Below are positions 1-54,737 of a stretch of 54,737 nt of DNA, one piece after another. The DNA comes from Bacteroidota bacterium (GTDB lineage: Bacteria; Bacteroidota; Bacteroidia; Bacteroidales; VadinHA17), in NCBI GenBank assembly GCA_018262715.1, contig JADFDS010000014.1:1-54737 (forward strand), in the 5' to 3' direction. The position numbers and the translations under genes were made by a program. Position 1 is the stretch's first letter, and each line of letters begins with the position of its first letter. Below the pieces are notes generated by a model that did no database searches, was not told where the DNA came from, and saw only the letters and a list, made by a program, of their open reading frames with translations.

Positions 1-29
1 CCAACCACCGCTGCCTGCTGCCTGAAATG

Positions 30-54
30 ACTGCCGACTGCCGACTGCCAACTG
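30..54. repeat. Heptamer tandem repeat (ACTGCCR)
   Basis: Three full copies of a 7-base unit (ACTGCCG, ACTGCCG, ACTGCCA) plus a partial fourth lie in the gene-free stretch before mscL. Related units (ACTGCCA, ACTGCCG, ACTGCCT) recur at 33257-33287 just after trpB. Apart from this repeat I see no gene, RNA or clear signal in positions 1-229. Whether it is functional or a slippage product cannot be told from one genome. Confidence 0.7.
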
Positions 55-229
55 TAGAAAAGGCCGCACTCTTGCGAATGCAGCCTCTGTTCAATGTCTG
101 TTGCTGTGAGCCGTTCTAGCCCCTGTCAGGGAAGAACCTGCGCCACCAGTAATATTTCCTTATTCTTGCCATAGTAAAATCGTCTGCAAATATGCAAACA
201 ATTTTCGGCAGCAAATATTGTACCACTGA

Positions 230-661
230 CTATTTTTTCAGCAGGTCACGAATCTCCGTCAGAAGGGTTACTTCTTCGCTTGGCGGCGGCGGAGTTGCAG
301 GAGCTGCTTCTTCCTTCTTCTTCAGGCTGTTCATCGCCTTAATCACGAAGAATATACACAGGGCCACAATCAGGAAGTCGATGATGTTCTGAATAAACGA
401 GCCGTACTTGATTGAAACTTCACTGACGGCAGGCTGAATAACCGTTGCCCCGTCCATGACTGCATCGCTTCCTTTCTGGAGGATGGCCTTCAGGTTGGTG
501 AAGTCAACCTTGCCAAGAAGCAGGCCAAGCGGCGGCATGAGAACATCATTCACAAGTGATGTGATAATCTTTCCGAATGCTCCGCCGATAATGATACCAA
601 CGGCCATGTCAAGCATGTTTCCCTTTACGGCAAACTCCTTGAATTCCTTAACTATTCCCAT
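230..661 (-). CDS. mscL: Large-conductance mechanosensitive channel MscL
   Basis: Inner-membrane channel that opens under membrane tension to release solutes during hypo-osmotic shock. The 143 residues match the usual family length. The sequence shows the MscL layout: a short N-terminal amphipathic helix ([11 protein letters not shown]), a first membrane helix rich in Gly/Ala/Ile with the pore-lining IIGGAFGKI segment, a periplasmic loop, a second hydrophobic helix near residues 90-108, and a charged cytoplasmic C-terminal helix ending in EIRDLLKK. A Pro-rich linker (about residues 120-130) precedes that last helix. The ATG at 661 is the only start that preserves the family N terminus. It stands alone, reading away from the dodecin gene. 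Confidence 0.96.
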
Positions 662-709
662 AATTGATCAGGTTTTTTGGTTAGTATATATAAACAGGTT
701 AACAGATAT

Positions 710-717
710 CAAATATA
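710..717 (-). promoter_or_regulatory. Putative mscL promoter, TATATTTG box
   Basis: On the minus strand this reads TATATTTG, an exact match to the Bacteroidota -7 consensus TAnnTTTG, about 50 bases upstream of the mscL start. I see no convincing TTTG -33 element at the expected distance, so this is a one-box assignment. Confidence 0.45.
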
Positions 718-871
718 CAAAAATGTAATACATATATATTTTAGCGGTCGAATTTAGTTTTCGCGGCCGGAATTGATAAATCCTGATTTTTTTGATTAAC
801 TTACGGAGTTTCCCGGCAATTCAGGAAATAATGTCAACACTTTAAATATTAACCTTTTAAAATGAATGATT

Positions 872-1072
872 ATGGCAGTACTTAAAGTTATCGAGATTCT
901 TGCATCATCACCGGTCAGCTGGGAGGATGCAACAGCCTCTGCCGTGAAGATGGCAGCAAAAACAGTCAAGGAGATCCGTTCTGTTTATGTACAGGACCAG
1001 AGCGCTGTGGTGGTCAAGAACAAGATCACCGAATACCGTGTTAATGTAAAAATAACCTTTGAAGTAATTTAA
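872..1072 (+). CDS. Dodecin family flavin-binding protein
   Basis: Small (66-residue) protein of the dodecin family, which assembles into a hollow dodecamer that binds and buffers flavins in the cytoplasm. The N-terminal MAVLKVIEILASSPVSWEDA segment, the helix AVKMAAKTVKEIR and the closing strand ITEYRVNVKITFEV follow the family strand-helix-strand-strand fold. I chose the ATG at 872 over the one at 866 because family members begin directly at MAxLKVIE. It lies 14 bases before the LysM gene on the same strand, so the two may be co-transcribed. Confidence 0.9.
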   Translation: MAVLKVIEILASSPVSWEDATASAVKMAAKTVKEIRSVYVQDQSAVVVKNKITEYRVNVKITFEVI

Positions 1073-1086
1073 TTAAAAACAGAATT

Positions 1087-1548
1087 ATGGGACTTATTTC
1101 ATTTATCAAGAATGCAGGTGCAAAGATCTTCAAATCAGAAGAGAAGCGCGAGGAGGAAAAGGCAAATATGATTACCGAGCATATCAAAAAGTTCGGTTTT
1201 GACGTAAGCAGGGTCAGTGTTGCTGTCGATGACGAAAAGGTGGTTCTTACCGGATCGGTTGACACCCTCTCGAACAAGAACAAGATTATCGTTACCGCAG
1301 GTAACGTTGAAGGCATCTCGGTGGTTGAAGATCACCTCCTGGTCACAACACCCGAACCGGTTGCTCCTCCCGAGCCGGAGAAGCAGTTCTACACGGTCAA
1401 GAAAGGTGATTACCTGTCGAAGATCGCCAAGGAGGTTTACGGTGACGCAAAGAAATACCCGATCATCTTCGAAGCCAACAAACCCATGCTCAAGGATCCC
1501 GATCTGATCTATCCCGGGCAGGTCCTGGTTATTCCTCCACTCACTTAG
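1087..1548 (+). CDS. BON and LysM domain protein (Kbp/YgaU-like)
   Basis: 153 residues with a BON domain (about residues 25-90, containing the VVLTGSVDTLSNKNKII segment) followed by a Pro-rich linker and a C-terminal LysM module (about residues 100-151, YTVKKGDYLSKIAKEVYG ... IYPGQVLVIP). This BON+LysM order and size is that of E. coli Kbp (YgaU), a cytoplasmic potassium-binding protein. There is no signal peptide, consistent with cytoplasmic location. The link to potassium rests on the family and is not visible in the sequence. It follows the dodecin gene closely. Confidence 0.9.
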   Translation: MGLISFIKNAGAKIFKSEEKREEEKANMITEHIKKFGFDVSRVSVAVDDEKVVLTGSVDTLSNKNKIIVTAGNVEGISVVEDHLLVTTPEPVAPPEPEKQFYTVKKGDYLSKIAKEVYGDAKKYPIIFEANKPMLKDPDLIYPGQVLVIPPLT

Positions 1549-1633
1549 GAATGTCTTGCATATGATATGTGCAGAGGCGGGTCTGAAGCCCGCCTCTGCT
1601 GTTTACGGCACAACATTTGATCAAAATTGTTGT

Positions 1634-1641
1634 TATATTTG
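1634..1641 (+). promoter_or_regulatory. Putative promoter of the metal-associated trio, TATATTTG box
   Basis: Exact TAnnTTTG match followed by C, as is frequent in this phylum. A TTTG lies at 1616-1619, but its spacing (14 bases) is shorter than the usual 17-20. Transcription would begin close to the GTG at 1647, so the following gene would have almost no 5' untranslated region. Confidence 0.45.
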
Positions 1642-1646
1642 CACCG

Positions 1647-2129
1647 GTGAGAAAGATACGCATCATATCGCCATTCATATCCCTGTTCCTGATTACACTC
1701 ATTCTGTCAGGCAGTTTCGGTTTTACCCTTATTCATCATACCTGTATCCACTGCGGAACCAACGAGACAATCGCCTCCCTGGCCGGTGACCCGGTCGGGG
1801 ATAATTGCTGCGGCAATCACGGAAATTCCTGCTGCGGTGATCAGAAAGCGACCTCCTGCAGCCATGGAGATTGTGACGTACAGCACCGCCACAGTACAGG
1901 TGACGCGGTTCTTTCAGATGACTGCTGCACACACGAGACTGAGAGGGTTGTGACGGACGAACTCGTGCGTACAGAGGCACAGAATGAGATTCTTCCTTAC
2001 TTCCTTGCAGCAACGATCATTGCTGTCATGGAAGAACATCAAACCAATAACTACAATCATTTTTCGGGAGAGCAGCCCTTCCACTGCGGGCGCGACCTGA
2101 CAACAATGCTCTGCCGTATCCGCTCCTGA
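1647..2129 (+). CDS. Cys/His-rich membrane-anchored small protein of a metal-receptor locus
   Basis: Unrecognised at high confidence. It has a basic start and one long hydrophobic segment (about residues 6-26), then a region dense in Cys and His (HHTCIHCG, CCGNHGNSCCGDQ, SCSHGDCDVQHRH, DDCC) and a C terminus with EQPFHCGRDL. This resembles the Bacteroidota 'HYC_CC_PP' small proteins that sit beside metal-linked TonB receptors. The gene here precedes exactly such a receptor and an HMA-domain protein. A role in binding or sensing copper-like ions outside the cytoplasm is inferred. The open frame extends to a TTG at 1617, but that lies upstream of the TATATTTG box; the GTG at 1647 gives a signal-like N terminus (MRKIRIIS). 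Confidence 0.6.
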   Translation: MRKIRIISPFISLFLITLILSGSFGFTLIHHTCIHCGTNETIASLAGDPVGDNCCGNHGNSCCGDQKATSCSHGDCDVQHRHSTGDAVLSDDCCTHETERVVTDELVRTEAQNEILPYFLAATIIAVMEEHQTNNYNHFSGEQPFHCGRDLTTMLCRIRS

Positions 2130-2263
2130 TACTTTCATAGGGAAACAACTGACACCGGAAAGGATGACTGCCTTACCCGGATGTTGTTGTTGACGCTGAA
2201 TGCGTGATGGTTTTCAAAAACCGCTGCAATAATGCCATTTAATTAATTTTTAACATTTTCCCT

Positions 2264-4522
2264 ATGAAACATTTAATAACACTGATAACAATTCTTCTTA
2301 TCCCTGCCTTCGCGGTGGCCCAGGGTCGCCTGGAGGGCAAGGTCGTAGTCGCCGGCAGTGACGGTGCACCCGACGGAGAAGGCCTGCCCGGTGCAAACGT
2401 GGTCTGGGCCGGAACAACTGTCGGAGCTTCCGCCAATGCAGCAGGCTATTTTACAATCAGGAAAGTAAAGGATCACAACCTGCTTGTGGCCAGTTTTGTC
2501 GGTTATACAAGTGACACCGTCATGATTGATCCAGGCACTGATTACATAGAGATCATCCTAAAGGAAAACAGCATGATTGATGAGATCACGGTAATAGGCC
2601 GGGCCACAGGTACACACATTGACCGCGAAGCCACAATTGCCACAGTAAACATCACTGCCGCAGAGCTGTGCAAGGCGGCATGCTGCAACCTCTCGGAAAG
2701 TTTTGTCACCAACGCTTCCGTTGATGTCAACTATGCCGATGCCGCCACCGGCGCGAAACAGATACAGCTTCTCGGCCTTGCCGGCTCATACGTTCAGATA
2801 CTGACAGAGAACATCCCGGCAATGTACGGACTGGGAGCGGCTTACGGGCTGAGCTATATCCCCGGCCCGTGGATGGAGTCCATACAGGTCTCAAAGGGCA
2901 CCTCCTCGGTGCGAAACGGAAACGAGTCAATCACCGGGCAGATTAACGTCGAATACAAGAAACCTGCAACAAGTGAGATAGTATTTGTAAATGGATTCGT
3001 TAGCGATGCAGGCAAGATCGAGACCAATGCAAATGCTTCACTCAGGCTTAACCAATACTGGAGCACGATGCTGCTTGGTCACGGCGAAACACAGTCGGGG
3101 GCCAGCGACCACAACAAAGACGGTTTCCGCGATGAGCCTGACGTCAGGCAATACAGTTTCATGAACCGGTGGGACTACCTCAGCAATAATCTCACCTTCC
3201 GCGCAGGCATCAAGTACATGAATGAGGAGAGGATTGGCGGCCAGTTTGACTATAGCCGCAATGACCCAAACACCTGGGACAGCGGCTACGGGATAAACAT
3301 GGCTACAGAGAGGGCTGAGGCCTTCACCAAGCTGGGAGGCATGTTCGGCCCCTCAGACAATATGTCTTTAGGCTGGATACAGAGTTTCACCTTTCATGAG
3401 ATGAACTCCTGGCTGGGATACAACAAGTACGACGCAACCCAGAAGAGCTATTACACCAACCTTCTATACCAGTACTTCCCGGCAGAGAAACACACTGTTG
3501 ATGCAGGTGTCAGCTACCGCTTCGACCATTATGACGAGTTGCAGGGTATCTACGGGCCGCTGACCGGGCAGGTCCTGACCAACATCAATGCGGAAACAGT
3601 CGAATCGGTACCGGGAATCTTCATGCAATACACCTACACTGATTCCGCAAAAGTAACACTGCTGGCCGGAGTCAGGTACGACTTCTACCGTAACCACGGC
3701 GCACAGTTCACCCCGCGCCTTCACCTGCGCTATGAAATCACACCCCATATGACCCTCAGGGCTTCCGCAGGAAAAGGCTACCGGACAGTGCATGTACTGG
3801 CTGAGAATATGTACTTCCTGTCAAGCAGCAGGCAGATGGTGATTGCAGACAACCTCGACATTGAAGAGGCATGGAACGCAGGGATCAACCTGACAGGGTA
3901 CATCCACATCGGCGACCGTGAGCTCAGGCTTACCGGCGAAGCCTACCGAACCAGCTTCATAAAGCAGATAGTGACTGATCTCGACTCTGACGTTGACAGG
4001 GTATCGTTTTACAACCTCGACGGAAAATCATATTCAAATGTTATCCAGCTCGAGGCACAGATGCAACCTGTGACAGGACTGGATATCACAGCCGCATGGC
4101 GCTGGAATGACGTCAGGCAGACCATCGGCGGAGATCTTCGCGAGAAGCCTCTTGCGTCACGCTACAAGGGACTGCTCACTGCCTCATACACAACACGCAT
4201 GAGGAAGTGGCAGGCTGACTATACACTGCAGTACAACGGTCCCGGAAGGTTACCCTCCACCATGGCAAATCCGGAACCCTACCGGAGGCATGATCAGTTC
4301 GGCGCCTACCCGGTGATGAATGCCCAGGTGACGAGGTATTTCAAAAAATGGAGCGTCTATATCGGTGCCGAGAACATCACCGGGTCAAGGCAGCATGATG
4401 CGATCATCGCAGCCGATGATCCTTTTGGCCCGTATTTTGACGGTTCAATGATCTACGGTCCGGTGCACGGCCGGAAACTCTATGCAGGTTTCAGATTTGC
4501 ACTCGACAGACCACAGAATTAA
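2264..4522 (+). CDS. TonB-dependent receptor, heavy-metal-associated type
   Basis: 752-residue outer-membrane receptor. It shows a signal peptide (to about AVAQ, residue 19), a carboxypeptidase-regulatory-like domain (about residues 20-105, with GYFTIRKV and FVGYTSDTV), a plug domain (about 110-235, including CKAACCNLSESF and the ISKG/NGNESITGQI region) and a long beta-barrel of alternating aromatic strands to the C terminus. The AACCNLSE and GSYVQILTENIP plug segments are typical of the Bacteroidota receptor group found with HMA proteins. The neighbours fit: a Cys/His-rich protein upstream and an HMA protein 26 bases downstream. Metal or metal-chelate uptake is likely; the identity of the metal is not visible. 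Confidence 0.88.
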   Translation: MKHLITLITILLIPAFAVAQGRLEGKVVVAGSDGAPDGEGLPGANVVWAGTTVGASANAAGYFTIRKVKDHNLLVASFVGYTSDTVMIDPGTDYIEIILKENSMIDEITVIGRATGTHIDREATIATVNITAAELCKAACCNLSESFVTNASVDVNYADAATGAKQIQLLGLAGSYVQILTENIPAMYGLGAAYGLSYIPGPWMESIQVSKGTSSVRNGNESITGQINVEYKKPATSEIVFVNGFVSDAGKIETNANASLRLNQYWSTMLLGHGETQSGASDHNKDGFRDEPDVRQYSFMNRWDYLSNNLTFRAGIKYMNEERIGGQFDYSRNDPNTWDSGYGINMATERAEAFTKLGGMFGPSDNMSLGWIQSFTFHEMNSWLGYNKYDATQKSYYTNLLYQYFPAEKHTVDAGVSYRFDHYDELQGIYGPLTGQVLTNINAETVESVPGIFMQYTYTDSAKVTLLAGVRYDFYRNHGAQFTPRLHLRYEITPHMTLRASAGKGYRTVHVLAENMYFLSSSRQMVIADNLDIEEAWNAGINLTGYIHIGDRELRLTGEAYRTSFIKQIVTDLDSDVDRVSFYNLDGKSYSNVIQLEAQMQPVTGLDITAAWRWNDVRQTIGGDLREKPLASRYKGLLTASYTTRMRKWQADYTLQYNGPGRLPSTMANPEPYRRHDQFGAYPVMNAQVTRYFKKWSVYIGAENITGSRQHDAIIAADDPFGPYFDGSMIYGPVHGRKLYAGFRFALDRPQN

Positions 4523-4548
4523 AAACAATACTCAAAATACACAATACA

Positions 4549-4890
4549 ATGAAAAGCAATCTTATAATCACAGCAGTTCTTCTCTTCCTCTTCTCCTCAC
4601 TCACGCTCAGCGCCCAGGAGAAAAACAAAAAGGATGTCTCAACGGTCAGGTTCGCGACAAGCATCGATTGTCAGAACTGTGTCAACACAATCATGAAGAA
4701 CGTCCCCTTTGAAAAAGGCGTGAAAGACGTGAAATGTGATCTCGCAACAAAAGAGGTCACCGTGCAGTACCAGAAGGATAAGATCTCCCCGGAAACGCTG
4801 AAGAGATCGATTGAAAAGCTTGGCTTCACCGCAAAGGAGGTGACTGAAAAGAAAAAGGAGGAAGTGACCCCGCAGGGAAGCAGGCAGTAA
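4549..4890 (+). CDS. Periplasmic heavy-metal-associated (HMA) domain protein
   Basis: 113 residues: a signal peptide (about residues 1-22, ending LSAQ), then an HMA ferredoxin-like fold. The metal-binding motif is a CxxC at Cys41/Cys44 (DCQNC), in the position of the usual MxCxxC but without the preceding Met-x. The fold continues through the KGVKDVKCDL and EVTVQYQKDKISPE strands and a KLGFTA turn. A Lys/Glu-rich tail ends the protein. It would act as a periplasmic metallochaperone passing soft metals such as copper. It is the third gene of the metal-associated set. Confidence 0.88.
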   Translation: MKSNLIITAVLLFLFSSLTLSAQEKNKKDVSTVRFATSIDCQNCVNTIMKNVPFEKGVKDVKCDLATKEVTVQYQKDKISPETLKRSIEKLGFTAKEVTEKKKEEVTPQGSRQ

Positions 4891-4931
4891 TGGAAAAATT
4901 AAACTTTTCCTGTGTCCGGACGGATATCCGT

Positions 4932-5663
4932 TTAAACAGCCCCGGTTATACCGGCGAGTTCCCTGATGACCACCGAGGCGCAGGCTATGCCGAAAGCTGC
5001 GGGCATATATGATATCGTTCCGACGCTCGATGCCTTGTTGCTCTCATCAGAGCCCCTGACAATGAGGTTCTTGTCAACCGCCTCCGGGCTGTAAACGGCA
5101 GTGAATCCCTCATGCACACCCAGCTTGTGCAGCTTCTTGCGAAGCATGCGTGCCAGGTTGCAGAAATTCGTTTCAGAGATGTCAGCTACCCTTATTGCCG
5201 TCGGATCATACTTGCCTCCGGCACCCATGGAGCTTACCACCCTCAGGTTCAGCCTGAGAGAGTGATAGACGAGAAAAACCTTGGGTGACAGAGTGTCTAT
5301 GGCGTCAACCACATAGTTGTATTTTGCTTCTTCCAGGATGTCAATCATCCTCTGATCGCGAATGAACTCGGCAATGATCCGGAGCCGCAGGTCGGGGTTG
5401 ATGTCAAGCAGCCTCTCTCCCATCACCTCGGCTTTCTTTCTGCCCGTGGTTGAGGTAAGCGCCGGCAGTTGCCTGTTCCTGTTTGCAGCCGTAACCACAT
5501 CACCGTCAATGATTGTCATGGCGCCTGCCCCCGCCCTGCAAATCATCTCAGCGGCCCATGATCCCACGCCTCCCAGACCTGCCACCAGCACATGCGAATC
5601 CTTCAGTCTCTGCAGTGCCTCAGGGCCGAGCAGCATCTCGGTTCGTGACAGCCATCCTTCCAT
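4932..5663 (-). CDS. tcdA: tRNA threonylcarbamoyladenosine dehydratase TcdA
   Basis: E1-like ATP-dependent enzyme that cyclises t6A to ct6A at position 37 of ANN-decoding tRNAs. The sequence shows the ThiF/E1 nucleotide fold: VLVAGLGGVGSW glycine-rich loop (about residue 26), DGDVVTAANRNRQLPAL, and VDAIDTLSPK. The downstream SSMGAGGKYDP segment is characteristic of TcdA as opposed to ThiF or MoeB. Length (243 residues) is normal. I chose the ATG at 5663 over the upstream GTG at 5666; it overlaps the stop codon of the tatD-type gene by one base, so the two are translationally coupled. Confidence 0.93.
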   Translation of the reverse strand: MEGWLSRTEMLLGPEALQRLKDSHVLVAGLGGVGSWAAEMICRAGAGAMTIIDGDVVTAANRNRQLPALTSTTGRKKAEVMGERLLDINPDLRLRIIAEFIRDQRMIDILEEAKYNYVVDAIDTLSPKVFLVYHSLRLNLRVVSSMGAGGKYDPTAIRVADISETNFCNLARMLRKKLHKLGVHEGFTAVYSPEAVDKNLIVRGSDESNKASSVGTISYMPAAFGIACASVVIRELAGITGAV

Positions 5664-6334
5664 CACAGGTTGAAGTTCAGTAATAATTTGAAATTATTCC
5701 GTACCAGGCTTTCCGCCCTCTGCTCATCATACCCCGCGGCAGCCTCAAAGAGGCGGTATACCTCAGCTATTGACTGACCCGATTCGTCAGTCTCGAGAAG
5801 CAGTTTTTCGTGGTATACTGACTGAAGCACCTCGGTTGTCAATCCCTTTGCCCCCAGTGAGAACCAGAAACCCTCTTCGGCCAGTGATGCTGCCAGGCTG
5901 CCGCTGCCCCGGAATCCATGGATGATCCATGGGCGGCCGGGTTTGACCTCCCTGTGCGCACGCCTCAGTTCATCCCACCCCCTGACGCAATGGATCACCA
6001 CCGGCTTCCCCATCTCCCCGGCAATGTTCGCCTGGAAAAGGAAGGCACGGTATTGTACCTCCCCCTGCGCCCCGCGAAGCCGGTCAAACCCGGCCTCACC
6101 AATCATCACCACATGAGGGTGCGCGGCAGTTAACAACAACTCTGTCTGTAAGTTCTCCAGGTTGTCATCTGTCAGCTGCCACGGATGGATGCCTGCAGAA
6201 AAGAGGGTGTTTGCGGGAAAATCCGAAGGCACCTCATCACCTGCCATCAGGTTCCTGACAGCAACGGTGTCACCTCCTCCGCCCTGTGAATGGGTGTGAA
6301 AGTCAATATATCTTATCTCCCCGGGGAGTTTCAT
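5663..6334 (-). CDS. TatD family metal-dependent hydrolase
   Basis: 223-residue member of the TatD amidohydrolase fold, a metal-dependent nuclease or hydrolase family. Visible motifs are the N-terminal FHTHS metal ligands (about residue 12), the GEAGFDR Glu, VVIHCVRGWDE, and LLETDESGQSI near the C terminus, which supplies the last metal-binding Asp. It is shorter than the roughly 260-residue E. coli TatD, as is usual for the short Bacteroidota form. It lies 8 bases after gltX and overlaps tcdA by one base, forming a three-gene minus-strand operon with no obvious shared pathway. Confidence 0.87.
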   Translation of the reverse strand: MKLPGEIRYIDFHTHSQGGGGDTVAVRNLMAGDEVPSDFPANTLFSAGIHPWQLTDDNLENLQTELLLTAAHPHVVMIGEAGFDRLRGAQGEVQYRAFLFQANIAGEMGKPVVIHCVRGWDELRRAHREVKPGRPWIIHGFRGSGSLAASLAEEGFWFSLGAKGLTTEVLQSVYHEKLLLETDESGQSIAEVYRLFEAAAGYDEQRAESLVRNNFKLLLNFNL

Positions 6335-6342
6335 CAGGTTTA

Positions 6343-7854
6343 TTATGAGAGCCGTCTGATGCCGTCATCAAGCCGGCGCAGCGTCTCCTCCCTCCCTATG
6401 ATGGCAGCAATGTCAAAGAGGTGCGGGCCCCTGGAAGCGCCCACCAGCAGCAGCCGGAAGAGATTGAGTATCGCCCCTGTGTTGTAACCCGCCGAGGCAA
6501 TCCATTCCTTCACGCTCTGCTCCAGCACCTCCGGTGCGAAGTGATGCACTTCAGCAACCTTCCCGCGAAGTTCACCCATCTGCCCCGGCGAGTCAGCATT
6601 CCAGCGCTTCCTGACAACTTCAGGATCATAGCTCTCCGGGGCCACGAAGAAGAAGTCCGACTCATTCCAGAGATCCTTTACAAACCCGGCTCTCTCCTTC
6701 ACCAGTGATACGATACTGACGAGGGAGGCCCGGTCTGGGCTGAATCCCTTCTGATTCACCAAAGGCATGAAGAGGTCAGCCAGTTCCTCATTGCTTTTCA
6801 TCTGGAAATACCGGGCATTAAACCACTTCGCCTTGTCAGGGTCAAAGCGCGATCCTGACTTTCCGACCCTGTCAATGGTGAAGGCTGCAATCAGCTCATC
6901 CATTGTGAATATCTCCTGTTCCGTTCCCGGGTTCCATCCCAGGAGGGCCAGCATGTTGACAAACGCTTCGGGGAAGTAGCCCTCCTCGCGGTATCCGGAG
7001 GCTGTTTCGCCGTATGGCCAGTAAAGCGGAAAAACCGGGAATCCCATCTTGTCGCCGTCGCGTTTGCTCAGCTTACCCTTGCCTGTAGGCTTGAGCAACA
7101 GCGGCAGGTGCGCAAAGAGCGGAGCCTGCCAGCCGAAGCTGCGGTAAAGCATCACGTGCAGCGGCAGTGACGGAAGCCATTCCTCGCCCCTGATCACGTG
7201 CGAGATCTCCATCAGGTGATCATCGACAATGTTTGCCAGATGGTAAGTTGGCATGCCGTCAGACTTGTACAGCACCTTGTCATCGAGGGTGGAGGTGTTG
7301 ACCACGATGTCACCCCTGATCAGGTCATTGAAGTGAATGTCTTCGTTCTCAGGCATGCGGTATCTTACCACATAATGCTCCCCGGAAGCAATGCGTTGCT
7401 CAACCTCATCTGCAGGGAGGGTAAGGGAATTGCACATACTCATCCTGGTGGTGCAGCCGTAGTTGAATGTCTCACCACGTGATTCATGATCCTGCCTCAG
7501 CCTCTCAAGCTCTTCGGGCGTGTCGAAAGCGTAATAGGCATCGCCACTTCTGAGAAGCTCATCGGCATAGCGGTGGTATATCTCCTTCCTGTCGCTCTGC
7601 CGGTAAGGGGCAAACGGACCGCCCTCGCGCACCCCCTCATCAACCTTAATGCCCGCCCATTCCAGTGAGTCCATTATATAGTCTTCTGCACCGTCAACGT
7701 AACGTGTCTGGTCGGTGTCTTCTATCCGGAGGATGAAGGTACCGCCATGATGCCTTGCAAAGAGATAGTTATAAAGTGCCGTGCGTACGCCGCCGATGTG
7801 AAGGGGGCCTGTGGGGCTCGGGGCAAAGCGCACCCTGATTTTTCTGTCTGCCAT
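6343..7854 (-). CDS. gltX: Glutamyl-tRNA synthetase GltX
   Basis: Class I aminoacyl-tRNA synthetase charging tRNA-Glu. The start at 7854 gives [19 protein letters not shown], with the HIGH-type motif HIGG at residues 19-22. The longer open frame to 7929 would add 25 residues not found in the family. The KMSKS-type motif appears as KLSKR at about residue 260. The GluRS body includes DTDQTRY and [18 protein letters not shown], and the C-terminal anticodon-binding helical domain is present. Total length of 503 residues is normal. First gene of the gltX-tatD-tcdA operon, divergent from tdh. Confidence 0.96.
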
Positions 7855-8044
7855 ATGCTGAATGTTGCCTGAACTGATGATAGCCGCTCCGCTCCGTCCT
7901 GCAAAGGCTCCTGCGGCAGCGCCTGACAAAGATAAATATTATGTGGCTAAGGGCAATTTACCCCCGGGGTCAACATTAAAAATCATGTTTTGTGACCTCT
8001 ATTTGTATTATTTTTACGTCATAACGAATTAATCATCACTCACG

Positions 8045-9079
8045 ATGAAAAAGATGAAAGCACTCGTCAAGGCACAGGCTGCCAAAGGATTATGGATGCA
8101 GGAAGTACCCATCCCCGAGCCGGGTTACAATGATGTCATAATAAAGGTCAAAAAATCAGCCATCTGCGGTACTGACCTTCACATATATGAGTGGAACGAA
8201 TGGGCGCAAAAGACAATAAAAGTACCCATGACAATCGGCCATGAGTACATGGGTCATGTTGAAAAAGCCGGCCCGGGCGTCACAAATGTAAAGGTGGGTG
8301 ACAGGGTCACCGGCGAGGGGCATCTCTTCTGCGGCACCTGCCGTAACTGCCGCCGCGGCCGCGAACATGTATGCGAAAACACCGTCGGCATCGGCGTTCA
8401 CATAGACGGCTCCTTTGCTGAATACGTGAAGGTGCCGGCCCGGAATGTGGTGCTTCTTGATTCAAGGATACCGGATGACTGGGCAGCCATCATGGATCCG
8501 TTTGGCAACGCCACCCATACAGCCCTGGCGTTCCCGCTGCTGGGCGAGGATGTGCTCATCACAGGGTCAGGACTGATAGGCAGCATGGCCGTTGCCATTG
8601 CCAGATTTGCCGGTGCCCGGCATATTGTCGCCAGTGACCTGAGCGACTACCGCCTTGATCTGGCAAAAAAGATGGGCGCCACATTGGTTGTCAACCCGAA
8701 AAAGGGAGAAAAGATAAAGGATGTACTGGAGCCGCTCAATATGAAAGGCTTCGACGTGGGGCTTGAGATGTCAGGGTCACCGGCAGCCTTCCGTGAAATG
8801 ATCGCCAACATGTACAACGGTTCAAATATCGCCCTGCTGGGCATACTCCCCTCGAACTTTGAGGTGCCATGGAGTGATATCATATTCAAGGCTTTGACAC
8901 TCAAGGGTATTTACGGCCGTGAGATGTGGGAGACATGGTACAAGATGCAGATGATGATAATCGGCGGCATCAATCTTGACCCCATCATTACCCACCGATT
9001 CCCGATTGATGACTTCCGGAAGGGATTTGACATCATGGAGGAGGGCAACTGCGGCAAGGTGATTCTGAGCTGGGACTAA
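8045..9079 (+). CDS. tdh: L-threonine 3-dehydrogenase Tdh
   Basis: Zinc-dependent medium-chain dehydrogenase oxidising L-threonine to 2-amino-3-oxobutyrate with NAD+. It shows the catalytic zinc Cys in AICGTDLHIYEWNEWA (the threonine dehydrogenase signature), GHEYMGH, the structural-zinc cluster CGTCRNCRRGREHVC, the Rossmann motif ITGSGLIGSMA, and the family ending GNCGKVILSWD. The 344-residue length matches E. coli Tdh. Starts at 8045 and 8054 (MKALV, as in E. coli) are both possible. Its partner kbl lies 2.3 kb downstream, separated by a ligase and a carrier-protein gene. Confidence 0.94.
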   Translation: MKKMKALVKAQAAKGLWMQEVPIPEPGYNDVIIKVKKSAICGTDLHIYEWNEWAQKTIKVPMTIGHEYMGHVEKAGPGVTNVKVGDRVTGEGHLFCGTCRNCRRGREHVCENTVGIGVHIDGSFAEYVKVPARNVVLLDSRIPDDWAAIMDPFGNATHTALAFPLLGEDVLITGSGLIGSMAVAIARFAGARHIVASDLSDYRLDLAKKMGATLVVNPKKGEKIKDVLEPLNMKGFDVGLEMSGSPAAFREMIANMYNGSNIALLGILPSNFEVPWSDIIFKALTLKGIYGREMWETWYKMQMMIIGGINLDPIITHRFPIDDFRKGFDIMEEGNCGKVILSWD

Positions 9080-9267
9080 TCCGCAGCATGTATCTGCAAT
9101 CATGCCAACGTGGTCAATCATGACATTGCTCATCATCCCGTGAGAGGAAAAGTCCATGGCCACAGGGTCAGGGATTTCCGCTTCCCCATAAATATGAGAA
9201 AAGTCAGTTCTGGAGCTTGACGATTACGAAAATAATTTTATCTTACATGTCATTGTTACGATAACAT

Positions 9268-10980
9268 ATGACGTTAAACCCGGAACACAGGTCCTATGAA
9301 GAATTGTCAGGCAACTTCACCTGGGCTGTTGCTGAAAAAGAGCTTGACTACAAAAACGGTGAAGTAATCAACATCGGGTGGTATTGCAGCGACAGGATAT
9401 GCCTGAAGGGCAATGCAGCCAAAGTTGCCCTGATCTACGAAGGGTTCGGTGGAATAAGCAGGCAGTTCACCTATGATGACATCCGTATTGCAGGCAACAC
9501 AATAGGGACATTCCTCAGAGGTCTTGGCATCATTGAAGGTGACAGGGTATGCCTCTTCATGGACAGGATCCCCGAGCTGTACCTCTCCTTCCTCGGCATA
9601 CTCAAGACCGGCGCTATTGTACAGCCGCTCTTTTCCGCCTTCGGCGAAGAATCACTGTTTGTCAGGCTGGAAAACGCAGGGACCAGGGCTATAATCACGC
9701 AAAAAAAACATCTCCAGAAAGTCAGGAAGATACGGGGGAAGCTGCCTCACCTGGAGTATGTCATCATCGTTGATGAGATTAAATCTGCAGACCTTGCCGC
9801 CGGTGAGGTTCTTTTCAGGCTCGACAACGCAGCGCCGGTGGAAAACTTTGACATCTGCCCCACCATGGCCGAGACACCTTCAGTGCTGCATTATACATCA
9901 GGAACCACCGGCCAGCCCAAGGGGGTGCAACATGTTCATTACTCACTTATTTCACAGTACCTGACAACAAAGTGGGTTCTTGACCTTCGTGATGACGATA
10001 TTTACTGGTGCACCGCAGACCCGGGATGGGTCACCGGCACCTCGTACGGCATCATCGGTCCGTGGAGCCTCGGAGTGACACAGTGCGTCCTCGACAGCGG
10101 TTTCTCGGCACAGGCATGGTACCGCTTTGCCGAAAAGAACAGGGTTACCGTATGGTACTCCGCTCCCACTGCAATAAGGGCACTTATGAAGGCCGGAAAT
10201 GAAATAGTGAAGTCGTTTGACCTGTCATCGCTTCGCCACCTGGCAAGTGTGGGTGAGCCACTCAACTCAGAAGCCGTGATATGGTCGGAGAAAGTGTTCG
10301 GCAAACCATTCCATGATACATTCTGGCAGACAGAGACCGGGTCAATAATGATAACCAACTTCCCGGGGATGAAGATTAAACCGGGATCAATGGGCAGAAC
10401 ATTTCCCGGGATAACCGGAACGGTACTTGATCCGGCCACATTCCGGCCTTATCCTGAACACGGAAGAGCCGGCCTCATCGCCTTCAGACCAGGGTGGCCC
10501 GCCATGATGCGTGCATACTGGAACAACGAGGAAAAATACAGGGAGAAGTTTGTCAACGGATGGTATCTTTCAGGCGACAGGGCCAGCATTGACAGCGAGG
10601 GATATTACTGGTTCATCGGCCGTGATGATGATGTCATAAATACAGGCGGGCACCTTGTGAGTCCCTTCGAGGTTGAATCGGCACTGCTTGAACATCCGGC
10701 CGTGGCCGAATCAGCCGTCACCTCCAGACCTGATGAGATCAACATGGAGGTGGTCAAGGCGTTCATTACCCTGAAACCCGGCCATACACCTGACCCAGAC
10801 CTCGAACTTGATATCATGAACTTCATCAGGAAACGTCTGTCTCCCCTTGCCATGCCGCAGGCCGTGGAATTCATGGACAGGCTCCCGAAAACACGAAGCG
10901 GAAAGATAATGAGACGCGTCCTCCACGCAAAAGAATGGGGAGAAGAGATCGGAGACATCTCGACACTGGAAAACGACTGA
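9268..10980 (+). CDS. AMP-forming acyl-CoA synthetase (AcsA-like acetate-CoA ligase)
   Basis: 570-residue ANL-superfamily adenylating enzyme, close in size to B. subtilis AcsA. Motifs in order: P-loop YTSGTTGQPKGV (about residue 210), the acyl-pocket motif DTFWQTETGS that keeps the Trp limiting Acs-type enzymes to short acids, YLSGDRASIDSEGYYWFIGRDDD, the hinge and VSPFEVE, and the C-terminal catalytic Lys in TRSGKIMRR. Acetate or another short acid is the expected substrate. It lies between tdh and kbl, 45 bases before an acyl carrier protein gene. The acceptor could therefore be that carrier protein as well as CoA; this is inference. A 188-base gap upstream holds no gene and no clear promoter. 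Confidence 0.88.
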   Translation: MTLNPEHRSYEELSGNFTWAVAEKELDYKNGEVINIGWYCSDRICLKGNAAKVALIYEGFGGISRQFTYDDIRIAGNTIGTFLRGLGIIEGDRVCLFMDRIPELYLSFLGILKTGAIVQPLFSAFGEESLFVRLENAGTRAIITQKKHLQKVRKIRGKLPHLEYVIIVDEIKSADLAAGEVLFRLDNAAPVENFDICPTMAETPSVLHYTSGTTGQPKGVQHVHYSLISQYLTTKWVLDLRDDDIYWCTADPGWVTGTSYGIIGPWSLGVTQCVLDSGFSAQAWYRFAEKNRVTVWYSAPTAIRALMKAGNEIVKSFDLSSLRHLASVGEPLNSEAVIWSEKVFGKPFHDTFWQTETGSIMITNFPGMKIKPGSMGRTFPGITGTVLDPATFRPYPEHGRAGLIAFRPGWPAMMRAYWNNEEKYREKFVNGWYLSGDRASIDSEGYYWFIGRDDDVINTGGHLVSPFEVESALLEHPAVAESAVTSRPDEINMEVVKAFITLKPGHTPDPDLELDIMNFIRKRLSPLAMPQAVEFMDRLPKTRSGKIMRRVLHAKEWGEEIGDISTLEND

Positions 10981-11025
10981 CATCACACGGCAATAAACAG
11001 GACACTAATTTTCAAACAACTGCAT

Positions 11026-11289
11026 ATGGAAGAAATGAACGTCAATGAAATGAAGGAGCTTATAATGAACTATGTCATCAAAGAATACATCGATGATGAT
11101 GATGTCAAAATCACATATGAAACTCCACTCATATCAAGCGGTTACGTAGACTCTTTCTCAATGGTCTCTCTTCTGGTCTTTCTTGAAAACAAATTCAGGA
11201 TCAAGATCCCTCCTTCAAAGGCAACCCCGGAAGCCTTTGACAGCGTCAACAACATTGTTGCGCTGGTCAATCAGTATCTGAAACAGTAA
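11026..11289 (+). CDS. Acyl carrier protein-like (phosphopantetheine) protein
   Basis: 87-residue acidic helical protein with a phosphopantetheine attachment site at Ser43 in YVDSFSMVSLL. The flanking sequence (PLISSGYVDSF and PEAFDSVNNIVALV) is nearer to dedicated carrier proteins that pair with stand-alone AMP ligases (DltC-like) than to fatty-acid AcpP, whose motif is GADSLD. It sits 45 bases after the acyl-CoA synthetase and 91 bases before kbl. Loading of the carrier by the neighbouring ligase and use by Kbl or another acyltransferase is a hypothesis from context only. Confidence 0.85.
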   Translation: MEEMNVNEMKELIMNYVIKEYIDDDDVKITYETPLISSGYVDSFSMVSLLVFLENKFRIKIPPSKATPEAFDSVNNIVALVNQYLKQ

Positions 11290-11306
11290 CACAAAAACCA
11301 TGTTAT

Positions 11307-11321
11307 TGATGATTATCATCA
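11307..11321. promoter_or_regulatory. 7-1-7 palindrome upstream of kbl
   Basis: TGATGAT-T-ATCATCA is a perfect 7-base inverted repeat around one base, in the ACP-kbl gap. Its layout and sequence resemble a Fur-family box (TGATAAT-n-ATTATCA) with two differences per symmetric pair. It has no T tract, so it is not a terminator. A regulator binding site is plausible but unproven. Confidence 0.35.
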
Positions 11322-11331
11322 TTGAATAATG

Positions 11332-11366
11332 TTGGTAAAACCCCATCTTTGCAGTCGTTTTACCAA
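11332..11366. promoter_or_regulatory. 10-base inverted repeat around a possible kbl promoter
   Basis: TTGGTAAAAC (11332-11341) and GTTTTACCAA (11357-11366) are exact inverted copies separated by 15 bases. The spacer contains CATCTTTGC, one mismatch from the TAnnTTTG promoter box. The arrangement looks like an operator flanking a promoter just ahead of kbl, or an mRNA hairpin in the kbl leader. Confidence 0.4.
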
Positions 11367-11380
11367 ATTATTCCCTTAAG

Positions 11381-12571
11381 ATGTACGACAGTTACAGGGA
11401 TCACCTGGCGATCCAGCTTGAGGAGATCAGGGAGGCTGGTCTCTATAAGAATGAACGTGTCATTGTTTCGCCCCAGGGGGCAGAGATAACCCTGAATACA
11501 GGGCAGAAGGTGCTTAATTTCTGTGCCAACAACTACCTGGGCCTCTCGGCAAATAAAAAGCTTGTTGAAGCAGCAAAGCAAGCGCTTGATACTCATGGCT
11601 ACGGCATGTCATCGGTCCGTTTCATCTGCGGAACGGGCGACATGCACAAGGAGCTGGAAAAAAAGATTGCTGAATTCTTCGGCACGGAAGACACCATCCT
11701 TTATGCTGCCTGCTTCGATGCCAACGGCGGCGTGTTTGAACCGCTGCTCACCAGTGACGATGCCATCATCAGCGACTCGCTCAATCATGCTTCAATCATT
11801 GACGGTGTGAGGCTCTGCAAAGCTAACCGATACAGGTATGAGAACGCTGACATGGAAGACCTTGAGGCACAGCTTCAGCTGGCACAGCAGCACCGCTTCA
11901 GGCTGATTGTCACTGACGGTGTTTTCTCGATGGACGGCAATGTTGCGCCTCTGGGCAGGATCTATGAGCTGGCAAACAAATACAATGCGATGGTGATGGT
12001 CGATGAGTCGCACTCCGCCGGCGTGGTTGGCGAGACCGGCCGCGGCGTCACCGAGCTTTACAATCTTCGCGGAAAGATTGAAATCATCACCGGTACTCTC
12101 GGAAAGGCATTCGGTGGAGCCATCGGAGGATTCACCACCGGGAAGAAGGAGATCATCGAGATGCTGCGCCAGCGTTCCAGGCCTTATCTTTTCTCCAACT
12201 CCATCCCTCCCCTCGTGGCCGCTGCCGGTCTGAAAATGATTGAGATGATGACCGAAACCAACGAGCTGCAGGACAAGCTTCATCACAACACCAGGTATTT
12301 CATGGAGAAGATGCTTAAAGCCGGTTTCGACATCAAGCCCACACAGTCAGCCATCTGCGCCGTGATGCTCTATGACGCCAAACTGTCACAGGAGATGGCT
12401 TCCAGGCTCCTGAAGGAAGGCATCTATGTCATCGGCTTCTATTATCCGGTGGTTCCGAAGGATCAGGCACGCATACGGGTACAGCTTTCGGCAGCCCACG
12501 AGACAGAGCACCTTGACAAAGCCATCAATGCATTCATAAAAGTCGGAAAGGACCTTGGCGTTCTGAAATAA
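11381..12571 (+). CDS. kbl: 2-amino-3-ketobutyrate CoA ligase (glycine C-acetyltransferase) Kbl
   Basis: PLP-dependent alpha-oxoamine synthase that splits 2-amino-3-oxobutyrate (from Tdh) with CoA into glycine and acetyl-CoA. The 396 residues align throughout with E. coli Kbl: FCANNYLGL, GMSSVRFICGT, SDSLNHASIIDGVRLCKA, TDGVFSMDG, MVDESHSAG, the PLP lysine at Lys242 in GTLGKAFGG, and FYYPVVPKDQARIRVQLSAAH. This identity argues for genuine Kbl and against a CqsA- or sphingolipid-type synthase, even though a carrier-protein gene precedes it. A weak GCCGG/CCGGC hairpin (about 12613-12643) followed by TTTCTCTT may end the transcript. Confidence 0.95.
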   Translation: MYDSYRDHLAIQLEEIREAGLYKNERVIVSPQGAEITLNTGQKVLNFCANNYLGLSANKKLVEAAKQALDTHGYGMSSVRFICGTGDMHKELEKKIAEFFGTEDTILYAACFDANGGVFEPLLTSDDAIISDSLNHASIIDGVRLCKANRYRYENADMEDLEAQLQLAQQHRFRLIVTDGVFSMDGNVAPLGRIYELANKYNAMVMVDESHSAGVVGETGRGVTELYNLRGKIEIITGTLGKAFGGAIGGFTTGKKEIIEMLRQRSRPYLFSNSIPPLVAAAGLKMIEMMTETNELQDKLHHNTRYFMEKMLKAGFDIKPTQSAICAVMLYDAKLSQEMASRLLKEGIYVIGFYYPVVPKDQARIRVQLSAAHETEHLDKAINAFIKVGKDLGVLK

Positions 12572-12649
12572 ATTTAATTTTTTTTGCCTTTCCCATTTAT
12601 TAATAGGTATAGGCCGGGTTTAAAAAATTAAAATAATTCCGGCTTTCTC

Positions 12650-12678
12650 TTGTATTTTTAAATTAATGGTTATTTTTG
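12650..12678 (+). promoter_or_regulatory. Promoter of the ilv-leu operon
   Basis: TTG at 12650-12652 and TATTTTTG at 12671-12678 match the Bacteroidota -33 and -7 (TAnnTTTG) elements with an 18-base spacer. Transcription would start near 12683, about 14 bases before the leader peptide ATG. Confidence 0.65.
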
Positions 12679-12696
12679 CCAGCCATAAGTAAGGCT

Positions 12697-12753
12697 ATGC
12701 ACCACACATCACTATTTATTGCCCTGATTATTCTCATCGCCATAAGCGGATGA
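12697..12753 (+). CDS. ilv-leu operon leader peptide (Ile/Leu-rich)
   Basis: An 18-codon frame reading MHHTSLFIALIILIAISG, with five Ile and three Leu codons clustered at codons 6-16 and no Val. It begins about 19 bases after the promoter box and ends with a stop codon directly in front of the antiterminator arm at 12754-12761. Size, composition and position are those of an attenuation leader. A ribosome slowed at the Ile/Leu codons would leave the arm free, whereas a ribosome reaching the stop would cover it. Confidence 0.85.
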   Translation: MHHTSLFIALIILIAISG

Positions 12754-12821
12754 CCGGGGAGTAGTATATAGTGAGGATAATAATATCTGAAAGCTTCCCG
12801 GAAAACCGGGGAGCTTTTTTT
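12754..12821 (+). terminator. ilv-leu attenuator: terminator with competing antiterminator arm
   Basis: Terminator stem of 12 pairs (12790-12801 with 12806-12817, one T-G wobble), an AAAA loop and a T tract at 12815-12821. The segment CCGGGGAG at 12754-12761 is an exact copy of the terminator's 3' arm (12806-12813). It can therefore pair with the 5' arm CTTCCCGG (12794-12801) and abolish the terminator. ilvD starts 19 bases after the T tract. Confidence 0.88.
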
Positions 12822-12839
12822 GTTTTAAAAACCTCTGTA

Positions 12840-14666
12840 ATGAAAAAAGAACTGAGAAGCCTGCAGACAATGAGCGGAAGGACGATGGCCGGCGCCAGGA
12901 GCCTCTGGCGTGCAAACGGCATGAAGGAGGAACACTTCGGCAGGCCGGTGATAGCTGTCGTCAACTCATTCTCGCAGTTCGTGCCGGGACATGTGCACCT
13001 GCAGCAGGCCGGCAGCGTGATCAGGGAAGAGCTTTCCCGCCGGGGACTTTTTGCGGCAGAGTTTAACACCATTGCCATTGATGACGGCATAGCCATGGGG
13101 CACGGTGGAATGCTCTACTCTCTCCCCTCCCGCGACCTTATTGCTGACAGCGTGGAGTACGTCTGCAACGCCCACCGTGCTGATGCCATGATCTGCGTCA
13201 GCAACTGTGACAAGATCACTCCAGGCATGCTGATGGCCGCCATGAGACTGAATATTCCGGCAGTGTTCGTTTCGGGCGGACCGATGGAGGCGGGCGTTTT
13301 GGGCGGAAGAGCCGTTGACCTGATTGATACAATGGTGGCTGCGGCGGATGACTCCGTTTCCGCGGAAAAGCTTCTCGGACTCGAGAAATCATCATGCCCC
13401 TCCTGCGGATCATGCTCGGGAATGTTCACTGCCAACTCCATGAACTGCCTGACAGAGGCGCTGGGGTTGGCATTGCCGGGTAACGGCACCGTGCTGGCAA
13501 CACACGTTGACAGGATGAAGATGTTCCGGAGGGGAGCGCAGCTGATAGCTGATCTTGCTGAAAGGTACTACAGTGACGGAGATGAAACAGTATTACCCCG
13601 CTCGATAGCCACCAGGGAGGCATTCATGAATGCTATGACCGTTGACATCACCATGGGAGGATCGACAAATACCGTCCTGCATCTCCTGGCCATAGCCCGT
13701 GAGGCCGGGGTTGACTTCACAATGAAGGAGATTGATGCTCTGTCACGCCGTGTTCCGAACATTTGCAGGGTCTCCCCTGCCTCGGGGTATCACGTTGAAG
13801 ATGTCAACCGTGCCGGAGGGGTATTTGCAATAATGGGAGAACTAAACAGGGCGGGATTGCTCGATCCTTCTGTACGCCGGATAGATTATCCGTCACTGGA
13901 TGCGGCGCTGGCCGGCTGGGATATTCTGAGCCCGGTCGTTTTGCCGGAAGCACACGATCTCTTTCTCTCCGCTCCCGACAGGTCAGCCGGTCCCCGGCCA
14001 TTCGCCTCTGAAGCCAGGTACGGCTCTCATGACACTGACAGGGTCACCGGAGCGATAAGGGATACAGGTCATGCATACAGCAATGACGGAGGCCTGGCGG
14101 TTCTTTACGGAAACCTGGCTCCGGACGGATGCATGGTGAAGACGGCAGCCATTGACAGCTCAATAATGCGATTCAGCGGACCGGCAGTGGTTTTTGACTC
14201 CCAGGAGGATGCTGTGGCCGGCATTCTCGGAGGCAGGGTAAGGGAGGGTGATGTCGTGGTGATCCGTTACGAGGGGCCCCGCGGCGGCCCGGGGATGCAG
14301 GAGATGCTGTACCCCACATCATATCTCAGGTCTAAAGGTCTTGACCGCCGGTGTGCCCTCATCACTGACGGCCGCTTCTCAGGCGGGTCAGCAGGGCTTT
14401 CGGCCGGTCACATCTCCCCCGAGGCCGCCGCCGGAGGAACAATAGCCCTGGTGTGCAATGGCGACAGGATAATGATTGACATACCTGCCAGAACCATCAG
14501 GCTGGCTGTGGATGATACGGTCCTTGAGACAAGACGCAGGGCAGAGAGAGCCAGGGGAGCCGCGGCATTCACACCGGAGAACAGGGTCCGCACGGTTTCA
14601 GGCGCACTGAAGGTTTATGCGGCCCACGTCAGCTCGGCAGACCGGGGTGCCATACGGGAGATATAA
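12840..14666 (+). CDS. ilvD: Dihydroxy-acid dehydratase IlvD
   Basis: Iron-sulfur enzyme of valine and isoleucine synthesis, dehydrating 2,3-dihydroxy-3-methylbutanoate and its homologue to 2-oxo acids. It shows the cluster-ligand Cys of [10 protein letters not shown] and [19 protein letters not shown], the GNGT loop, [11 protein letters not shown], and the C-terminal [15 protein letters not shown] and DGRFSGG(S). The ATG at 12840 gives 608 residues beginning [11 protein letters not shown]. The longer open frame from 12771 would run through the attenuator hairpin and is rejected. First structural gene of the ilv-leu operon. Confidence 0.96.
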
Positions 14667-14678
14667 AAAATACTGAAA

Positions 14679-15023
14679 ATGACAGAAGACAATAATCATG
14701 AAGCAATTACCGGTGCTGAGGCGCTCCTGAAATCACTTGTCGAGGAGGGGGTTGATACCATCTACGGTTACCCCGGTGGTGCCATCATGCCTGTATATGA
14801 CAGGCTGCTCGACTACACGGGCAGTCTCAGGCATATACTCACGAGGCATGAGCAGGGTGCAGCACATGCAGCCCAGGCCTATGCCATGGTAACGGGCAAA
14901 CCGGGCGTCTGCTTCGCCACCTCCGGCCCGGGAGCCACTAACCTGGTGACAGGCATTGCCAACGCTTTCCTTGATTCGGTACCCGTAGTCTTCATTACGG
15001 CACAGGTTGCTCTCCGCTCATAG
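14679..15023 (+). CDS. ilvB: Acetolactate synthase large subunit, N-terminal fragment (frameshifted)
   Basis: Residues 1-114 of the ThDP-dependent large subunit that condenses pyruvate into acetolactate or acetohydroxybutyrate. It shows [13 protein letters not shown] and the catalytic Glu of [14 protein letters not shown], then [22 protein letters not shown]. The frame then leaves the family sequence and hits TAG at 15021. One missing base near 15009-15011 explains this. Restoring it reads on as [18 protein letters not shown] into the downstream open frame. The full gene would span 14679-16399 (573 residues). The flanking operon genes are intact, so a sequencing or assembly error or a very recent mutation is more likely than an old pseudogene. 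Confidence 0.85.
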
Positions 15024-15064
15024 GCACTGACGCCTTCCAGGAGACAGATATCCTGGGCATCTCA

Positions 15065-16399
15065 ATGCCGGTCACCAAATGGAATGCGCAGGTGAAGAAA
15101 GCCGCGGAAATACCGGACACCATTGCCCGTGCATTTTACATCGCCCGCACAGGGCGGCCCGGCCCCGTTCTGGTTGACATTTCAAAGGATGCCCAGATTG
15201 AGAGCATGAACTTCCGTTACCGCAAATGCACCTACATACGCAGCTACAACCCGGTGAATCCGATTGCCAGCAGGGACATGGAATCAGCCGCTGTGATGAT
15301 CAACCATTCAGAGAGACCCCTGATTCTGGCAGGCCACGGCGTAATCATCTCCGGAGCAGTGACGGAGCTGAAATCCCTTGCCGAAAAGGGAGGCATACCC
15401 GTGGCTGTCACCCTGCTCGGGATACCGGCATTCAGCCATGATCACAGGCTTTTCGCCGGCATGCTGGGCATGCACGGCAACTATGCACCCAATGTGCTGA
15501 CAAACAGGGCTGACCTGATCATTGCTGCCGGAATGCGGTTTGATGACCGTGTGACGGGAAACCTGAAGAAATATGCACCTCAGGCCAGGGTGATACACAT
15601 TGAGATAGACAGCTCTGAGATAGACAAGAATGTCAGGGCAGATCTTGGAATCAATGGTGATGTGAAAGAAGTTCTCACAGCAATTTTTCCCCATATCAGG
15701 GAAAGAAAGAGGGAGGAATGGATACGCGAGTTCCGGATTCTTGACAGTACGGAACACGAAAAAGTCATCAGGCCGGAGACGGAACCGGAAAATGGCGAAC
15801 TGAAGATGGGTGAAGTGGTGAAGGTAATTTCGGAGCATGCCGGCAGAGACGCGGTGGTGGTGACTGATGTTGGCCAGCACCAGATGGCTGTGGCACGCTA
15901 TTACCACTTCACTGACAGCAACACCCTCGTTACCTCGGGTGGGATGGGAACGATGGGCTTCGGGCTGCCCGCTGCCGTGGGCGCCGCCACCGGCACATCT
16001 GACCGGCAGGTGATAGCATTTATCGGTGACGGCGGCATCCAGATGACCCTCCAGGAACTGGGAACAATAATGCAGTATCACATTCCTGTGAAAATAGTTC
16101 TTCTGAACAACAGCTTCCTGGGAATGGTGCGCCAGTGGCAGGAGATGTTCTTTAACAGCCGTTACGCCTCAACTGAGATGGTCAACCCCGATTTTGTGGC
16201 ACTTGCTTCGGCCTACGGGATCCCCGGGCGAAAGATAAAAAACCGCGAAGAACTGAAGGCATCTGCCGCAGAGATGCTTGACTCAGACGGCCCCTTCATC
16301 CTGGTGGCGGAGGTGAGCCGCACGGCAAACATCCTCCCGATGGTCGAGCCGGGAGCATCAGTATCTGAAGTAACACTTACATACAACAGCAAGTCATGA
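15065..16399 (+). CDS. ilvB: Acetolactate synthase large subunit, C-terminal fragment (frameshifted)
   Basis: The remaining 444 residues of the same enzyme in the other frame. They include RPVLVDI-type sequence (GRPGPVLVDISKDAQ), the central FAD-like domain with GHGVIISGA and AAGMRFDDRVTG, and the ThDP/Mg motif GDGGIQMTLQELGT...LLNNSFLGMVRQWQ. The ATG at 15065 is an internal Met (SMPVTKW), not a true start; family sequence continues upstream to about 15011. The stop overlaps the ilvN start by four bases (ATGA), the normal coupling for an ilvBN pair, which argues that the intact gene was functional. Confidence 0.87.
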   Translation: MPVTKWNAQVKKAAEIPDTIARAFYIARTGRPGPVLVDISKDAQIESMNFRYRKCTYIRSYNPVNPIASRDMESAAVMINHSERPLILAGHGVIISGAVTELKSLAEKGGIPVAVTLLGIPAFSHDHRLFAGMLGMHGNYAPNVLTNRADLIIAAGMRFDDRVTGNLKKYAPQARVIHIEIDSSEIDKNVRADLGINGDVKEVLTAIFPHIRERKREEWIREFRILDSTEHEKVIRPETEPENGELKMGEVVKVISEHAGRDAVVVTDVGQHQMAVARYYHFTDSNTLVTSGGMGTMGFGLPAAVGAATGTSDRQVIAFIGDGGIQMTLQELGTIMQYHIPVKIVLLNNSFLGMVRQWQEMFFNSRYASTEMVNPDFVALASAYGIPGRKIKNREELKASAAEMLDSDGPFILVAEVSRTANILPMVEPGASVSEVTLTYNSKS

Positions 16400-16956
16400 A
16401 ACAGGAATTCACAATATCGCTATTCAGCGAAAGCCATATCGGAATCCTCAGCAGGATTACCCTCATACTGTCACGCCGGCAGATAAACATTGAAAGTATA
16501 ACCGCCTCGGAATCAGCGGTCCCGGGAGTGCAGATGCTGACTATGGTTGTGCGCACCACGCCTGAGATGGTGCAGAAAGTCGCCCGCCAGGTAGAAAAGG
16601 TGGTTGACGTGCTCAAGGTATTCGTACACACATCATCCGAGATAATCTGCCAGGAGATGGCTCTCTACAAGGTCACCACCAGGGGACTCATGTCAGGCAG
16701 CATGATCAGTGACATTGTCAGGAAACATAACGCAAGGATACTGGAGGTAAAGTCCGAATACATGGTGGTGGAAAAGAGCGGCACCAGGGCGGAGATAAAG
16801 GAACTTCTTGCGCTTCTTGAACCTTGCGGTGTACTGCAGTTCGTCAGCTCGGGTCGGGTGGCCGTCACACGCCAGGTTAAAGAGCTTAACGCATACCTCC
16901 GTGAGATGGAAGAAGCCAGGGGAACCCGGCAGGAGGCACTTGAATTCTACAACTGA
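16396..16956 (+). CDS. ilvN: Acetolactate synthase small (regulatory) subunit IlvN
   Basis: 186-residue regulatory subunit with an N-terminal ACT domain (about residues 4-78, SLFSESHIGILSRITLILSRRQINIESI) and the C-terminal ALS_ss domain (EMALYKVTTRG ... VLQFVSSGRVAVTR). It activates the large subunit and confers feedback inhibition by branched-chain amino acids. It overlaps ilvB by four bases and precedes ilvC by 29 bases. Confidence 0.95.
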   Translation: MKQEFTISLFSESHIGILSRITLILSRRQINIESITASESAVPGVQMLTMVVRTTPEMVQKVARQVEKVVDVLKVFVHTSSEIICQEMALYKVTTRGLMSGSMISDIVRKHNARILEVKSEYMVVEKSGTRAEIKELLALLEPCGVLQFVSSGRVAVTRQVKELNAYLREMEEARGTRQEALEFYN

Positions 16957-16985
16957 AACAGACACTAACCTAACAGATATTCATT

Positions 16986-18035
16986 ATGGCACAGATTGAT
17001 TTTGGAGGAGTAATTGAAAATGTGGTAACAAGGCAGGAATTTCCACTGTCAAAAGCACACGAGGCACTTAAGGATGAGGTTGTTGCCGTCATCGGTTACG
17101 GGGTTCAGGGACCGGCACAGGCCATGAACATGCGTGACAACGGCATTAATGTGATTGTCGGCCAGGCCCCGGAGTTCAGGGCAGACTGGGACAGGGCCGT
17201 TGCTGACGGATTTATTCCGGGCCGGACACTGTTCTCCGTTGAGGAAGCTGCCTCCCGCGGTACCATCATCCAGTACCTGGTATCGGATGCCGCCCAGCGC
17301 ATACTGTGGCCGGTGATCAGTCCACATCTCACCGCCGGAAAGGCCCTTTACTTCTCCCATGGCTTCTCAGTGACATACAAGCAGCATACGGGGGTGATAC
17401 CACCGCCTGACATTGACGTGATACTCTGTGCCCCTAAAGGCTCGGGCACCAGCGTCAGGCGCAACTTCCTTGCCGGAGCCGGCATCAACTCCAGCTTCTC
17501 GGTCTTCCAGGACCATACTGGCAGGGCCGGAGAACGGGTCATTGCCCTGGGTATTGCCATTGGCTCCGGGTACCTCTTCCCCACCACCTTTGAGAAGGAG
17601 GTCTTCAGCGACCTGACCGGCGAACGCGGCGTACTCATGGGAGCCCTCGAGGGAATCATGGAGGCACAGTACCAGGTGCTTCGCGAAAACGGTCACTCAC
17701 CATCGGAAGCATTCAACGAGACGGTGGAGGAGCTGACACAGAGCCTGATCAGGCTTGTCGACGAGAAAGGGATGGACTGGATGTATGCCAATTGCAGCGC
17801 CACGGCACAGCGCGGGGCACTCGACTGGAAACCAAGGTTCAGGGAAGCTACCCTCCCGGTCTTCAGGGAACTGTATGAAAAAGTAAGCTCCGGGGAGGAG
17901 TGCGTCAGGGTGCTGACCTCTACCGGCGCACCCGGATACAGGGAACAGCTTAATGCCGAACTGGCTGAGATGGGATCATCAGAGCTCTGGAAAGCAGGCG
18001 CTGCAGTAAGGAAACTGAGGCCTGACGGCAAATAA
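16986..18035 (+). CDS. ilvC: Ketol-acid reductoisomerase IlvC
   Basis: NADPH-dependent isomerase-reductase, second step of valine/isoleucine synthesis. The Rossmann motif [19 protein letters not shown] starts at about residue 35. The Mg-binding region follows ([51 protein letters not shown]). 349 residues correspond to the class I form with the [10 protein letters not shown] variant common in Bacteroidota. Third enzyme step of the operon, 16 bases before leuA. Confidence 0.96.
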
Positions 18036-18051
18036 CCTCAAAACGGAAATC

Positions 18052-19569
18052 ATGGACAAGAACAGGGTGATTTTCTTTGACACTACCCTCCGTGACGGAG
18101 AACAGGTTCCGGGATGCCAGCTCAACACCGTTGAAAAGATCGAAGTTGCAAAGTCGCTCGAAGCACTGGGTGTTGATGTAATCGAGGCAGGATTCCCGGT
18201 TTCCAGTCCGGGCGACTTCCGTTCTGTTGTTGAGATATCGAAAGCTGTCAGGGAGCCGGTTATATGCGCACTTACGCGGGCGGTGAAAAAAGACATAGAA
18301 GTGGCTGCCGAAGCACTGCAGTATGCTGAAAGAAAGCGGATCCACACCGGCATAGGCACCTCGCCGTGGCATATTCAGTACAAGATCAGGACCACCCCGG
18401 AAGAGATAATCAAAAGAGCTGCAGATGCAGTCAGGTACGCCAGGAAATTCACCGATGACGTGGAATTCTATGCAGAAGACGCAGGCCGGAGCGACAATGA
18501 GTATCTCGCCAGGGTGACTGAGGCCGTGATCAACGCCGGCGCCACAGTTGTCAACATACCTGATACTACGGGTTACTGCCTGCCTGAAGAGTATGGCAGC
18601 AAGATCAGGTATCTCATGGAGAATGTGCCGAACATTGACAGGGCCATCCTCTCCACCCACTGTCACAACGACCTGGGCATGGCCACCGCCAACACCATGA
18701 TGGGCCTCATCAACGGTGCACGGCAGGCAGAGGTGACTATCAACGGCATAGGCGAGAGGGCTGGCAACACCTCACTCGAGGAGGTGGCAATGATCATTAA
18801 AAGCCACCATGACCTAAACCTCACCACCGCCATCAGGTCGAAACTTATCTTCAGCACCAGCAGGCTGGTCTCCACACTGATGAGCATGCCTGTCCAGCCC
18901 AACAAGGCCATCGTAGGACGGAATGCTTTTGCACACTCCTCCGGTATACACCAGGACGGCGTGCTGAAAAAACGCGAGAACTATGAGATAATCGATCCGA
19001 ACGAGGTGGGAGTCAGGGAGTCATCGATCATCCTTACCGCCCGAAGCGGCAGGGCTGCACTGAATCACCGGCTCGAAGCACTGGGTATTGAGCTGGGCAA
19101 GGAGGAACTCGATGAGATCTACCATCGCTTCCTGATGCTGGCCGACAAGAAAAAGGAGATCAATGATGAAGACATCAGGATATTGTCGGGGGAAGTCTTC
19201 CGGGGAGAAAAACGGCTCAAGCTGGAGTCGCTGCAGGTCCTCTGCGGAAACTCCGTAATGCCTGTGGCCACCGTGGGTATCAGGGTCAATGGTGAGGTGC
19301 ACACCTCAACGGCTCCCGGCAACGGGCCAATTGACGCTGCATTCACCGCTGTGAAACACCTGATACAGGAGAATGTGCATCTTGAGGAATTCCTCATCCA
19401 GGCCATTACCCGGGGAAGTGATGACATGGGCAAGGTCCACATCCAGGTTGAGCATGAGGGAAACATTTTTTACGGTTTCTCCGCAAACACTGATATAGTC
19501 ACAGCATCAGTTGAGGCATTCATCGATGCAATTTCAAAGATTGATAATGAGCGGAAAGACACTCTTTGA
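18052..19569 (+). CDS. leuA: 2-isopropylmalate synthase LeuA
   Basis: Condenses acetyl-CoA with 2-oxoisovalerate, committing carbon to leucine. It has the DRE-TIM catalytic motif [14 protein letters not shown] at the N terminus, the metal-binding [34 protein letters not shown], and a C-terminal regulatory LeuA dimer domain (about residues 380-500) for leucine feedback. The 505-residue length is normal. It overlaps the leuC start by 23 bases. The paralogue at 21661 is a separate citramalate synthase. Confidence 0.94.
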
Positions 19570-20956
19570 CAAGATATGGGATGCCCACGTTGTCAGGTCA
19601 ATAAGCGGCGGGCCGGATGTGCTGTACATAGACCGCCACTATATCCACGAGGTCACCAGCCCGCAGGCTTTCAACGGTCTGCGGCAGAGAGGTATTAATA
19701 TTTTCCGGCCGGAGAGGATCATTGCCACTTCTGACCATAATATACCCACGGTCAACCAGCACCTCCCCATAGCAGATCCTGTGTCCCGGTTGCAGGTTGA
19801 GACACTGGAGGAGAACTGCCGTGCTGCAGGTATCAGGTATTACGGGATGGGTGATCCGCGAAACGGCATCGTGCACGTCACAGGACCAGAGCAGGGATTC
19901 ACCCTTCCTGGAATGACCATTGTCTGTGGCGACAGCCACACCTCCACCCACGGAGCTTTTGGAACAATTGCCTTTGGAATAGGCACCAGCGAAGTGGAGA
20001 TGGTGCTTGCAACGCAATGCCTTCTCCAGACCAGACCGAAGCAGATGAGGATCAATGTTAAAGGGGAACTGCATGAGGGAGTCACCTCCAAGGACCTGAT
20101 CCTCCATATCATAGCTTCACTGACTGCCGGAGGCGCCACAGGCTACTTCGTGGAATATGCCGGCGAGGCTGTCAGGAAGCTGAGCATGGAGTCACGCATG
20201 ACTGTATGCAATATGAGCATCGAAATGGGAGCCCGCGGCGGGCTTATCGCTCCCGATGAGGTGACCTTCAACTGGTTGGCTCAGATACCTTCTGTATCTG
20301 ATAACAGGGAATTTGCCCGCCTGATTCATCACTGGCACTCTCTCAGGAGTGACCGCGGAGCCGGCTTTGAAAGGGAAGTCACCTTTGACGCCTCCAAAGT
20401 AACCCCGATGATAACCTACGGAACCAGTCCCGGCATGGGAATGGCCGTCAACGGGGTAATTCCATCACCTGATTATGCAGGCTCCTCTGCAAACGGCTCG
20501 TATCTCAGATCGCTTGAATATATGGGATTCAAACCCGGGATGAAGCTGCTTGGCCACCCAATCGACTACGTCTTTCTTGGAAGTTGTACCAACGGACGGA
20601 TAGAGGATCTCAGGCTCTTTACCGCAGCTGTTGCAGGCAAAAAGAAAGCTGCCGGTGTCACTGCCCTCATAGTGCCGGGATCACAGCAGGTGGCAAGGCA
20701 GGCAGAACGCGAAGGACTCACGGAGACACTCAGGCTTGCCGGTTTTGAGATGAGACAACCTGGCTGTTCCTCGTGCCTGGCTATGAATGAGGATAAGATC
20801 CCTTCAGGAAAATATGCGGTCTCCACCTCAAACCGAAACTTCGAGGGCCGGCAGGGAACGGGAGCAAGGACACTTCTGGCCGGGCCGCTGGTGGCAGCGG
20901 CAGCAGCGGTGACCGGAAAAATTACAGACCCGAGGGAACTTGTGTGGAATCAGTAA
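19547..20956 (+). CDS. leuC: Isopropylmalate isomerase large subunit LeuC
   Basis: Aconitase-family subunit that, with LeuD, isomerises 2- to 3-isopropylmalate; it would also serve the citramalate branch. Visible motifs are [26 protein letters not shown], the first cluster Cys in FLGSCTNGR, and the other two in [12 protein letters not shown]. The ATG at 19547 ([10 protein letters not shown]) gives 469 residues and the family N terminus; the open frame upstream of it lies inside leuA. A 111-base gap to leuD holds no recognisable gene. Confidence 0.95.
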
Positions 20957-21067
20957 ATGAAGAAAAACAGACACAGGAAATCACCATGAGGAACTTACAA
21001 AAAGAATTGAGGGTCATATTTCATTCGAGTTCCATTCGGCCAAAAAAAATAAGATGCTGATAAACAC

Positions 21068-21664
21068 ATGAAAAGAGCAGAATTCACAATACTCGAATCA
21101 ACAGCCGTTCCCCTGCCGCTGGCCAATATTGACACTGACCAGATAATACCTGCCCGCTTCCTCTCCGCAACAGGAAGGGAGGGATTCGGTAACAACCTGT
21201 TCCGCGACTGGAGATATGACGCTGATGGCAACCCCGTTCCCGGATTCGTGCTCAACAGGCCTGAATTCCGGGGTGAAATACTCATCGCAGGAAGCAATTT
21301 CGGCTGCGGCTCAAGCAGGGAACATGCCGTCTGGGCCATCACCGGCCATGATTTCAGGGCGGTGGTGTCTGACTCCTTTGCCGATATTTTCATGAACAAC
21401 GCGCTCAATAACGGGTTGCTGACAGTCACGGTCACACCGGAGTTCCTGGCGCAGCTGACAGGACTGATCACCTCCAAGCCTGAAACCATAGTGCGGGTAG
21501 ACCTTCCGGGACAGGTTATCACTGTTCCCGGATCCGGATTACAGGCCGGTTTCCCGGTAAATCCTTTCAGAAAGGAATGCCTCATAAAGGGGCTTGATAA
21601 TATTGATTATCTCCTTTCGATGAAAGAGGATATAATGGCGTTTGAGAAAAACAGGCAGGCGTGA
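21068..21664 (+). CDS. leuD: Isopropylmalate isomerase small subunit LeuD
   Basis: 198-residue swivel subunit of isopropylmalate isomerase. Shows the family segments PLPLANIDTDQIIPARFL, ILIAGSNFGCGSSREHAVWA and DIFMNNALNNGLL. It partners with LeuC. The stop overlaps the GTG start of cimA by four bases, indicating translational coupling. Confidence 0.95.
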   Translation: MKRAEFTILESTAVPLPLANIDTDQIIPARFLSATGREGFGNNLFRDWRYDADGNPVPGFVLNRPEFRGEILIAGSNFGCGSSREHAVWAITGHDFRAVVSDSFADIFMNNALNNGLLTVTVTPEFLAQLTGLITSKPETIVRVDLPGQVITVPGSGLQAGFPVNPFRKECLIKGLDNIDYLLSMKEDIMAFEKNRQA

Positions 21665-23223
21665 AAGTGGAAATACTTGATACCACCCTCAGGGACGGCG
21701 AGCAGACAAAGGGCGTTTCCTATTCGCCTCATGAGAAGCTGCACATAGCCACAATGCTTCTTCGTGATCTGAAGACCGACCGTATTGAGGTTGCCTCGGC
21801 AAGAGTCTCGCCCGGGGAACAGGAGGCAGTGCGGCTTATAACCTCGTGGGCGGAACAGAACGGCATGGCTGACAGGATTGAAGTGCTGGGATTCGTTGAC
21901 GGTGCCAGATCACTTGACTGGATCAGGGAGGCGGGAGGAAGGGTGATCAACCTCCTCTGCAAGGGCTCATCGCGCCACCTGGAAAAACAGCTGAGAAAAA
22001 CCCCTGATGAGCATTTATGTGACATCCTTGATATCGTGTCGATGGCAGAGACCAGGGACATGATTGTCAATATCTACCTTGAAGACTGGTCAAACGGCAT
22101 GCTCTCATCGCCAGGTTACGTAATCCGGATGGTTGACGCCCTGGCCGGAAGCGGCATAAAAAGGATCATGCTGCCTGACACCCTCGGGATACTGAATCCT
22201 GACCAGACATTTAACTTCTGTTCGCAGATGACTGCCAGGCAGCCGGAAGTCCATTTTGATTTTCATCCTCATAACGACTATGACCTCTCGGTAGCAAACA
22301 TTTTTTCGGCGGTTAAGGCCGGAGTAAGAGGGGTGCATACCACTGTGAACGGCCTCGGCGAGAGGGCCGGCAACGCACCGCTCTCAAGCGTTATCGCTCT
22401 GCTGCGTGACCATCTCGATGCCGAAACGGATGTAAACGAGTATGAGATTACACGTATCAGCCGGATGGTGGAAAAATTCAGCGGAATACGGATACCTGTA
22501 AACAAGCCGGTCATCGGGGCAAATGTCTTTACCCAGACATCAGGGGTACATGCTGACGGTGACCGGAAGGACAATCTTTACTGTAGTACCCTTGGCCCGG
22601 AGAGATTTGGGAGAAAGAGGGAATATGCACTCGGGAAGCAGTCGGGCAAAGCTACAATCCGCAAGAACCTGGAGGAGTTCGGGCTGGAACTGAGCCCGGA
22701 TCTGATTGCCAGGGTTACGGAGAGGGTGATTGAACTGGGTGACAAGAAGGAAAGTGTCACCCGCGATGACCTCCCTTTCATCATTGCGGATGTTCTTGGC
22801 GATGATCGTTCCGGCTACAGGGTTTTCATCCGGAACTACTCGCTTAATCTCACCTGCGGCCTTAAGCCCTCGGCAAGCGTGCAGGTGGAAATTGACGGAA
22901 TCCTTCACCAGGAGACCGCCGCCGGTGACGGACAGTATGATGCATTCATGAAGGCCCTGAGAAAGATCTATGAGTCGCTTGGGACCGGATTGCCCCTGCT
23001 CACAGATTACGAGGTGTCAATTCCCCCGGGAGGAAAAACCGACGCCCTTGTCGAAACCGTTATCAGATGGAACCATAATGGCAGGGAGTTCAGAACGAGG
23101 GGGCTTGATGCCGATCAGACCGAATCAGCCATCAAGGCAACGGAAAAAATGCTCAACATCATCTGCAACAATGAGACAAATAAAGAATACAACAAATTAA
23201 TTGAAATAGTGAATGAATTATAA
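21661..23223 (+). CDS. cimA: (R)-citramalate synthase CimA
   Basis: DRE-TIM enzyme expected to condense pyruvate and acetyl-CoA to citramalate, giving 2-oxobutyrate (isoleucine precursor) after LeuCD and LeuB. The N terminus [20 protein letters not shown], the IEVASARVSPGE segment, VYLEDWSNG-like IYLEDWSNGM, FDFHPHNDYDLSVAN and YEVSIPPGGKTDALVET match the Leptospira-type citramalate synthase, not ordinary LeuA. A true leuA lies in the same operon. The start is GTG at 21661, overlapping the leuD stop, and the end overlaps leuB by 11 bases. No threonine deaminase gene is in the window, which fits this route. Confidence 0.85.
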   Translation: MKVEILDTTLRDGEQTKGVSYSPHEKLHIATMLLRDLKTDRIEVASARVSPGEQEAVRLITSWAEQNGMADRIEVLGFVDGARSLDWIREAGGRVINLLCKGSSRHLEKQLRKTPDEHLCDILDIVSMAETRDMIVNIYLEDWSNGMLSSPGYVIRMVDALAGSGIKRIMLPDTLGILNPDQTFNFCSQMTARQPEVHFDFHPHNDYDLSVANIFSAVKAGVRGVHTTVNGLGERAGNAPLSSVIALLRDHLDAETDVNEYEITRISRMVEKFSGIRIPVNKPVIGANVFTQTSGVHADGDRKDNLYCSTLGPERFGRKREYALGKQSGKATIRKNLEEFGLELSPDLIARVTERVIELGDKKESVTRDDLPFIIADVLGDDRSGYRVFIRNYSLNLTCGLKPSASVQVEIDGILHQETAAGDGQYDAFMKALRKIYESLGTGLPLLTDYEVSIPPGGKTDALVETVIRWNHNGREFRTRGLDADQTESAIKATEKMLNIICNNETNKEYNKLIEIVNEL

Positions 23224-24286
23224 GATAGCGCTTCTTCCGGGAGATGGCATAGGTCCGGAAGTGATTGAGCAGGCAGTCAGGGTGTTGAATGTCACCGGTG
23301 AGGTTACCGGCCACACCTTCAGCTTCACTGAAGGGATGGTGGGGGCTGTGGCCATCGACCATACCGGAAATCCCTTCCCTGATGAGACCCTTCACCTGTG
23401 CCGCAGGTCAGATGCTATCCTCTTCGGCGCCATCGGCCACCCCAGATATGATAATGACCCTTCTGCAAAGGTAAGGCCGGAGCAGGGTCTGCTGAGGATG
23501 AGGAGTGAGCTGGGACTCTATGCCAATGTAAGGCCCGTGAAGAGTATACCCGGGATGGCAGGCATTTCACCGCTGAAGGAGGAGATAGTGGCAGGGACCG
23601 ATATTGTGATGATACGTGAACTGACTGGCGGCATTTACTTCGGTAAACCACGGGGCCGTTCTGAAGACGGACTGACCGCATTTGACACCTGCACCTACAG
23701 CAGGTATGAGGTGGAGCGTGTGGTGCACCTGGGTTGCAGGTATGCCGTCCAACGAAGGAAGAAAGTGACTGTGGTTGACAAGGCTAATGTGCTTGCTACA
23801 TCTCGTCTCTGGCGCGAAACAGCAAAGGAGATTGTTGCTGAATACCCTGAGATTGAAATGGAATTCATGTTCGTTGACAATGCTGCAATGCAGATAATCA
23901 GGAACCCGTCAGCATTTGATGTCATAGTTACCGAGAACATGTTCGGAGACATTCTCTCTGATGAGGCGAGTGTGATCACCGGATCGCTCGGAATGCTGCC
24001 GTCTGCATCAATAGGGCTGTCTGCCTCTCTCTATGAGCCAATCCATGGCTCGTTTCCGCAGGCGGCAGGAAAAAATACAGCCAACCCCGTGGGAACGATA
24101 CTATCCGCTGCAATGATGCTCGAACTTAGCTTCGGCCTTGTGAAGGAAGCAGGACTGATCACCAGGGCGGTGGAGGAGACGATAAGGGAAGGGGTGGTAA
24201 CCCCGGATCTGAGTCATGATAATCCTGTTACAACCACAGCGATGGGGCAGAGGATCTGTGAACAGGTTAAGGCGCTTTCACGTTAA
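23213..24286 (+). CDS. leuB: 3-isopropylmalate dehydrogenase LeuB
   Basis: NAD-dependent beta-decarboxylating dehydrogenase completing the leucine-specific steps and, with cimA, probably the citramalate branch. The 357 residues show LLPGDGIGPEVIEQAV, LRMRSELGLYANVRPV, ELTGGIYFGKPRG, VDNAAMQII, NMFGDILSDEAS and EPIHGSFPQAAGK. The last gene of the operon; its start is inside the end of cimA. Confidence 0.96.
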   Translation: MNYKIALLPGDGIGPEVIEQAVRVLNVTGEVTGHTFSFTEGMVGAVAIDHTGNPFPDETLHLCRRSDAILFGAIGHPRYDNDPSAKVRPEQGLLRMRSELGLYANVRPVKSIPGMAGISPLKEEIVAGTDIVMIRELTGGIYFGKPRGRSEDGLTAFDTCTYSRYEVERVVHLGCRYAVQRRKKVTVVDKANVLATSRLWRETAKEIVAEYPEIEMEFMFVDNAAMQIIRNPSAFDVIVTENMFGDILSDEASVITGSLGMLPSASIGLSASLYEPIHGSFPQAAGKNTANPVGTILSAAMMLELSFGLVKEAGLITRAVEETIREGVVTPDLSHDNPVTTTAMGQRICEQVKALSR

Positions 24287-24307
24287 GATCCCGGACGAAG
24301 AATAAAG

Positions 24308-24347
24308 GGAATCCGAAGGCGCCGGACTGATTCCTGTTGATTTTTTT
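24308..24347 (+). terminator. Probable terminator of the ilv-leu operon
   Basis: An imperfect stem pairs GGAATCCG (24308-24315) with CGGACTGATTCC (24323-24334), followed after a few bases by seven T residues (24341-24347). It lies 22 bases past the leuB stop and ahead of the his promoter. The stem has a two-base bulge, so strength is uncertain. Confidence 0.5.
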
Positions 24348-24377
24348 CAGTTTCCGGCAGGAGATTCAATAAATAAG

Positions 24378-24385
24378 TATATTTG
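24378..24385 (+). promoter_or_regulatory. Promoter of the his operon, TATATTTG box
   Basis: Exact TAnnTTTG match followed by C, ending 17 bases before the leader ATG, the same distance as in the ilv and trp leaders. No clear TTTG element is seen at the -33 distance. Confidence 0.55.
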
Positions 24386-24401
24386 CACCGGACAATTGAC
24401 A

Positions 24402-24461
24402 ATGAACACAAACAGGATACATCACCATCATCATCATCATACTTGCTCTCAGGCGAGATGA
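24402..24461 (+). CDS. his operon leader peptide (seven consecutive His)
   Basis: A 19-codon frame, MNTNRIHHHHHHHTCSQAR, with seven His codons in a row (24420-24440). This is the classic composition of a histidine-operon attenuation leader, as in enterobacterial hisL, but in a different phylum and with unrelated flanking residues. Its last codons (TCT CAG GCG) contain the antiterminator arm at 24449-24455, so a ribosome that passes the His codons masks it. Confidence 0.93.
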   Translation: MNTNRIHHHHHHHTCSQAR

Positions 24462-24523
24462 AAATGGTGTGTGGTGAAAACTGAATATCATAAACCCGTC
24501 TGAGCAGATCAGGCGGGTTTTTT
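24449..24523 (+). terminator. his attenuator: terminator with competing antiterminator arm
   Basis: Terminator stem of 12 pairs with one T-G wobble (24492-24503 with 24509-24520), loop GCAGA, and a run of six T at 24518-24523. The segment TCAGGCG at 24449-24455 repeats the terminator's 3' arm (24509-24515) and can pair with CGTCTGA in the 5' arm (24497-24503). Ribosome stalling on the His codons would expose it and allow read-through into hisG. Confidence 0.88.
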
Positions 24524-24563
24524 GTTGCTCCGTGGTTTGCTCAGGCATAAGACAAAATGCGGA

Positions 24564-25421
24564 ATGAGCATACTGAAGATAGCAATCCAGAAAAGCGGGA
24601 GACTGAGTGAGAGCTCCCGGAAACTCTTTGACGAATGCGGGATAAGGATCAGCAACGGCGCAGGAACCCTTAAAGTGGTTGCTGGTAACTTCCCGGCAGA
24701 GATACTCCTCCTCCGCGATGACGATATCCCTCAGTACGTTGAACAGCAGGTGGCTGACATAGGCATCGTTGGGGAGAATATAGTCCTCGAGAAGCAGAGG
24801 GAGGTGGATATCCTTGAACAGCTTGGCTTCGGCGGATGCCGACTCTCCCTTGCAATACCTAAAGAGGATAATTACACCGGTCCGGGCTATTTCATGAACA
24901 AAAGGGTGGCAACAAGCTATCCGTCACTGCTAACCGGATATTTCAGATCACGGAACATCAGAGCTGAGATAGAGGAACTCAGCGGCAGTGTGGAGATAGC
25001 TCCCGGCATCGGGCTGGCTGACGGTATATGTGACATCGTCAGTTCGGGAAGCACGCTGCTGACAAACGGCCTGAAGGAGGTGGAGACAGTCATGAAGAGC
25101 CAGGCAGTTATCATTGCCAACCGGAACATCAGCGGCCAGAAGAGGGAGATACTTGAAAAGCTGCTCTTCCGCATCAGGGCTGTGAAAAACGCCAGTGAAA
25201 ACAAATACATACTCCTCAATGCCCCGGAAGCAGCAGTACCGGAGATATGCAGAATTCTTCCCGGGATGAAAAGCCCCACAATACTGCCCCTGGCAGAGAA
25301 GGGATGGTGCAGCCTCCACTCCGTTGTCAGGGAGGATGAGTTCTGGGAAAGGATAGACCGCCTGAGATCTGCCGGAGCTGAAGGGATACTTGTAATACCC
25401 ATCGAAAAAATGATTGTGTGA
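24564..25421 (+). CDS. hisG: ATP phosphoribosyltransferase HisG (long form)
   Basis: First committed step of histidine synthesis, joining ATP and PRPP. The ATG at 24564 (MSILKIAIQKSGRLSESS) gives 285 residues; the open frame upstream runs into the attenuator. Catalytic domain features include DIGIVGENIVLE, GLADGICDIVSSGSTLLTNGLKEVE and the PRPP-binding region. The C-terminal 75 residues form the HisG_C ACT-like domain for histidine feedback, marking the long form that needs no HisZ. The stop overlaps the hisD start by one base. Confidence 0.95.
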   Translation: MSILKIAIQKSGRLSESSRKLFDECGIRISNGAGTLKVVAGNFPAEILLLRDDDIPQYVEQQVADIGIVGENIVLEKQREVDILEQLGFGGCRLSLAIPKEDNYTGPGYFMNKRVATSYPSLLTGYFRSRNIRAEIEELSGSVEIAPGIGLADGICDIVSSGSTLLTNGLKEVETVMKSQAVIIANRNISGQKREILEKLLFRIRAVKNASENKYILLNAPEAAVPEICRILPGMKSPTILPLAEKGWCSLHSVVREDEFWERIDRLRSAGAEGILVIPIEKMIV

Positions 25422-26806
25422 TGAGAATATTGCTATACCCCGGTGCCGCTGAGCTGGCGGCAGCCCTGGCACGACCCTCGGATGGTAACAGGGAGATTGA
25501 CATGAAGGTCAGGGAGATACTCTCAGCAGTTATGAATGGTGGAGATGCTGCGCTCAGGAAGTACTCGGAAAAACTTGACGGCTTTGCGGCAGCCTCCCTG
25601 AGGGTTGAAGCTGACGAGATTGAGCAGGCAGAATGTGAGGTCAGCCCTGCCCTGAAAAAGGCGATCCTGTCAGCTGCCTCAAATATTGAGAAATTCCACC
25701 TTGCAGGTGCCGGAACTGCCAGGATTACACGGACCGCCCCGGAGGCTAAGCGGACCACTCCGGAGGTCACTGGTTCCACTCCGGAGGTCACCCCCACCGC
25801 CCCGGAGATCATCGAGACTGCTCCCGGTGTCCGTTGCTGGTATCGCGACTTACCCATAGAAAAAGTAGGACTATATATCCCGGGAGGAACCGCTCCCCTG
25901 TTCTCCACTGTACTGATGCTTGGTATCCCGGCCCGGCTGGCAGGGTGCGGGGAGATAGTCATGTGCACGCCACCCGGAAGGGACGGTAAAATCAATCCTC
26001 TGATACTGTATGCGGCAAAGGTTGCCGGAGTGAAAGCCGTCTTCCGTGCCGGCGGTGCCCAGGCAATAGCTGCCATGGCTTATGGTACGGAATCAATCCC
26101 GGCTGTTTACAAGATCTTCGGGCCCGGTAACCGGTTTGTCACCCGCGCCAAGGAGATTGTGCAGCTCGAGGGCAGCGCCATCGACATGCCAGCCGGGCCG
26201 AGCGAACTGATGGTCATTGCAGGCAGCAACGCCAATCCCGCCTTTATTGCGGCAGACCTCCTCTCCCAGGCTGAACACGGCACCGACAGCCAGGTGATAA
26301 TGCTCACTTACAGCCGCGAGATGATAACCCTCGTGGAGAAGGAGACAGAACGCCAGCTTGCACTCCTGCCGCGGAAAGACATTGCTGCCAGGTCGCTCGG
26401 AAACAGCTCCCTGGTACTCCTTGAATCAGAGGAAAAATGCCTGGAGGCAGCCAACCTTTACGCACCTGAACACCTGATAATTGCCACCCCTGACCCGATC
26501 CGGACATCAGAACGGGTGACCAGCGCAGGCTCGGTGTTCCTGGGCAACTACAGCAGCGAGAGCCCCGGCGACTACATGACGGGACCGAATCATACCCTCC
26601 CGACGGGAGGATTTGCCAGGAGCTTCAGCGGGGTTACCATCGGCAGTTTCATGAAGAGGATCTTCTTCCAGGAAGTGACAGCAGAGGGGATCCGGAACAT
26701 CGGGCCTGACACGGTACTGATGGCAGAGGCAGAGAGGCTCGGTGCACATGCGGCAGCAGTTTCGGTCAGGCTTGATTACCTTGATAAAAACACGCAGAAA
26801 AAGTGA
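25421..26806 (+). CDS. hisD: Histidinol dehydrogenase HisD, with a tandem-repeat insertion
   Basis: Zinc enzyme performing the last two oxidations to histidine. Family motifs: GVRCWYRDLPIEKVGLYIPGGTAPL, RAGGAQAIAAMAYGTESIP, GPGNRFVTRAK, DMPAGPSELMV, SQAEHGTDSQ, and the C-terminal NHTLPTGGFARSFSGV. At 461 residues it is about 30 longer than usual. Five tandem 7-residue units lie at residues 103-137; the last (IETAPGV) is the normal family sequence, the four before it look like diverged duplications. The catalytic core is intact. I chose the ATG at 25421 over the GTG at 25418. Confidence 0.94.
   Translation: MRILLYPGAAELAAALARPSDGNREIDMKVREILSAVMNGGDAALRKYSEKLDGFAAASLRVEADEIEQAECEVSPALKKAILSAASNIEKFHLAGAGTARITRTAPEAKRTTPEVTGSTPEVTPTAPEIIETAPGVRCWYRDLPIEKVGLYIPGGTAPLFSTVLMLGIPARLAGCGEIVMCTPPGRDGKINPLILYAAKVAGVKAVFRAGGAQAIAAMAYGTESIPAVYKIFGPGNRFVTRAKEIVQLEGSAIDMPAGPSELMVIAGSNANPAFIAADLLSQAEHGTDSQVIMLTYSREMITLVEKETERQLALLPRKDIAARSLGNSSLVLLESEEKCLEAANLYAPEHLIIATPDPIRTSERVTSAGSVFLGNYSSESPGDYMTGPNHTLPTGGFARSFSGVTIGSFMKRIFFQEVTAEGIRNIGPDTVLMAEAERLGAHAAAVSVRLDYLDKNTQKK
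25727..25831 (+). repeat. Five tandem 21-base units inside hisD
   Basis: In-frame units at 25727, 25748, 25769, 25790 and 25811 encode TRTAPEA, KRTTPEV, TGSTPEV, TPTAPEI and IETAPGV. The shared core at nucleotide level is CCGGAG preceded by an ACC/ACT-rich half. The last unit corresponds to the conserved HisD sequence just before GVRCW, suggesting expansion by repeated duplication of that segment. Confidence 0.85.
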
Positions 26807-26819
26807 AAATAAGACTGAA

Positions 26820-26888
26820 ATGGTTGAATTACCCGCAAAAGCATTGAAGTCAAAAATCAGACAGCAGAAACCCACCCGGCAGCAGTGA
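26820..26888 (+). CDS. Possible 22-residue small ORF between hisD and hisC
   Basis: A short frame starting ATG at 26820 and ending TGA at 26886-26888 fills most of the roughly 100-base hisD-hisC gap, the only sizeable gap inside an otherwise overlapping operon. The peptide is basic (Lys/Arg/Gln-rich, starting MVELPAKAL). No family is recognised and it may be chance. Confidence 0.2.
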   Translation: MVELPAKALKSKIRQQKPTRQQ

Positions 26889-26908
26889 AGTATTGATATA
26901 AGACCTTG

Positions 26909-27943
26909 ATGATGAAACGAACAGATAAACTTGTAAGGCCAAACGTTCTTAAGCTTACCCCCTATTTATGCGCAAGGGATGAGTATGAGGGTAGCGAGGG
27001 GATCTTCCTTGACGCAAACGAGAGCCCCTATGGGCCGCTCAACAGATACCCCGATCCGCGCCAGCGTGAACTGCGCGAAACCATCAGCCGGAAAAAGGGA
27101 ATTCCTGCTGAAAATATATTCCTCGGAAATGGCAGTGACGAGATCATAGACCTCTGCTTCCGTATCTTCTGCAACCCCGGAAAGGACAGGGCAATGATCT
27201 TCACCCCCACATACGGCATGTACGGCGTGGCCGCCTCGGTAAATGACATCGGAATTGTCAGGATTCCCCTCGATGACACATTCAATATCGACCTCCAGGC
27301 CGCAAAACCATTGCTGAGGGAAGATACCCTTAAACTTGTCTTTATCTGCTCACCCAACAATCCCACCGGAAACTGCATGAATCCTGAAAAAGTTGAGACC
27401 ATCATCAGGGAACTTAACGGGATAGTGGTTATTGATGAAGCCTATGCCGACTTCAGTGGGAAGCCATCCTTCGCAGAGCGCATTGGCGAATTTGACAATC
27501 TGATAGTGATGCAGACATTCAGCAAGGCGATGGGACTGGCAGCGGCAAGAGTGGGAGTAGCATTTGCCGATGCTGACCTGCTCAGGTATTTCTTTGCCAT
27601 GAAGCCACCCTATAACATCAGCACCATCAACCAGGAGGCCGCGCTCCTGAGGCTGAACGAGGCCGATGCTGTGGCCCGGCGTGTACAGTCGATAATCACA
27701 GAGCGTGAAAAACTTGCCTCACGACTAACTGCGCTTCCCGTAGTGGAGAAGGTCTGGCCTTCTGATTCAAACTTCCTGCTTGTAAGGGTAAAGGATGCAG
27801 ACTATATATACAATACCCTTGCTGAGAGGAAAATCATAGTCAGAAACCGGAACCGTGAGATCCCCGGATGCATCCGGATCACCACCGGCACGCCGGAAGA
27901 AAACGAAAAACTGATAAGCGAACTTGAAAGTTTAAGTATATGA
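26909..27943 (+). CDS. hisC: Histidinol-phosphate aminotransferase HisC
   Basis: PLP aminotransferase converting imidazole-acetol phosphate to histidinol phosphate. The 344 residues show LDANESPYGP, GNGSDEIIDLC, FICSPNNPTGN, VVIDEAYADFSG and the PLP lysine in QTFSKAMGLAAARVG. ATG codons at 26909 and 26912 follow a TTG at 26906; the first ATG is taken as start. The stop overlaps the hisB start by four bases. Confidence 0.95.
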   Translation: MMKRTDKLVRPNVLKLTPYLCARDEYEGSEGIFLDANESPYGPLNRYPDPRQRELRETISRKKGIPAENIFLGNGSDEIIDLCFRIFCNPGKDRAMIFTPTYGMYGVAASVNDIGIVRIPLDDTFNIDLQAAKPLLREDTLKLVFICSPNNPTGNCMNPEKVETIIRELNGIVVIDEAYADFSGKPSFAERIGEFDNLIVMQTFSKAMGLAAARVGVAFADADLLRYFFAMKPPYNISTINQEAALLRLNEADAVARRVQSIITEREKLASRLTALPVVEKVWPSDSNFLLVRVKDADYIYNTLAERKIIVRNRNREIPGCIRITTGTPEENEKLISELESLSI

Positions 27944-29028
27944 AAAAGGTATTGTTTATAGACCGCGATGGCACCATCCTGAAGGAGCCGGAAGATGAAC
28001 AGGTCGACAGCCTGGAAAAACTGGAATTCATGCCGGGGGTGATAGGAGCTCTCTCAGCCATCTCCCGGGAGACCGGCTTCGAACTGGTGATGGTTACAAA
28101 CCAGGATGGTCTTGGTACCCCCGCATATCCAGAGGAGGCTTTCCTTCCGCCGCAGAACAAGATGCTCAGCATCCTTGCCGGAGAAGGGGTGAGATTTGCA
28201 GAGATATTCATTGACCGGTCATTTGAGTCTGACAGAACTCCCACCCGTAAACCGGGTACGGCAATGCTGACCAGGTATCTTGCAGACGGAGTCGACCTCG
28301 GCTCTTCCTTCGTGATCGGTGACCGCCTCACAGACATAGAACTGGCAAAAAACCTCGGCTGCCGGGTCATTTATGTCAGTGACAGGCAGAACGGGGAGGC
28401 TTCGCTCTGCACCCGCGACTGGCAGGAGATAAGACGCTTCCTGACCGGGATCCCAAGAAGGGCGTCAGTTTCAAGGGAAACAAATGAGACCGGCATTTCC
28501 ATTGAGATTGACCTCGACGGTACCGGGAAAGGCTCTATCAGCACCGGTATCGGCTTCTTCGACCATATGCTTGAGCAGGTTGCCAGGCACGCCGGCATTG
28601 ACATTACACTGAAGGCTTCCGGCGACCTTCATGTTGATGAGCACCACCTGGTTGAGGATACAGCCATCGTACTCGGACAGGCTCTTGACCGGGCACTCGG
28701 GAAAAGGAAAGGAATGGCGCGGTACGGCTTTGCACTGCCAATGGATGACTCTGCTGCAGAAGTACTGATTGACCTGGGGGGAAGGCCCTGGCTTGAATGG
28801 AACGCCTCATTCCGGTCAGACCGTGCAGGCACCCTCTCAACGGATATGTTCCGACACTTCTTCAGGTCACTGAGTGACAACGCAAAATGCAATATTCATG
28901 TCAGAGCCACAGGTGATAATGACCATCATAAGGCAGAGGCAATCTTCAAGGCATTCGCCAGGGCACTGGGAATGGCTGTGGTAAAAACAGGCAGCGGAAA
29001 CCTGCCATCAACCAAGGGAACATTATGA
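27940..29028 (+). CDS. hisB: Bifunctional histidinol-phosphatase / imidazoleglycerol-phosphate dehydratase HisB
   Basis: Fused two-step enzyme. N-terminal HAD phosphatase domain (about residues 1-165) with the nucleophile motif FIDRDGTIL, VTNQDGLGTP, RKPGTAM and VIGDRLTDIE. The C-terminal dehydratase domain (about 175-362) has the metal-binding HHLVEDTAI and DNDHHKAEAIFKAFARALG. Total length of 362 residues equals E. coli HisB. Overlaps hisC and hisH by four bases on either side. Confidence 0.96.
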   Translation: MKKVLFIDRDGTILKEPEDEQVDSLEKLEFMPGVIGALSAISRETGFELVMVTNQDGLGTPAYPEEAFLPPQNKMLSILAGEGVRFAEIFIDRSFESDRTPTRKPGTAMLTRYLADGVDLGSSFVIGDRLTDIELAKNLGCRVIYVSDRQNGEASLCTRDWQEIRRFLTGIPRRASVSRETNETGISIEIDLDGTGKGSISTGIGFFDHMLEQVARHAGIDITLKASGDLHVDEHHLVEDTAIVLGQALDRALGKRKGMARYGFALPMDDSAAEVLIDLGGRPWLEWNASFRSDRAGTLSTDMFRHFFRSLSDNAKCNIHVRATGDNDHHKAEAIFKAFARALGMAVVKTGSGNLPSTKGTL

Positions 29029-29606
29029 TAGCAATACTTAAGTACAATTCCGGCAATACAATGTCTGTACAGGTGGCCCTGCGGAGGCTGGGGCATGATT
29101 CTGTGGTTACATCCGATCCTGAAATACTGCTGAAGTCTGACAGGGTGATAATTCCCGGTGTGGGTGAAGCACGTTCGGCAATGAGCCACCTCAGGGAAAG
29201 GGACCTCGATTCGCTGATCCTGTCCCTGAAACAGCCGGTGCTGGGAATTTGCCTGGGCCTGCAGCTGATGTGCTCCCGCTCAGAGGAGAATAATACTGAA
29301 TGTCTGGGCATCTTTGACGCCGTTGTCAGGAGATTTCCTCCGGAGGAAAGGGTGCCGCATATTGGATGGAACAACTTTGAGAGCCTCTCCTCCTCCCCGC
29401 TGCTGAAAGGCCTTGAGCCGGACGATGACCTCTATTATGTGCACAGCTACTATGCCGAGCTGAACAGTGACACAAAAGCTGTTTGCAGGTACATCCTCCC
29501 CTTTTCGGCGGCAATGCAGCGCGATAACTTCCATGCGGTGCAGTTTCACCCTGAAAAATCAGCAGAGGCAGGAGACCGGCTGCTTATAAACTTCCTTGAG
29601 CTATGA
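29025..29606 (+). CDS. hisH: Imidazole glycerol phosphate synthase glutaminase subunit HisH
   Basis: Class I glutamine amidotransferase that feeds ammonia to HisF. The nucleophile is Cys76 in GICLGLQLM and the His/Glu pair is in FHPEKSAEAG near the C terminus. 193 residues, normal. Overlaps hisB and hisA by four bases each, typical of tight translational coupling. Confidence 0.95.
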   Translation: MIAILKYNSGNTMSVQVALRRLGHDSVVTSDPEILLKSDRVIIPGVGEARSAMSHLRERDLDSLILSLKQPVLGICLGLQLMCSRSEENNTECLGIFDAVVRRFPPEERVPHIGWNNFESLSSSPLLKGLEPDDDLYYVHSYYAELNSDTKAVCRYILPFSAAMQRDNFHAVQFHPEKSAEAGDRLLINFLEL

Positions 29607-30316
29607 GAATCATCGCGGCAATAGACATCATTGACGGTCAATGCGTCAGGCTGACCCAGGGCGACTTCGGCAGAAAGACACTTTACCGTGCTGATCCCGT
29701 TGACCTTGCAAGGGAGATGGAAGATAACGGCATCAGGTACCTTCACCTGGTTGACCTTGACGGGGCCCGTACCGGAAGAATAACAAACCAAAGGGTACTT
29801 GAAGGAATAGCTTCTGCCACCGGACTGGAAATCGACTTCAGCGGCGGCATACGAACAGAGGAGGATATCCTCCTGGCCTTCAGCAGCGGCGCTGCACAGG
29901 TAACCATTGGCAGCATTGCGGTCCACCGTCCTGACCTGCTCAGGCAATGGCTCGGTCAGTACGGGCCTGAAAAAATCATCCTGGGAGCGGATTTCAGGGA
30001 AAGAAAGGTAGCTACAGGAGGCTGGCAGGAGACATCCGGGAGAGACATTGCCGATTTCCTCAGGGAATACAGGCTGGCAGGGATTCGCTATGCACTCTGC
30101 ACCGATATCTCAAAAGACGGAATGCTAACCGGGGTCTCCGCGGAGATATACAGGGAACTGACCTCGCTGGAAGGACTGGCTGTGATTGCCAGCGGCGGAA
30201 TTACTGCTGTCAGTGATCTCAGAGAGCTGCGTGATGCCGGGTGTGAAGGGGCCGTAACGGGGAAGGCCCTGCTCGAGGGAAGGATAACATACAACGAAAT
30301 TGCTGAGATATGCTGA
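29603..30316 (+). CDS. hisA: Phosphoribosylformimino-AICAR-P isomerase HisA
   Basis: Beta/alpha-barrel isomerase opening the ribose ring of ProFAR. Shows AAIDIIDGQCVRLTQGDF with the first catalytic Asp, DLDGARTGR, IDFSGGIRTEED, the second Asp in CTDISKDGMLTG, and VIASGGITAVSDL. 237 residues. Overlaps hisH by four and hisF by seven bases. Confidence 0.95.
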   Translation: MRIIAAIDIIDGQCVRLTQGDFGRKTLYRADPVDLAREMEDNGIRYLHLVDLDGARTGRITNQRVLEGIASATGLEIDFSGGIRTEEDILLAFSSGAAQVTIGSIAVHRPDLLRQWLGQYGPEKIILGADFRERKVATGGWQETSGRDIADFLREYRLAGIRYALCTDISKDGMLTGVSAEIYRELTSLEGLAVIASGGITAVSDLRELRDAGCEGAVTGKALLEGRITYNEIAEIC

Positions 30317-31065
30317 AAAAGAGAATCATACCCTGCCTTGACATTAAGGACGGACGCACAGTAAAAGGGATCAGTTTCGTCAACCTCCGTGATGCAGGTG
30401 ACCCTGTGGAGCTGGCACGTGCCTATGCTGAACAGTCGGCTGACGAGCTGGTTTTCCTTGATATATCGGCAACTGATGAACGGCGGAAGACCCTAGCCCC
30501 TCTGGTAAAAAAGATAGCAGAGGCAATAAACATCCCCTTCACGGTGGGGGGTGGCATCACCACCCGGGAGGATGTCTCGATGCTGATCAGATCGGGGGCT
30601 GATAAGGTCTCCGTCAATACTGCCGCGATACTTAACCCGCCCCTCATTGCCGAACTGGCAGATGAGTACGGCAGCCAGTGCGTGGTGGTGGCAATTGACG
30701 CTAAACTTGTTGATGGCACATGGGTGGTCTGCACCCACGGAGGCAAGCGCGTCACAACACTTCCGGCCATCACCTGGGCCCGTGAGTCGGAACGGCTCGG
30801 CGCCGGCGAGATCCTCCTCACCTCCGTCAACCGCGACGGATCCGGCGAGGGATTCTCACTTGACATAACGTCGGCAGTATGCAACTGCGTGAATATCCCG
30901 GTGATCGCATCAGGAGGCGCAGGCTCACCTGAACACTTCAGGGAGGTGTTCGCAGAGACTGGCTGCACGGCAGCACTGGCTGCCACACTATTTCATTACG
31001 GGATAATAAAGATTCCTGAACTGAAAAAATATCTTTTACATAATAACATTGACATAAGATGCTGA
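30310..31065 (+). CDS. hisF: Imidazole glycerol phosphate synthase cyclase subunit HisF
   Basis: Beta/alpha-barrel cyclase that uses ammonia from HisH to form imidazole glycerol phosphate and AICAR. Catalytic Asp in IPCLDIKDGRTVKG at residue 11, PFTVGGGITTREDV, DKVSVNTAA, the second catalytic Asp in SVNRDGSGEG, and VIASGGAGSPEHF. 251 residues. Overlaps hisA and hisIE. Confidence 0.96.
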   Translation: MLKKRIIPCLDIKDGRTVKGISFVNLRDAGDPVELARAYAEQSADELVFLDISATDERRKTLAPLVKKIAEAINIPFTVGGGITTREDVSMLIRSGADKVSVNTAAILNPPLIAELADEYGSQCVVVAIDAKLVDGTWVVCTHGGKRVTTLPAITWARESERLGAGEILLTSVNRDGSGEGFSLDITSAVCNCVNIPVIASGGAGSPEHFREVFAETGCTAALAATLFHYGIIKIPELKKYLLHNNIDIRC

Positions 31066-31646
31066 ACATGGACTTCAATAAGGGTGACAGGCTGGTGCCC
31101 GTCGTGATACAGGACAACACCACCCTGCAGGTGCTGATGGCGGGTTACATGAATGAGGAAGCGTACCGCAAAACGGAAGATGAGGGGCTTGTGACCTTCT
31201 ACAGCCGCAGCCGGCAATCGCTCTGGACCAAGGGTGAGACCTCGGGAAATTACCTGAGGGTGGTGACAATTGAAACTGACTGCGACAGTGATACAATCCT
31301 GATAAAGGCCGAACCGGCCGGTCCCGTATGCCACACCGGCACATGGTCATGCTTCGGGGAACAATCGGCAAAAGGATTTATCTACCGGCTTGAAGATATC
31401 ATCAACAGCAGGATTGAAGAGGACAGCAGCGGGTCATATACCAGCAGGCTCTTCAATGAGGGAACCGGTAAGATTGCCCAGAAAGTGGGCGAGGAAGCGG
31501 TTGAACTGGTTATTGAAGCTATGGGTGACAATATCGGCCTCTTTAAAAACGAGGCGGCGGACCTTCTCTATCACCTGCTCATTCTGCTCAGGGCTAAACA
31601 GGTCAATCTCTCTGAAATAGAGGAAGTGCTGCTCTCACGACATTAA
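31059..31646 (+). CDS. hisI: Bifunctional phosphoribosyl-AMP cyclohydrolase / phosphoribosyl-ATP pyrophosphatase HisIE
   Basis: Fusion catalysing steps two and three of the pathway. N-terminal cyclohydrolase (about residues 1-105) with MAGYMNEEAY, SLWTKGETSGN, the zinc/metal-binding DCDSDTILI and CHTGTWSC. The C-terminal HisE helical domain (about 110-195) has KVGEEAVELVIEA and ADLLYHLLILL. 195 residues, standard. Last his gene, overlapping hisF by seven bases; no convincing terminator hairpin follows before the trp leader. Confidence 0.95.
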   Translation: MLNMDFNKGDRLVPVVIQDNTTLQVLMAGYMNEEAYRKTEDEGLVTFYSRSRQSLWTKGETSGNYLRVVTIETDCDSDTILIKAEPAGPVCHTGTWSCFGEQSAKGFIYRLEDIINSRIEEDSSGSYTSRLFNEGTGKIAQKVGEEAVELVIEAMGDNIGLFKNEAADLLYHLLILLRAKQVNLSEIEEVLLSRH

Positions 31647-31699
31647 CAGGGTTGAAAGTTTTTTGGGGGTTATGCTTTAAAAAATCTCTCCTGAATAGG

Positions 31700-31727
31700 T
31701 TGCTACTGAAAATAATTATTATGTTTG
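31700..31727 (+). promoter_or_regulatory. Promoter of the trpB2 gene
   Basis: TTG at 31700-31702 and TATGTTTG at 31720-31727 (exact TAnnTTTG) with a 17-base spacer. Transcription would begin just before the leader peptide. Confidence 0.6.
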
Positions 31728-31741
31728 CATTGATGAATACG

Positions 31742-31777
31742 ATGAGGTTAAACAACTGGCGCTGGTGCAGCTCATAG
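31742..31777 (+). CDS. trp leader peptide (Trp-Arg-Trp)
   Basis: Short frame MRLNNWRWCSS with two Trp codons separated by one Arg codon, the arrangement expected of a tryptophan attenuation leader. An in-frame ATG at 31733 would add three residues, but it lies only 6 bases after the promoter box. The 31742 start gives a 15-base distance, close to the his and ilv leaders. The peptide ends in the first arm of a CAGCT/AGCTG hairpin (31768-31772 with 31783-31787). Confidence 0.85.
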   Translation: MRLNNWRWCSS

Positions 31778-31783
31778 GATGAA

Positions 31784-31866
31784 GCTGTGAATCACGCCGT
31801 TATATAACCCGTACAGGATATTTATACAAAGAGGCACGCTGATCACAGCGTGCCTCTTGTTTTTTT
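31784..31866 (+). terminator. trp attenuator: terminator with competing pairing segment
   Basis: A perfect 13-pair stem (31829-31841 with 31846-31858), ATCA loop, then GTTTTTTT, 23 bases before trpB. The upstream segment GCTGTGA (31784-31790) is complementary to TCACAGC (31843-31849) in the loop and 3' arm. It is also part of the leader hairpin CAGCT/AGCTG, so the pairings are mutually exclusive. The layout resembles the Bacteroid-trp leader motif reported for this phylum, as I recall it. Confidence 0.85.
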
Positions 31867-31889
31867 AACCCTCATAAACAACACTTAAA

Positions 31890-33256
<1,367 letters not shown>

Positions 33257-33257
<1 letters not shown>

Positions 33258-33287
33258 CTGACTGCCAACTTGTACTGCCGACTGCCT
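33257..33287. repeat. Second heptamer repeat patch (ACTGCCN)
   Basis: Degenerate units ACTG, ACTGCCA, ACTGCCG, ACTGCCT directly after the trpB stop codon. They are the same family as the units at 30-54, 33 kb away. Confidence 0.55.
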
Positions 33288-33292
33288 GCTTT

Positions 33293-33380
33293 GAAAAGGG
33301 TGTCTCAAAAGGGCACCCTTTCTCTTTCGGGATTACTGTTCATTTATTCCTGATTTCCGTATTTGGACACCCTTTTTTTC
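33293..33380 (+). terminator. trpB-end hairpin element (GGGTGTC type)
   Basis: AAAGGGTG can pair with CACCCTTT (33297-33304 region with 33314-33321) as a short terminator. Alternatively AAAAGGGTGTC (about 33296-33304) can pair with GACACCC plus seven T (33366-33379) as a longer hairpin. Terminates trpB. Part of a family with the element at 34385-34426. Confidence 0.6.
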
Positions 33381-33436
33381 ATATCTTCCATGATTGCTAT
33401 TGCCTGATGAATTAATAATTGCCAACTTTGCGGGGT

Positions 33437-34336
33437 ATGTTTCGTAATCATATTCATAAACCGACAGTACTGGTCACCCTTGCTGCACTGACCGTTGTAC
33501 TTTCCTGCCGCAAAGATCCTCCGGTACCCGATGACACCAGCATCTTTGCCGCCTGCGTTATTCCAGGCACCGAAAGCACCATTGACATCATGTCCTTCAA
33601 CGTTCAAGGATTTCCGAAAGCAGGATATGCAAGCATCGCAGCACTGGCAGACCTGATAATGGCCATGGACCCCGATGTGGTGGCACTCCAGGAGGTGGCC
33701 TCCGAAGCCGATTTCAACAGGCTCGTCGACCTGATGCCGGGCTGGAGCGGAGCCTACTACCCGGTAAACAATGACGAATGGAACCTGGCATACCTGATCA
33801 GGGTCAGTGAACAGGAAACAATAAACGGCTCTCTGCGGACCCTTTTCGAAGGTGACAGTTATGCCTTCCCCCGTCCTCCGCTGGAGATAAAAGTCAGGCA
33901 CAGGAAATCAGGAAGGGAAATTACCCTTATAAACCTCCACCTGAAGTGCTGCGAGGGCCAGGATAATGAGAGCCGCCGCCGCTCGGCATCGGAAAAGCTG
34001 AAGGAATACCTCGACCAGCAAAGACCCGATGACGCCGTGGTAATGCTGGGCGATTACAATGATGGGATCGCATCCGCCTCCGGAACGGAAAACCCTTTCC
34101 TTAACTTCATCAATGATGATTCATCATACAGGTTCGCCGATATGGCAATCGCCCTGGGAAGCGGATTATGGTGGTCTTACCCTTCGTGGCCAAGCCATAT
34201 CGACCATATAATGGTAACTGATGAACTGTTCGGATCCATCGATACCACCATGGTTATAAAGGCCAGTCCCTGTTACCCGGAATATGAAGAGGTCATCTCT
34301 GACCACCGGCCACTGATGATTGCAATTACTCCCTGA
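33437..34336 (+). CDS. Endonuclease/exonuclease/phosphatase family lipoprotein
   Basis: 299-residue member of the EEP (DNase I-like) fold with a lipoprotein signal (lipobox LSC, Cys24), so attached to a membrane outside the cytoplasm. Motifs in order: IMSFNVQGF (Asn of the metal site), ALQEVASEADF (metal-binding Glu), INLHLKCC (His), VMLGDYND (Asp/Asn pair), and SDHRPLMIAI (catalytic Asp-His). EEP members cleave nucleic acids, phosphoinositides or sphingomyelin; substrate is not determined here. The ATG at 33437 is preferred over TTG at 33419 because it gives a clean signal peptide. Flanked on both sides by related GGGTG hairpin elements. Confidence 0.87.
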   Translation: MFRNHIHKPTVLVTLAALTVVLSCRKDPPVPDDTSIFAACVIPGTESTIDIMSFNVQGFPKAGYASIAALADLIMAMDPDVVALQEVASEADFNRLVDLMPGWSGAYYPVNNDEWNLAYLIRVSEQETINGSLRTLFEGDSYAFPRPPLEIKVRHRKSGREITLINLHLKCCEGQDNESRRRSASEKLKEYLDQQRPDDAVVMLGDYNDGIASASGTENPFLNFINDDSSYRFADMAIALGSGLWWSYPSWPSHIDHIMVTDELFGSIDTTMVIKASPCYPEYEEVISDHRPLMIAITP

Positions 34337-34384
34337 AAAAACTGCTTAAAAAAATCATCAACTATTTTTGACCACATTATGAAA

Positions 34385-34426
34385 GAAAAAGGGTGCCCAT
34401 TTGTATTATGAGACACCCTCTTTTTC
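34385..34426. terminator. Bidirectional terminator between the EEP gene and nrdJ
   Basis: GAAAAAGGGTG (34385-34395) pairs with CACCCTCTTTTTC (34414-34426) around an 18-base loop; A and T runs on opposite sides let it work in both directions for the two convergent genes. In reverse orientation its sequence (GGGTGTCTCAT...GGGCACCC) matches the element after trpB. Confidence 0.75.
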
Positions 34427-34452
34427 AATGTGATATGGAGTTTAATAAATGA

Positions 34453-37095
34453 TCAGCTGCACTTTGATGTTCCGCAGTCAGTGCATATCAGGCAACCCTC
34501 CTGGTAGACAAGTGAGGTTGAGCCGCAGTTTTCGCACTTGCCCTTTGCCTTCGTGCCATTCGGGATATAACGCTTGAGCGAACGCTCAACCCCGTTCTTC
34601 CAGGTGTTGATTGATTCGCTGTCAAGCTTCATCGAAGATACGAGCTCAACCACATCGCTTACTGGCATTCCGTAGCGAAGCACACCGGATATCAGGCGTG
34701 CGTAGTTCCAGAACTCCGGTTTGAACATGTGTGACAGACCGCCAAGGGTGTTCTTGTAACCGTATTTATCCGTGTACTGGAAGTCGTACCGTGTATTGCC
34801 CGCATCATCCTTGTTCTTGATGATCTTGCCCTTGATTATGCTCTTGGGAATGGGGAACATCTCATCATCCTGGAGACCGGTGAAAATTTCGTAGGGTACG
34901 CCGTCCTTGATGCCCACAAATGCTATCCATTTTTCCTCGTTGTTCTGGAAGCGGATGACATCAGCATCGAGCACCTTGGGTCTTACGGGCGACCAGTCGC
35001 TCTTCTTCTCCTCCTTGCTGTTGGAGACAAGCACACCGGCCCTGGATCCGTCACGGTAGACGGTGGCTCCCTTGCAACCCTCCTTCCAGGCGGTCAGATA
35101 AAGCTCGGATACCAGCTCTTCCTTTACCTCGGCGGGAAGGTTGATGGTGACGCTTATTGAGTGGTCAACCCATTTCTGTATGGCTCCCTGCATCCGCACC
35201 TTTGCAACCCAGTCGACGTCATTTGCTGTTGCCTTATAGTAGGGAGAAACGGCGACAATGTCATTTATCTGTGTTTCTGACATATCCTTCACCTCCTCAT
35301 AGTTGTAGCCGTTCACCTTCATCCAGTCGATGAACTTGTGGTGGAAGACGGTGAACTCCTCCCAGTGGTCACCCACCTCGTCGATGAAGGTCACCTTCAC
35401 GTCCTTGTCGTTCGGGTTGACCTTGCGGCGGCGCTTGTAGAAGGGCATGAACACAGGTTCAATACCAGAGGTTGTCTGGCTCATAAGGCTGGTTGAACCA
35501 GTCGGGGCAATGGTCAGCAGGGCGATGTTGCGCCTGCCTGTTTTTTCCATTTCGGCAACCATCTCCGGGTCGGTTTCGCGCATGCGGCTTATGAAGGGAT
35601 TATTCTTTTCCCTTTCAGCGCTGTAGATGGGGAATGCCCCTCTTTCAGCGGCCATAGTGGTTGAAGCCCTGTAGGCCTCGATTGCGAGTGTACGGTGTAC
35701 ATTCACCGAGAATTCCGTAGCCTCATCAGTCCCGTAACGGAGACCCAGTGCGGCAAGCATGTCGCCCTCGGCCGTGATGCCGATGCCGGTACGCCTGCCT
35801 TCGCCGGTCTTGTGCCTGATGTTTTCCCACATTTTTCGTTCCACCCTCTTGAGCTCATCGTCCTCCGGATCAGCTTCTATCTTCGCTATGATGGCGTCAA
35901 TTTTCTCCTGCTCGAGGTCGATGATATCATCCATAATGCGCTGTGAGAGATGCACATGCTGGCGGAAGAGATCGTGGTCGAATTTTGCCTTCGGTGTGAA
36001 GGGATCCTTCACATAGCTGAAGAGATTAATGGCAATAAGCCTGCAGCTGTCATACGGGCAGAGAGGTATCTCTCCGCATGGGTTGGTTGAAACAGTCTCA
36101 TAACCAAGGTCAGCATAGCAGTCAGGTACGCTTTCGTTCCTGATGGTATCCCAGAACAGCACGCCCGGTTCGGCTGATTTCCAGGCATTATGGACAATCT
36201 TGTTCCAGAGCTTGCGGGCATCTATATCCTTGACATACTTCGGGTTCTCCGATTTGATCGGGTATTGCTGGCGGAAGCTCTTTCCGTCAATCACCGCCTG
36301 CATGAAGTCATTGGTGATCTTCACGGAGACGTTTGCACCGGTGACTTTTCCGGCCTCGAGCTTGGCATCGATGAAGCTTTCGGCATCAGGGTGCTTGATT
36401 GAGATGGAGAGCATCAGCGCGCCGCGGCGGCCGTCCTGGGCCACTTCGCGGGTGGAGTTTGAATATCGCTCCATGAAGGGTACCACGCCTGTAGAGGTGA
36501 GGGCGCTGTTAAGCACTGGCGAGCCTTTCGGGCGTATGTGCGAGAGGTCATGACCCACGCCGCCGCGGCGCTTCATCAGCTGAACCTGCTCCTGGTCAAT
36601 CTTCATGATGCCCCCGTATGAGTCAGAGTCACCCTTGTTGCCAATCACGAAGCAGTTCGAGAGGGAGGCAATCTGGAAATCGTTGCCTATGCCGGTCATC
36701 GGGCCGCCCTGGGGGATGATGTACCTGAAGTCCCTGAATGCTTCATAAATGTCCCCGAGCGAAACAGGGTTGGGATATTTCATCTCAATCCGGTGAACCT
36801 CGGAGGCAAGACGCATGTGCATGTCATCGGGCGTCTTTTCATACAGGTTGCCGAACGAGTCTTTCAGAGCATATTTGCTTGCCCACACCTTCGCCGCCAG
36901 GTCATCACCGCCGAAGTACTGACGGGTAGCCTTTATAGCCTCCTCATAGGTGAAAGTCTTTTTTGAGGTTTCACCCTGGGTTTTGCCAGACTTACCCATC
37001 ACCGGCTCTTCCTTTTTGCTTTTCTTCTCCTCTTTCCTTACCATTTCCTTTTCATTAGAGGCGACGGTAGCCGAATGGACAATTGAATCTCCCAT
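34453..37095 (-). CDS. nrdJ: Adenosylcobalamin-dependent class II ribonucleotide reductase NrdJ
   Basis: 880-residue vitamin B12-dependent reductase of ribonucleotides, usable with or without oxygen. Visible family segments are SLSNCFVIGNKGDSDSYGG, KRRGGVGHDLSHIRPKGSPV, the active-site NPCGEIPLCPYDSCR (Asn-x-Cys-x-Glu), LLTIAPTGSTSLMSQTTSGIEPVF, and a C-terminal Cys-rich tail (CENCG ... CLICTDCGTSKCS) resembling a zinc ribbon, which probably also carries redox Cys. A Lys/Glu-rich N-terminal stretch (about residues 15-50) is low complexity. No cobalamin riboswitch is seen upstream. Confidence 0.95.
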   Translation of the reverse strand: MGDSIVHSATVASNEKEMVRKEEKKSKKEEPVMGKSGKTQGETSKKTFTYEEAIKATRQYFGGDDLAAKVWASKYALKDSFGNLYEKTPDDMHMRLASEVHRIEMKYPNPVSLGDIYEAFRDFRYIIPQGGPMTGIGNDFQIASLSNCFVIGNKGDSDSYGGIMKIDQEQVQLMKRRGGVGHDLSHIRPKGSPVLNSALTSTGVVPFMERYSNSTREVAQDGRRGALMLSISIKHPDAESFIDAKLEAGKVTGANVSVKITNDFMQAVIDGKSFRQQYPIKSENPKYVKDIDARKLWNKIVHNAWKSAEPGVLFWDTIRNESVPDCYADLGYETVSTNPCGEIPLCPYDSCRLIAINLFSYVKDPFTPKAKFDHDLFRQHVHLSQRIMDDIIDLEQEKIDAIIAKIEADPEDDELKRVERKMWENIRHKTGEGRRTGIGITAEGDMLAALGLRYGTDEATEFSVNVHRTLAIEAYRASTTMAAERGAFPIYSAEREKNNPFISRMRETDPEMVAEMEKTGRRNIALLTIAPTGSTSLMSQTTSGIEPVFMPFYKRRRKVNPNDKDVKVTFIDEVGDHWEEFTVFHHKFIDWMKVNGYNYEEVKDMSETQINDIVAVSPYYKATANDVDWVAKVRMQGAIQKWVDHSISVTINLPAEVKEELVSELYLTAWKEGCKGATVYRDGSRAGVLVSNSKEEKKSDWSPVRPKVLDADVIRFQNNEEKWIAFVGIKDGVPYEIFTGLQDDEMFPIPKSIIKGKIIKNKDDAGNTRYDFQYTDKYGYKNTLGGLSHMFKPEFWNYARLISGVLRYGMPVSDVVELVSSMKLDSESINTWKNGVERSLKRYIPNGTKAKGKCENCGSTSLVYQEGCLICTDCGTSKCS

Positions 37096-37435
37096 TGATA
37101 GTTAAAAAATATTAAAGTTTGAAAATAAGTTAGTTAGTCTACCTTCCGTAAATATGAACGGGTTTTGCTAAAATAGGCAAGCGGGCAAGAGGAGGCAAGA
37201 AGAAAAGTTCTCTTTTATCAACATACATATTAACTTTTATGAACTTTGCGGATGCTATCTGTCCATGTCCCGCAAACTGCTCTTCATGCCCGCCAACCTG
37301 ACCTCCGGCCAGTAAAAACGCCTGGCACGCTGATAAAAAAGAAGCTGCCTCGCTTTAAGGCAGCCCCTTTTATTATCTCTCACACGCAACTTATGCTGCG
37401 TGTAACACTACTTATATTACAAAGCTTCTTATTAC
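37096..37435. other. 340-base gap between nrdJ and the BACON lipoprotein gene
   Basis: Holds the nrdJ upstream region and, on the minus strand, the terminator of the lipoprotein gene (listed separately). I see no B12 riboswitch fold and no clear TAnnTTTG box for nrdJ. A 67-residue plus-strand frame at 37246-37449 runs through the terminator hairpin and is not credible. Confidence 0.6.
37342..37373 (-). terminator. Terminator of the TonB receptor/BACON lipoprotein operon
   Basis: On the minus strand GGGGCTGCCT and AGGCAGC form a 7-pair stem around a TAAAGCG loop, followed by TTCTTTTTT. It lies about 65 bases past the lipoprotein stop codon. Confidence 0.75.
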
Positions 37436-38938
37436 TTACTTCGAACTAACGTGGCTGAAATAAATACTATTTGAAAGCTGCGGTGATCCGCCATAAGATC
37501 CCTTCCGTGCAATAACCGTCAGTTGGTCTCCCACTTTAAGGCCTTTGTCAGCTACCACGAATTTCCTGGCGTCGCCGGTTGCACCCCAACCCGGATAACA
37601 GCCATACACGTAGATTTCACTGTCGCCGTCAATCTCTTTCAAATTAAGATTACCATAATCCGCATTTACAATCGATGTGATTTCGCCGGTTACCATGAAG
37701 TATGTATTGGGATCGTCAGGCTTGGTCAGCACCTCTGCAATGGTAGCCGTTGTTACAGGAATAGAACTTTCCAGAACGGCAGAACCAACCTGAGGAGTAC
37801 CCTGGTATGCGGCACGTTTTCCGACAATTGTGATGATGTCACCCACTTTTAAACCTTTGGTACTGTAATCCTGAATACCATATACATATATCTCACCCGA
37901 GAAATCTCTCAGGTTTAATCTGCCGGATGTGGCATTGGTAACACTGGTTATCACACCTGTCAGGCGATACGGAATGTCATTAACTTCAGCCGCAATAAAC
38001 TGGGCAACAGTTGCATTCACAATCGCTCCTTTTTGGATAAGTTTTGTTTGTGAAGTATAGTCTTTGGTCCCGTCAGTGGTATGGAATGTGATTGTGGTTC
38101 CGCGGTCTCCGCCTGTATTGGCAGCAGCTCTGAAATTTACAACAGCATACGTTCCTTCTGATTGGATGGAGGAAATAGACAACCATGATTCGGCATCTTC
38201 AGGAACTTCCACCGATACGCCCTGTCCTTTGCAGGTGAGGTATGCAATAAATTCACCACCTTCGAACGGAAGCGTTGCGTTCTCTACCGAATCAACTTTA
38301 ATCAGTGATTTGTTGATTTTGATAACCGTTACATCTACCAATTCCACCGTTGATCCGTAGGTGGTTTTTGGTCCCTGAACAGTTACTTCATCACCCACTT
38401 CAAGTCCTAAACTTAGAAAGTTTTTCGTAGCGCCCTTCGCATCAAGAGTACCATAGATATAGATAGAACCTGTGGCATCCTGCAAATACCAGTTTCCATA
38501 TTGTGTGTTGGCTATTGACGTACAAATCCCGGTTACCTTATAGGTCTTGCTGTCGGGTCCGGCAATTACATCCGCACAGGTGGCGGTTGCAACTACTGCC
38601 AGGCCCTGGATGACGTTTATTCTCTGGGTTTTGTCTCCACACAGGATTTTTACCTCTCCGGTGCGACCATCCAGGGTAGATGAAGCTGAAAATGTAAGCG
38701 TTGATTCTCCTGCACTGCCGGAGGTTGAAGAGATAATCAGCCATGGTATACTGCTTGCTACTGTCCAGTTATCATTAGCTGTTACGGTAATGGATGCAGA
38801 ACCACCCGCTACCGGGATAGACACGTAAGACGACGATACCTGAATTTCATCAAGCAACGTCGCAGAGAATTCATCGTCACAGCTTACCATCAAGGCAACT
38901 GCCGCGATGAACAATGGGAATAAGTATTTCAGTTTCAT
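37436..38938 (-). CDS. BACON and OB-fold repeat surface lipoprotein
   Basis: 500-residue lipoprotein (lipobox MVSC, Cys20; the ATG at 38938 chosen because it yields this signal). After an N-terminal BACON-type domain (about residues 30-110, SITVTANDNWTVASSIPWLIIS), there are three repeats of an OB-fold-like module of the form YKVTGICTSI...YGNWYLQDATGSIYIYG...GLEVGDEVTVQG (about 125-215, 320-405 and 410-498). A second BACON-like stretch (about 220-310) separates the first and second. OB folds bind nucleic acids or sugars. It follows the TonB receptor by 17 bases and probably works with it on the cell surface; the ligand is unknown. Confidence 0.82.
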   Translation of the reverse strand: MKLKYLFPLFIAAVALMVSCDDEFSATLLDEIQVSSSYVSIPVAGGSASITVTANDNWTVASSIPWLIISSTSGSAGESTLTFSASSTLDGRTGEVKILCGDKTQRINVIQGLAVVATATCADVIAGPDSKTYKVTGICTSIANTQYGNWYLQDATGSIYIYGTLDAKGATKNFLSLGLEVGDEVTVQGPKTTYGSTVELVDVTVIKINKSLIKVDSVENATLPFEGGEFIAYLTCKGQGVSVEVPEDAESWLSISSIQSEGTYAVVNFRAAANTGGDRGTTITFHTTDGTKDYTSQTKLIQKGAIVNATVAQFIAAEVNDIPYRLTGVITSVTNATSGRLNLRDFSGEIYVYGIQDYSTKGLKVGDIITIVGKRAAYQGTPQVGSAVLESSIPVTTATIAEVLTKPDDPNTYFMVTGEITSIVNADYGNLNLKEIDGDSEIYVYGCYPGWGATGDARKFVVADKGLKVGDQLTVIARKGSYGGSPQLSNSIYFSHVSSK

Positions 38939-38955
38939 ATCGTCTGTACTTTTTA

Positions 38956-41900
38956 TTAGTTGAAAATATATTTGACGCCGATCAGGGCATACCAGCACTG
39001 ACCCAATGAGTAGCTTGGTGTGAATGTTTTGACATCACCATTGATTGAAGAGGGTGTGGAGAATGTAGCCACACCATCAGCATCCACACCTTCATATTTG
39101 AGGATACGGGCTTCCGAACCGATTGCCGGATTCAGATATTTGGCTACGCCCCACTCAGAATTAAACATGTTCAGGATGTTTTTGAGATCGAGGCTAAGTT
39201 GCAGCGTATGCTTGGCATTGTCTCCATTAAGAACAAAATCGTGTTTGTAGCCAAAGTCTATGCGATGTACCCAGGGTGAGTAAACGCTATAGGGCTCTGC
39301 ATATTTCCCCTGTTGATTTTTCAGATAACTGTTGGCATGAACATAGTCCATAAAGCGGGTTTTGTCGTCTGCCGAAACAAACCGGAATTGATTGCTTTCA
39401 ACATCAGCGTCGGTGGGAACATAGATTGCATCGTAGTTGTAACCGTCACTGTTGATATCGTTAAGCATCATGTATGAGTAGTTTGCTCCGCCAAGCCATG
39501 CCTCATAGATAAGGCTATAGTGATTACCGCTGTTGTCGCGGGCAGTAAGCGAACCCACCAGACGATCGGGTGTGTTGTACTGTGAATTATGCAGTCTGAT
39601 GTAGTTGGGGCCTTCCACCGTGGGCACGTATGTAAATGCAGATTCTGCAGCCGATCCGGGCATACCGGTAACATCCTTGGCAACCGTGTGAGCATAGGCA
39701 GCCATCAAATTGAGCCATTCTGCCGGTTGAGCATTGACAGTGATGTTGCCTGACCAGCCATAACCGAGGCTTGTGTTTTCCAGCACAAAGGCTTTTGTGT
39801 TGGTACGATAACCGGAAGGATAAATCGGACGATTGTCAACACCGTTGAAACGGGCGAAACCACCAACATTTGGAATACTCCAGTCAGAGATAGAAACACC
39901 GTTGATTGTTTTGTTGTAAATTCCTTCTACCGTTACAGACAATGGGAAAGAAGTTTTGAATGTATAATCAACAGCAAGTGAACTTTTCCATACTTGCGGC
40001 ATTTTGAAATTTGGATCTACACCGTTAACAGCAGAAGGAACTGTCCCATCTTCGGGAGAAATCGTTGAAGGATATCCCAGTTCTGTTAACTTGTTATAAA
40101 GTGCGGCAATACTGGCATTTCCGTCAGCATCAGTTACAAGACCACCGGCAAATTCATCCATTGTGAAACCTTTTTTTGCTGCGTTCGCTGCATTAATCTG
40201 TGCCTGATACTGTACCATTCCACCGTTGGTAGGCATATTGGTGAAGAATACAAGCGGTAAATTACCCGCGAAAAGACCGGTACCTCCACGGACTTTCAGG
40301 CTCTTGTCGCCAAATGTATCCCACACAAAACCTATGCGGGGAGAAACTATGAGATTTGCAGTAGGCCATTTCCCTGTATCGATATGACGACCGGAATAAT
40401 CAAGGTCCAAAATAGCCTGGTTTGTCATCAGATCATTATTATCGAAGAAAAGCCCGTCGATACGAAGTCCATACGAGAGTTTGAAGTTTCCGGTAACCCT
40501 CCAATCATCTTGCCCGTATACTCCAATTTTGTTTGTTCTTATGCGGGCGGCAGGATTGCTCTCTCCGTCATAACCATAAGTTAAGTTTACAACTTCAGGT
40601 GTTCCTTCGTTTAAGAAGTCGGCAAGGCTTGAGTAGCGATAGTATCCAGTACCGTTACGCATATAGGCATTATCTGCCATTTTATATTCGTAAGCTATTC
40701 CACCTATGATTTTATGATTGCCCAGATAGCGTGTCAGTTCGTCTTTGATATTCCAGACGTTGTTGTGAACTGCATTGTTCCAGGTGAAAAGTTCATATCC
40801 CAAAGACATATAGGCTTGTCCGTCTTTCAAAATATCGATGAAAGGGAATTCATCGGAAGTAGAACCGCGGAGATCGTCAAGTTTCGAGAATGTTGCCAGA
40901 AACTGGTTGGATAAGTTATCTGACAATCGGCTGTTTAAGTCAAGAGAGAATGAATGAACAAGGTTGTTCATAGAATACATCGAGTTTGCAAACGACATTG
41001 AGGCCTGTGACATTCTTGCCTCAGACATACGGGTACCTCCGTCCATTGATGAAGCATTCGGAGAGCTCCAGTAAAGGTTTTTTGTGTAGTTATAACGCAG
41101 GGCCAGACGATGTTTGTCTGTGATATTCCAATCCAAACGCGCAAGAAGTTTGTAGTTGTTTTCGTCAGCAGGAAAATCTGTATATGATCCTGTATCATAA
41201 CCATACTTACTTTTAACATAATCAGAAACCGCTTTAAGATCGCTTACTGTTGTGCGGGAAATATAATTGTCGGCATCGGCGTTACCATCCGTTGAAGCTC
41301 TCCAACGATTGACAATGGTTGGTGTTTTAGCCATTTCACCGTTTACAAATAAGAACAATTTGTTTTTGACAATAGGTCCGCCAAAAGTAAAGCCATAAGA
41401 TGTATTGCGGTCAATATCACGCGCTCCTGCGATTTGCCTGCCATTAACAGCATCACCGCGCATGTTTTCATTTCTGTGATAGGAATAGAGACTGCCTTTA
41501 AAGGTATTCGTACCGGATTTTGTAATAGCGTTCACACCACCACCTATAAAGTTAGTCTGACGAACATCATATGGAGCGATTACAACCTGTAATTCTTCGA
41601 TAGATTCAATAGAAATCGGGCTGCCTCCACCGGGCAGGGCAGAACTCAAACCGAAGTTGTTGTTGAAATTCGCTCCATCCACTGTAAAGTTAGCCGTACG
41701 ACCATCTGTGCCTACAAAGCTCATCCCATTCCCTCCGTAAGGTGAGAGGCGGGTAACATCGATAATACTGCGGCTGACTGAAGGCATATTAGCTATCTGG
41801 TTATTTGTGATATTCGTCACGGCACCGGTTTGAGTGGTATTGAATCTTGATGTAGCGTAACCAATCACGGTAACCTCTGTCATCTCGGTCGTGGTTGGTG

Positions 41901-42228
41901 CCAGGGTCGAGTTCAGGGTTGTATTTTCTCCGAGCGCCAGGGTAATCTCAGTGTAACTCTGGGTTGTGTAGCCGATGAAAGTTACATTGACCGTATAGGG
42001 GCCTCCGGGACGCATACCCTGGATTGAATACAAACCCTGGGTATTTGCGGTGGCACCATAAACGGTACCGGAAGGCACATGGGTTGCAATTATCGTGGCA
42101 CCCGGCAACGACTGACCGTCGGACTCCGTAATCTTGCCACTGAGAGTTGAAGTTGTCACCTGGCCAATCATGGTGGCTGTTCCAATGAACAGGGACAACA
42201 GCATGAGAGTAAATTTTAGTTTTCGCAT
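38956..42228 (-). CDS. Oar-like TonB-dependent receptor
   Basis: 1090-residue outer-membrane receptor: signal peptide (about residues 1-22), carboxypeptidase-regulatory-like domain (about 25-115, TLSGKITESDGQSLPGATIIA), a plug with RFNTTQTGAVTNITNNQIANMPSVSR, IEELQVVIAPYDVRQTNFIGGGVNAITKSGTN (read in two parts), and a long beta-barrel ending in IGVKYIFN. The Oar group differs from SusC receptors and carries various ligands, including secreted proteins in some relatives. The pair with the BACON/OB lipoprotein is more A+T rich than its neighbours: the rows at 40021 and 41101 have 29 and 26 G+C of 60. Confidence 0.9.
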   Translation of the reverse strand: MRKLKFTLMLLSLFIGTATMIGQVTTSTLSGKITESDGQSLPGATIIATHVPSGTVYGATANTQGLYSIQGMRPGGPYTVNVTFIGYTTQSYTEITLALGENTTLNSTLAPTTTEMTEVTVIGYATSRFNTTQTGAVTNITNNQIANMPSVSRSIIDVTRLSPYGGNGMSFVGTDGRTANFTVDGANFNNNFGLSSALPGGGSPISIESIEELQVVIAPYDVRQTNFIGGGVNAITKSGTNTFKGSLYSYHRNENMRGDAVNGRQIAGARDIDRNTSYGFTFGGPIVKNKLFLFVNGEMAKTPTIVNRWRASTDGNADADNYISRTTVSDLKAVSDYVKSKYGYDTGSYTDFPADENNYKLLARLDWNITDKHRLALRYNYTKNLYWSSPNASSMDGGTRMSEARMSQASMSFANSMYSMNNLVHSFSLDLNSRLSDNLSNQFLATFSKLDDLRGSTSDEFPFIDILKDGQAYMSLGYELFTWNNAVHNNVWNIKDELTRYLGNHKIIGGIAYEYKMADNAYMRNGTGYYRYSSLADFLNEGTPEVVNLTYGYDGESNPAARIRTNKIGVYGQDDWRVTGNFKLSYGLRIDGLFFDNNDLMTNQAILDLDYSGRHIDTGKWPTANLIVSPRIGFVWDTFGDKSLKVRGGTGLFAGNLPLVFFTNMPTNGGMVQYQAQINAANAAKKGFTMDEFAGGLVTDADGNASIAALYNKLTELGYPSTISPEDGTVPSAVNGVDPNFKMPQVWKSSLAVDYTFKTSFPLSVTVEGIYNKTINGVSISDWSIPNVGGFARFNGVDNRPIYPSGYRTNTKAFVLENTSLGYGWSGNITVNAQPAEWLNLMAAYAHTVAKDVTGMPGSAAESAFTYVPTVEGPNYIRLHNSQYNTPDRLVGSLTARDNSGNHYSLIYEAWLGGANYSYMMLNDINSDGYNYDAIYVPTDADVESNQFRFVSADDKTRFMDYVHANSYLKNQQGKYAEPYSVYSPWVHRIDFGYKHDFVLNGDNAKHTLQLSLDLKNILNMFNSEWGVAKYLNPAIGSEARILKYEGVDADGVATFSTPSSINGDVKTFTPSYSLGQCWYALIGVKYIFN

Positions 42229-42390
42229 AGTTGAGTAAGTTATGAAAGTTATGGTTGTAGTTTAAATATATTAAATGTATTGAAAGTCAGCTGGTTCAGG
42301 TAAAGCCTCAGTTGTTCTTGGGCAGATGGTTAAATTACAGTTACGGGCACAATAAGTCAGAAATGACATTTCGGAATTATTAACAACTTT

Positions 42391-43650
42391 TTAACGCTTT
42401 TTGAATAAGTTTTCAGCATTCTGGTTTTCAAATATTTCTTTATATACCTTATCTGTAGATCCTTTATTTTCAGATATATAGATAGCACTGGCATTCCCGG
42501 CTGCCTCAAGCGCCACCGGATCTGAGAGATACTTTTCAACAACTGATGTAAATGTCTCAAAATTGTCAAACGAGACGGCTCCCCCTCTCTCCTTTAGCTG
42601 CACTGCCTCACGGAACTTCAGGTGGTGCGGGCCGAAGAGCACCGGTATGCCCCAGCATGCAGGCTCGAGTATGTTGTGTATCCCCCTTCCGAACCCTCCC
42701 CCCACGGCGGCAATGGAAGCATAACGGTAGACCGATGACAGCATGCCGATATTGTCAATGATCATTACCCGGCAAGATTTGGCTCCCTCAACGTATCGCG
42801 AATAGCGGACGCTTTCGGGGGTAAGCCTCTTCTCTATACGGCACAGGTGAGCCTCGTCTATCTCATGCGGAGCGATGACCCATTTCATTGCGCCGCTGTT
42901 TGAATTTATGTACCTGACAATTATCTCTTCGTCTTCATCCCAGCTTGAGCCTGCAACGAAAAGTGACTCCTTGCCCCGGAACTTTTCAATTACCGGAAGG
43001 TCCTTCGCGGCAGCGGCAATCTGGCTTACCCTGTCAAAACGGGTGTCACCGGTCACACTGTAACGGTGATATCCTATGCTTTCAAGAAGACGGCCTGACT
43101 GCTCATCCTGGAGAAAAATGCGGTTGAACACCTGAAACACACCTCTTGCGAAGCTGCCGTACCACCTGAAGAAGTACTGGTCAGGCCTGAAGATTCCGGA
43201 GACGAGATAGGTCGGGATATTTCTCCTCTTGAGCTCGCTGAGGTAATTGTACCAGAACTCGTACTTGACAAACAGCGCAAGATCAGGTTTTATATGGTCA
43301 AGAAAAAACCTGACATTGGCAGGCAGATCCGTCGGGAGGTACATGACCATGTCAGCTCCTCTGTAATCCTTCCTGATTTCATACCCGGAGGGAGAGAAAA
43401 AGGTTACAACCACTTTCCAGTCCGGATGGTCCCTCCTTATCTTTTCAATAACAGGCCTGCCCTGTTCAAACTCACCGAGAGATGCACAATGGACCCAGGC
43501 CACTTTCCCTTCTCCCCTGCTGAATGAACTGAGCCGTTCCCTCCATCCGCGCCTGCCTCTCACCCACCTGCGGGCTTTGACGCTGAAAGGCGACGCTGCT
43601 CCTGCAATGGCAGAGTAAAGTGCGATGAGGCCGGTATAGATGGTTTTCAT
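42391..43650 (-). CDS. waaA: 3-deoxy-D-manno-octulosonic acid (Kdo) transferase WaaA
   Basis: Inner-membrane-associated GT30 glycosyltransferase adding Kdo to lipid A precursor. It begins with a membrane anchor (MKTIYTGLIALYSAIAGAAS) and shows WVHCASLGEFEQGRPVIE, LFVKYEFWYNYLSEL, AGSSWDEDEEII, and PACWGIPVLFGPHHLKF with the C-terminal nucleotide-sugar site. The ATG at 43650 gives 419 residues, the usual length; the longer frame adds unrelated sequence. Adjacent to a divergent two-component pair with no evident functional link. Confidence 0.95.
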   Translation of the reverse strand: MKTIYTGLIALYSAIAGAASPFSVKARRWVRGRRGWRERLSSFSRGEGKVAWVHCASLGEFEQGRPVIEKIRRDHPDWKVVVTFFSPSGYEIRKDYRGADMVMYLPTDLPANVRFFLDHIKPDLALFVKYEFWYNYLSELKRRNIPTYLVSGIFRPDQYFFRWYGSFARGVFQVFNRIFLQDEQSGRLLESIGYHRYSVTGDTRFDRVSQIAAAAKDLPVIEKFRGKESLFVAGSSWDEDEEIIVRYINSNSGAMKWVIAPHEIDEAHLCRIEKRLTPESVRYSRYVEGAKSCRVMIIDNIGMLSSVYRYASIAAVGGGFGRGIHNILEPACWGIPVLFGPHHLKFREAVQLKERGGAVSFDNFETFTSVVEKYLSDPVALEAAGNASAIYISENKGSTDKVYKEIFENQNAENLFKKR

Positions 43651-43715
43651 TTCCCGATTTTGGCGCCCCAAAGGTAATAAACTCATACTTTTGTATGAAT
43701 TAAATTTTTGTTGCA

Positions 43716-44663
43716 ATGGTACGCCTGGTAGCCCTGTTCATATCGGTTGTGCTGCAGATAGTGGCTGCAGGCATAGCCATAAGATTCATGAAGATAACAC
43801 GTTACCGTCTCTCATGGATCCTTCTTTCCACATCGTTCGTACTGATGGCAGTACGCACTCTCATCCAGCTCATAGAGTATTTTCAGGGCAAACCCTCGTT
43901 CGAGCTGATGATGGTGGATGAGTGGATGAACGTGCTGATCTCGGTGATGATAATTACGGGCGTGGTGCTGATCAGGGAGATCTTTTATTCACTGAAACGT
44001 GCGGAAATTGACAGGGCAAGATCTGACAGGAGGCTCCTGAACGCTGTAATCAATACAGAGGAGACTGAAAAAAAGCGGTTCGCAAAGGATCTGCACGACG
44101 GACTGGGTCCGCTGCTCTCTACCGTAAAGATGTCTCTCTCAGCCCTGAACAGCAGGGTCACCGACCCGGTGGGACAGGAGATTCTTCAGAATACGAACCA
44201 TGTCGTAAACGAAGCTCTGAATGCCATCAAGGAGATCTCCAACAACATGAGTCCACATGTGCTGACCAACCTGGGGGTGGCAAGCGCCATCAGCGCCTTC
44301 GCGGCAAAGGTGAACATGATGCGGGGAATACTGATAGACTTCCGGACAAACATGGAGGGGGAGCGGTTTGACACTGACAAGGAGGTGGTTATATACCGTG
44401 CGGCATGCGAGTTTATCAACAACGGCATGAAGCACTCCGGTGCTTCCAGAATAGAAATAGAGCTTCGCCGCGACCAAAAAATAATTACCTTGCAGTATCT
44501 TGACAACGGCCGCGGATTCGACATGGAGAAGCTGTCATCGGAAGAGACGGTGGGAATGGGAATTCCGAACATCGAAACCCGCGTGAGATCAGTCGACGGG
44601 GTCTTTGTCATTGAAAGCGCACGCGGCAAGGGAACCAGCGCGCTGATTAAGGTGGACCAGTGA
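43716..44663 (+). CDS. Two-component sensor histidine kinase (NarX-like HisKA_3 type)
   Basis: 315 residues: two to three N-terminal membrane segments (about 2-24, 32-50, 70-92) with almost no periplasmic loop. A short coiled linker leads to the HisKA_3 dimerisation domain with the phospho-acceptor His127 in RFAKDLHDGLGPLLSTVK, and a HATPase_c domain follows (EFINNGMKHS N box, DNGRGFD, GMGIPNIETRV, GKGTSALIK). The lack of an external sensor domain suggests sensing within the membrane. It is followed 148 bases later by a LuxR-type regulator, its likely partner. Confidence 0.92.
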   Translation: MVRLVALFISVVLQIVAAGIAIRFMKITRYRLSWILLSTSFVLMAVRTLIQLIEYFQGKPSFELMMVDEWMNVLISVMIITGVVLIREIFYSLKRAEIDRARSDRRLLNAVINTEETEKKRFAKDLHDGLGPLLSTVKMSLSALNSRVTDPVGQEILQNTNHVVNEALNAIKEISNNMSPHVLTNLGVASAISAFAAKVNMMRGILIDFRTNMEGERFDTDKEVVIYRAACEFINNGMKHSGASRIEIELRRDQKIITLQYLDNGRGFDMEKLSSEETVGMGIPNIETRVRSVDGVFVIESARGKGTSALIKVDQ

Positions 44664-44703
44664 GATTTGCGAATGGCGATTTGCGATGTTCGATTTTGTC
44701 CGA

Positions 44704-44816
44704 GAGACATAAAGCATTGTAGAAGAATAACATATGACATGCCAACAGGGCATCAGGCATTGCAGCAAAATGCATAAACAAAACCAATCCCCGTAGGGGA
44801 TAAAGCATTGTATGGA
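44704..44816. repeat. Three degenerate copies of a GCATTG-centred intergenic repeat
   Basis: Between kinase and regulator genes the sequence repeats a unit resembling CATAAAGCATTGTAGAAGAAT. Copies have GCATT at 44714, 44757 and 44805, spaced 43 and 48 bases (variants CATCAGGCATTGCAGCAAAAT and GATAAAGCATTGTATGGAAA). The last is preceded by the small hairpin CCCCGTAGGGG. The final copy abuts the regulator's ATG. Confidence 0.55.
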
Positions 44817-45453
44817 AACAATCAGAATAGCACTTGCAGATGACCACCAGCTCTTCCGGAACGGACTGAAAATCCTCCTCGGCGGCTATCCCGAATTCGA
44901 GGTGGTGGCTGAGGCATCAAACGGCGCCGAACTGCTGAAGGTGCTCGAAAACTGCCCCGCTGATATTGTCCTCATGGACATCAACATGCCTGAGATGGAC
45001 GGGGTGGAAGCCACATCGCGTATTTCCCGCCAGATCCCGGCCGCATGCGTGATTGCACTGTCAATGTACGGTGAGGAGGAATATTATTACAGGATGGTTG
45101 ATGCCGGAGCGAAGGGGTTCATACTGAAGGATTCCGACATCTCGGACGTGCATGACGCAATTATCGCGGTGCACCGCGGAGGCAACTACTTCTCGCAGGA
45201 GCTGCTTTATCATGTCATCAGGCGCATCAAGAACAGGGAACACGAGGAGAAGAGCTCAAGCCTCTCCAGGCGCGAGAAGGAGATCCTCCTCAAGATCTGC
45301 GAAGGACTCTCCAACCACGAGATTGCCGATGCACTGTTCATCAGCAAGCGTACGGTAGACAAGCACCGGGCCAATCTGCTTGCCAAAACCGGTTCCAAAA
45401 ACACCGCCAGCCTGATCCTGTACGCTATAAAGAACAGACTGATTGAAGTTTGA
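44812..45453 (+). CDS. LuxR/NarL-family response regulator
   Basis: 213-residue transcription factor: receiver domain (about 3-120) with acidic pocket ALADDHQ, phospho-acceptor Asp56 in VLMDINMPEMDG and the Lys of KGFILKDSD. A GerE/LuxR helix-turn-helix (about 145-210, LSRREKEILLKICEGLSNHEIADAL and KRTVDKHRANLLAKTG) follows. The upstream HisKA_3 kinase is the class that pairs with NarL regulators. Targets are unknown. Confidence 0.94.
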   Translation: METIRIALADDHQLFRNGLKILLGGYPEFEVVAEASNGAELLKVLENCPADIVLMDINMPEMDGVEATSRISRQIPAACVIALSMYGEEEYYYRMVDAGAKGFILKDSDISDVHDAIIAVHRGGNYFSQELLYHVIRRIKNREHEEKSSSLSRREKEILLKICEGLSNHEIADALFISKRTVDKHRANLLAKTGSKNTASLILYAIKNRLIEV

Positions 45454-45519
45454 TTTCTCCAAAAAGGAATCAGGTAGCGGCCTTGATAATCCGTCTTCCC
45501 CCGCCAGTGCAAGTATGAT

Positions 45520-45882
45520 ATGAGTGACCGCAAAGGACTGGGAACCATAGGTGAAGAATTAGCCGCTGCCTGGCTGACAGGGAAGGGCTATTCAATCCGC
45601 CACCGGAACTGGCGCTCGGGACGCACGGAAATAGACATTATAGCTGAAAACAGCAGTTTCATTGTATTCGCCGAAGTAAAGACAAGATCTGCAGGATATC
45701 AGGTTCACCCTTCCGAGGCTGTCAACGTGCCCAAACAGAGGACAATCATCTTCGCGGCTTCCAACTACATCGATACTTACGGTATCACCAGAGAGGCCAG
45801 GTTTGATATCATAACTGTAATAATCGGGGAGACTGGCCATGAGATTGACCACATTGAGGGCGCCTACTATCCGACCATGTGA
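45520..45882 (+). CDS. YraN family (UPF0102) nuclease-fold protein
   Basis: 120-residue protein with the YraN/UPF0102 PD-(D/E)xK-like fold: GTIGEELAAAWLTGKGYSI, RSGRTEIDIIAEN with the acidic residues, and FAEVKTRS with the Glu-x-Lys. The family is predicted to be endonuclease-related, but its role is not established. Stands alone between the regulator and a peptidase gene. Confidence 0.9.
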   Translation: MSDRKGLGTIGEELAAAWLTGKGYSIRHRNWRSGRTEIDIIAENSSFIVFAEVKTRSAGYQVHPSEAVNVPKQRTIIFAASNYIDTYGITREARFDIITVIIGETGHEIDHIEGAYYPTM

Positions 45883-45937
45883 TTTTCCGCCCACGGCGCT
45901 GCTGCTTAAAAACATTTCCCTTTTAAATATTATTGTA

Positions 45938-45945
45938 TATTTTTG
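45938..45945 (+). promoter_or_regulatory. Putative promoter of the C1 peptidase gene, TATTTTTG box
   Basis: Exact TAnnTTTG match 36 bases before the ATG; the region just upstream is A+T rich. No clear -33 element. Confidence 0.45.
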
Positions 45946-45980
45946 ATTCGTCCTGAATTGATAAACCAAAAAAGATACAA

Positions 45981-47183
45981 ATGAAAAAGACAGTATTAAT
46001 CCTCATGGCAATGGCTATCGCCGCCATGCCGCTGAATGCCCAGAAGAGCAAGAAACAGGCCGCTCCCGAGCCCGAGGGATATAAATTCACCACCGTTGTC
46101 TCCCTTCCGGCCTCGCCGGTTAAGAACCAGTCGGCCACAGGCACATGCTGGTGTTTCGCAACCACTTCATTCATGGAGTCGGAGCTCCTGAGGATGGGCA
46201 AGGGTGAATATGACCTCTCGGAAATGTTCGTGGTTAGAAAAACATACGAGAACAGGATACTTGACAATTATCTTCGCCAGGGAAAAGGAAACCTGGGTGA
46301 GGGCAGCCTTTCGCCTTCATGGGTAAGGGTTTTCAACGAGGACGGAATAGTTCCCCAGGAAGCATACACAGGCATCAGTTATGATTCCCCGACCCATAAT
46401 CACCGTGAGCTCCAGTCTTACGTCGATGCGGTAACTGCTGTTCCGGTAAAGATGAGACGCCTCAGCAAGGAGTCAAACGAAGTAACCGACGCTATTCTTG
46501 ACATTTACATGGGAGAAGTACCTGCCACCTTTACCTACAAGGGTCAGAGCTATACTCCGAAAACATTTGCAGCCAGCCTGGGACTGAACATGGATGATTA
46601 TGTTCATATCACCTCCTTCTCACACTTCCCCTTCTATACCGAAGGACTTCTTGAAGTGCCTGACAACTGGGAGATGAACCGGTTCCACAACGTGCCCCTC
46701 GACGAACTGATACAGATCATGGACTACTCACTTAACAACGGTTATACGGTTAACTGGGACGGTGATGTAAGCGAGAGGGGCTTCTCCCATGCCAACGGCG
46801 TGGCCATCAATCCCGATCTCACCAGGATGGATCCGTCAGGCAACACTGACAGGGCCCGTTTCGAGGCAGGTCAGGGTGGCCAGGGCGCCAACCAGGCAAT
46901 GTTTGAAAAACCGGGTCCCGAAATTAATGTAACCCAGGATGTCCGTCAGAAGGGATACGAAACATTCGTAACCTCCGATGACCACCTGATGCACATCACC
47001 GGTATTGTAAAGGACCAGAACGGTACGAAGTATTACATCACGAAGAACTCATGGGGCACAGACAGGAATCCACAGGGTGGTTACCTGAACATGTCTGAGA
47101 GCTATGTGAGGGCCAAGACGATCTTCATCATGGTTCATAAGAACGCCATCCCTGCAGATATCAAGGCCAAAATGGGAATCTGA
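45981..47183 (+). CDS. Secreted C1B family cysteine peptidase (bleomycin hydrolase/PepC-like)
   Basis: 400-residue papain-fold aminopeptidase of the bleomycin hydrolase type. The catalytic triad is visible: Cys56 in NQSATGTCWCFATT (with the oxyanion Gln50), His in DDHLMHITGI, and Asn in YITKNSWGTDRNPQGGY. A signal peptide (residues 1-21, ending LNAQ) indicates export, unlike the cytoplasmic E. coli or yeast enzymes. The NH2-terminal EYDLSEMFVVRK helix is typical of the C1B group. It converges on the LuxE-like gene with a two-base gap. Confidence 0.92.
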   Translation: MKKTVLILMAMAIAAMPLNAQKSKKQAAPEPEGYKFTTVVSLPASPVKNQSATGTCWCFATTSFMESELLRMGKGEYDLSEMFVVRKTYENRILDNYLRQGKGNLGEGSLSPSWVRVFNEDGIVPQEAYTGISYDSPTHNHRELQSYVDAVTAVPVKMRRLSKESNEVTDAILDIYMGEVPATFTYKGQSYTPKTFAASLGLNMDDYVHITSFSHFPFYTEGLLEVPDNWEMNRFHNVPLDELIQIMDYSLNNGYTVNWDGDVSERGFSHANGVAINPDLTRMDPSGNTDRARFEAGQGGQGANQAMFEKPGPEINVTQDVRQKGYETFVTSDDHLMHITGIVKDQNGTKYYITKNSWGTDRNPQGGYLNMSESYVRAKTIFIMVHKNAIPADIKAKMGI

Positions 47184-47185
47184 CT

Positions 47186-48169
47186 TCAGCTTACCAGCAG
47201 ATTGCATCCCCTGATATCAGCCTCGTCAAACCGGCCCTGAACCTCAAAGAGCCCGCCGGGGTGCATCCGGCCAAGGTCGGCAGTTGCTATGAATGAACAT
47301 GACCAGAGGTTGGCAAGGTCAATGACACTTATGCCGCCAGCCGCTCCGGCCTCTGAAGAATGTGACATCGGATCATGGCTGTCACGTATCAGCACTTTCA
47401 TCCAGGGGGGGGTACGGAACAGTCCTCCTCCCCGGGAATAAGCCTGGCTGAGCAGTTCGGTCATCCCGTATTCTGAGTGTACCGAGCTGACACCGAAGGC
47501 TTTCATGATTATCTCATGCACCTCCTCCCTGATCATTTCACGCCTCCGGCCTTTCATGCCGCCGGTCTCCATAATGATGACATCGCTGAGATCAACCGGA
47601 TGCTTCTCCGCCAGGTCAAGCAGCGCAAAAGTGACTCCTATCAGCAGCACCTTCAGTCGTGCGGCTCTGGCCTTTTCAATAGCCTGCAGAAGAGCTGTAT
47701 GGTCATCCAGGAAAAAACCGCCGGCATCATTGCCAGAGAGTTGAATCAGCCTGTTAGCCATATAAATGAGAGATGAGTCATCTCTCTCAAGATACGAGGG
47801 AAGCAGCCCCGTGATGGCATATTCCGCGGGTTCACCGTAAAAAAGCCTGAATGTCCGTTCCAGGCTCTCGTCATAGATGGCCGTATCCCTGACATGGTGC
47901 CGGCTCTGTTTCATGCCGGCCGTGCCGCTGCTGAGAAAAATCCGTTCAGGTTCCCCTCCGCCGGTCATGACCAGGTGATCCCTGAAGAACGAGATGGGCA
48001 TGAAGGGGATTGAACAGATTGAATCAACCTCTTCCGGTTTAATCCCGAGAAGGCTGACATATTCACCGTAGACGGGGCATCCGTCAGCCTGAAAGCGAAA
48101 GATCTCCAGTGCCAGCTTTTCAAATGAGCCGGCGCCGGAGATCCTGAATATCTCTTCCGGGAGCTCCAT
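47186..48169 (-). CDS. LuxE-like acyl-protein synthetase
   Basis: 327 residues resembling LuxE/PaaK-type adenylating enzymes. The adenylation-loop motif LSSGTAGMKQSRH, METGGMKGRRREM, SEYGMTELLSQAYS and a C-terminal TADLGRM...GRFDEADIRG region are visible. LuxE activates fatty acids as acyl-AMP and transfers them to a protein Cys. No luxCD partners are nearby, so its acid and acceptor are unknown. The ATG at 48169 is preferred to the GTG at 48172 and overlaps the lipoprotein stop by one base. Third gene of a pgk-lipoprotein-luxE set. Confidence 0.8.
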   Translation of the reverse strand: MELPEEIFRISGAGSFEKLALEIFRFQADGCPVYGEYVSLLGIKPEEVDSICSIPFMPISFFRDHLVMTGGGEPERIFLSSGTAGMKQSRHHVRDTAIYDESLERTFRLFYGEPAEYAITGLLPSYLERDDSSLIYMANRLIQLSGNDAGGFFLDDHTALLQAIEKARAARLKVLLIGVTFALLDLAEKHPVDLSDVIIMETGGMKGRRREMIREEVHEIIMKAFGVSSVHSEYGMTELLSQAYSRGGGLFRTPPWMKVLIRDSHDPMSHSSEAGAAGGISVIDLANLWSCSFIATADLGRMHPGGLFEVQGRFDEADIRGCNLLVS

Positions 48170-48708
48170 CACTTCGCCGGGAAAGTTGACGATCCGTCAG
48201 GCTGCCACACCCACTCAAAGGAGCAGGTGGCGGCTGCGGGAGTGACCGAAGTATTCAATGTCACGCTGATTATCCTGAGCTTGGCGTATTTCGAGTCGCG
48301 TGTCTTTACAACCCATACCTGGTGGGCTGCAAGCGGTGATGCAAACTCACCCCACGAATAGCTTCCCACGGTCATCAGTTCGCTGAAGGCATTCTTCGCC
48401 AGGCTTTCGGTTCCGTATGTTCCCGCCAGGGCGAATGGGGGAGTGAATGTATTGGCAGTAAGGAATGCAACCACCGGTCCGCCGGTTGTCACCTGCCCTG
48501 CCATCAGCCAAATGTCAGCCCGGTACTGATCGGGAAGCGTCGGGACCTCCCCTGCCTCATCAAAGGAGAGTCCCATCGCGTAATAATAAGACCCGCCGTC
48601 GTACAGGTCACTTGACAGAATGATGGTTCCGGAGGTCTTCTGGTCGTCGCTTCCGCACCCTGCAAACATCAGCATCAGGGCCAGCGCCGGTATGAACCAA
48701 CGGTTCAC
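48169..48708 (-). CDS. Lipoprotein of unknown function
   Basis: 179-residue protein with a lipoprotein signal (lipobox FAGC, Cys18) and a beta-rich, aromatic remainder ([47 protein letters not shown]). No family recognised. The start is GTG at 48708, overlapping the pgk stop by four bases, and the stop overlaps the LuxE-like gene. It is therefore coupled to both, though the functional link is unclear. Confidence 0.75.
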
Positions 48709-49970
48709 TGTTCACCCCTGATTGCTGTGATGCCCGGCAGCTTTTTGCCTTCCATGTATTCCAGCATGGCGCCTCCGCCGGTGGAGACATAGCTCACCTT
48801 GTCGGCCAGTCCGTTCTTGTTGATTGCTGCAACCGAGTCGCCCCCGCCAATCAGTGAGAATGCTCCCTTTTCGGTGGCCTTTGCCACGGCCTTTGCTATT
48901 GCGGTGGTTCCGGCGGCAAACTTTGCCATCTCAAACACACCCATCGGGCCGTTCCAGAGGATGGTCTTTGAATCCATAATCACCTTTTCAAAAAGTTCTA
49001 TGCTCTTCGGTCCGATGTCAAGACCCATCCATCCGTCCTTAACATCATCAATTGCAGAAGTATATGTATTAGCTTCAGCATCAAACTTGTCAGCATTGAT
49101 CCCGTCAACCGGGAAGAGCAGGCTGACCCCCTTTGCCTTTGCCTTTTCGATGACCGCCTTTGCCACATCAAGCTTGTCGGCCTCGCACAGGGAATTGCCT
49201 ATGTTTCCGCCCGTAGCCTTTATGAAGGTATATGTCATGCCACCGCCTATAATCAGGTTGTTCACCCTGTCAAGCAGGTTCTCGATGATCAGTATCTTGT
49301 CTGACACCTTGGCTCCACCCATGACCGCGGTGAATGGTTTCCCGGCGCTCTTCAGCACCCTGTCCATTGCAGCAAGTTCGCTGTTGATGAGGAATCCGAA
49401 CATCCTTTTGTCTTCCGGAAAAAAGTCAGCTATTACCGCGGTGGTGGCGTGAGCCCGGTGAGCCGTGCCGAATGCGTCGTTGACATATACGTCGGCATAG
49501 GTCGAAAGCTTCTTAGCCATCTCCTTCTGTTTCACCTTCAGAGCTGCCTTGGCAGCTTTCTTTTCCTCATCAGTGGCGGTCTCCGGGAGTACCGGCTTGC
49601 CTTCCTCCTCGGGATAGAACCTGACATTTTCGAGCATCATCACTTCGCCCGGTCTGAGGGCGGCGGCCATCGCCACAGCCTCTTCGCCAAGGGCGTCAGG
49701 AGCAAAAGCAACCTTCATCCCGAGGTGTTTCTCCAGCACCGGGAGAACGGGTTTGAGTGAATATTTCTCCATTACTCCTTCCGGCCGCCCCAGGTGTGAC
49801 ATGAGAATGGCACTTCCGCCGTCAGCGGTAATCTTCCTTATCGTCTTAAGCGCTCCGCGAATGCGGGTGTCATCAGTAACCTCGCGCGTGGCTTTGTCGA
49901 GGGGAACATTGAAATCAACCCGGACAATTGCCTTGAGACCCTTAAAATTAAAATTGTCAATGATTTTCAT
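48705..49970 (-). CDS. pgk: Phosphoglycerate kinase Pgk
   Basis: Glycolytic enzyme transferring phosphate between 1,3-bisphosphoglycerate and ADP. 421 residues with [66 protein letters not shown] and GGGDSVAAI. The middle carries the short insertion ([15 protein letters not shown] region) often seen in Bacteroidota. Leads a coupled set with a lipoprotein and a LuxE-like gene. Confidence 0.97.
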
Positions 49971-50055
49971 AAAATTTCTGTTTACGGATTACCTGTTTGT
50001 TTGTATTGTACAAAAATAAGAAGTTGAAAGGTTCCCTTACAAGCAAAGGGGTAAT

Positions 50056-50188
50056 TATGTCAGTTTATTTTTTATTAAACAAATGCCGTGGTGATTTGTT
50101 AAATTTGAGAAAACTAAGGCAGAACATGCGCCCGGCAGAACAGGTTGCATGGAATTTCACTGAAAGATTACGCAAAGCGAAGTATTAA
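50056..50188 (+). pseudogene. Remnant of a DUF559-type endonuclease gene (N-terminal piece)
   Basis: The frame ending at 50188 encodes LRKLRQNMRPAEQVAWNF followed by RLRKAKY, which resembles the N-terminal helix of DUF559 (Vsr-like) proteins (LRxxxTxAExxLWxxLR). It stops about 30 residues in, before any of the catalytic core, and the next codons start the tpx leader. I read it as a truncated relic; a chance similarity over so short a stretch is possible. Confidence 0.4.
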
Positions 50189-50204
50189 AAAAAATAAATG
50201 AATT

Positions 50205-50702
50205 ATGGCAAAAATTACTCTCAGGGGCAACCCTGTAAACACATCAGGTTCGCTTCCCGAAAAGGGAAGCAAGGCTCCGGGCTTCACCCTGGTAAAGTCA
50301 GATCTCAGCACCCTTTCGCTGAATGAGCTGGCAGGAAAGAAAGTTATACTTAACATTTCTCCAAGTCTTGATACGGGCGTCTGCGCCACCGCCGTACGCA
50401 AATTCAATCAGCTGGCAGCCGGAAAGGAGAACGCTGTTGTGCTGGCAATCACGAAGGATTTGCCGTTCGCCCACGGACGTTTCTGCTCAACTGAAGGGAT
50501 AACAAATGTGGTTACACTGTCAGGGTTCCGTGATGCCGAATTCGGGAAGGCTTATGGCGTTGACCTCATTGACGGACCGATGGCCGGTCTATATGCCCGC
50601 AGCATTGTGGTTGTTGACGAGAACGGTAATGTGATTTACACCGAGCTGGTGCCGGAGACAGTCCAGGAGCCCGATTACGACAAAGCCCTGGCAGCGCTTT
50701 AA
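50205..50702 (+). CDS. tpx: Thiol peroxidase Tpx
   Basis: Atypical two-cysteine peroxiredoxin reducing hydroperoxides with thioredoxin. Peroxidatic Cys60 in [12 protein letters not shown] and resolving Cys94 in [11 protein letters not shown]; 165 residues as in E. coli Tpx. The start [15 protein letters not shown] matches the family. Confidence 0.96.
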
Positions 50703-50727
50703 AAAACATTACTAATCCGTTTTTTAC

Positions 50728-50735
50728 TACATTTG
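50728..50735 (+). promoter_or_regulatory. Putative holB promoter, TACATTTG box
   Basis: Exact TAnnTTTG followed by C, 23 bases before the holB ATG. No clear -33 element. Confidence 0.45.
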
Positions 50736-50758
50736 CTCTTCGTCATCCGAAGGGCAAA

Positions 50759-51886
50759 ATGAATTTTTCACAGATACCGGGACAGAAGGCAGTGATTGAC
50801 AGGCTGCGGAGCTCCGTTGCGGAGAACCGCGTCAGTCATGCACTGCTTTTTTATGGTCCCGGGGGAAGCGGCAAGTTTGCCATAGCGCTGGCCTTTGCAA
50901 GGTACATCAGCTGCGAGAAACGCACCGCGGAAGATGCCTGCGGCATTTGCCCGTCTTGCGTCAAGTATGACAAGCTGATACATCCTGACCTCCACTTTGT
51001 CTTCCCGGTCATTAAAAAGAAATCGGGCACTGAATCTGTCAGTGATACCTTTATTGCGCAATGGCGCGAAATGGTACTCCGGTCACCGTGGTTCTCGCTC
51101 AGCACATGGACAGAAGCTATGGAGGTCGCCAACGAGCAGGCCCTGATACCTGTGGCCGAGGCGGCAGAGATTATCCGGAAGCTCAGCCTCAAATCATTTG
51201 AATCTGACTTCAAGATAATGATCATCTGGCTTCCCGAAAAGATGAATGCCGAGACGGCAAACAAGCTCCTCAAGATGATTGAGGAGCCCCCTGCCCGCAC
51301 CCTCTTCATACTTGTTTCCGAAGAGGATGACAGGCTGCTTCCGACGATCACCTCGCGATGTCAGCATATAAGGATTCCTTCAATACAGTCAGATGAACTC
51401 AGCGCACACCTGGTCAAAACCATGGGCATGGACCATGCCAGGGCCTCGGAGATAGCCGCTATCGCGAACGGCAACATGGTCAGGGCTATGGAACTTGCCC
51501 GGGAAGATGACAACAGCGCGGTGCACCTCGAGCGGTTCACGAAGCTGATGCGCACGGCGTGGACCCGTGACATCCACTCCCTTGTGACATGGTCAGAGGA
51601 GACCGCAACGCTGGGAAGGGAAAGACAGAAGAGCTTCCTCTCCTACTCGCTGAGGATGATACGTGAAAATTTCATACTCAATTTCAACGGGAGGGAAAAC
51701 AGACTTGTATACCTCACCCGCGCCGAGGATGAGTTTTCTGAAAAATTCCATCCCTTCATCAACGAGAAGAACATCAATGCCCTCAACCGTGAGTTCAACC
51801 TTGCATACGCCCACGTCGAGAGCAACGGCAATACCAAAATGATTTTCCTTGACCTGGCCCTCAGGACCATGAGGCTTATCAGGTAA
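50759..51886 (+). CDS. holB: DNA polymerase III delta' subunit HolB
   Basis: Clamp-loader AAA+ subunit. N terminus FSQIPGQKAVIDRL, a Walker-A-like GPGGSGK at residues 33-39, the zinc-binding Cys set (CEKRTAEDACGICPSCVK), NKLLKMIEEPPARTLFILVSEE and the sensor-1 segment LLPTITSRCQHI. The C-terminal half is the helical clamp-loader collar. 375 residues is usual for Bacteroidota delta'. DnaX and delta would be encoded elsewhere. Confidence 0.93.
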   Translation: MNFSQIPGQKAVIDRLRSSVAENRVSHALLFYGPGGSGKFAIALAFARYISCEKRTAEDACGICPSCVKYDKLIHPDLHFVFPVIKKKSGTESVSDTFIAQWREMVLRSPWFSLSTWTEAMEVANEQALIPVAEAAEIIRKLSLKSFESDFKIMIIWLPEKMNAETANKLLKMIEEPPARTLFILVSEEDDRLLPTITSRCQHIRIPSIQSDELSAHLVKTMGMDHARASEIAAIANGNMVRAMELAREDDNSAVHLERFTKLMRTAWTRDIHSLVTWSEETATLGRERQKSFLSYSLRMIRENFILNFNGRENRLVYLTRAEDEFSEKFHPFINEKNINALNREFNLAYAHVESNGNTKMIFLDLALRTMRLIR

Positions 51887-51900
51887 ACGAGGGGAATCAC

Positions 51901-51930
51901 TTGATAATAGCTCTTTTATTCCTAATTTTG
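51901..51930 (+). promoter_or_regulatory. Promoter of the ricT-gldH-trmB gene set
   Basis: TTG (51901-51903) and TAATTTTG (51923-51930) fit the Bacteroidota -33/-7 elements with a 19-base spacer, 62 bases upstream of the ricT start. A GCGGAAG/CTTCCGC inverted repeat (51942-51971 region) lies between promoter and gene. Confidence 0.5.
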
Positions 51931-51992
51931 CATTCACCCTTGCGGAAGGCATGAAACTGACCCTTTCTTCCGCCAGCGGTTAACATGATGTT

Positions 51993-53135
51993 ATGATAAA
52001 CGAGGATATACAGGTCCAGCCCGGCGAGGAGCCGCCAAAGCCTGAAATAAAATACACAATCGGGACACACAAGCTTAATGAGTACAACTGGCTTGCCGAC
52101 CTCCCCTTCGACATACGTCACAATGATGTTGTTGAAGTCCGGTTCAAGAACACCAGAAAGGGTTTCTACCGCAATGTTAACGGCCTGAAACTGGAAGTTG
52201 ATGACATTGTTGCGGTGGAGGCCTCTCCCGGACATGATATCGGTTATGTGTCAATGACCGGCTTCCTTGTCAGTCAGCAGCTTAAGAAAATGAAGACAAG
52301 GCCTGTAGTCGATGAGCTGAAGAAAGTCTACCGTAAGGCCCGGCCTGTTGACCTTCAGAAATGGGAGGAGGCAAAGAAGCTTGAGGTTACCACCATGCTT
52401 CGCTCGAGGAAGATTGCAGAAAACCTGGGGCTGGCAATGAAGATCGGCGATGTTGAGTACCAGGGTGACAAGACCAAGGCCATCTTCTACTACCTTGCCG
52501 ATGAGAGGGTTGATTTCCGCCAGCTGATCAAGGTCCTTGCCGAGGAGTTTCATATCAGGATAGAGATGAGGCAGATAGGTGCGCGGCAGGAGGCAGGGCG
52601 TATAGGAGGCATTGGCACCTGCGGCAGGGAGCTGTGCTGCTCTACCCATGTGACAAATTTCATTTCGGTGACTACTTCCCACGCACGCTACCAGGATCTG
52701 TCCCTCAACCCGCAGAAGCTCGCCGGGCAGTGCGGCAAACTGAAGTGCTGCCTGAACTATGAGCTTGACTGCTACATTGATGCGCAGAAGGAATTCCCCT
52801 CGAAGGAGATACCCCTTGAGCTTGCCGGAGGCACAGCCTACTTCATGAAGATGGAGGTGCACACCGGCGTATACTGGTATTCGACTGATCCGCGGATTGC
52901 CGCTAACATGACTGCAGTGCCTGTGGCACGGGTACGTGAGATCATCCAGCTGAACCGTAAAGGAGTCAAGCCTGATAACCTGCTGGCCGGACCGGCGAAC
53001 AACCGCATGGAAAGAGGCAATGACCTGCTTCTGCAGAACAGCGGGCTTGACAGGTTTGAATCAAAGAGCCGCCCGCGTGAAGGCAAAGGCAAAAACAGAC
53101 CATATCACAGGAGAAATGAGAGGAAGCAGAAGTAA
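51993..53135 (+). CDS. ricT: PSP1-domain protein RicT (YaaT)
   Basis: 380 residues containing the PSP1 C-terminal domain (VTTMLRSRKIAENLGLAMKIGDVEYQGD). The Cys pairs in GTCGRELCCSTH and GQCGKLKCCLNYELDC supply iron-sulfur ligands in the B. subtilis RicAFT complex, which stimulates RNase Y and RNA processing. The N-terminal acidic tail and the C-terminal Lys/Arg-rich tail are variable. It occurs next to holB and gldH. The function in Bacteroidota is inferred from the family. Confidence 0.9.
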   Translation: MINEDIQVQPGEEPPKPEIKYTIGTHKLNEYNWLADLPFDIRHNDVVEVRFKNTRKGFYRNVNGLKLEVDDIVAVEASPGHDIGYVSMTGFLVSQQLKKMKTRPVVDELKKVYRKARPVDLQKWEEAKKLEVTTMLRSRKIAENLGLAMKIGDVEYQGDKTKAIFYYLADERVDFRQLIKVLAEEFHIRIEMRQIGARQEAGRIGGIGTCGRELCCSTHVTNFISVTTSHARYQDLSLNPQKLAGQCGKLKCCLNYELDCYIDAQKEFPSKEIPLELAGGTAYFMKMEVHTGVYWYSTDPRIAANMTAVPVARVREIIQLNRKGVKPDNLLAGPANNRMERGNDLLLQNSGLDRFESKSRPREGKGKNRPYHRRNERKQK

Positions 53136-53604
53136 GATCATAGCAGCCGCACTGATGATCGCAGTGGCTGCCATGGCATGCGACCGGAGCATACGGTACT
53201 CGGAGAACTACAGCCTGGATGAAGGCAAATGGAGCATGTTTGATCCGGCAAAATACACCTGCGCCATTGATGACACTGTAAAGACATACGACATACAGCT
53301 GTCATTGCGCACCTCAACGGATTACCCGTACCGCAACATCTACCTCTTTGTTGTTACATCCTTCCCTTCAGGCACTTTTGTAACTGACACCATTCAGGCC
53401 ATGGTGACCGATGAAAAAGGCAGGTGGCTGGGCAAGGGAACGGGTGATCTGCGTGAACTGACCATCCCCTTCAAGTCAAATGTATATTTCCCCGAGTCAG
53501 GCGACTATCACTTCAGGGTTATCCACGGTATGAGGGACACCCTCCTTAACGGCGTCTATGACATGGGGATGAAGATTTCGCTGACAGGCGGGAAAGCAAA
53601 ATAA
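53116..53604 (+). CDS. gldH: Gliding-motility-type lipoprotein GldH
   Basis: 162-residue lipoprotein (lipobox MAC, Cys22; the ATG at 53116 gives this signal and overlaps the end of ricT by 20 bases). The sequence YSLDEGKWSMFDPAKYTCAIDDT, YPYRNIYLFVVTSFPSG, and LLNGVYDMGMKIS match GldH. In Flavobacteria GldH is needed for gliding. In non-gliding relatives the gene persists with unknown function, so motility is not implied. Confidence 0.9.
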   Translation: MRGSRSKIIAAALMIAVAAMACDRSIRYSENYSLDEGKWSMFDPAKYTCAIDDTVKTYDIQLSLRTSTDYPYRNIYLFVVTSFPSGTFVTDTIQAMVTDEKGRWLGKGTGDLRELTIPFKSNVYFPESGDYHFRVIHGMRDTLLNGVYDMGMKISLTGGKAK

Positions 53605-53612
53605 CCTGGGTT

Positions 53613-54311
53613 TTGGGCAAGAACAAACACGCCCGGTGGGCTGAGATGAAAGGGTTCGACCGTGTTATCGAGCCCCCTTTTGAGGAGGTATTCAGGCATG
53701 ACCACGAGCTTAAGGGAAAGTGGCACAGGGAATGGTTCGGCAACAACAATCCCATTATCCTGGAACTCGGATGCGGCAGGGGAGAATACACTGTGGGGCT
53801 TGCAGGCCTGTATCCCGGGAAGAATATAATCGGCATTGACATCAAGGGGGCGCGCATGTGGCGGGGCGCCAAGGATGCACATCTCATGGGGCTTCCGAAT
53901 TCCACATTCATCCGTACGCGTATAGAGTTCACAAGCTCGTTCTTCGCCCCCGGCGAAATAGATGAGATATGGCTGACCTTCCCTGATCCCCAGATGAAGA
54001 GGATAAGGGAAAAGAAGAGGCTCTCAGGCCCGCATTTCCTGAATCTTTACAGGCAGTACCTGAAAGACAGGGGCATAGTGCACCTGAAGACCGACTGCCG
54101 CGAACTGTATGACTATACACTGGCGCTTGCGAAGGCAAACGGCCTCGGGATAATCACATCCGTCACTGACCTTCACCGGGAAATGCCGGGTGATCCGCTC
54201 CTCTCAATCAGGACACATTACGAAGAACTTTTTCTGAATCAGGGTGTTCCGATAACATATCTGTCGTTCAGACTGCCATATGAAAAAGAGATCATCAGTC
54301 CCGGTGAGTGA
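53613..54311 (+). CDS. trmB: tRNA (guanine-N7)-methyltransferase TrmB
   Basis: SAM-dependent enzyme making m7G46 in tRNA. The AdoMet loop ELGCGRGEY is at residues 51-59, then IGIDIKGARMWRGAKDA, WLTFPDPQMK (the catalytic DPQxK-type motif), and LKTDCRELYDYTL. The start is TTG at 53613; translation from it yields MGKNKHARWAEMK, the conserved Bacteroidota N terminus, so the rare start codon is credible. 232 residues. Overlaps the next gene by 32 bases. Confidence 0.93.
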   Translation: MGKNKHARWAEMKGFDRVIEPPFEEVFRHDHELKGKWHREWFGNNNPIILELGCGRGEYTVGLAGLYPGKNIIGIDIKGARMWRGAKDAHLMGLPNSTFIRTRIEFTSSFFAPGEIDEIWLTFPDPQMKRIREKKRLSGPHFLNLYRQYLKDRGIVHLKTDCRELYDYTLALAKANGLGIITSVTDLHREMPGDPLLSIRTHYEELFLNQGVPITYLSFRLPYEKEIISPGE

Positions 54312-54636
54312 CAACGAAGGCTTCTTCAGCCGTGTGTACGAGGTAACGAAACTGGTACCCTATGGCCGGATTACCTCATATGGCGCCATTGCGAAGTATC
54401 TCGGCACCGGAGGCTCCGCGAGAATGGTGGGATGGGCCCTCAATTCATCGCACGCCGGTCACGGGTACGTCCCGGCCCATCGGGTGGTAAACCGCAACGG
54501 TATACTCACAGGGAAACATCACTTCGGTAACTCGTCAACGATGCAGCAACTATTAGAGAATGAGGGTTTTACGGTTGAAGACGACAGGGTGGTTGAATTC
54601 AGGGAACGGTTCTGGGATCCGGCCGATGAACTATAG
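54280..54636 (+). CDS. Alkyltransferase-like protein (ATL, MGMT family lacking the active Cys)
   Basis: 118-residue MGMT-fold DNA-binding protein. The conserved alkyl-acceptor motif PCHR is replaced by PAHR (Ala66) in GYVPAHRVVN, so it cannot accept alkyl groups. ATL proteins bind O6-alkylguanine and flag it for nucleotide-excision repair. The helix-turn-helix region VPYGRITSYGAIAKYLG and SARMVGWALNSS (recognition helix with the Arg finger region) are intact. Start codon inside the end of trmB. Confidence 0.92.
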   Translation: MKKRSSVPVSDNEGFFSRVYEVTKLVPYGRITSYGAIAKYLGTGGSARMVGWALNSSHAGHGYVPAHRVVNRNGILTGKHHFGNSSTMQQLLENEGFTVEDDRVVEFRERFWDPADEL

Positions 54637-54660
54637 ATGGAAGATTGTGTTGGTAAACAA

Positions 54661-54737
54661 GAAGGTCTGAAGGTCTGAAGGTCTGAAGGTCTGAAGGTCT
54701 GAAGGTCTGAAGGTCTGAAGGTCTGAAGGTCTGAAGG
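54661..54737. repeat. Octamer tandem repeat (GAAGGTCT)n
   Basis: More than nine perfect consecutive copies of an 8-base unit run to the window end, beginning 25 bases after the ATL stop. The array is cut by the window boundary, so its true length is unknown. Confidence 0.9.

Follow-up and report, generated by a model that had tools for sequence, protein, structure and literature searches.

The window is the whole stretch of DNA that was analysed, 54,737 nucleotides of contig JADFDS010000014.1 from a Bacteroidota bacterium, and it contains a his operon, hisGDCBHAFIE, running from 24564 to 31646 with hisG first. The hisG gene occupies 24564-25421, with its ATG at 24564, and is identified by a match to NCBIfam TIGR00070. 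The hisD, hisC, hisB and hisIE genes were also tested against profiles, and hisH, hisA and hisF were named by their own sequence and by gene order. The leuB gene ends at 24286, upstream of the hisG leader region. Unless stated otherwise, the features between the two genes described below lie on the plus strand. A TAnnTTTG box, TATATTTG, is found at 24378-24385 and fits the consensus given for the sigma-A -7 element of Bacteroidota (PMC9723704). It is followed by a leader peptide ORF of 19 codons, MNTNRIHHHHHHHTCSQAR, from the ATG at 24402 to the TGA at 24461, which is kept in relatives and contains seven consecutive His codons (CAT CAC CAT CAT CAT CAT CAT, 24420-24440).

An intrinsic terminator lies between this ORF and hisG. 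The terminator scan places it at 24492-24520, with a stem of 12 pairs, a loop of 5 bases and a run of T. We designate its 5' arm (24492-24503) together with the loop GCAGA (24504-24508) strand C (24492-24508), and its 3' arm (24509-24520) with the T run to 24523 strand D (24509-24523). Within the end of the leader ORF lies strand B, CTCAGGCG (24448-24455), assigned as the antiterminator arm from the B:C comparison. It includes TCAGGCG at 24449-24455, which repeats exactly the seven bases that open the terminator 3' arm (24509-24515), and B is therefore able to pair with C. In the minimum free energy fold of the ribosome-free RNA, strand A', TGGTGTGTGGTG (24465-24476), pairs with part of the His-codon run and encloses B. 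The leader fold of the window beats all of 200 dinucleotide shuffles, with z = -4.47. The leader with its seven His codons (24402-24461), the repeat in its tail and the 12-pair terminator with T run ahead of hisG (24492-24523) had all been named in the original prediction, and each is present as described. Read in the opposite direction, the His run falls in a short ORF (24366-24440, minus strand) with six Met in eight codons, which is probably a by-product.

A further strand, E, TTTGCTCAGGC, is located at 24536-24546, between the terminator and hisG. Its partner is 24498-24508, that is the upper 5' arm of the terminator and the loop, as indicated by C:E covariation and by a duplex test. The original prediction had placed the element at 24378 to 24523. 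The start, at the TAnnTTTG box, stands; the end falls short of strand E, which was overlooked and is part of the same device as the leader and the terminator.

We compared the regions upstream of hisG in three sets of genomes. In the window's own family HisG matches were present in 37 of 59 genomes, giving 30 loci. From named species genomes the best 80 of 560 matches were taken (L031-L110), so that the sample is biased to near relatives. In a sample of the phylum HisG was matched in 252 of 296 genomes; the upstream regions of 110 were examined, and among the other genomes many have a distant HisG. The 219 loci reduce to 208 distinct upstream regions, of which 205 were tested and three were dropped as shorter than 200 nt. 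A leader was scored where an ORF of 8-45 codons has at least three His within eight codons. By this rule 187 of the 205 regions carry a His-codon leader before hisG, compared with 69 of 2050 dinucleotide shuffles; on requiring at least four His the numbers become 164 of 205 and 5 of 2050. Thus a His leader before hisG is the rule among the Bacteroidota sampled. The remaining 18 regions lack a leader under the rule used, and one locus (L006) was scored as leaderless solely because of a run of N in its leader. This comparison of hisG upstream regions, which the original prediction had proposed as a check, favours conserved His codons and an alternative stem.

The leaders take several forms. Sorted by crude patterns, 120 of the 205 have the terminator type of the window (type i, core GUCUGAG or near), 20 have the core GGCUUACC, and 65 have another or none, although the second type lost some of its members (L118, L120) to the last heading. 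In 103 of 119 type-i loci the TAnnTTTG box lies at most 60 nt ahead of the leader ATG; shuffles would give about 9.6. The second type of terminator, with the core GGCUUACC or near it, occurs at L115, L118, L126, L127, L139, L142, L149 and others, where the leader tails read GGUAGGC, GGUAAGC, GGUGAGC or GGUGGGC and the logic, judged by eye, appears the same. Two loci of the window's own family (L022, L023) have a His leader followed by a quite different terminator, GUUUGCAG...CUGCAGACC, and the duplex test gave no significant B or E pairing in either. A His-rich leader ORF with no terminator that the eye can make out precedes hisG at L180-L185, L196, L201, L203, L208, L213, L216 and L219; several of these, such as L183, L201, L208 and L219, come from the group of 65. 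The spacer of these loci looks G-poor, and they are possibly under Rho-dependent or translational control. Since hisG usually has a His leader in the Bacteroidota sampled, and in several forms, the phylum lends itself to testing how attenuators are rebuilt.

We aligned 117 of the 119 type-i leaders, excluding L076 and L105 for their long spans. The terminator pairing C:D is found in 91.9% of 1403 cells, the antiterminator pairing B:C in 92.9% of 936, and the small hairpin around B in 87.1% of 583. For all three, and for C:E, both the fraction of cells paired and the covariation score lie above 500 of 500 shuffles and above all slid controls. The count of pairs changed on both sides is less discriminating for the first three helices. 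It is 3 of 12 for C:D, no better than shuffles (329 of 500 reach it); 3 of 8 for B:C, little better than shuffles (69 of 500); and 4 of 5 for the B hairpin, where one slid control (+3) exceeds it. RNAalifold run on the alignment returned just five B:C pairs at -1.47 kcal/mol, and is of little use for competing helices. The duplex test was applied to single sequences, at those 114 of 128 distinct loci where a terminator could be located and, for E, at 113 of the 114. For strand B of the window 3 of 50 shuffles do equally well, and in 65 of the 114 loci no more than 1 of 50 does.

B:C and C:D are mutually exclusive, as expected of an attenuator. We examined how a ribosome on the leader ORF would affect the choice between them, taking an assumed value for the ribosome footprint. 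With the ribosome halted on the first His codon, B lies outside the footprint in all 117 leaders, and with the ribosome at the stop codon B lies inside it, again in all 117. When nascent RNA extending to the terminator loop is folded, B:C has a probability above 0.5 in 110 of 117 leaders if the ribosome is stalled at the first His, in none if it is at the stop, and in 38 of 117 if there is no ribosome. The corresponding probabilities for the window are 0.99, 0 and 1e-5. Because 38 leaders form B:C with no ribosome present, a ribosome-free off state is not general. Folded at equilibrium the switch is invisible: even with a stalled ribosome C:D has a probability above 0.5 in 112 of 117 leaders. 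Antitermination would thus depend on the order and timing of folding. Timing is essential in known attenuators.

The locus therefore combines a leader ORF with a His run, an intrinsic terminator, an exclusive antiterminator and, on the assumed footprint, an arm gated by the ribosome. Very probably the element is a ribosome-mediated transcription attenuator of the his operon. This was the reading of the original prediction, and it accords with the retention of the His run in the relatives, the pairing of B:C and C:D and the geometry of the ribosome, all of them properties of the compared sequences. The comparison supports the leader, the terminator, the antiterminator and the pairing of E; the response to histidine, the kinetic order and the role of E we infer. 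When histidine is plentiful the leader ribosome would reach the stop codon and cover B, whereupon C would pair with D and transcription would stop short of hisG. With charged tRNA-His scarce, the ribosome would stall on the His codons, opening the hairpin between these codons and A'. B would be left free, B:C could form before D is made, and the polymerase would read on into hisGDCBHAFIE. In the window, absence of a ribosome would leave the hairpin of His codons and A' to hide B, and the terminator would form.

That the His run and the repeats are due to chance, or serve a DNA-binding regulator of hisG, is very hard to believe, because although the 18 regions scored as leaderless and two loci (L211, L212), which lack a His leader upstream of hisG and have a short frame that by eye resembles the end of a HisR/TrpR-type repressor, would fit such an origin, the frequency of leaders, the covariation and the strand bias described below speak against it, and shuffles fail to reproduce them.

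Judged from the aligned sequences, strand E has the strongest covariation of the four helices counted. In the window the E duplex has an energy of -18.8 kcal/mol, which none of 100 shuffles equals. Across the 113 loci tested no more than 1 of 100 shuffles does as well in 60, and no more than 5 of 100 in 71. In the 117 leaders C:E is paired in 88.8% of 1260 cells, compared with 18-41% for slid controls, and 11 of 12 pairs, with 120 cells, have changed on both sides. The covariation score is 0.302, against 0.171 +/- 0.007 in shuffles, and none of 500 shuffles reaches any of five measures. At the loop pair 131-205 all six standard pair types occur. On a tree of HisG, double changes that keep pairs number about 22 for C:E, 12 for C:D and 6 for B:C, with 2-5 for slid controls; the same tree has 75 breaking changes in C:E. 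All four strands (B, C, D, E) often change in concert at alignment column 122, where GCGG is found in 54 of 117 leaders and ATAA in 15, the rest being mixed or gapped. At least 8 of 11 C:E pairs are kept in 97 of the 117 leaders, with fewer in the other 20.

We considered whether E could be a signal in the antisense strand. C:E contains 98 G.U pairs where 142 are expected and 18 A.C where 69 are expected (61 shuffles). The far stronger depletion of A.C indicates that the pairing strand is the sense RNA, and the antisense reading was rejected.

Strand E is found well beyond the window's family. No more than 1 of 100 shuffles matches it in, among others, Flavobacterium rivuli (L096), F. beibuense (L088), Kaistella montana (L097), Epilithonimonas hominis (L068), Paenimyroides aquimaris (L070), Seramator thermalis (L093), a Cytophagales MAG (L065) and a Chitinophagales MAG (L084); F. 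antarcticum (L082) has a weaker E, with 7 of 100 shuffles as good. Among 13 testable his leaders with a GGCUUACC-like terminator, E was matched by 5 or fewer of 100 shuffles in none, and L128 was too short. E is missing too from several sister loci (among them L010, L045, L050, L055, L056 and L062), drawn from the window's family and from named Bacteroidales and Bacteroidetes MAGs, and there the terminator itself ends 16-21 nt before the AUG. Other leaders lacking E have longer spans, up to 90 nt.

What might E do? The polymerase is already clear of the U tract when E is made, and so E could not alter that termination event. In a read-through mRNA it could pair with C from the terminator loop downwards, displacing D or B. 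Its action would follow the decision to terminate, at the 5' edge of the region where ribosomes bind hisG. E thus probably has a post-transcriptional role, perhaps at the initiation of hisG translation. Its pairing is a clear structural signal, and one for which the standard picture of competing leader segments has no explanation.

One possibility, which we regard as doubtful, is a switch at two levels, where C:E, or a pseudoknot between E and the terminator loop, limits hisG translation unless B holds C. In the 97 leaders E lies a median of 16 nt from the hisG AUG (5-95% 14-27, mean 17.7 +/- 4.5) and a median of 18 from the terminator (5-95% 14-37). The distance to the AUG is thus the less variable (Levene p 0.001), as this role would suggest, although the 15.5 +/- 2.5 obtained earlier on 71 loci pre-selected for E softened on these 97 aligned loci. 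Bacteroidota genomes have no general Shine-Dalgarno sequence, and in Prevotella bryantii structure of -11.1 kcal/mol in the stretch of the ribosome-binding site lowers protein about 140-fold; a hairpin placed at -21, near where C:E ends, is not inhibitory, giving 1.34 of the control (PMC3155529). Moreover, C:D usually beats C:E in energy, which would leave E free; C:E is the more stable in just 13 of 71 loci, and in pseudoknot-free folds of the full length with the hisG start C:D forms in most loci while C:E exceeds a probability of 0.5 in 10-14 of 117. Nor might B be able to hold C against E, since among the 71 loci passing the duplex test for E there are 52 where C is bound more tightly by E than by B. 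The sister loci without E count against this switch as well.

The tighter binding of E would suit a different role, as a latch. E would invade C by way of the loop after read-through and dissolve the terminator hairpin, protecting or exposing the mRNA. It comprises a B-like core and a complement to the loop, and should be able to displace both B and D. If this were so, transcripts that had escaped termination would be used well. Against this, E emerges only once the polymerase is past the U tract, C:D is usually the more stable end state, and we are aware of no harm that a terminator hairpin would do within an mRNA. We regard the latch as doubtful too, to about the same degree as the switch at two levels.

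It is improbable that the terminated leader acts in trans on the E strands of other hisG mRNAs. There is an analogy in Sinorhizobium, where attenuator RNA acts in trans, and the partner of E is exactly the terminator loop; but every read-through mRNA has its own loop in cis. The genome's only other two exact matches to a 12-base E pattern fall within open frames, one of 584 codons and one of 235, and E as a family of trans targets was rejected on that ground.

Returning to the attenuator with its fourth strand, we might have a his attenuator class on the scale of the phylum in which E couples the terminator loop to the start region of hisG, a generalization that we consider doubtful. If it were true, a single RNA would respond to the supply of histidine by controlling first the transcription of the mRNA and then its translation.

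Leader-peptide attenuation is taught mainly from Proteobacteria, and the leader peptide of the E. coli his operon has seven His codons. Like the enterobacterial his attenuator (RF00514), the element has a run of His codons in a short leader and exclusive antiterminator and terminator, and lies directly before hisG. It differs in that B is inside the leader ORF and within the hairpin of His codons and A', and in having strand E after the terminator. The Rfam His_leader model RF00514 scores the element at 31.8 bits (E 0.0019), below its gathering score of 49. Searched at gathering scores, neither the window nor 16 related loci contain any Rfam family, T-box and RF01692 included; loose scores give this weak His_leader match and eight lower ones. 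Bacteroid-trp (RF01692), which we take to be a trp leader, has no match in the window. It shares with the present element that it is a cis-regulatory RNA of Bacteroidota, and is so listed in a table of PMC2864571. The leader peptides of hisZ and hisS in Bacilli are likewise His-codon leaders with a terminator outside Proteobacteria, but they belong to other genes and another phylum, and the passages describing them mention no E strand (PMC2965389). According to that survey, published in 2010, leader-peptide systems had been known only in Proteobacteria and Actinobacteria until its own Bacillus cases.

That such an element exists has been partly published. A transcriptome of Flavobacterium psychrophilum published in 2021 lists hisG among conserved structured 5' elements of Flavobacteriaceae that have no Rfam hits, and finds strong indications that amino-acid operons in general are attenuated through leader peptides encoded upstream (PMC9723704). 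That element is very likely the same as the one described here; the passages on it give no mechanism, structure, codon analysis, E strand or range beyond the family. It is the single paper on a hisG 5' element in the literature we searched, in line with the statement of the original prediction that his attenuators of Bacteroidota are little documented. The openly licensed literature searched yielded no description of E; it did not extend to a proteobacterial survey of 2004 (Vitreschak) and a survey of 2010 (Lopatovskaya), of which the latter especially might cover Bacteroidota.

A second attenuator is visible in the window before ilvD. The whole region spans 12697-12818. It begins with a leader, MHHTSLFIALIILIAISG and its stop codon (12697-12753), followed by ACCGGGGAG (12753-12761), which copies part of the 3' arm of a 13-pair terminator (12789-12818). 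The ilvD ATG is at 12840, and a similar leader precedes ilvD at L224. By eye there is no E strand at the ilvD attenuator of the window or of L224, and from these and the 13 GGCUUACC-like his leaders above, E as a general feature of the attenuators examined was rejected.
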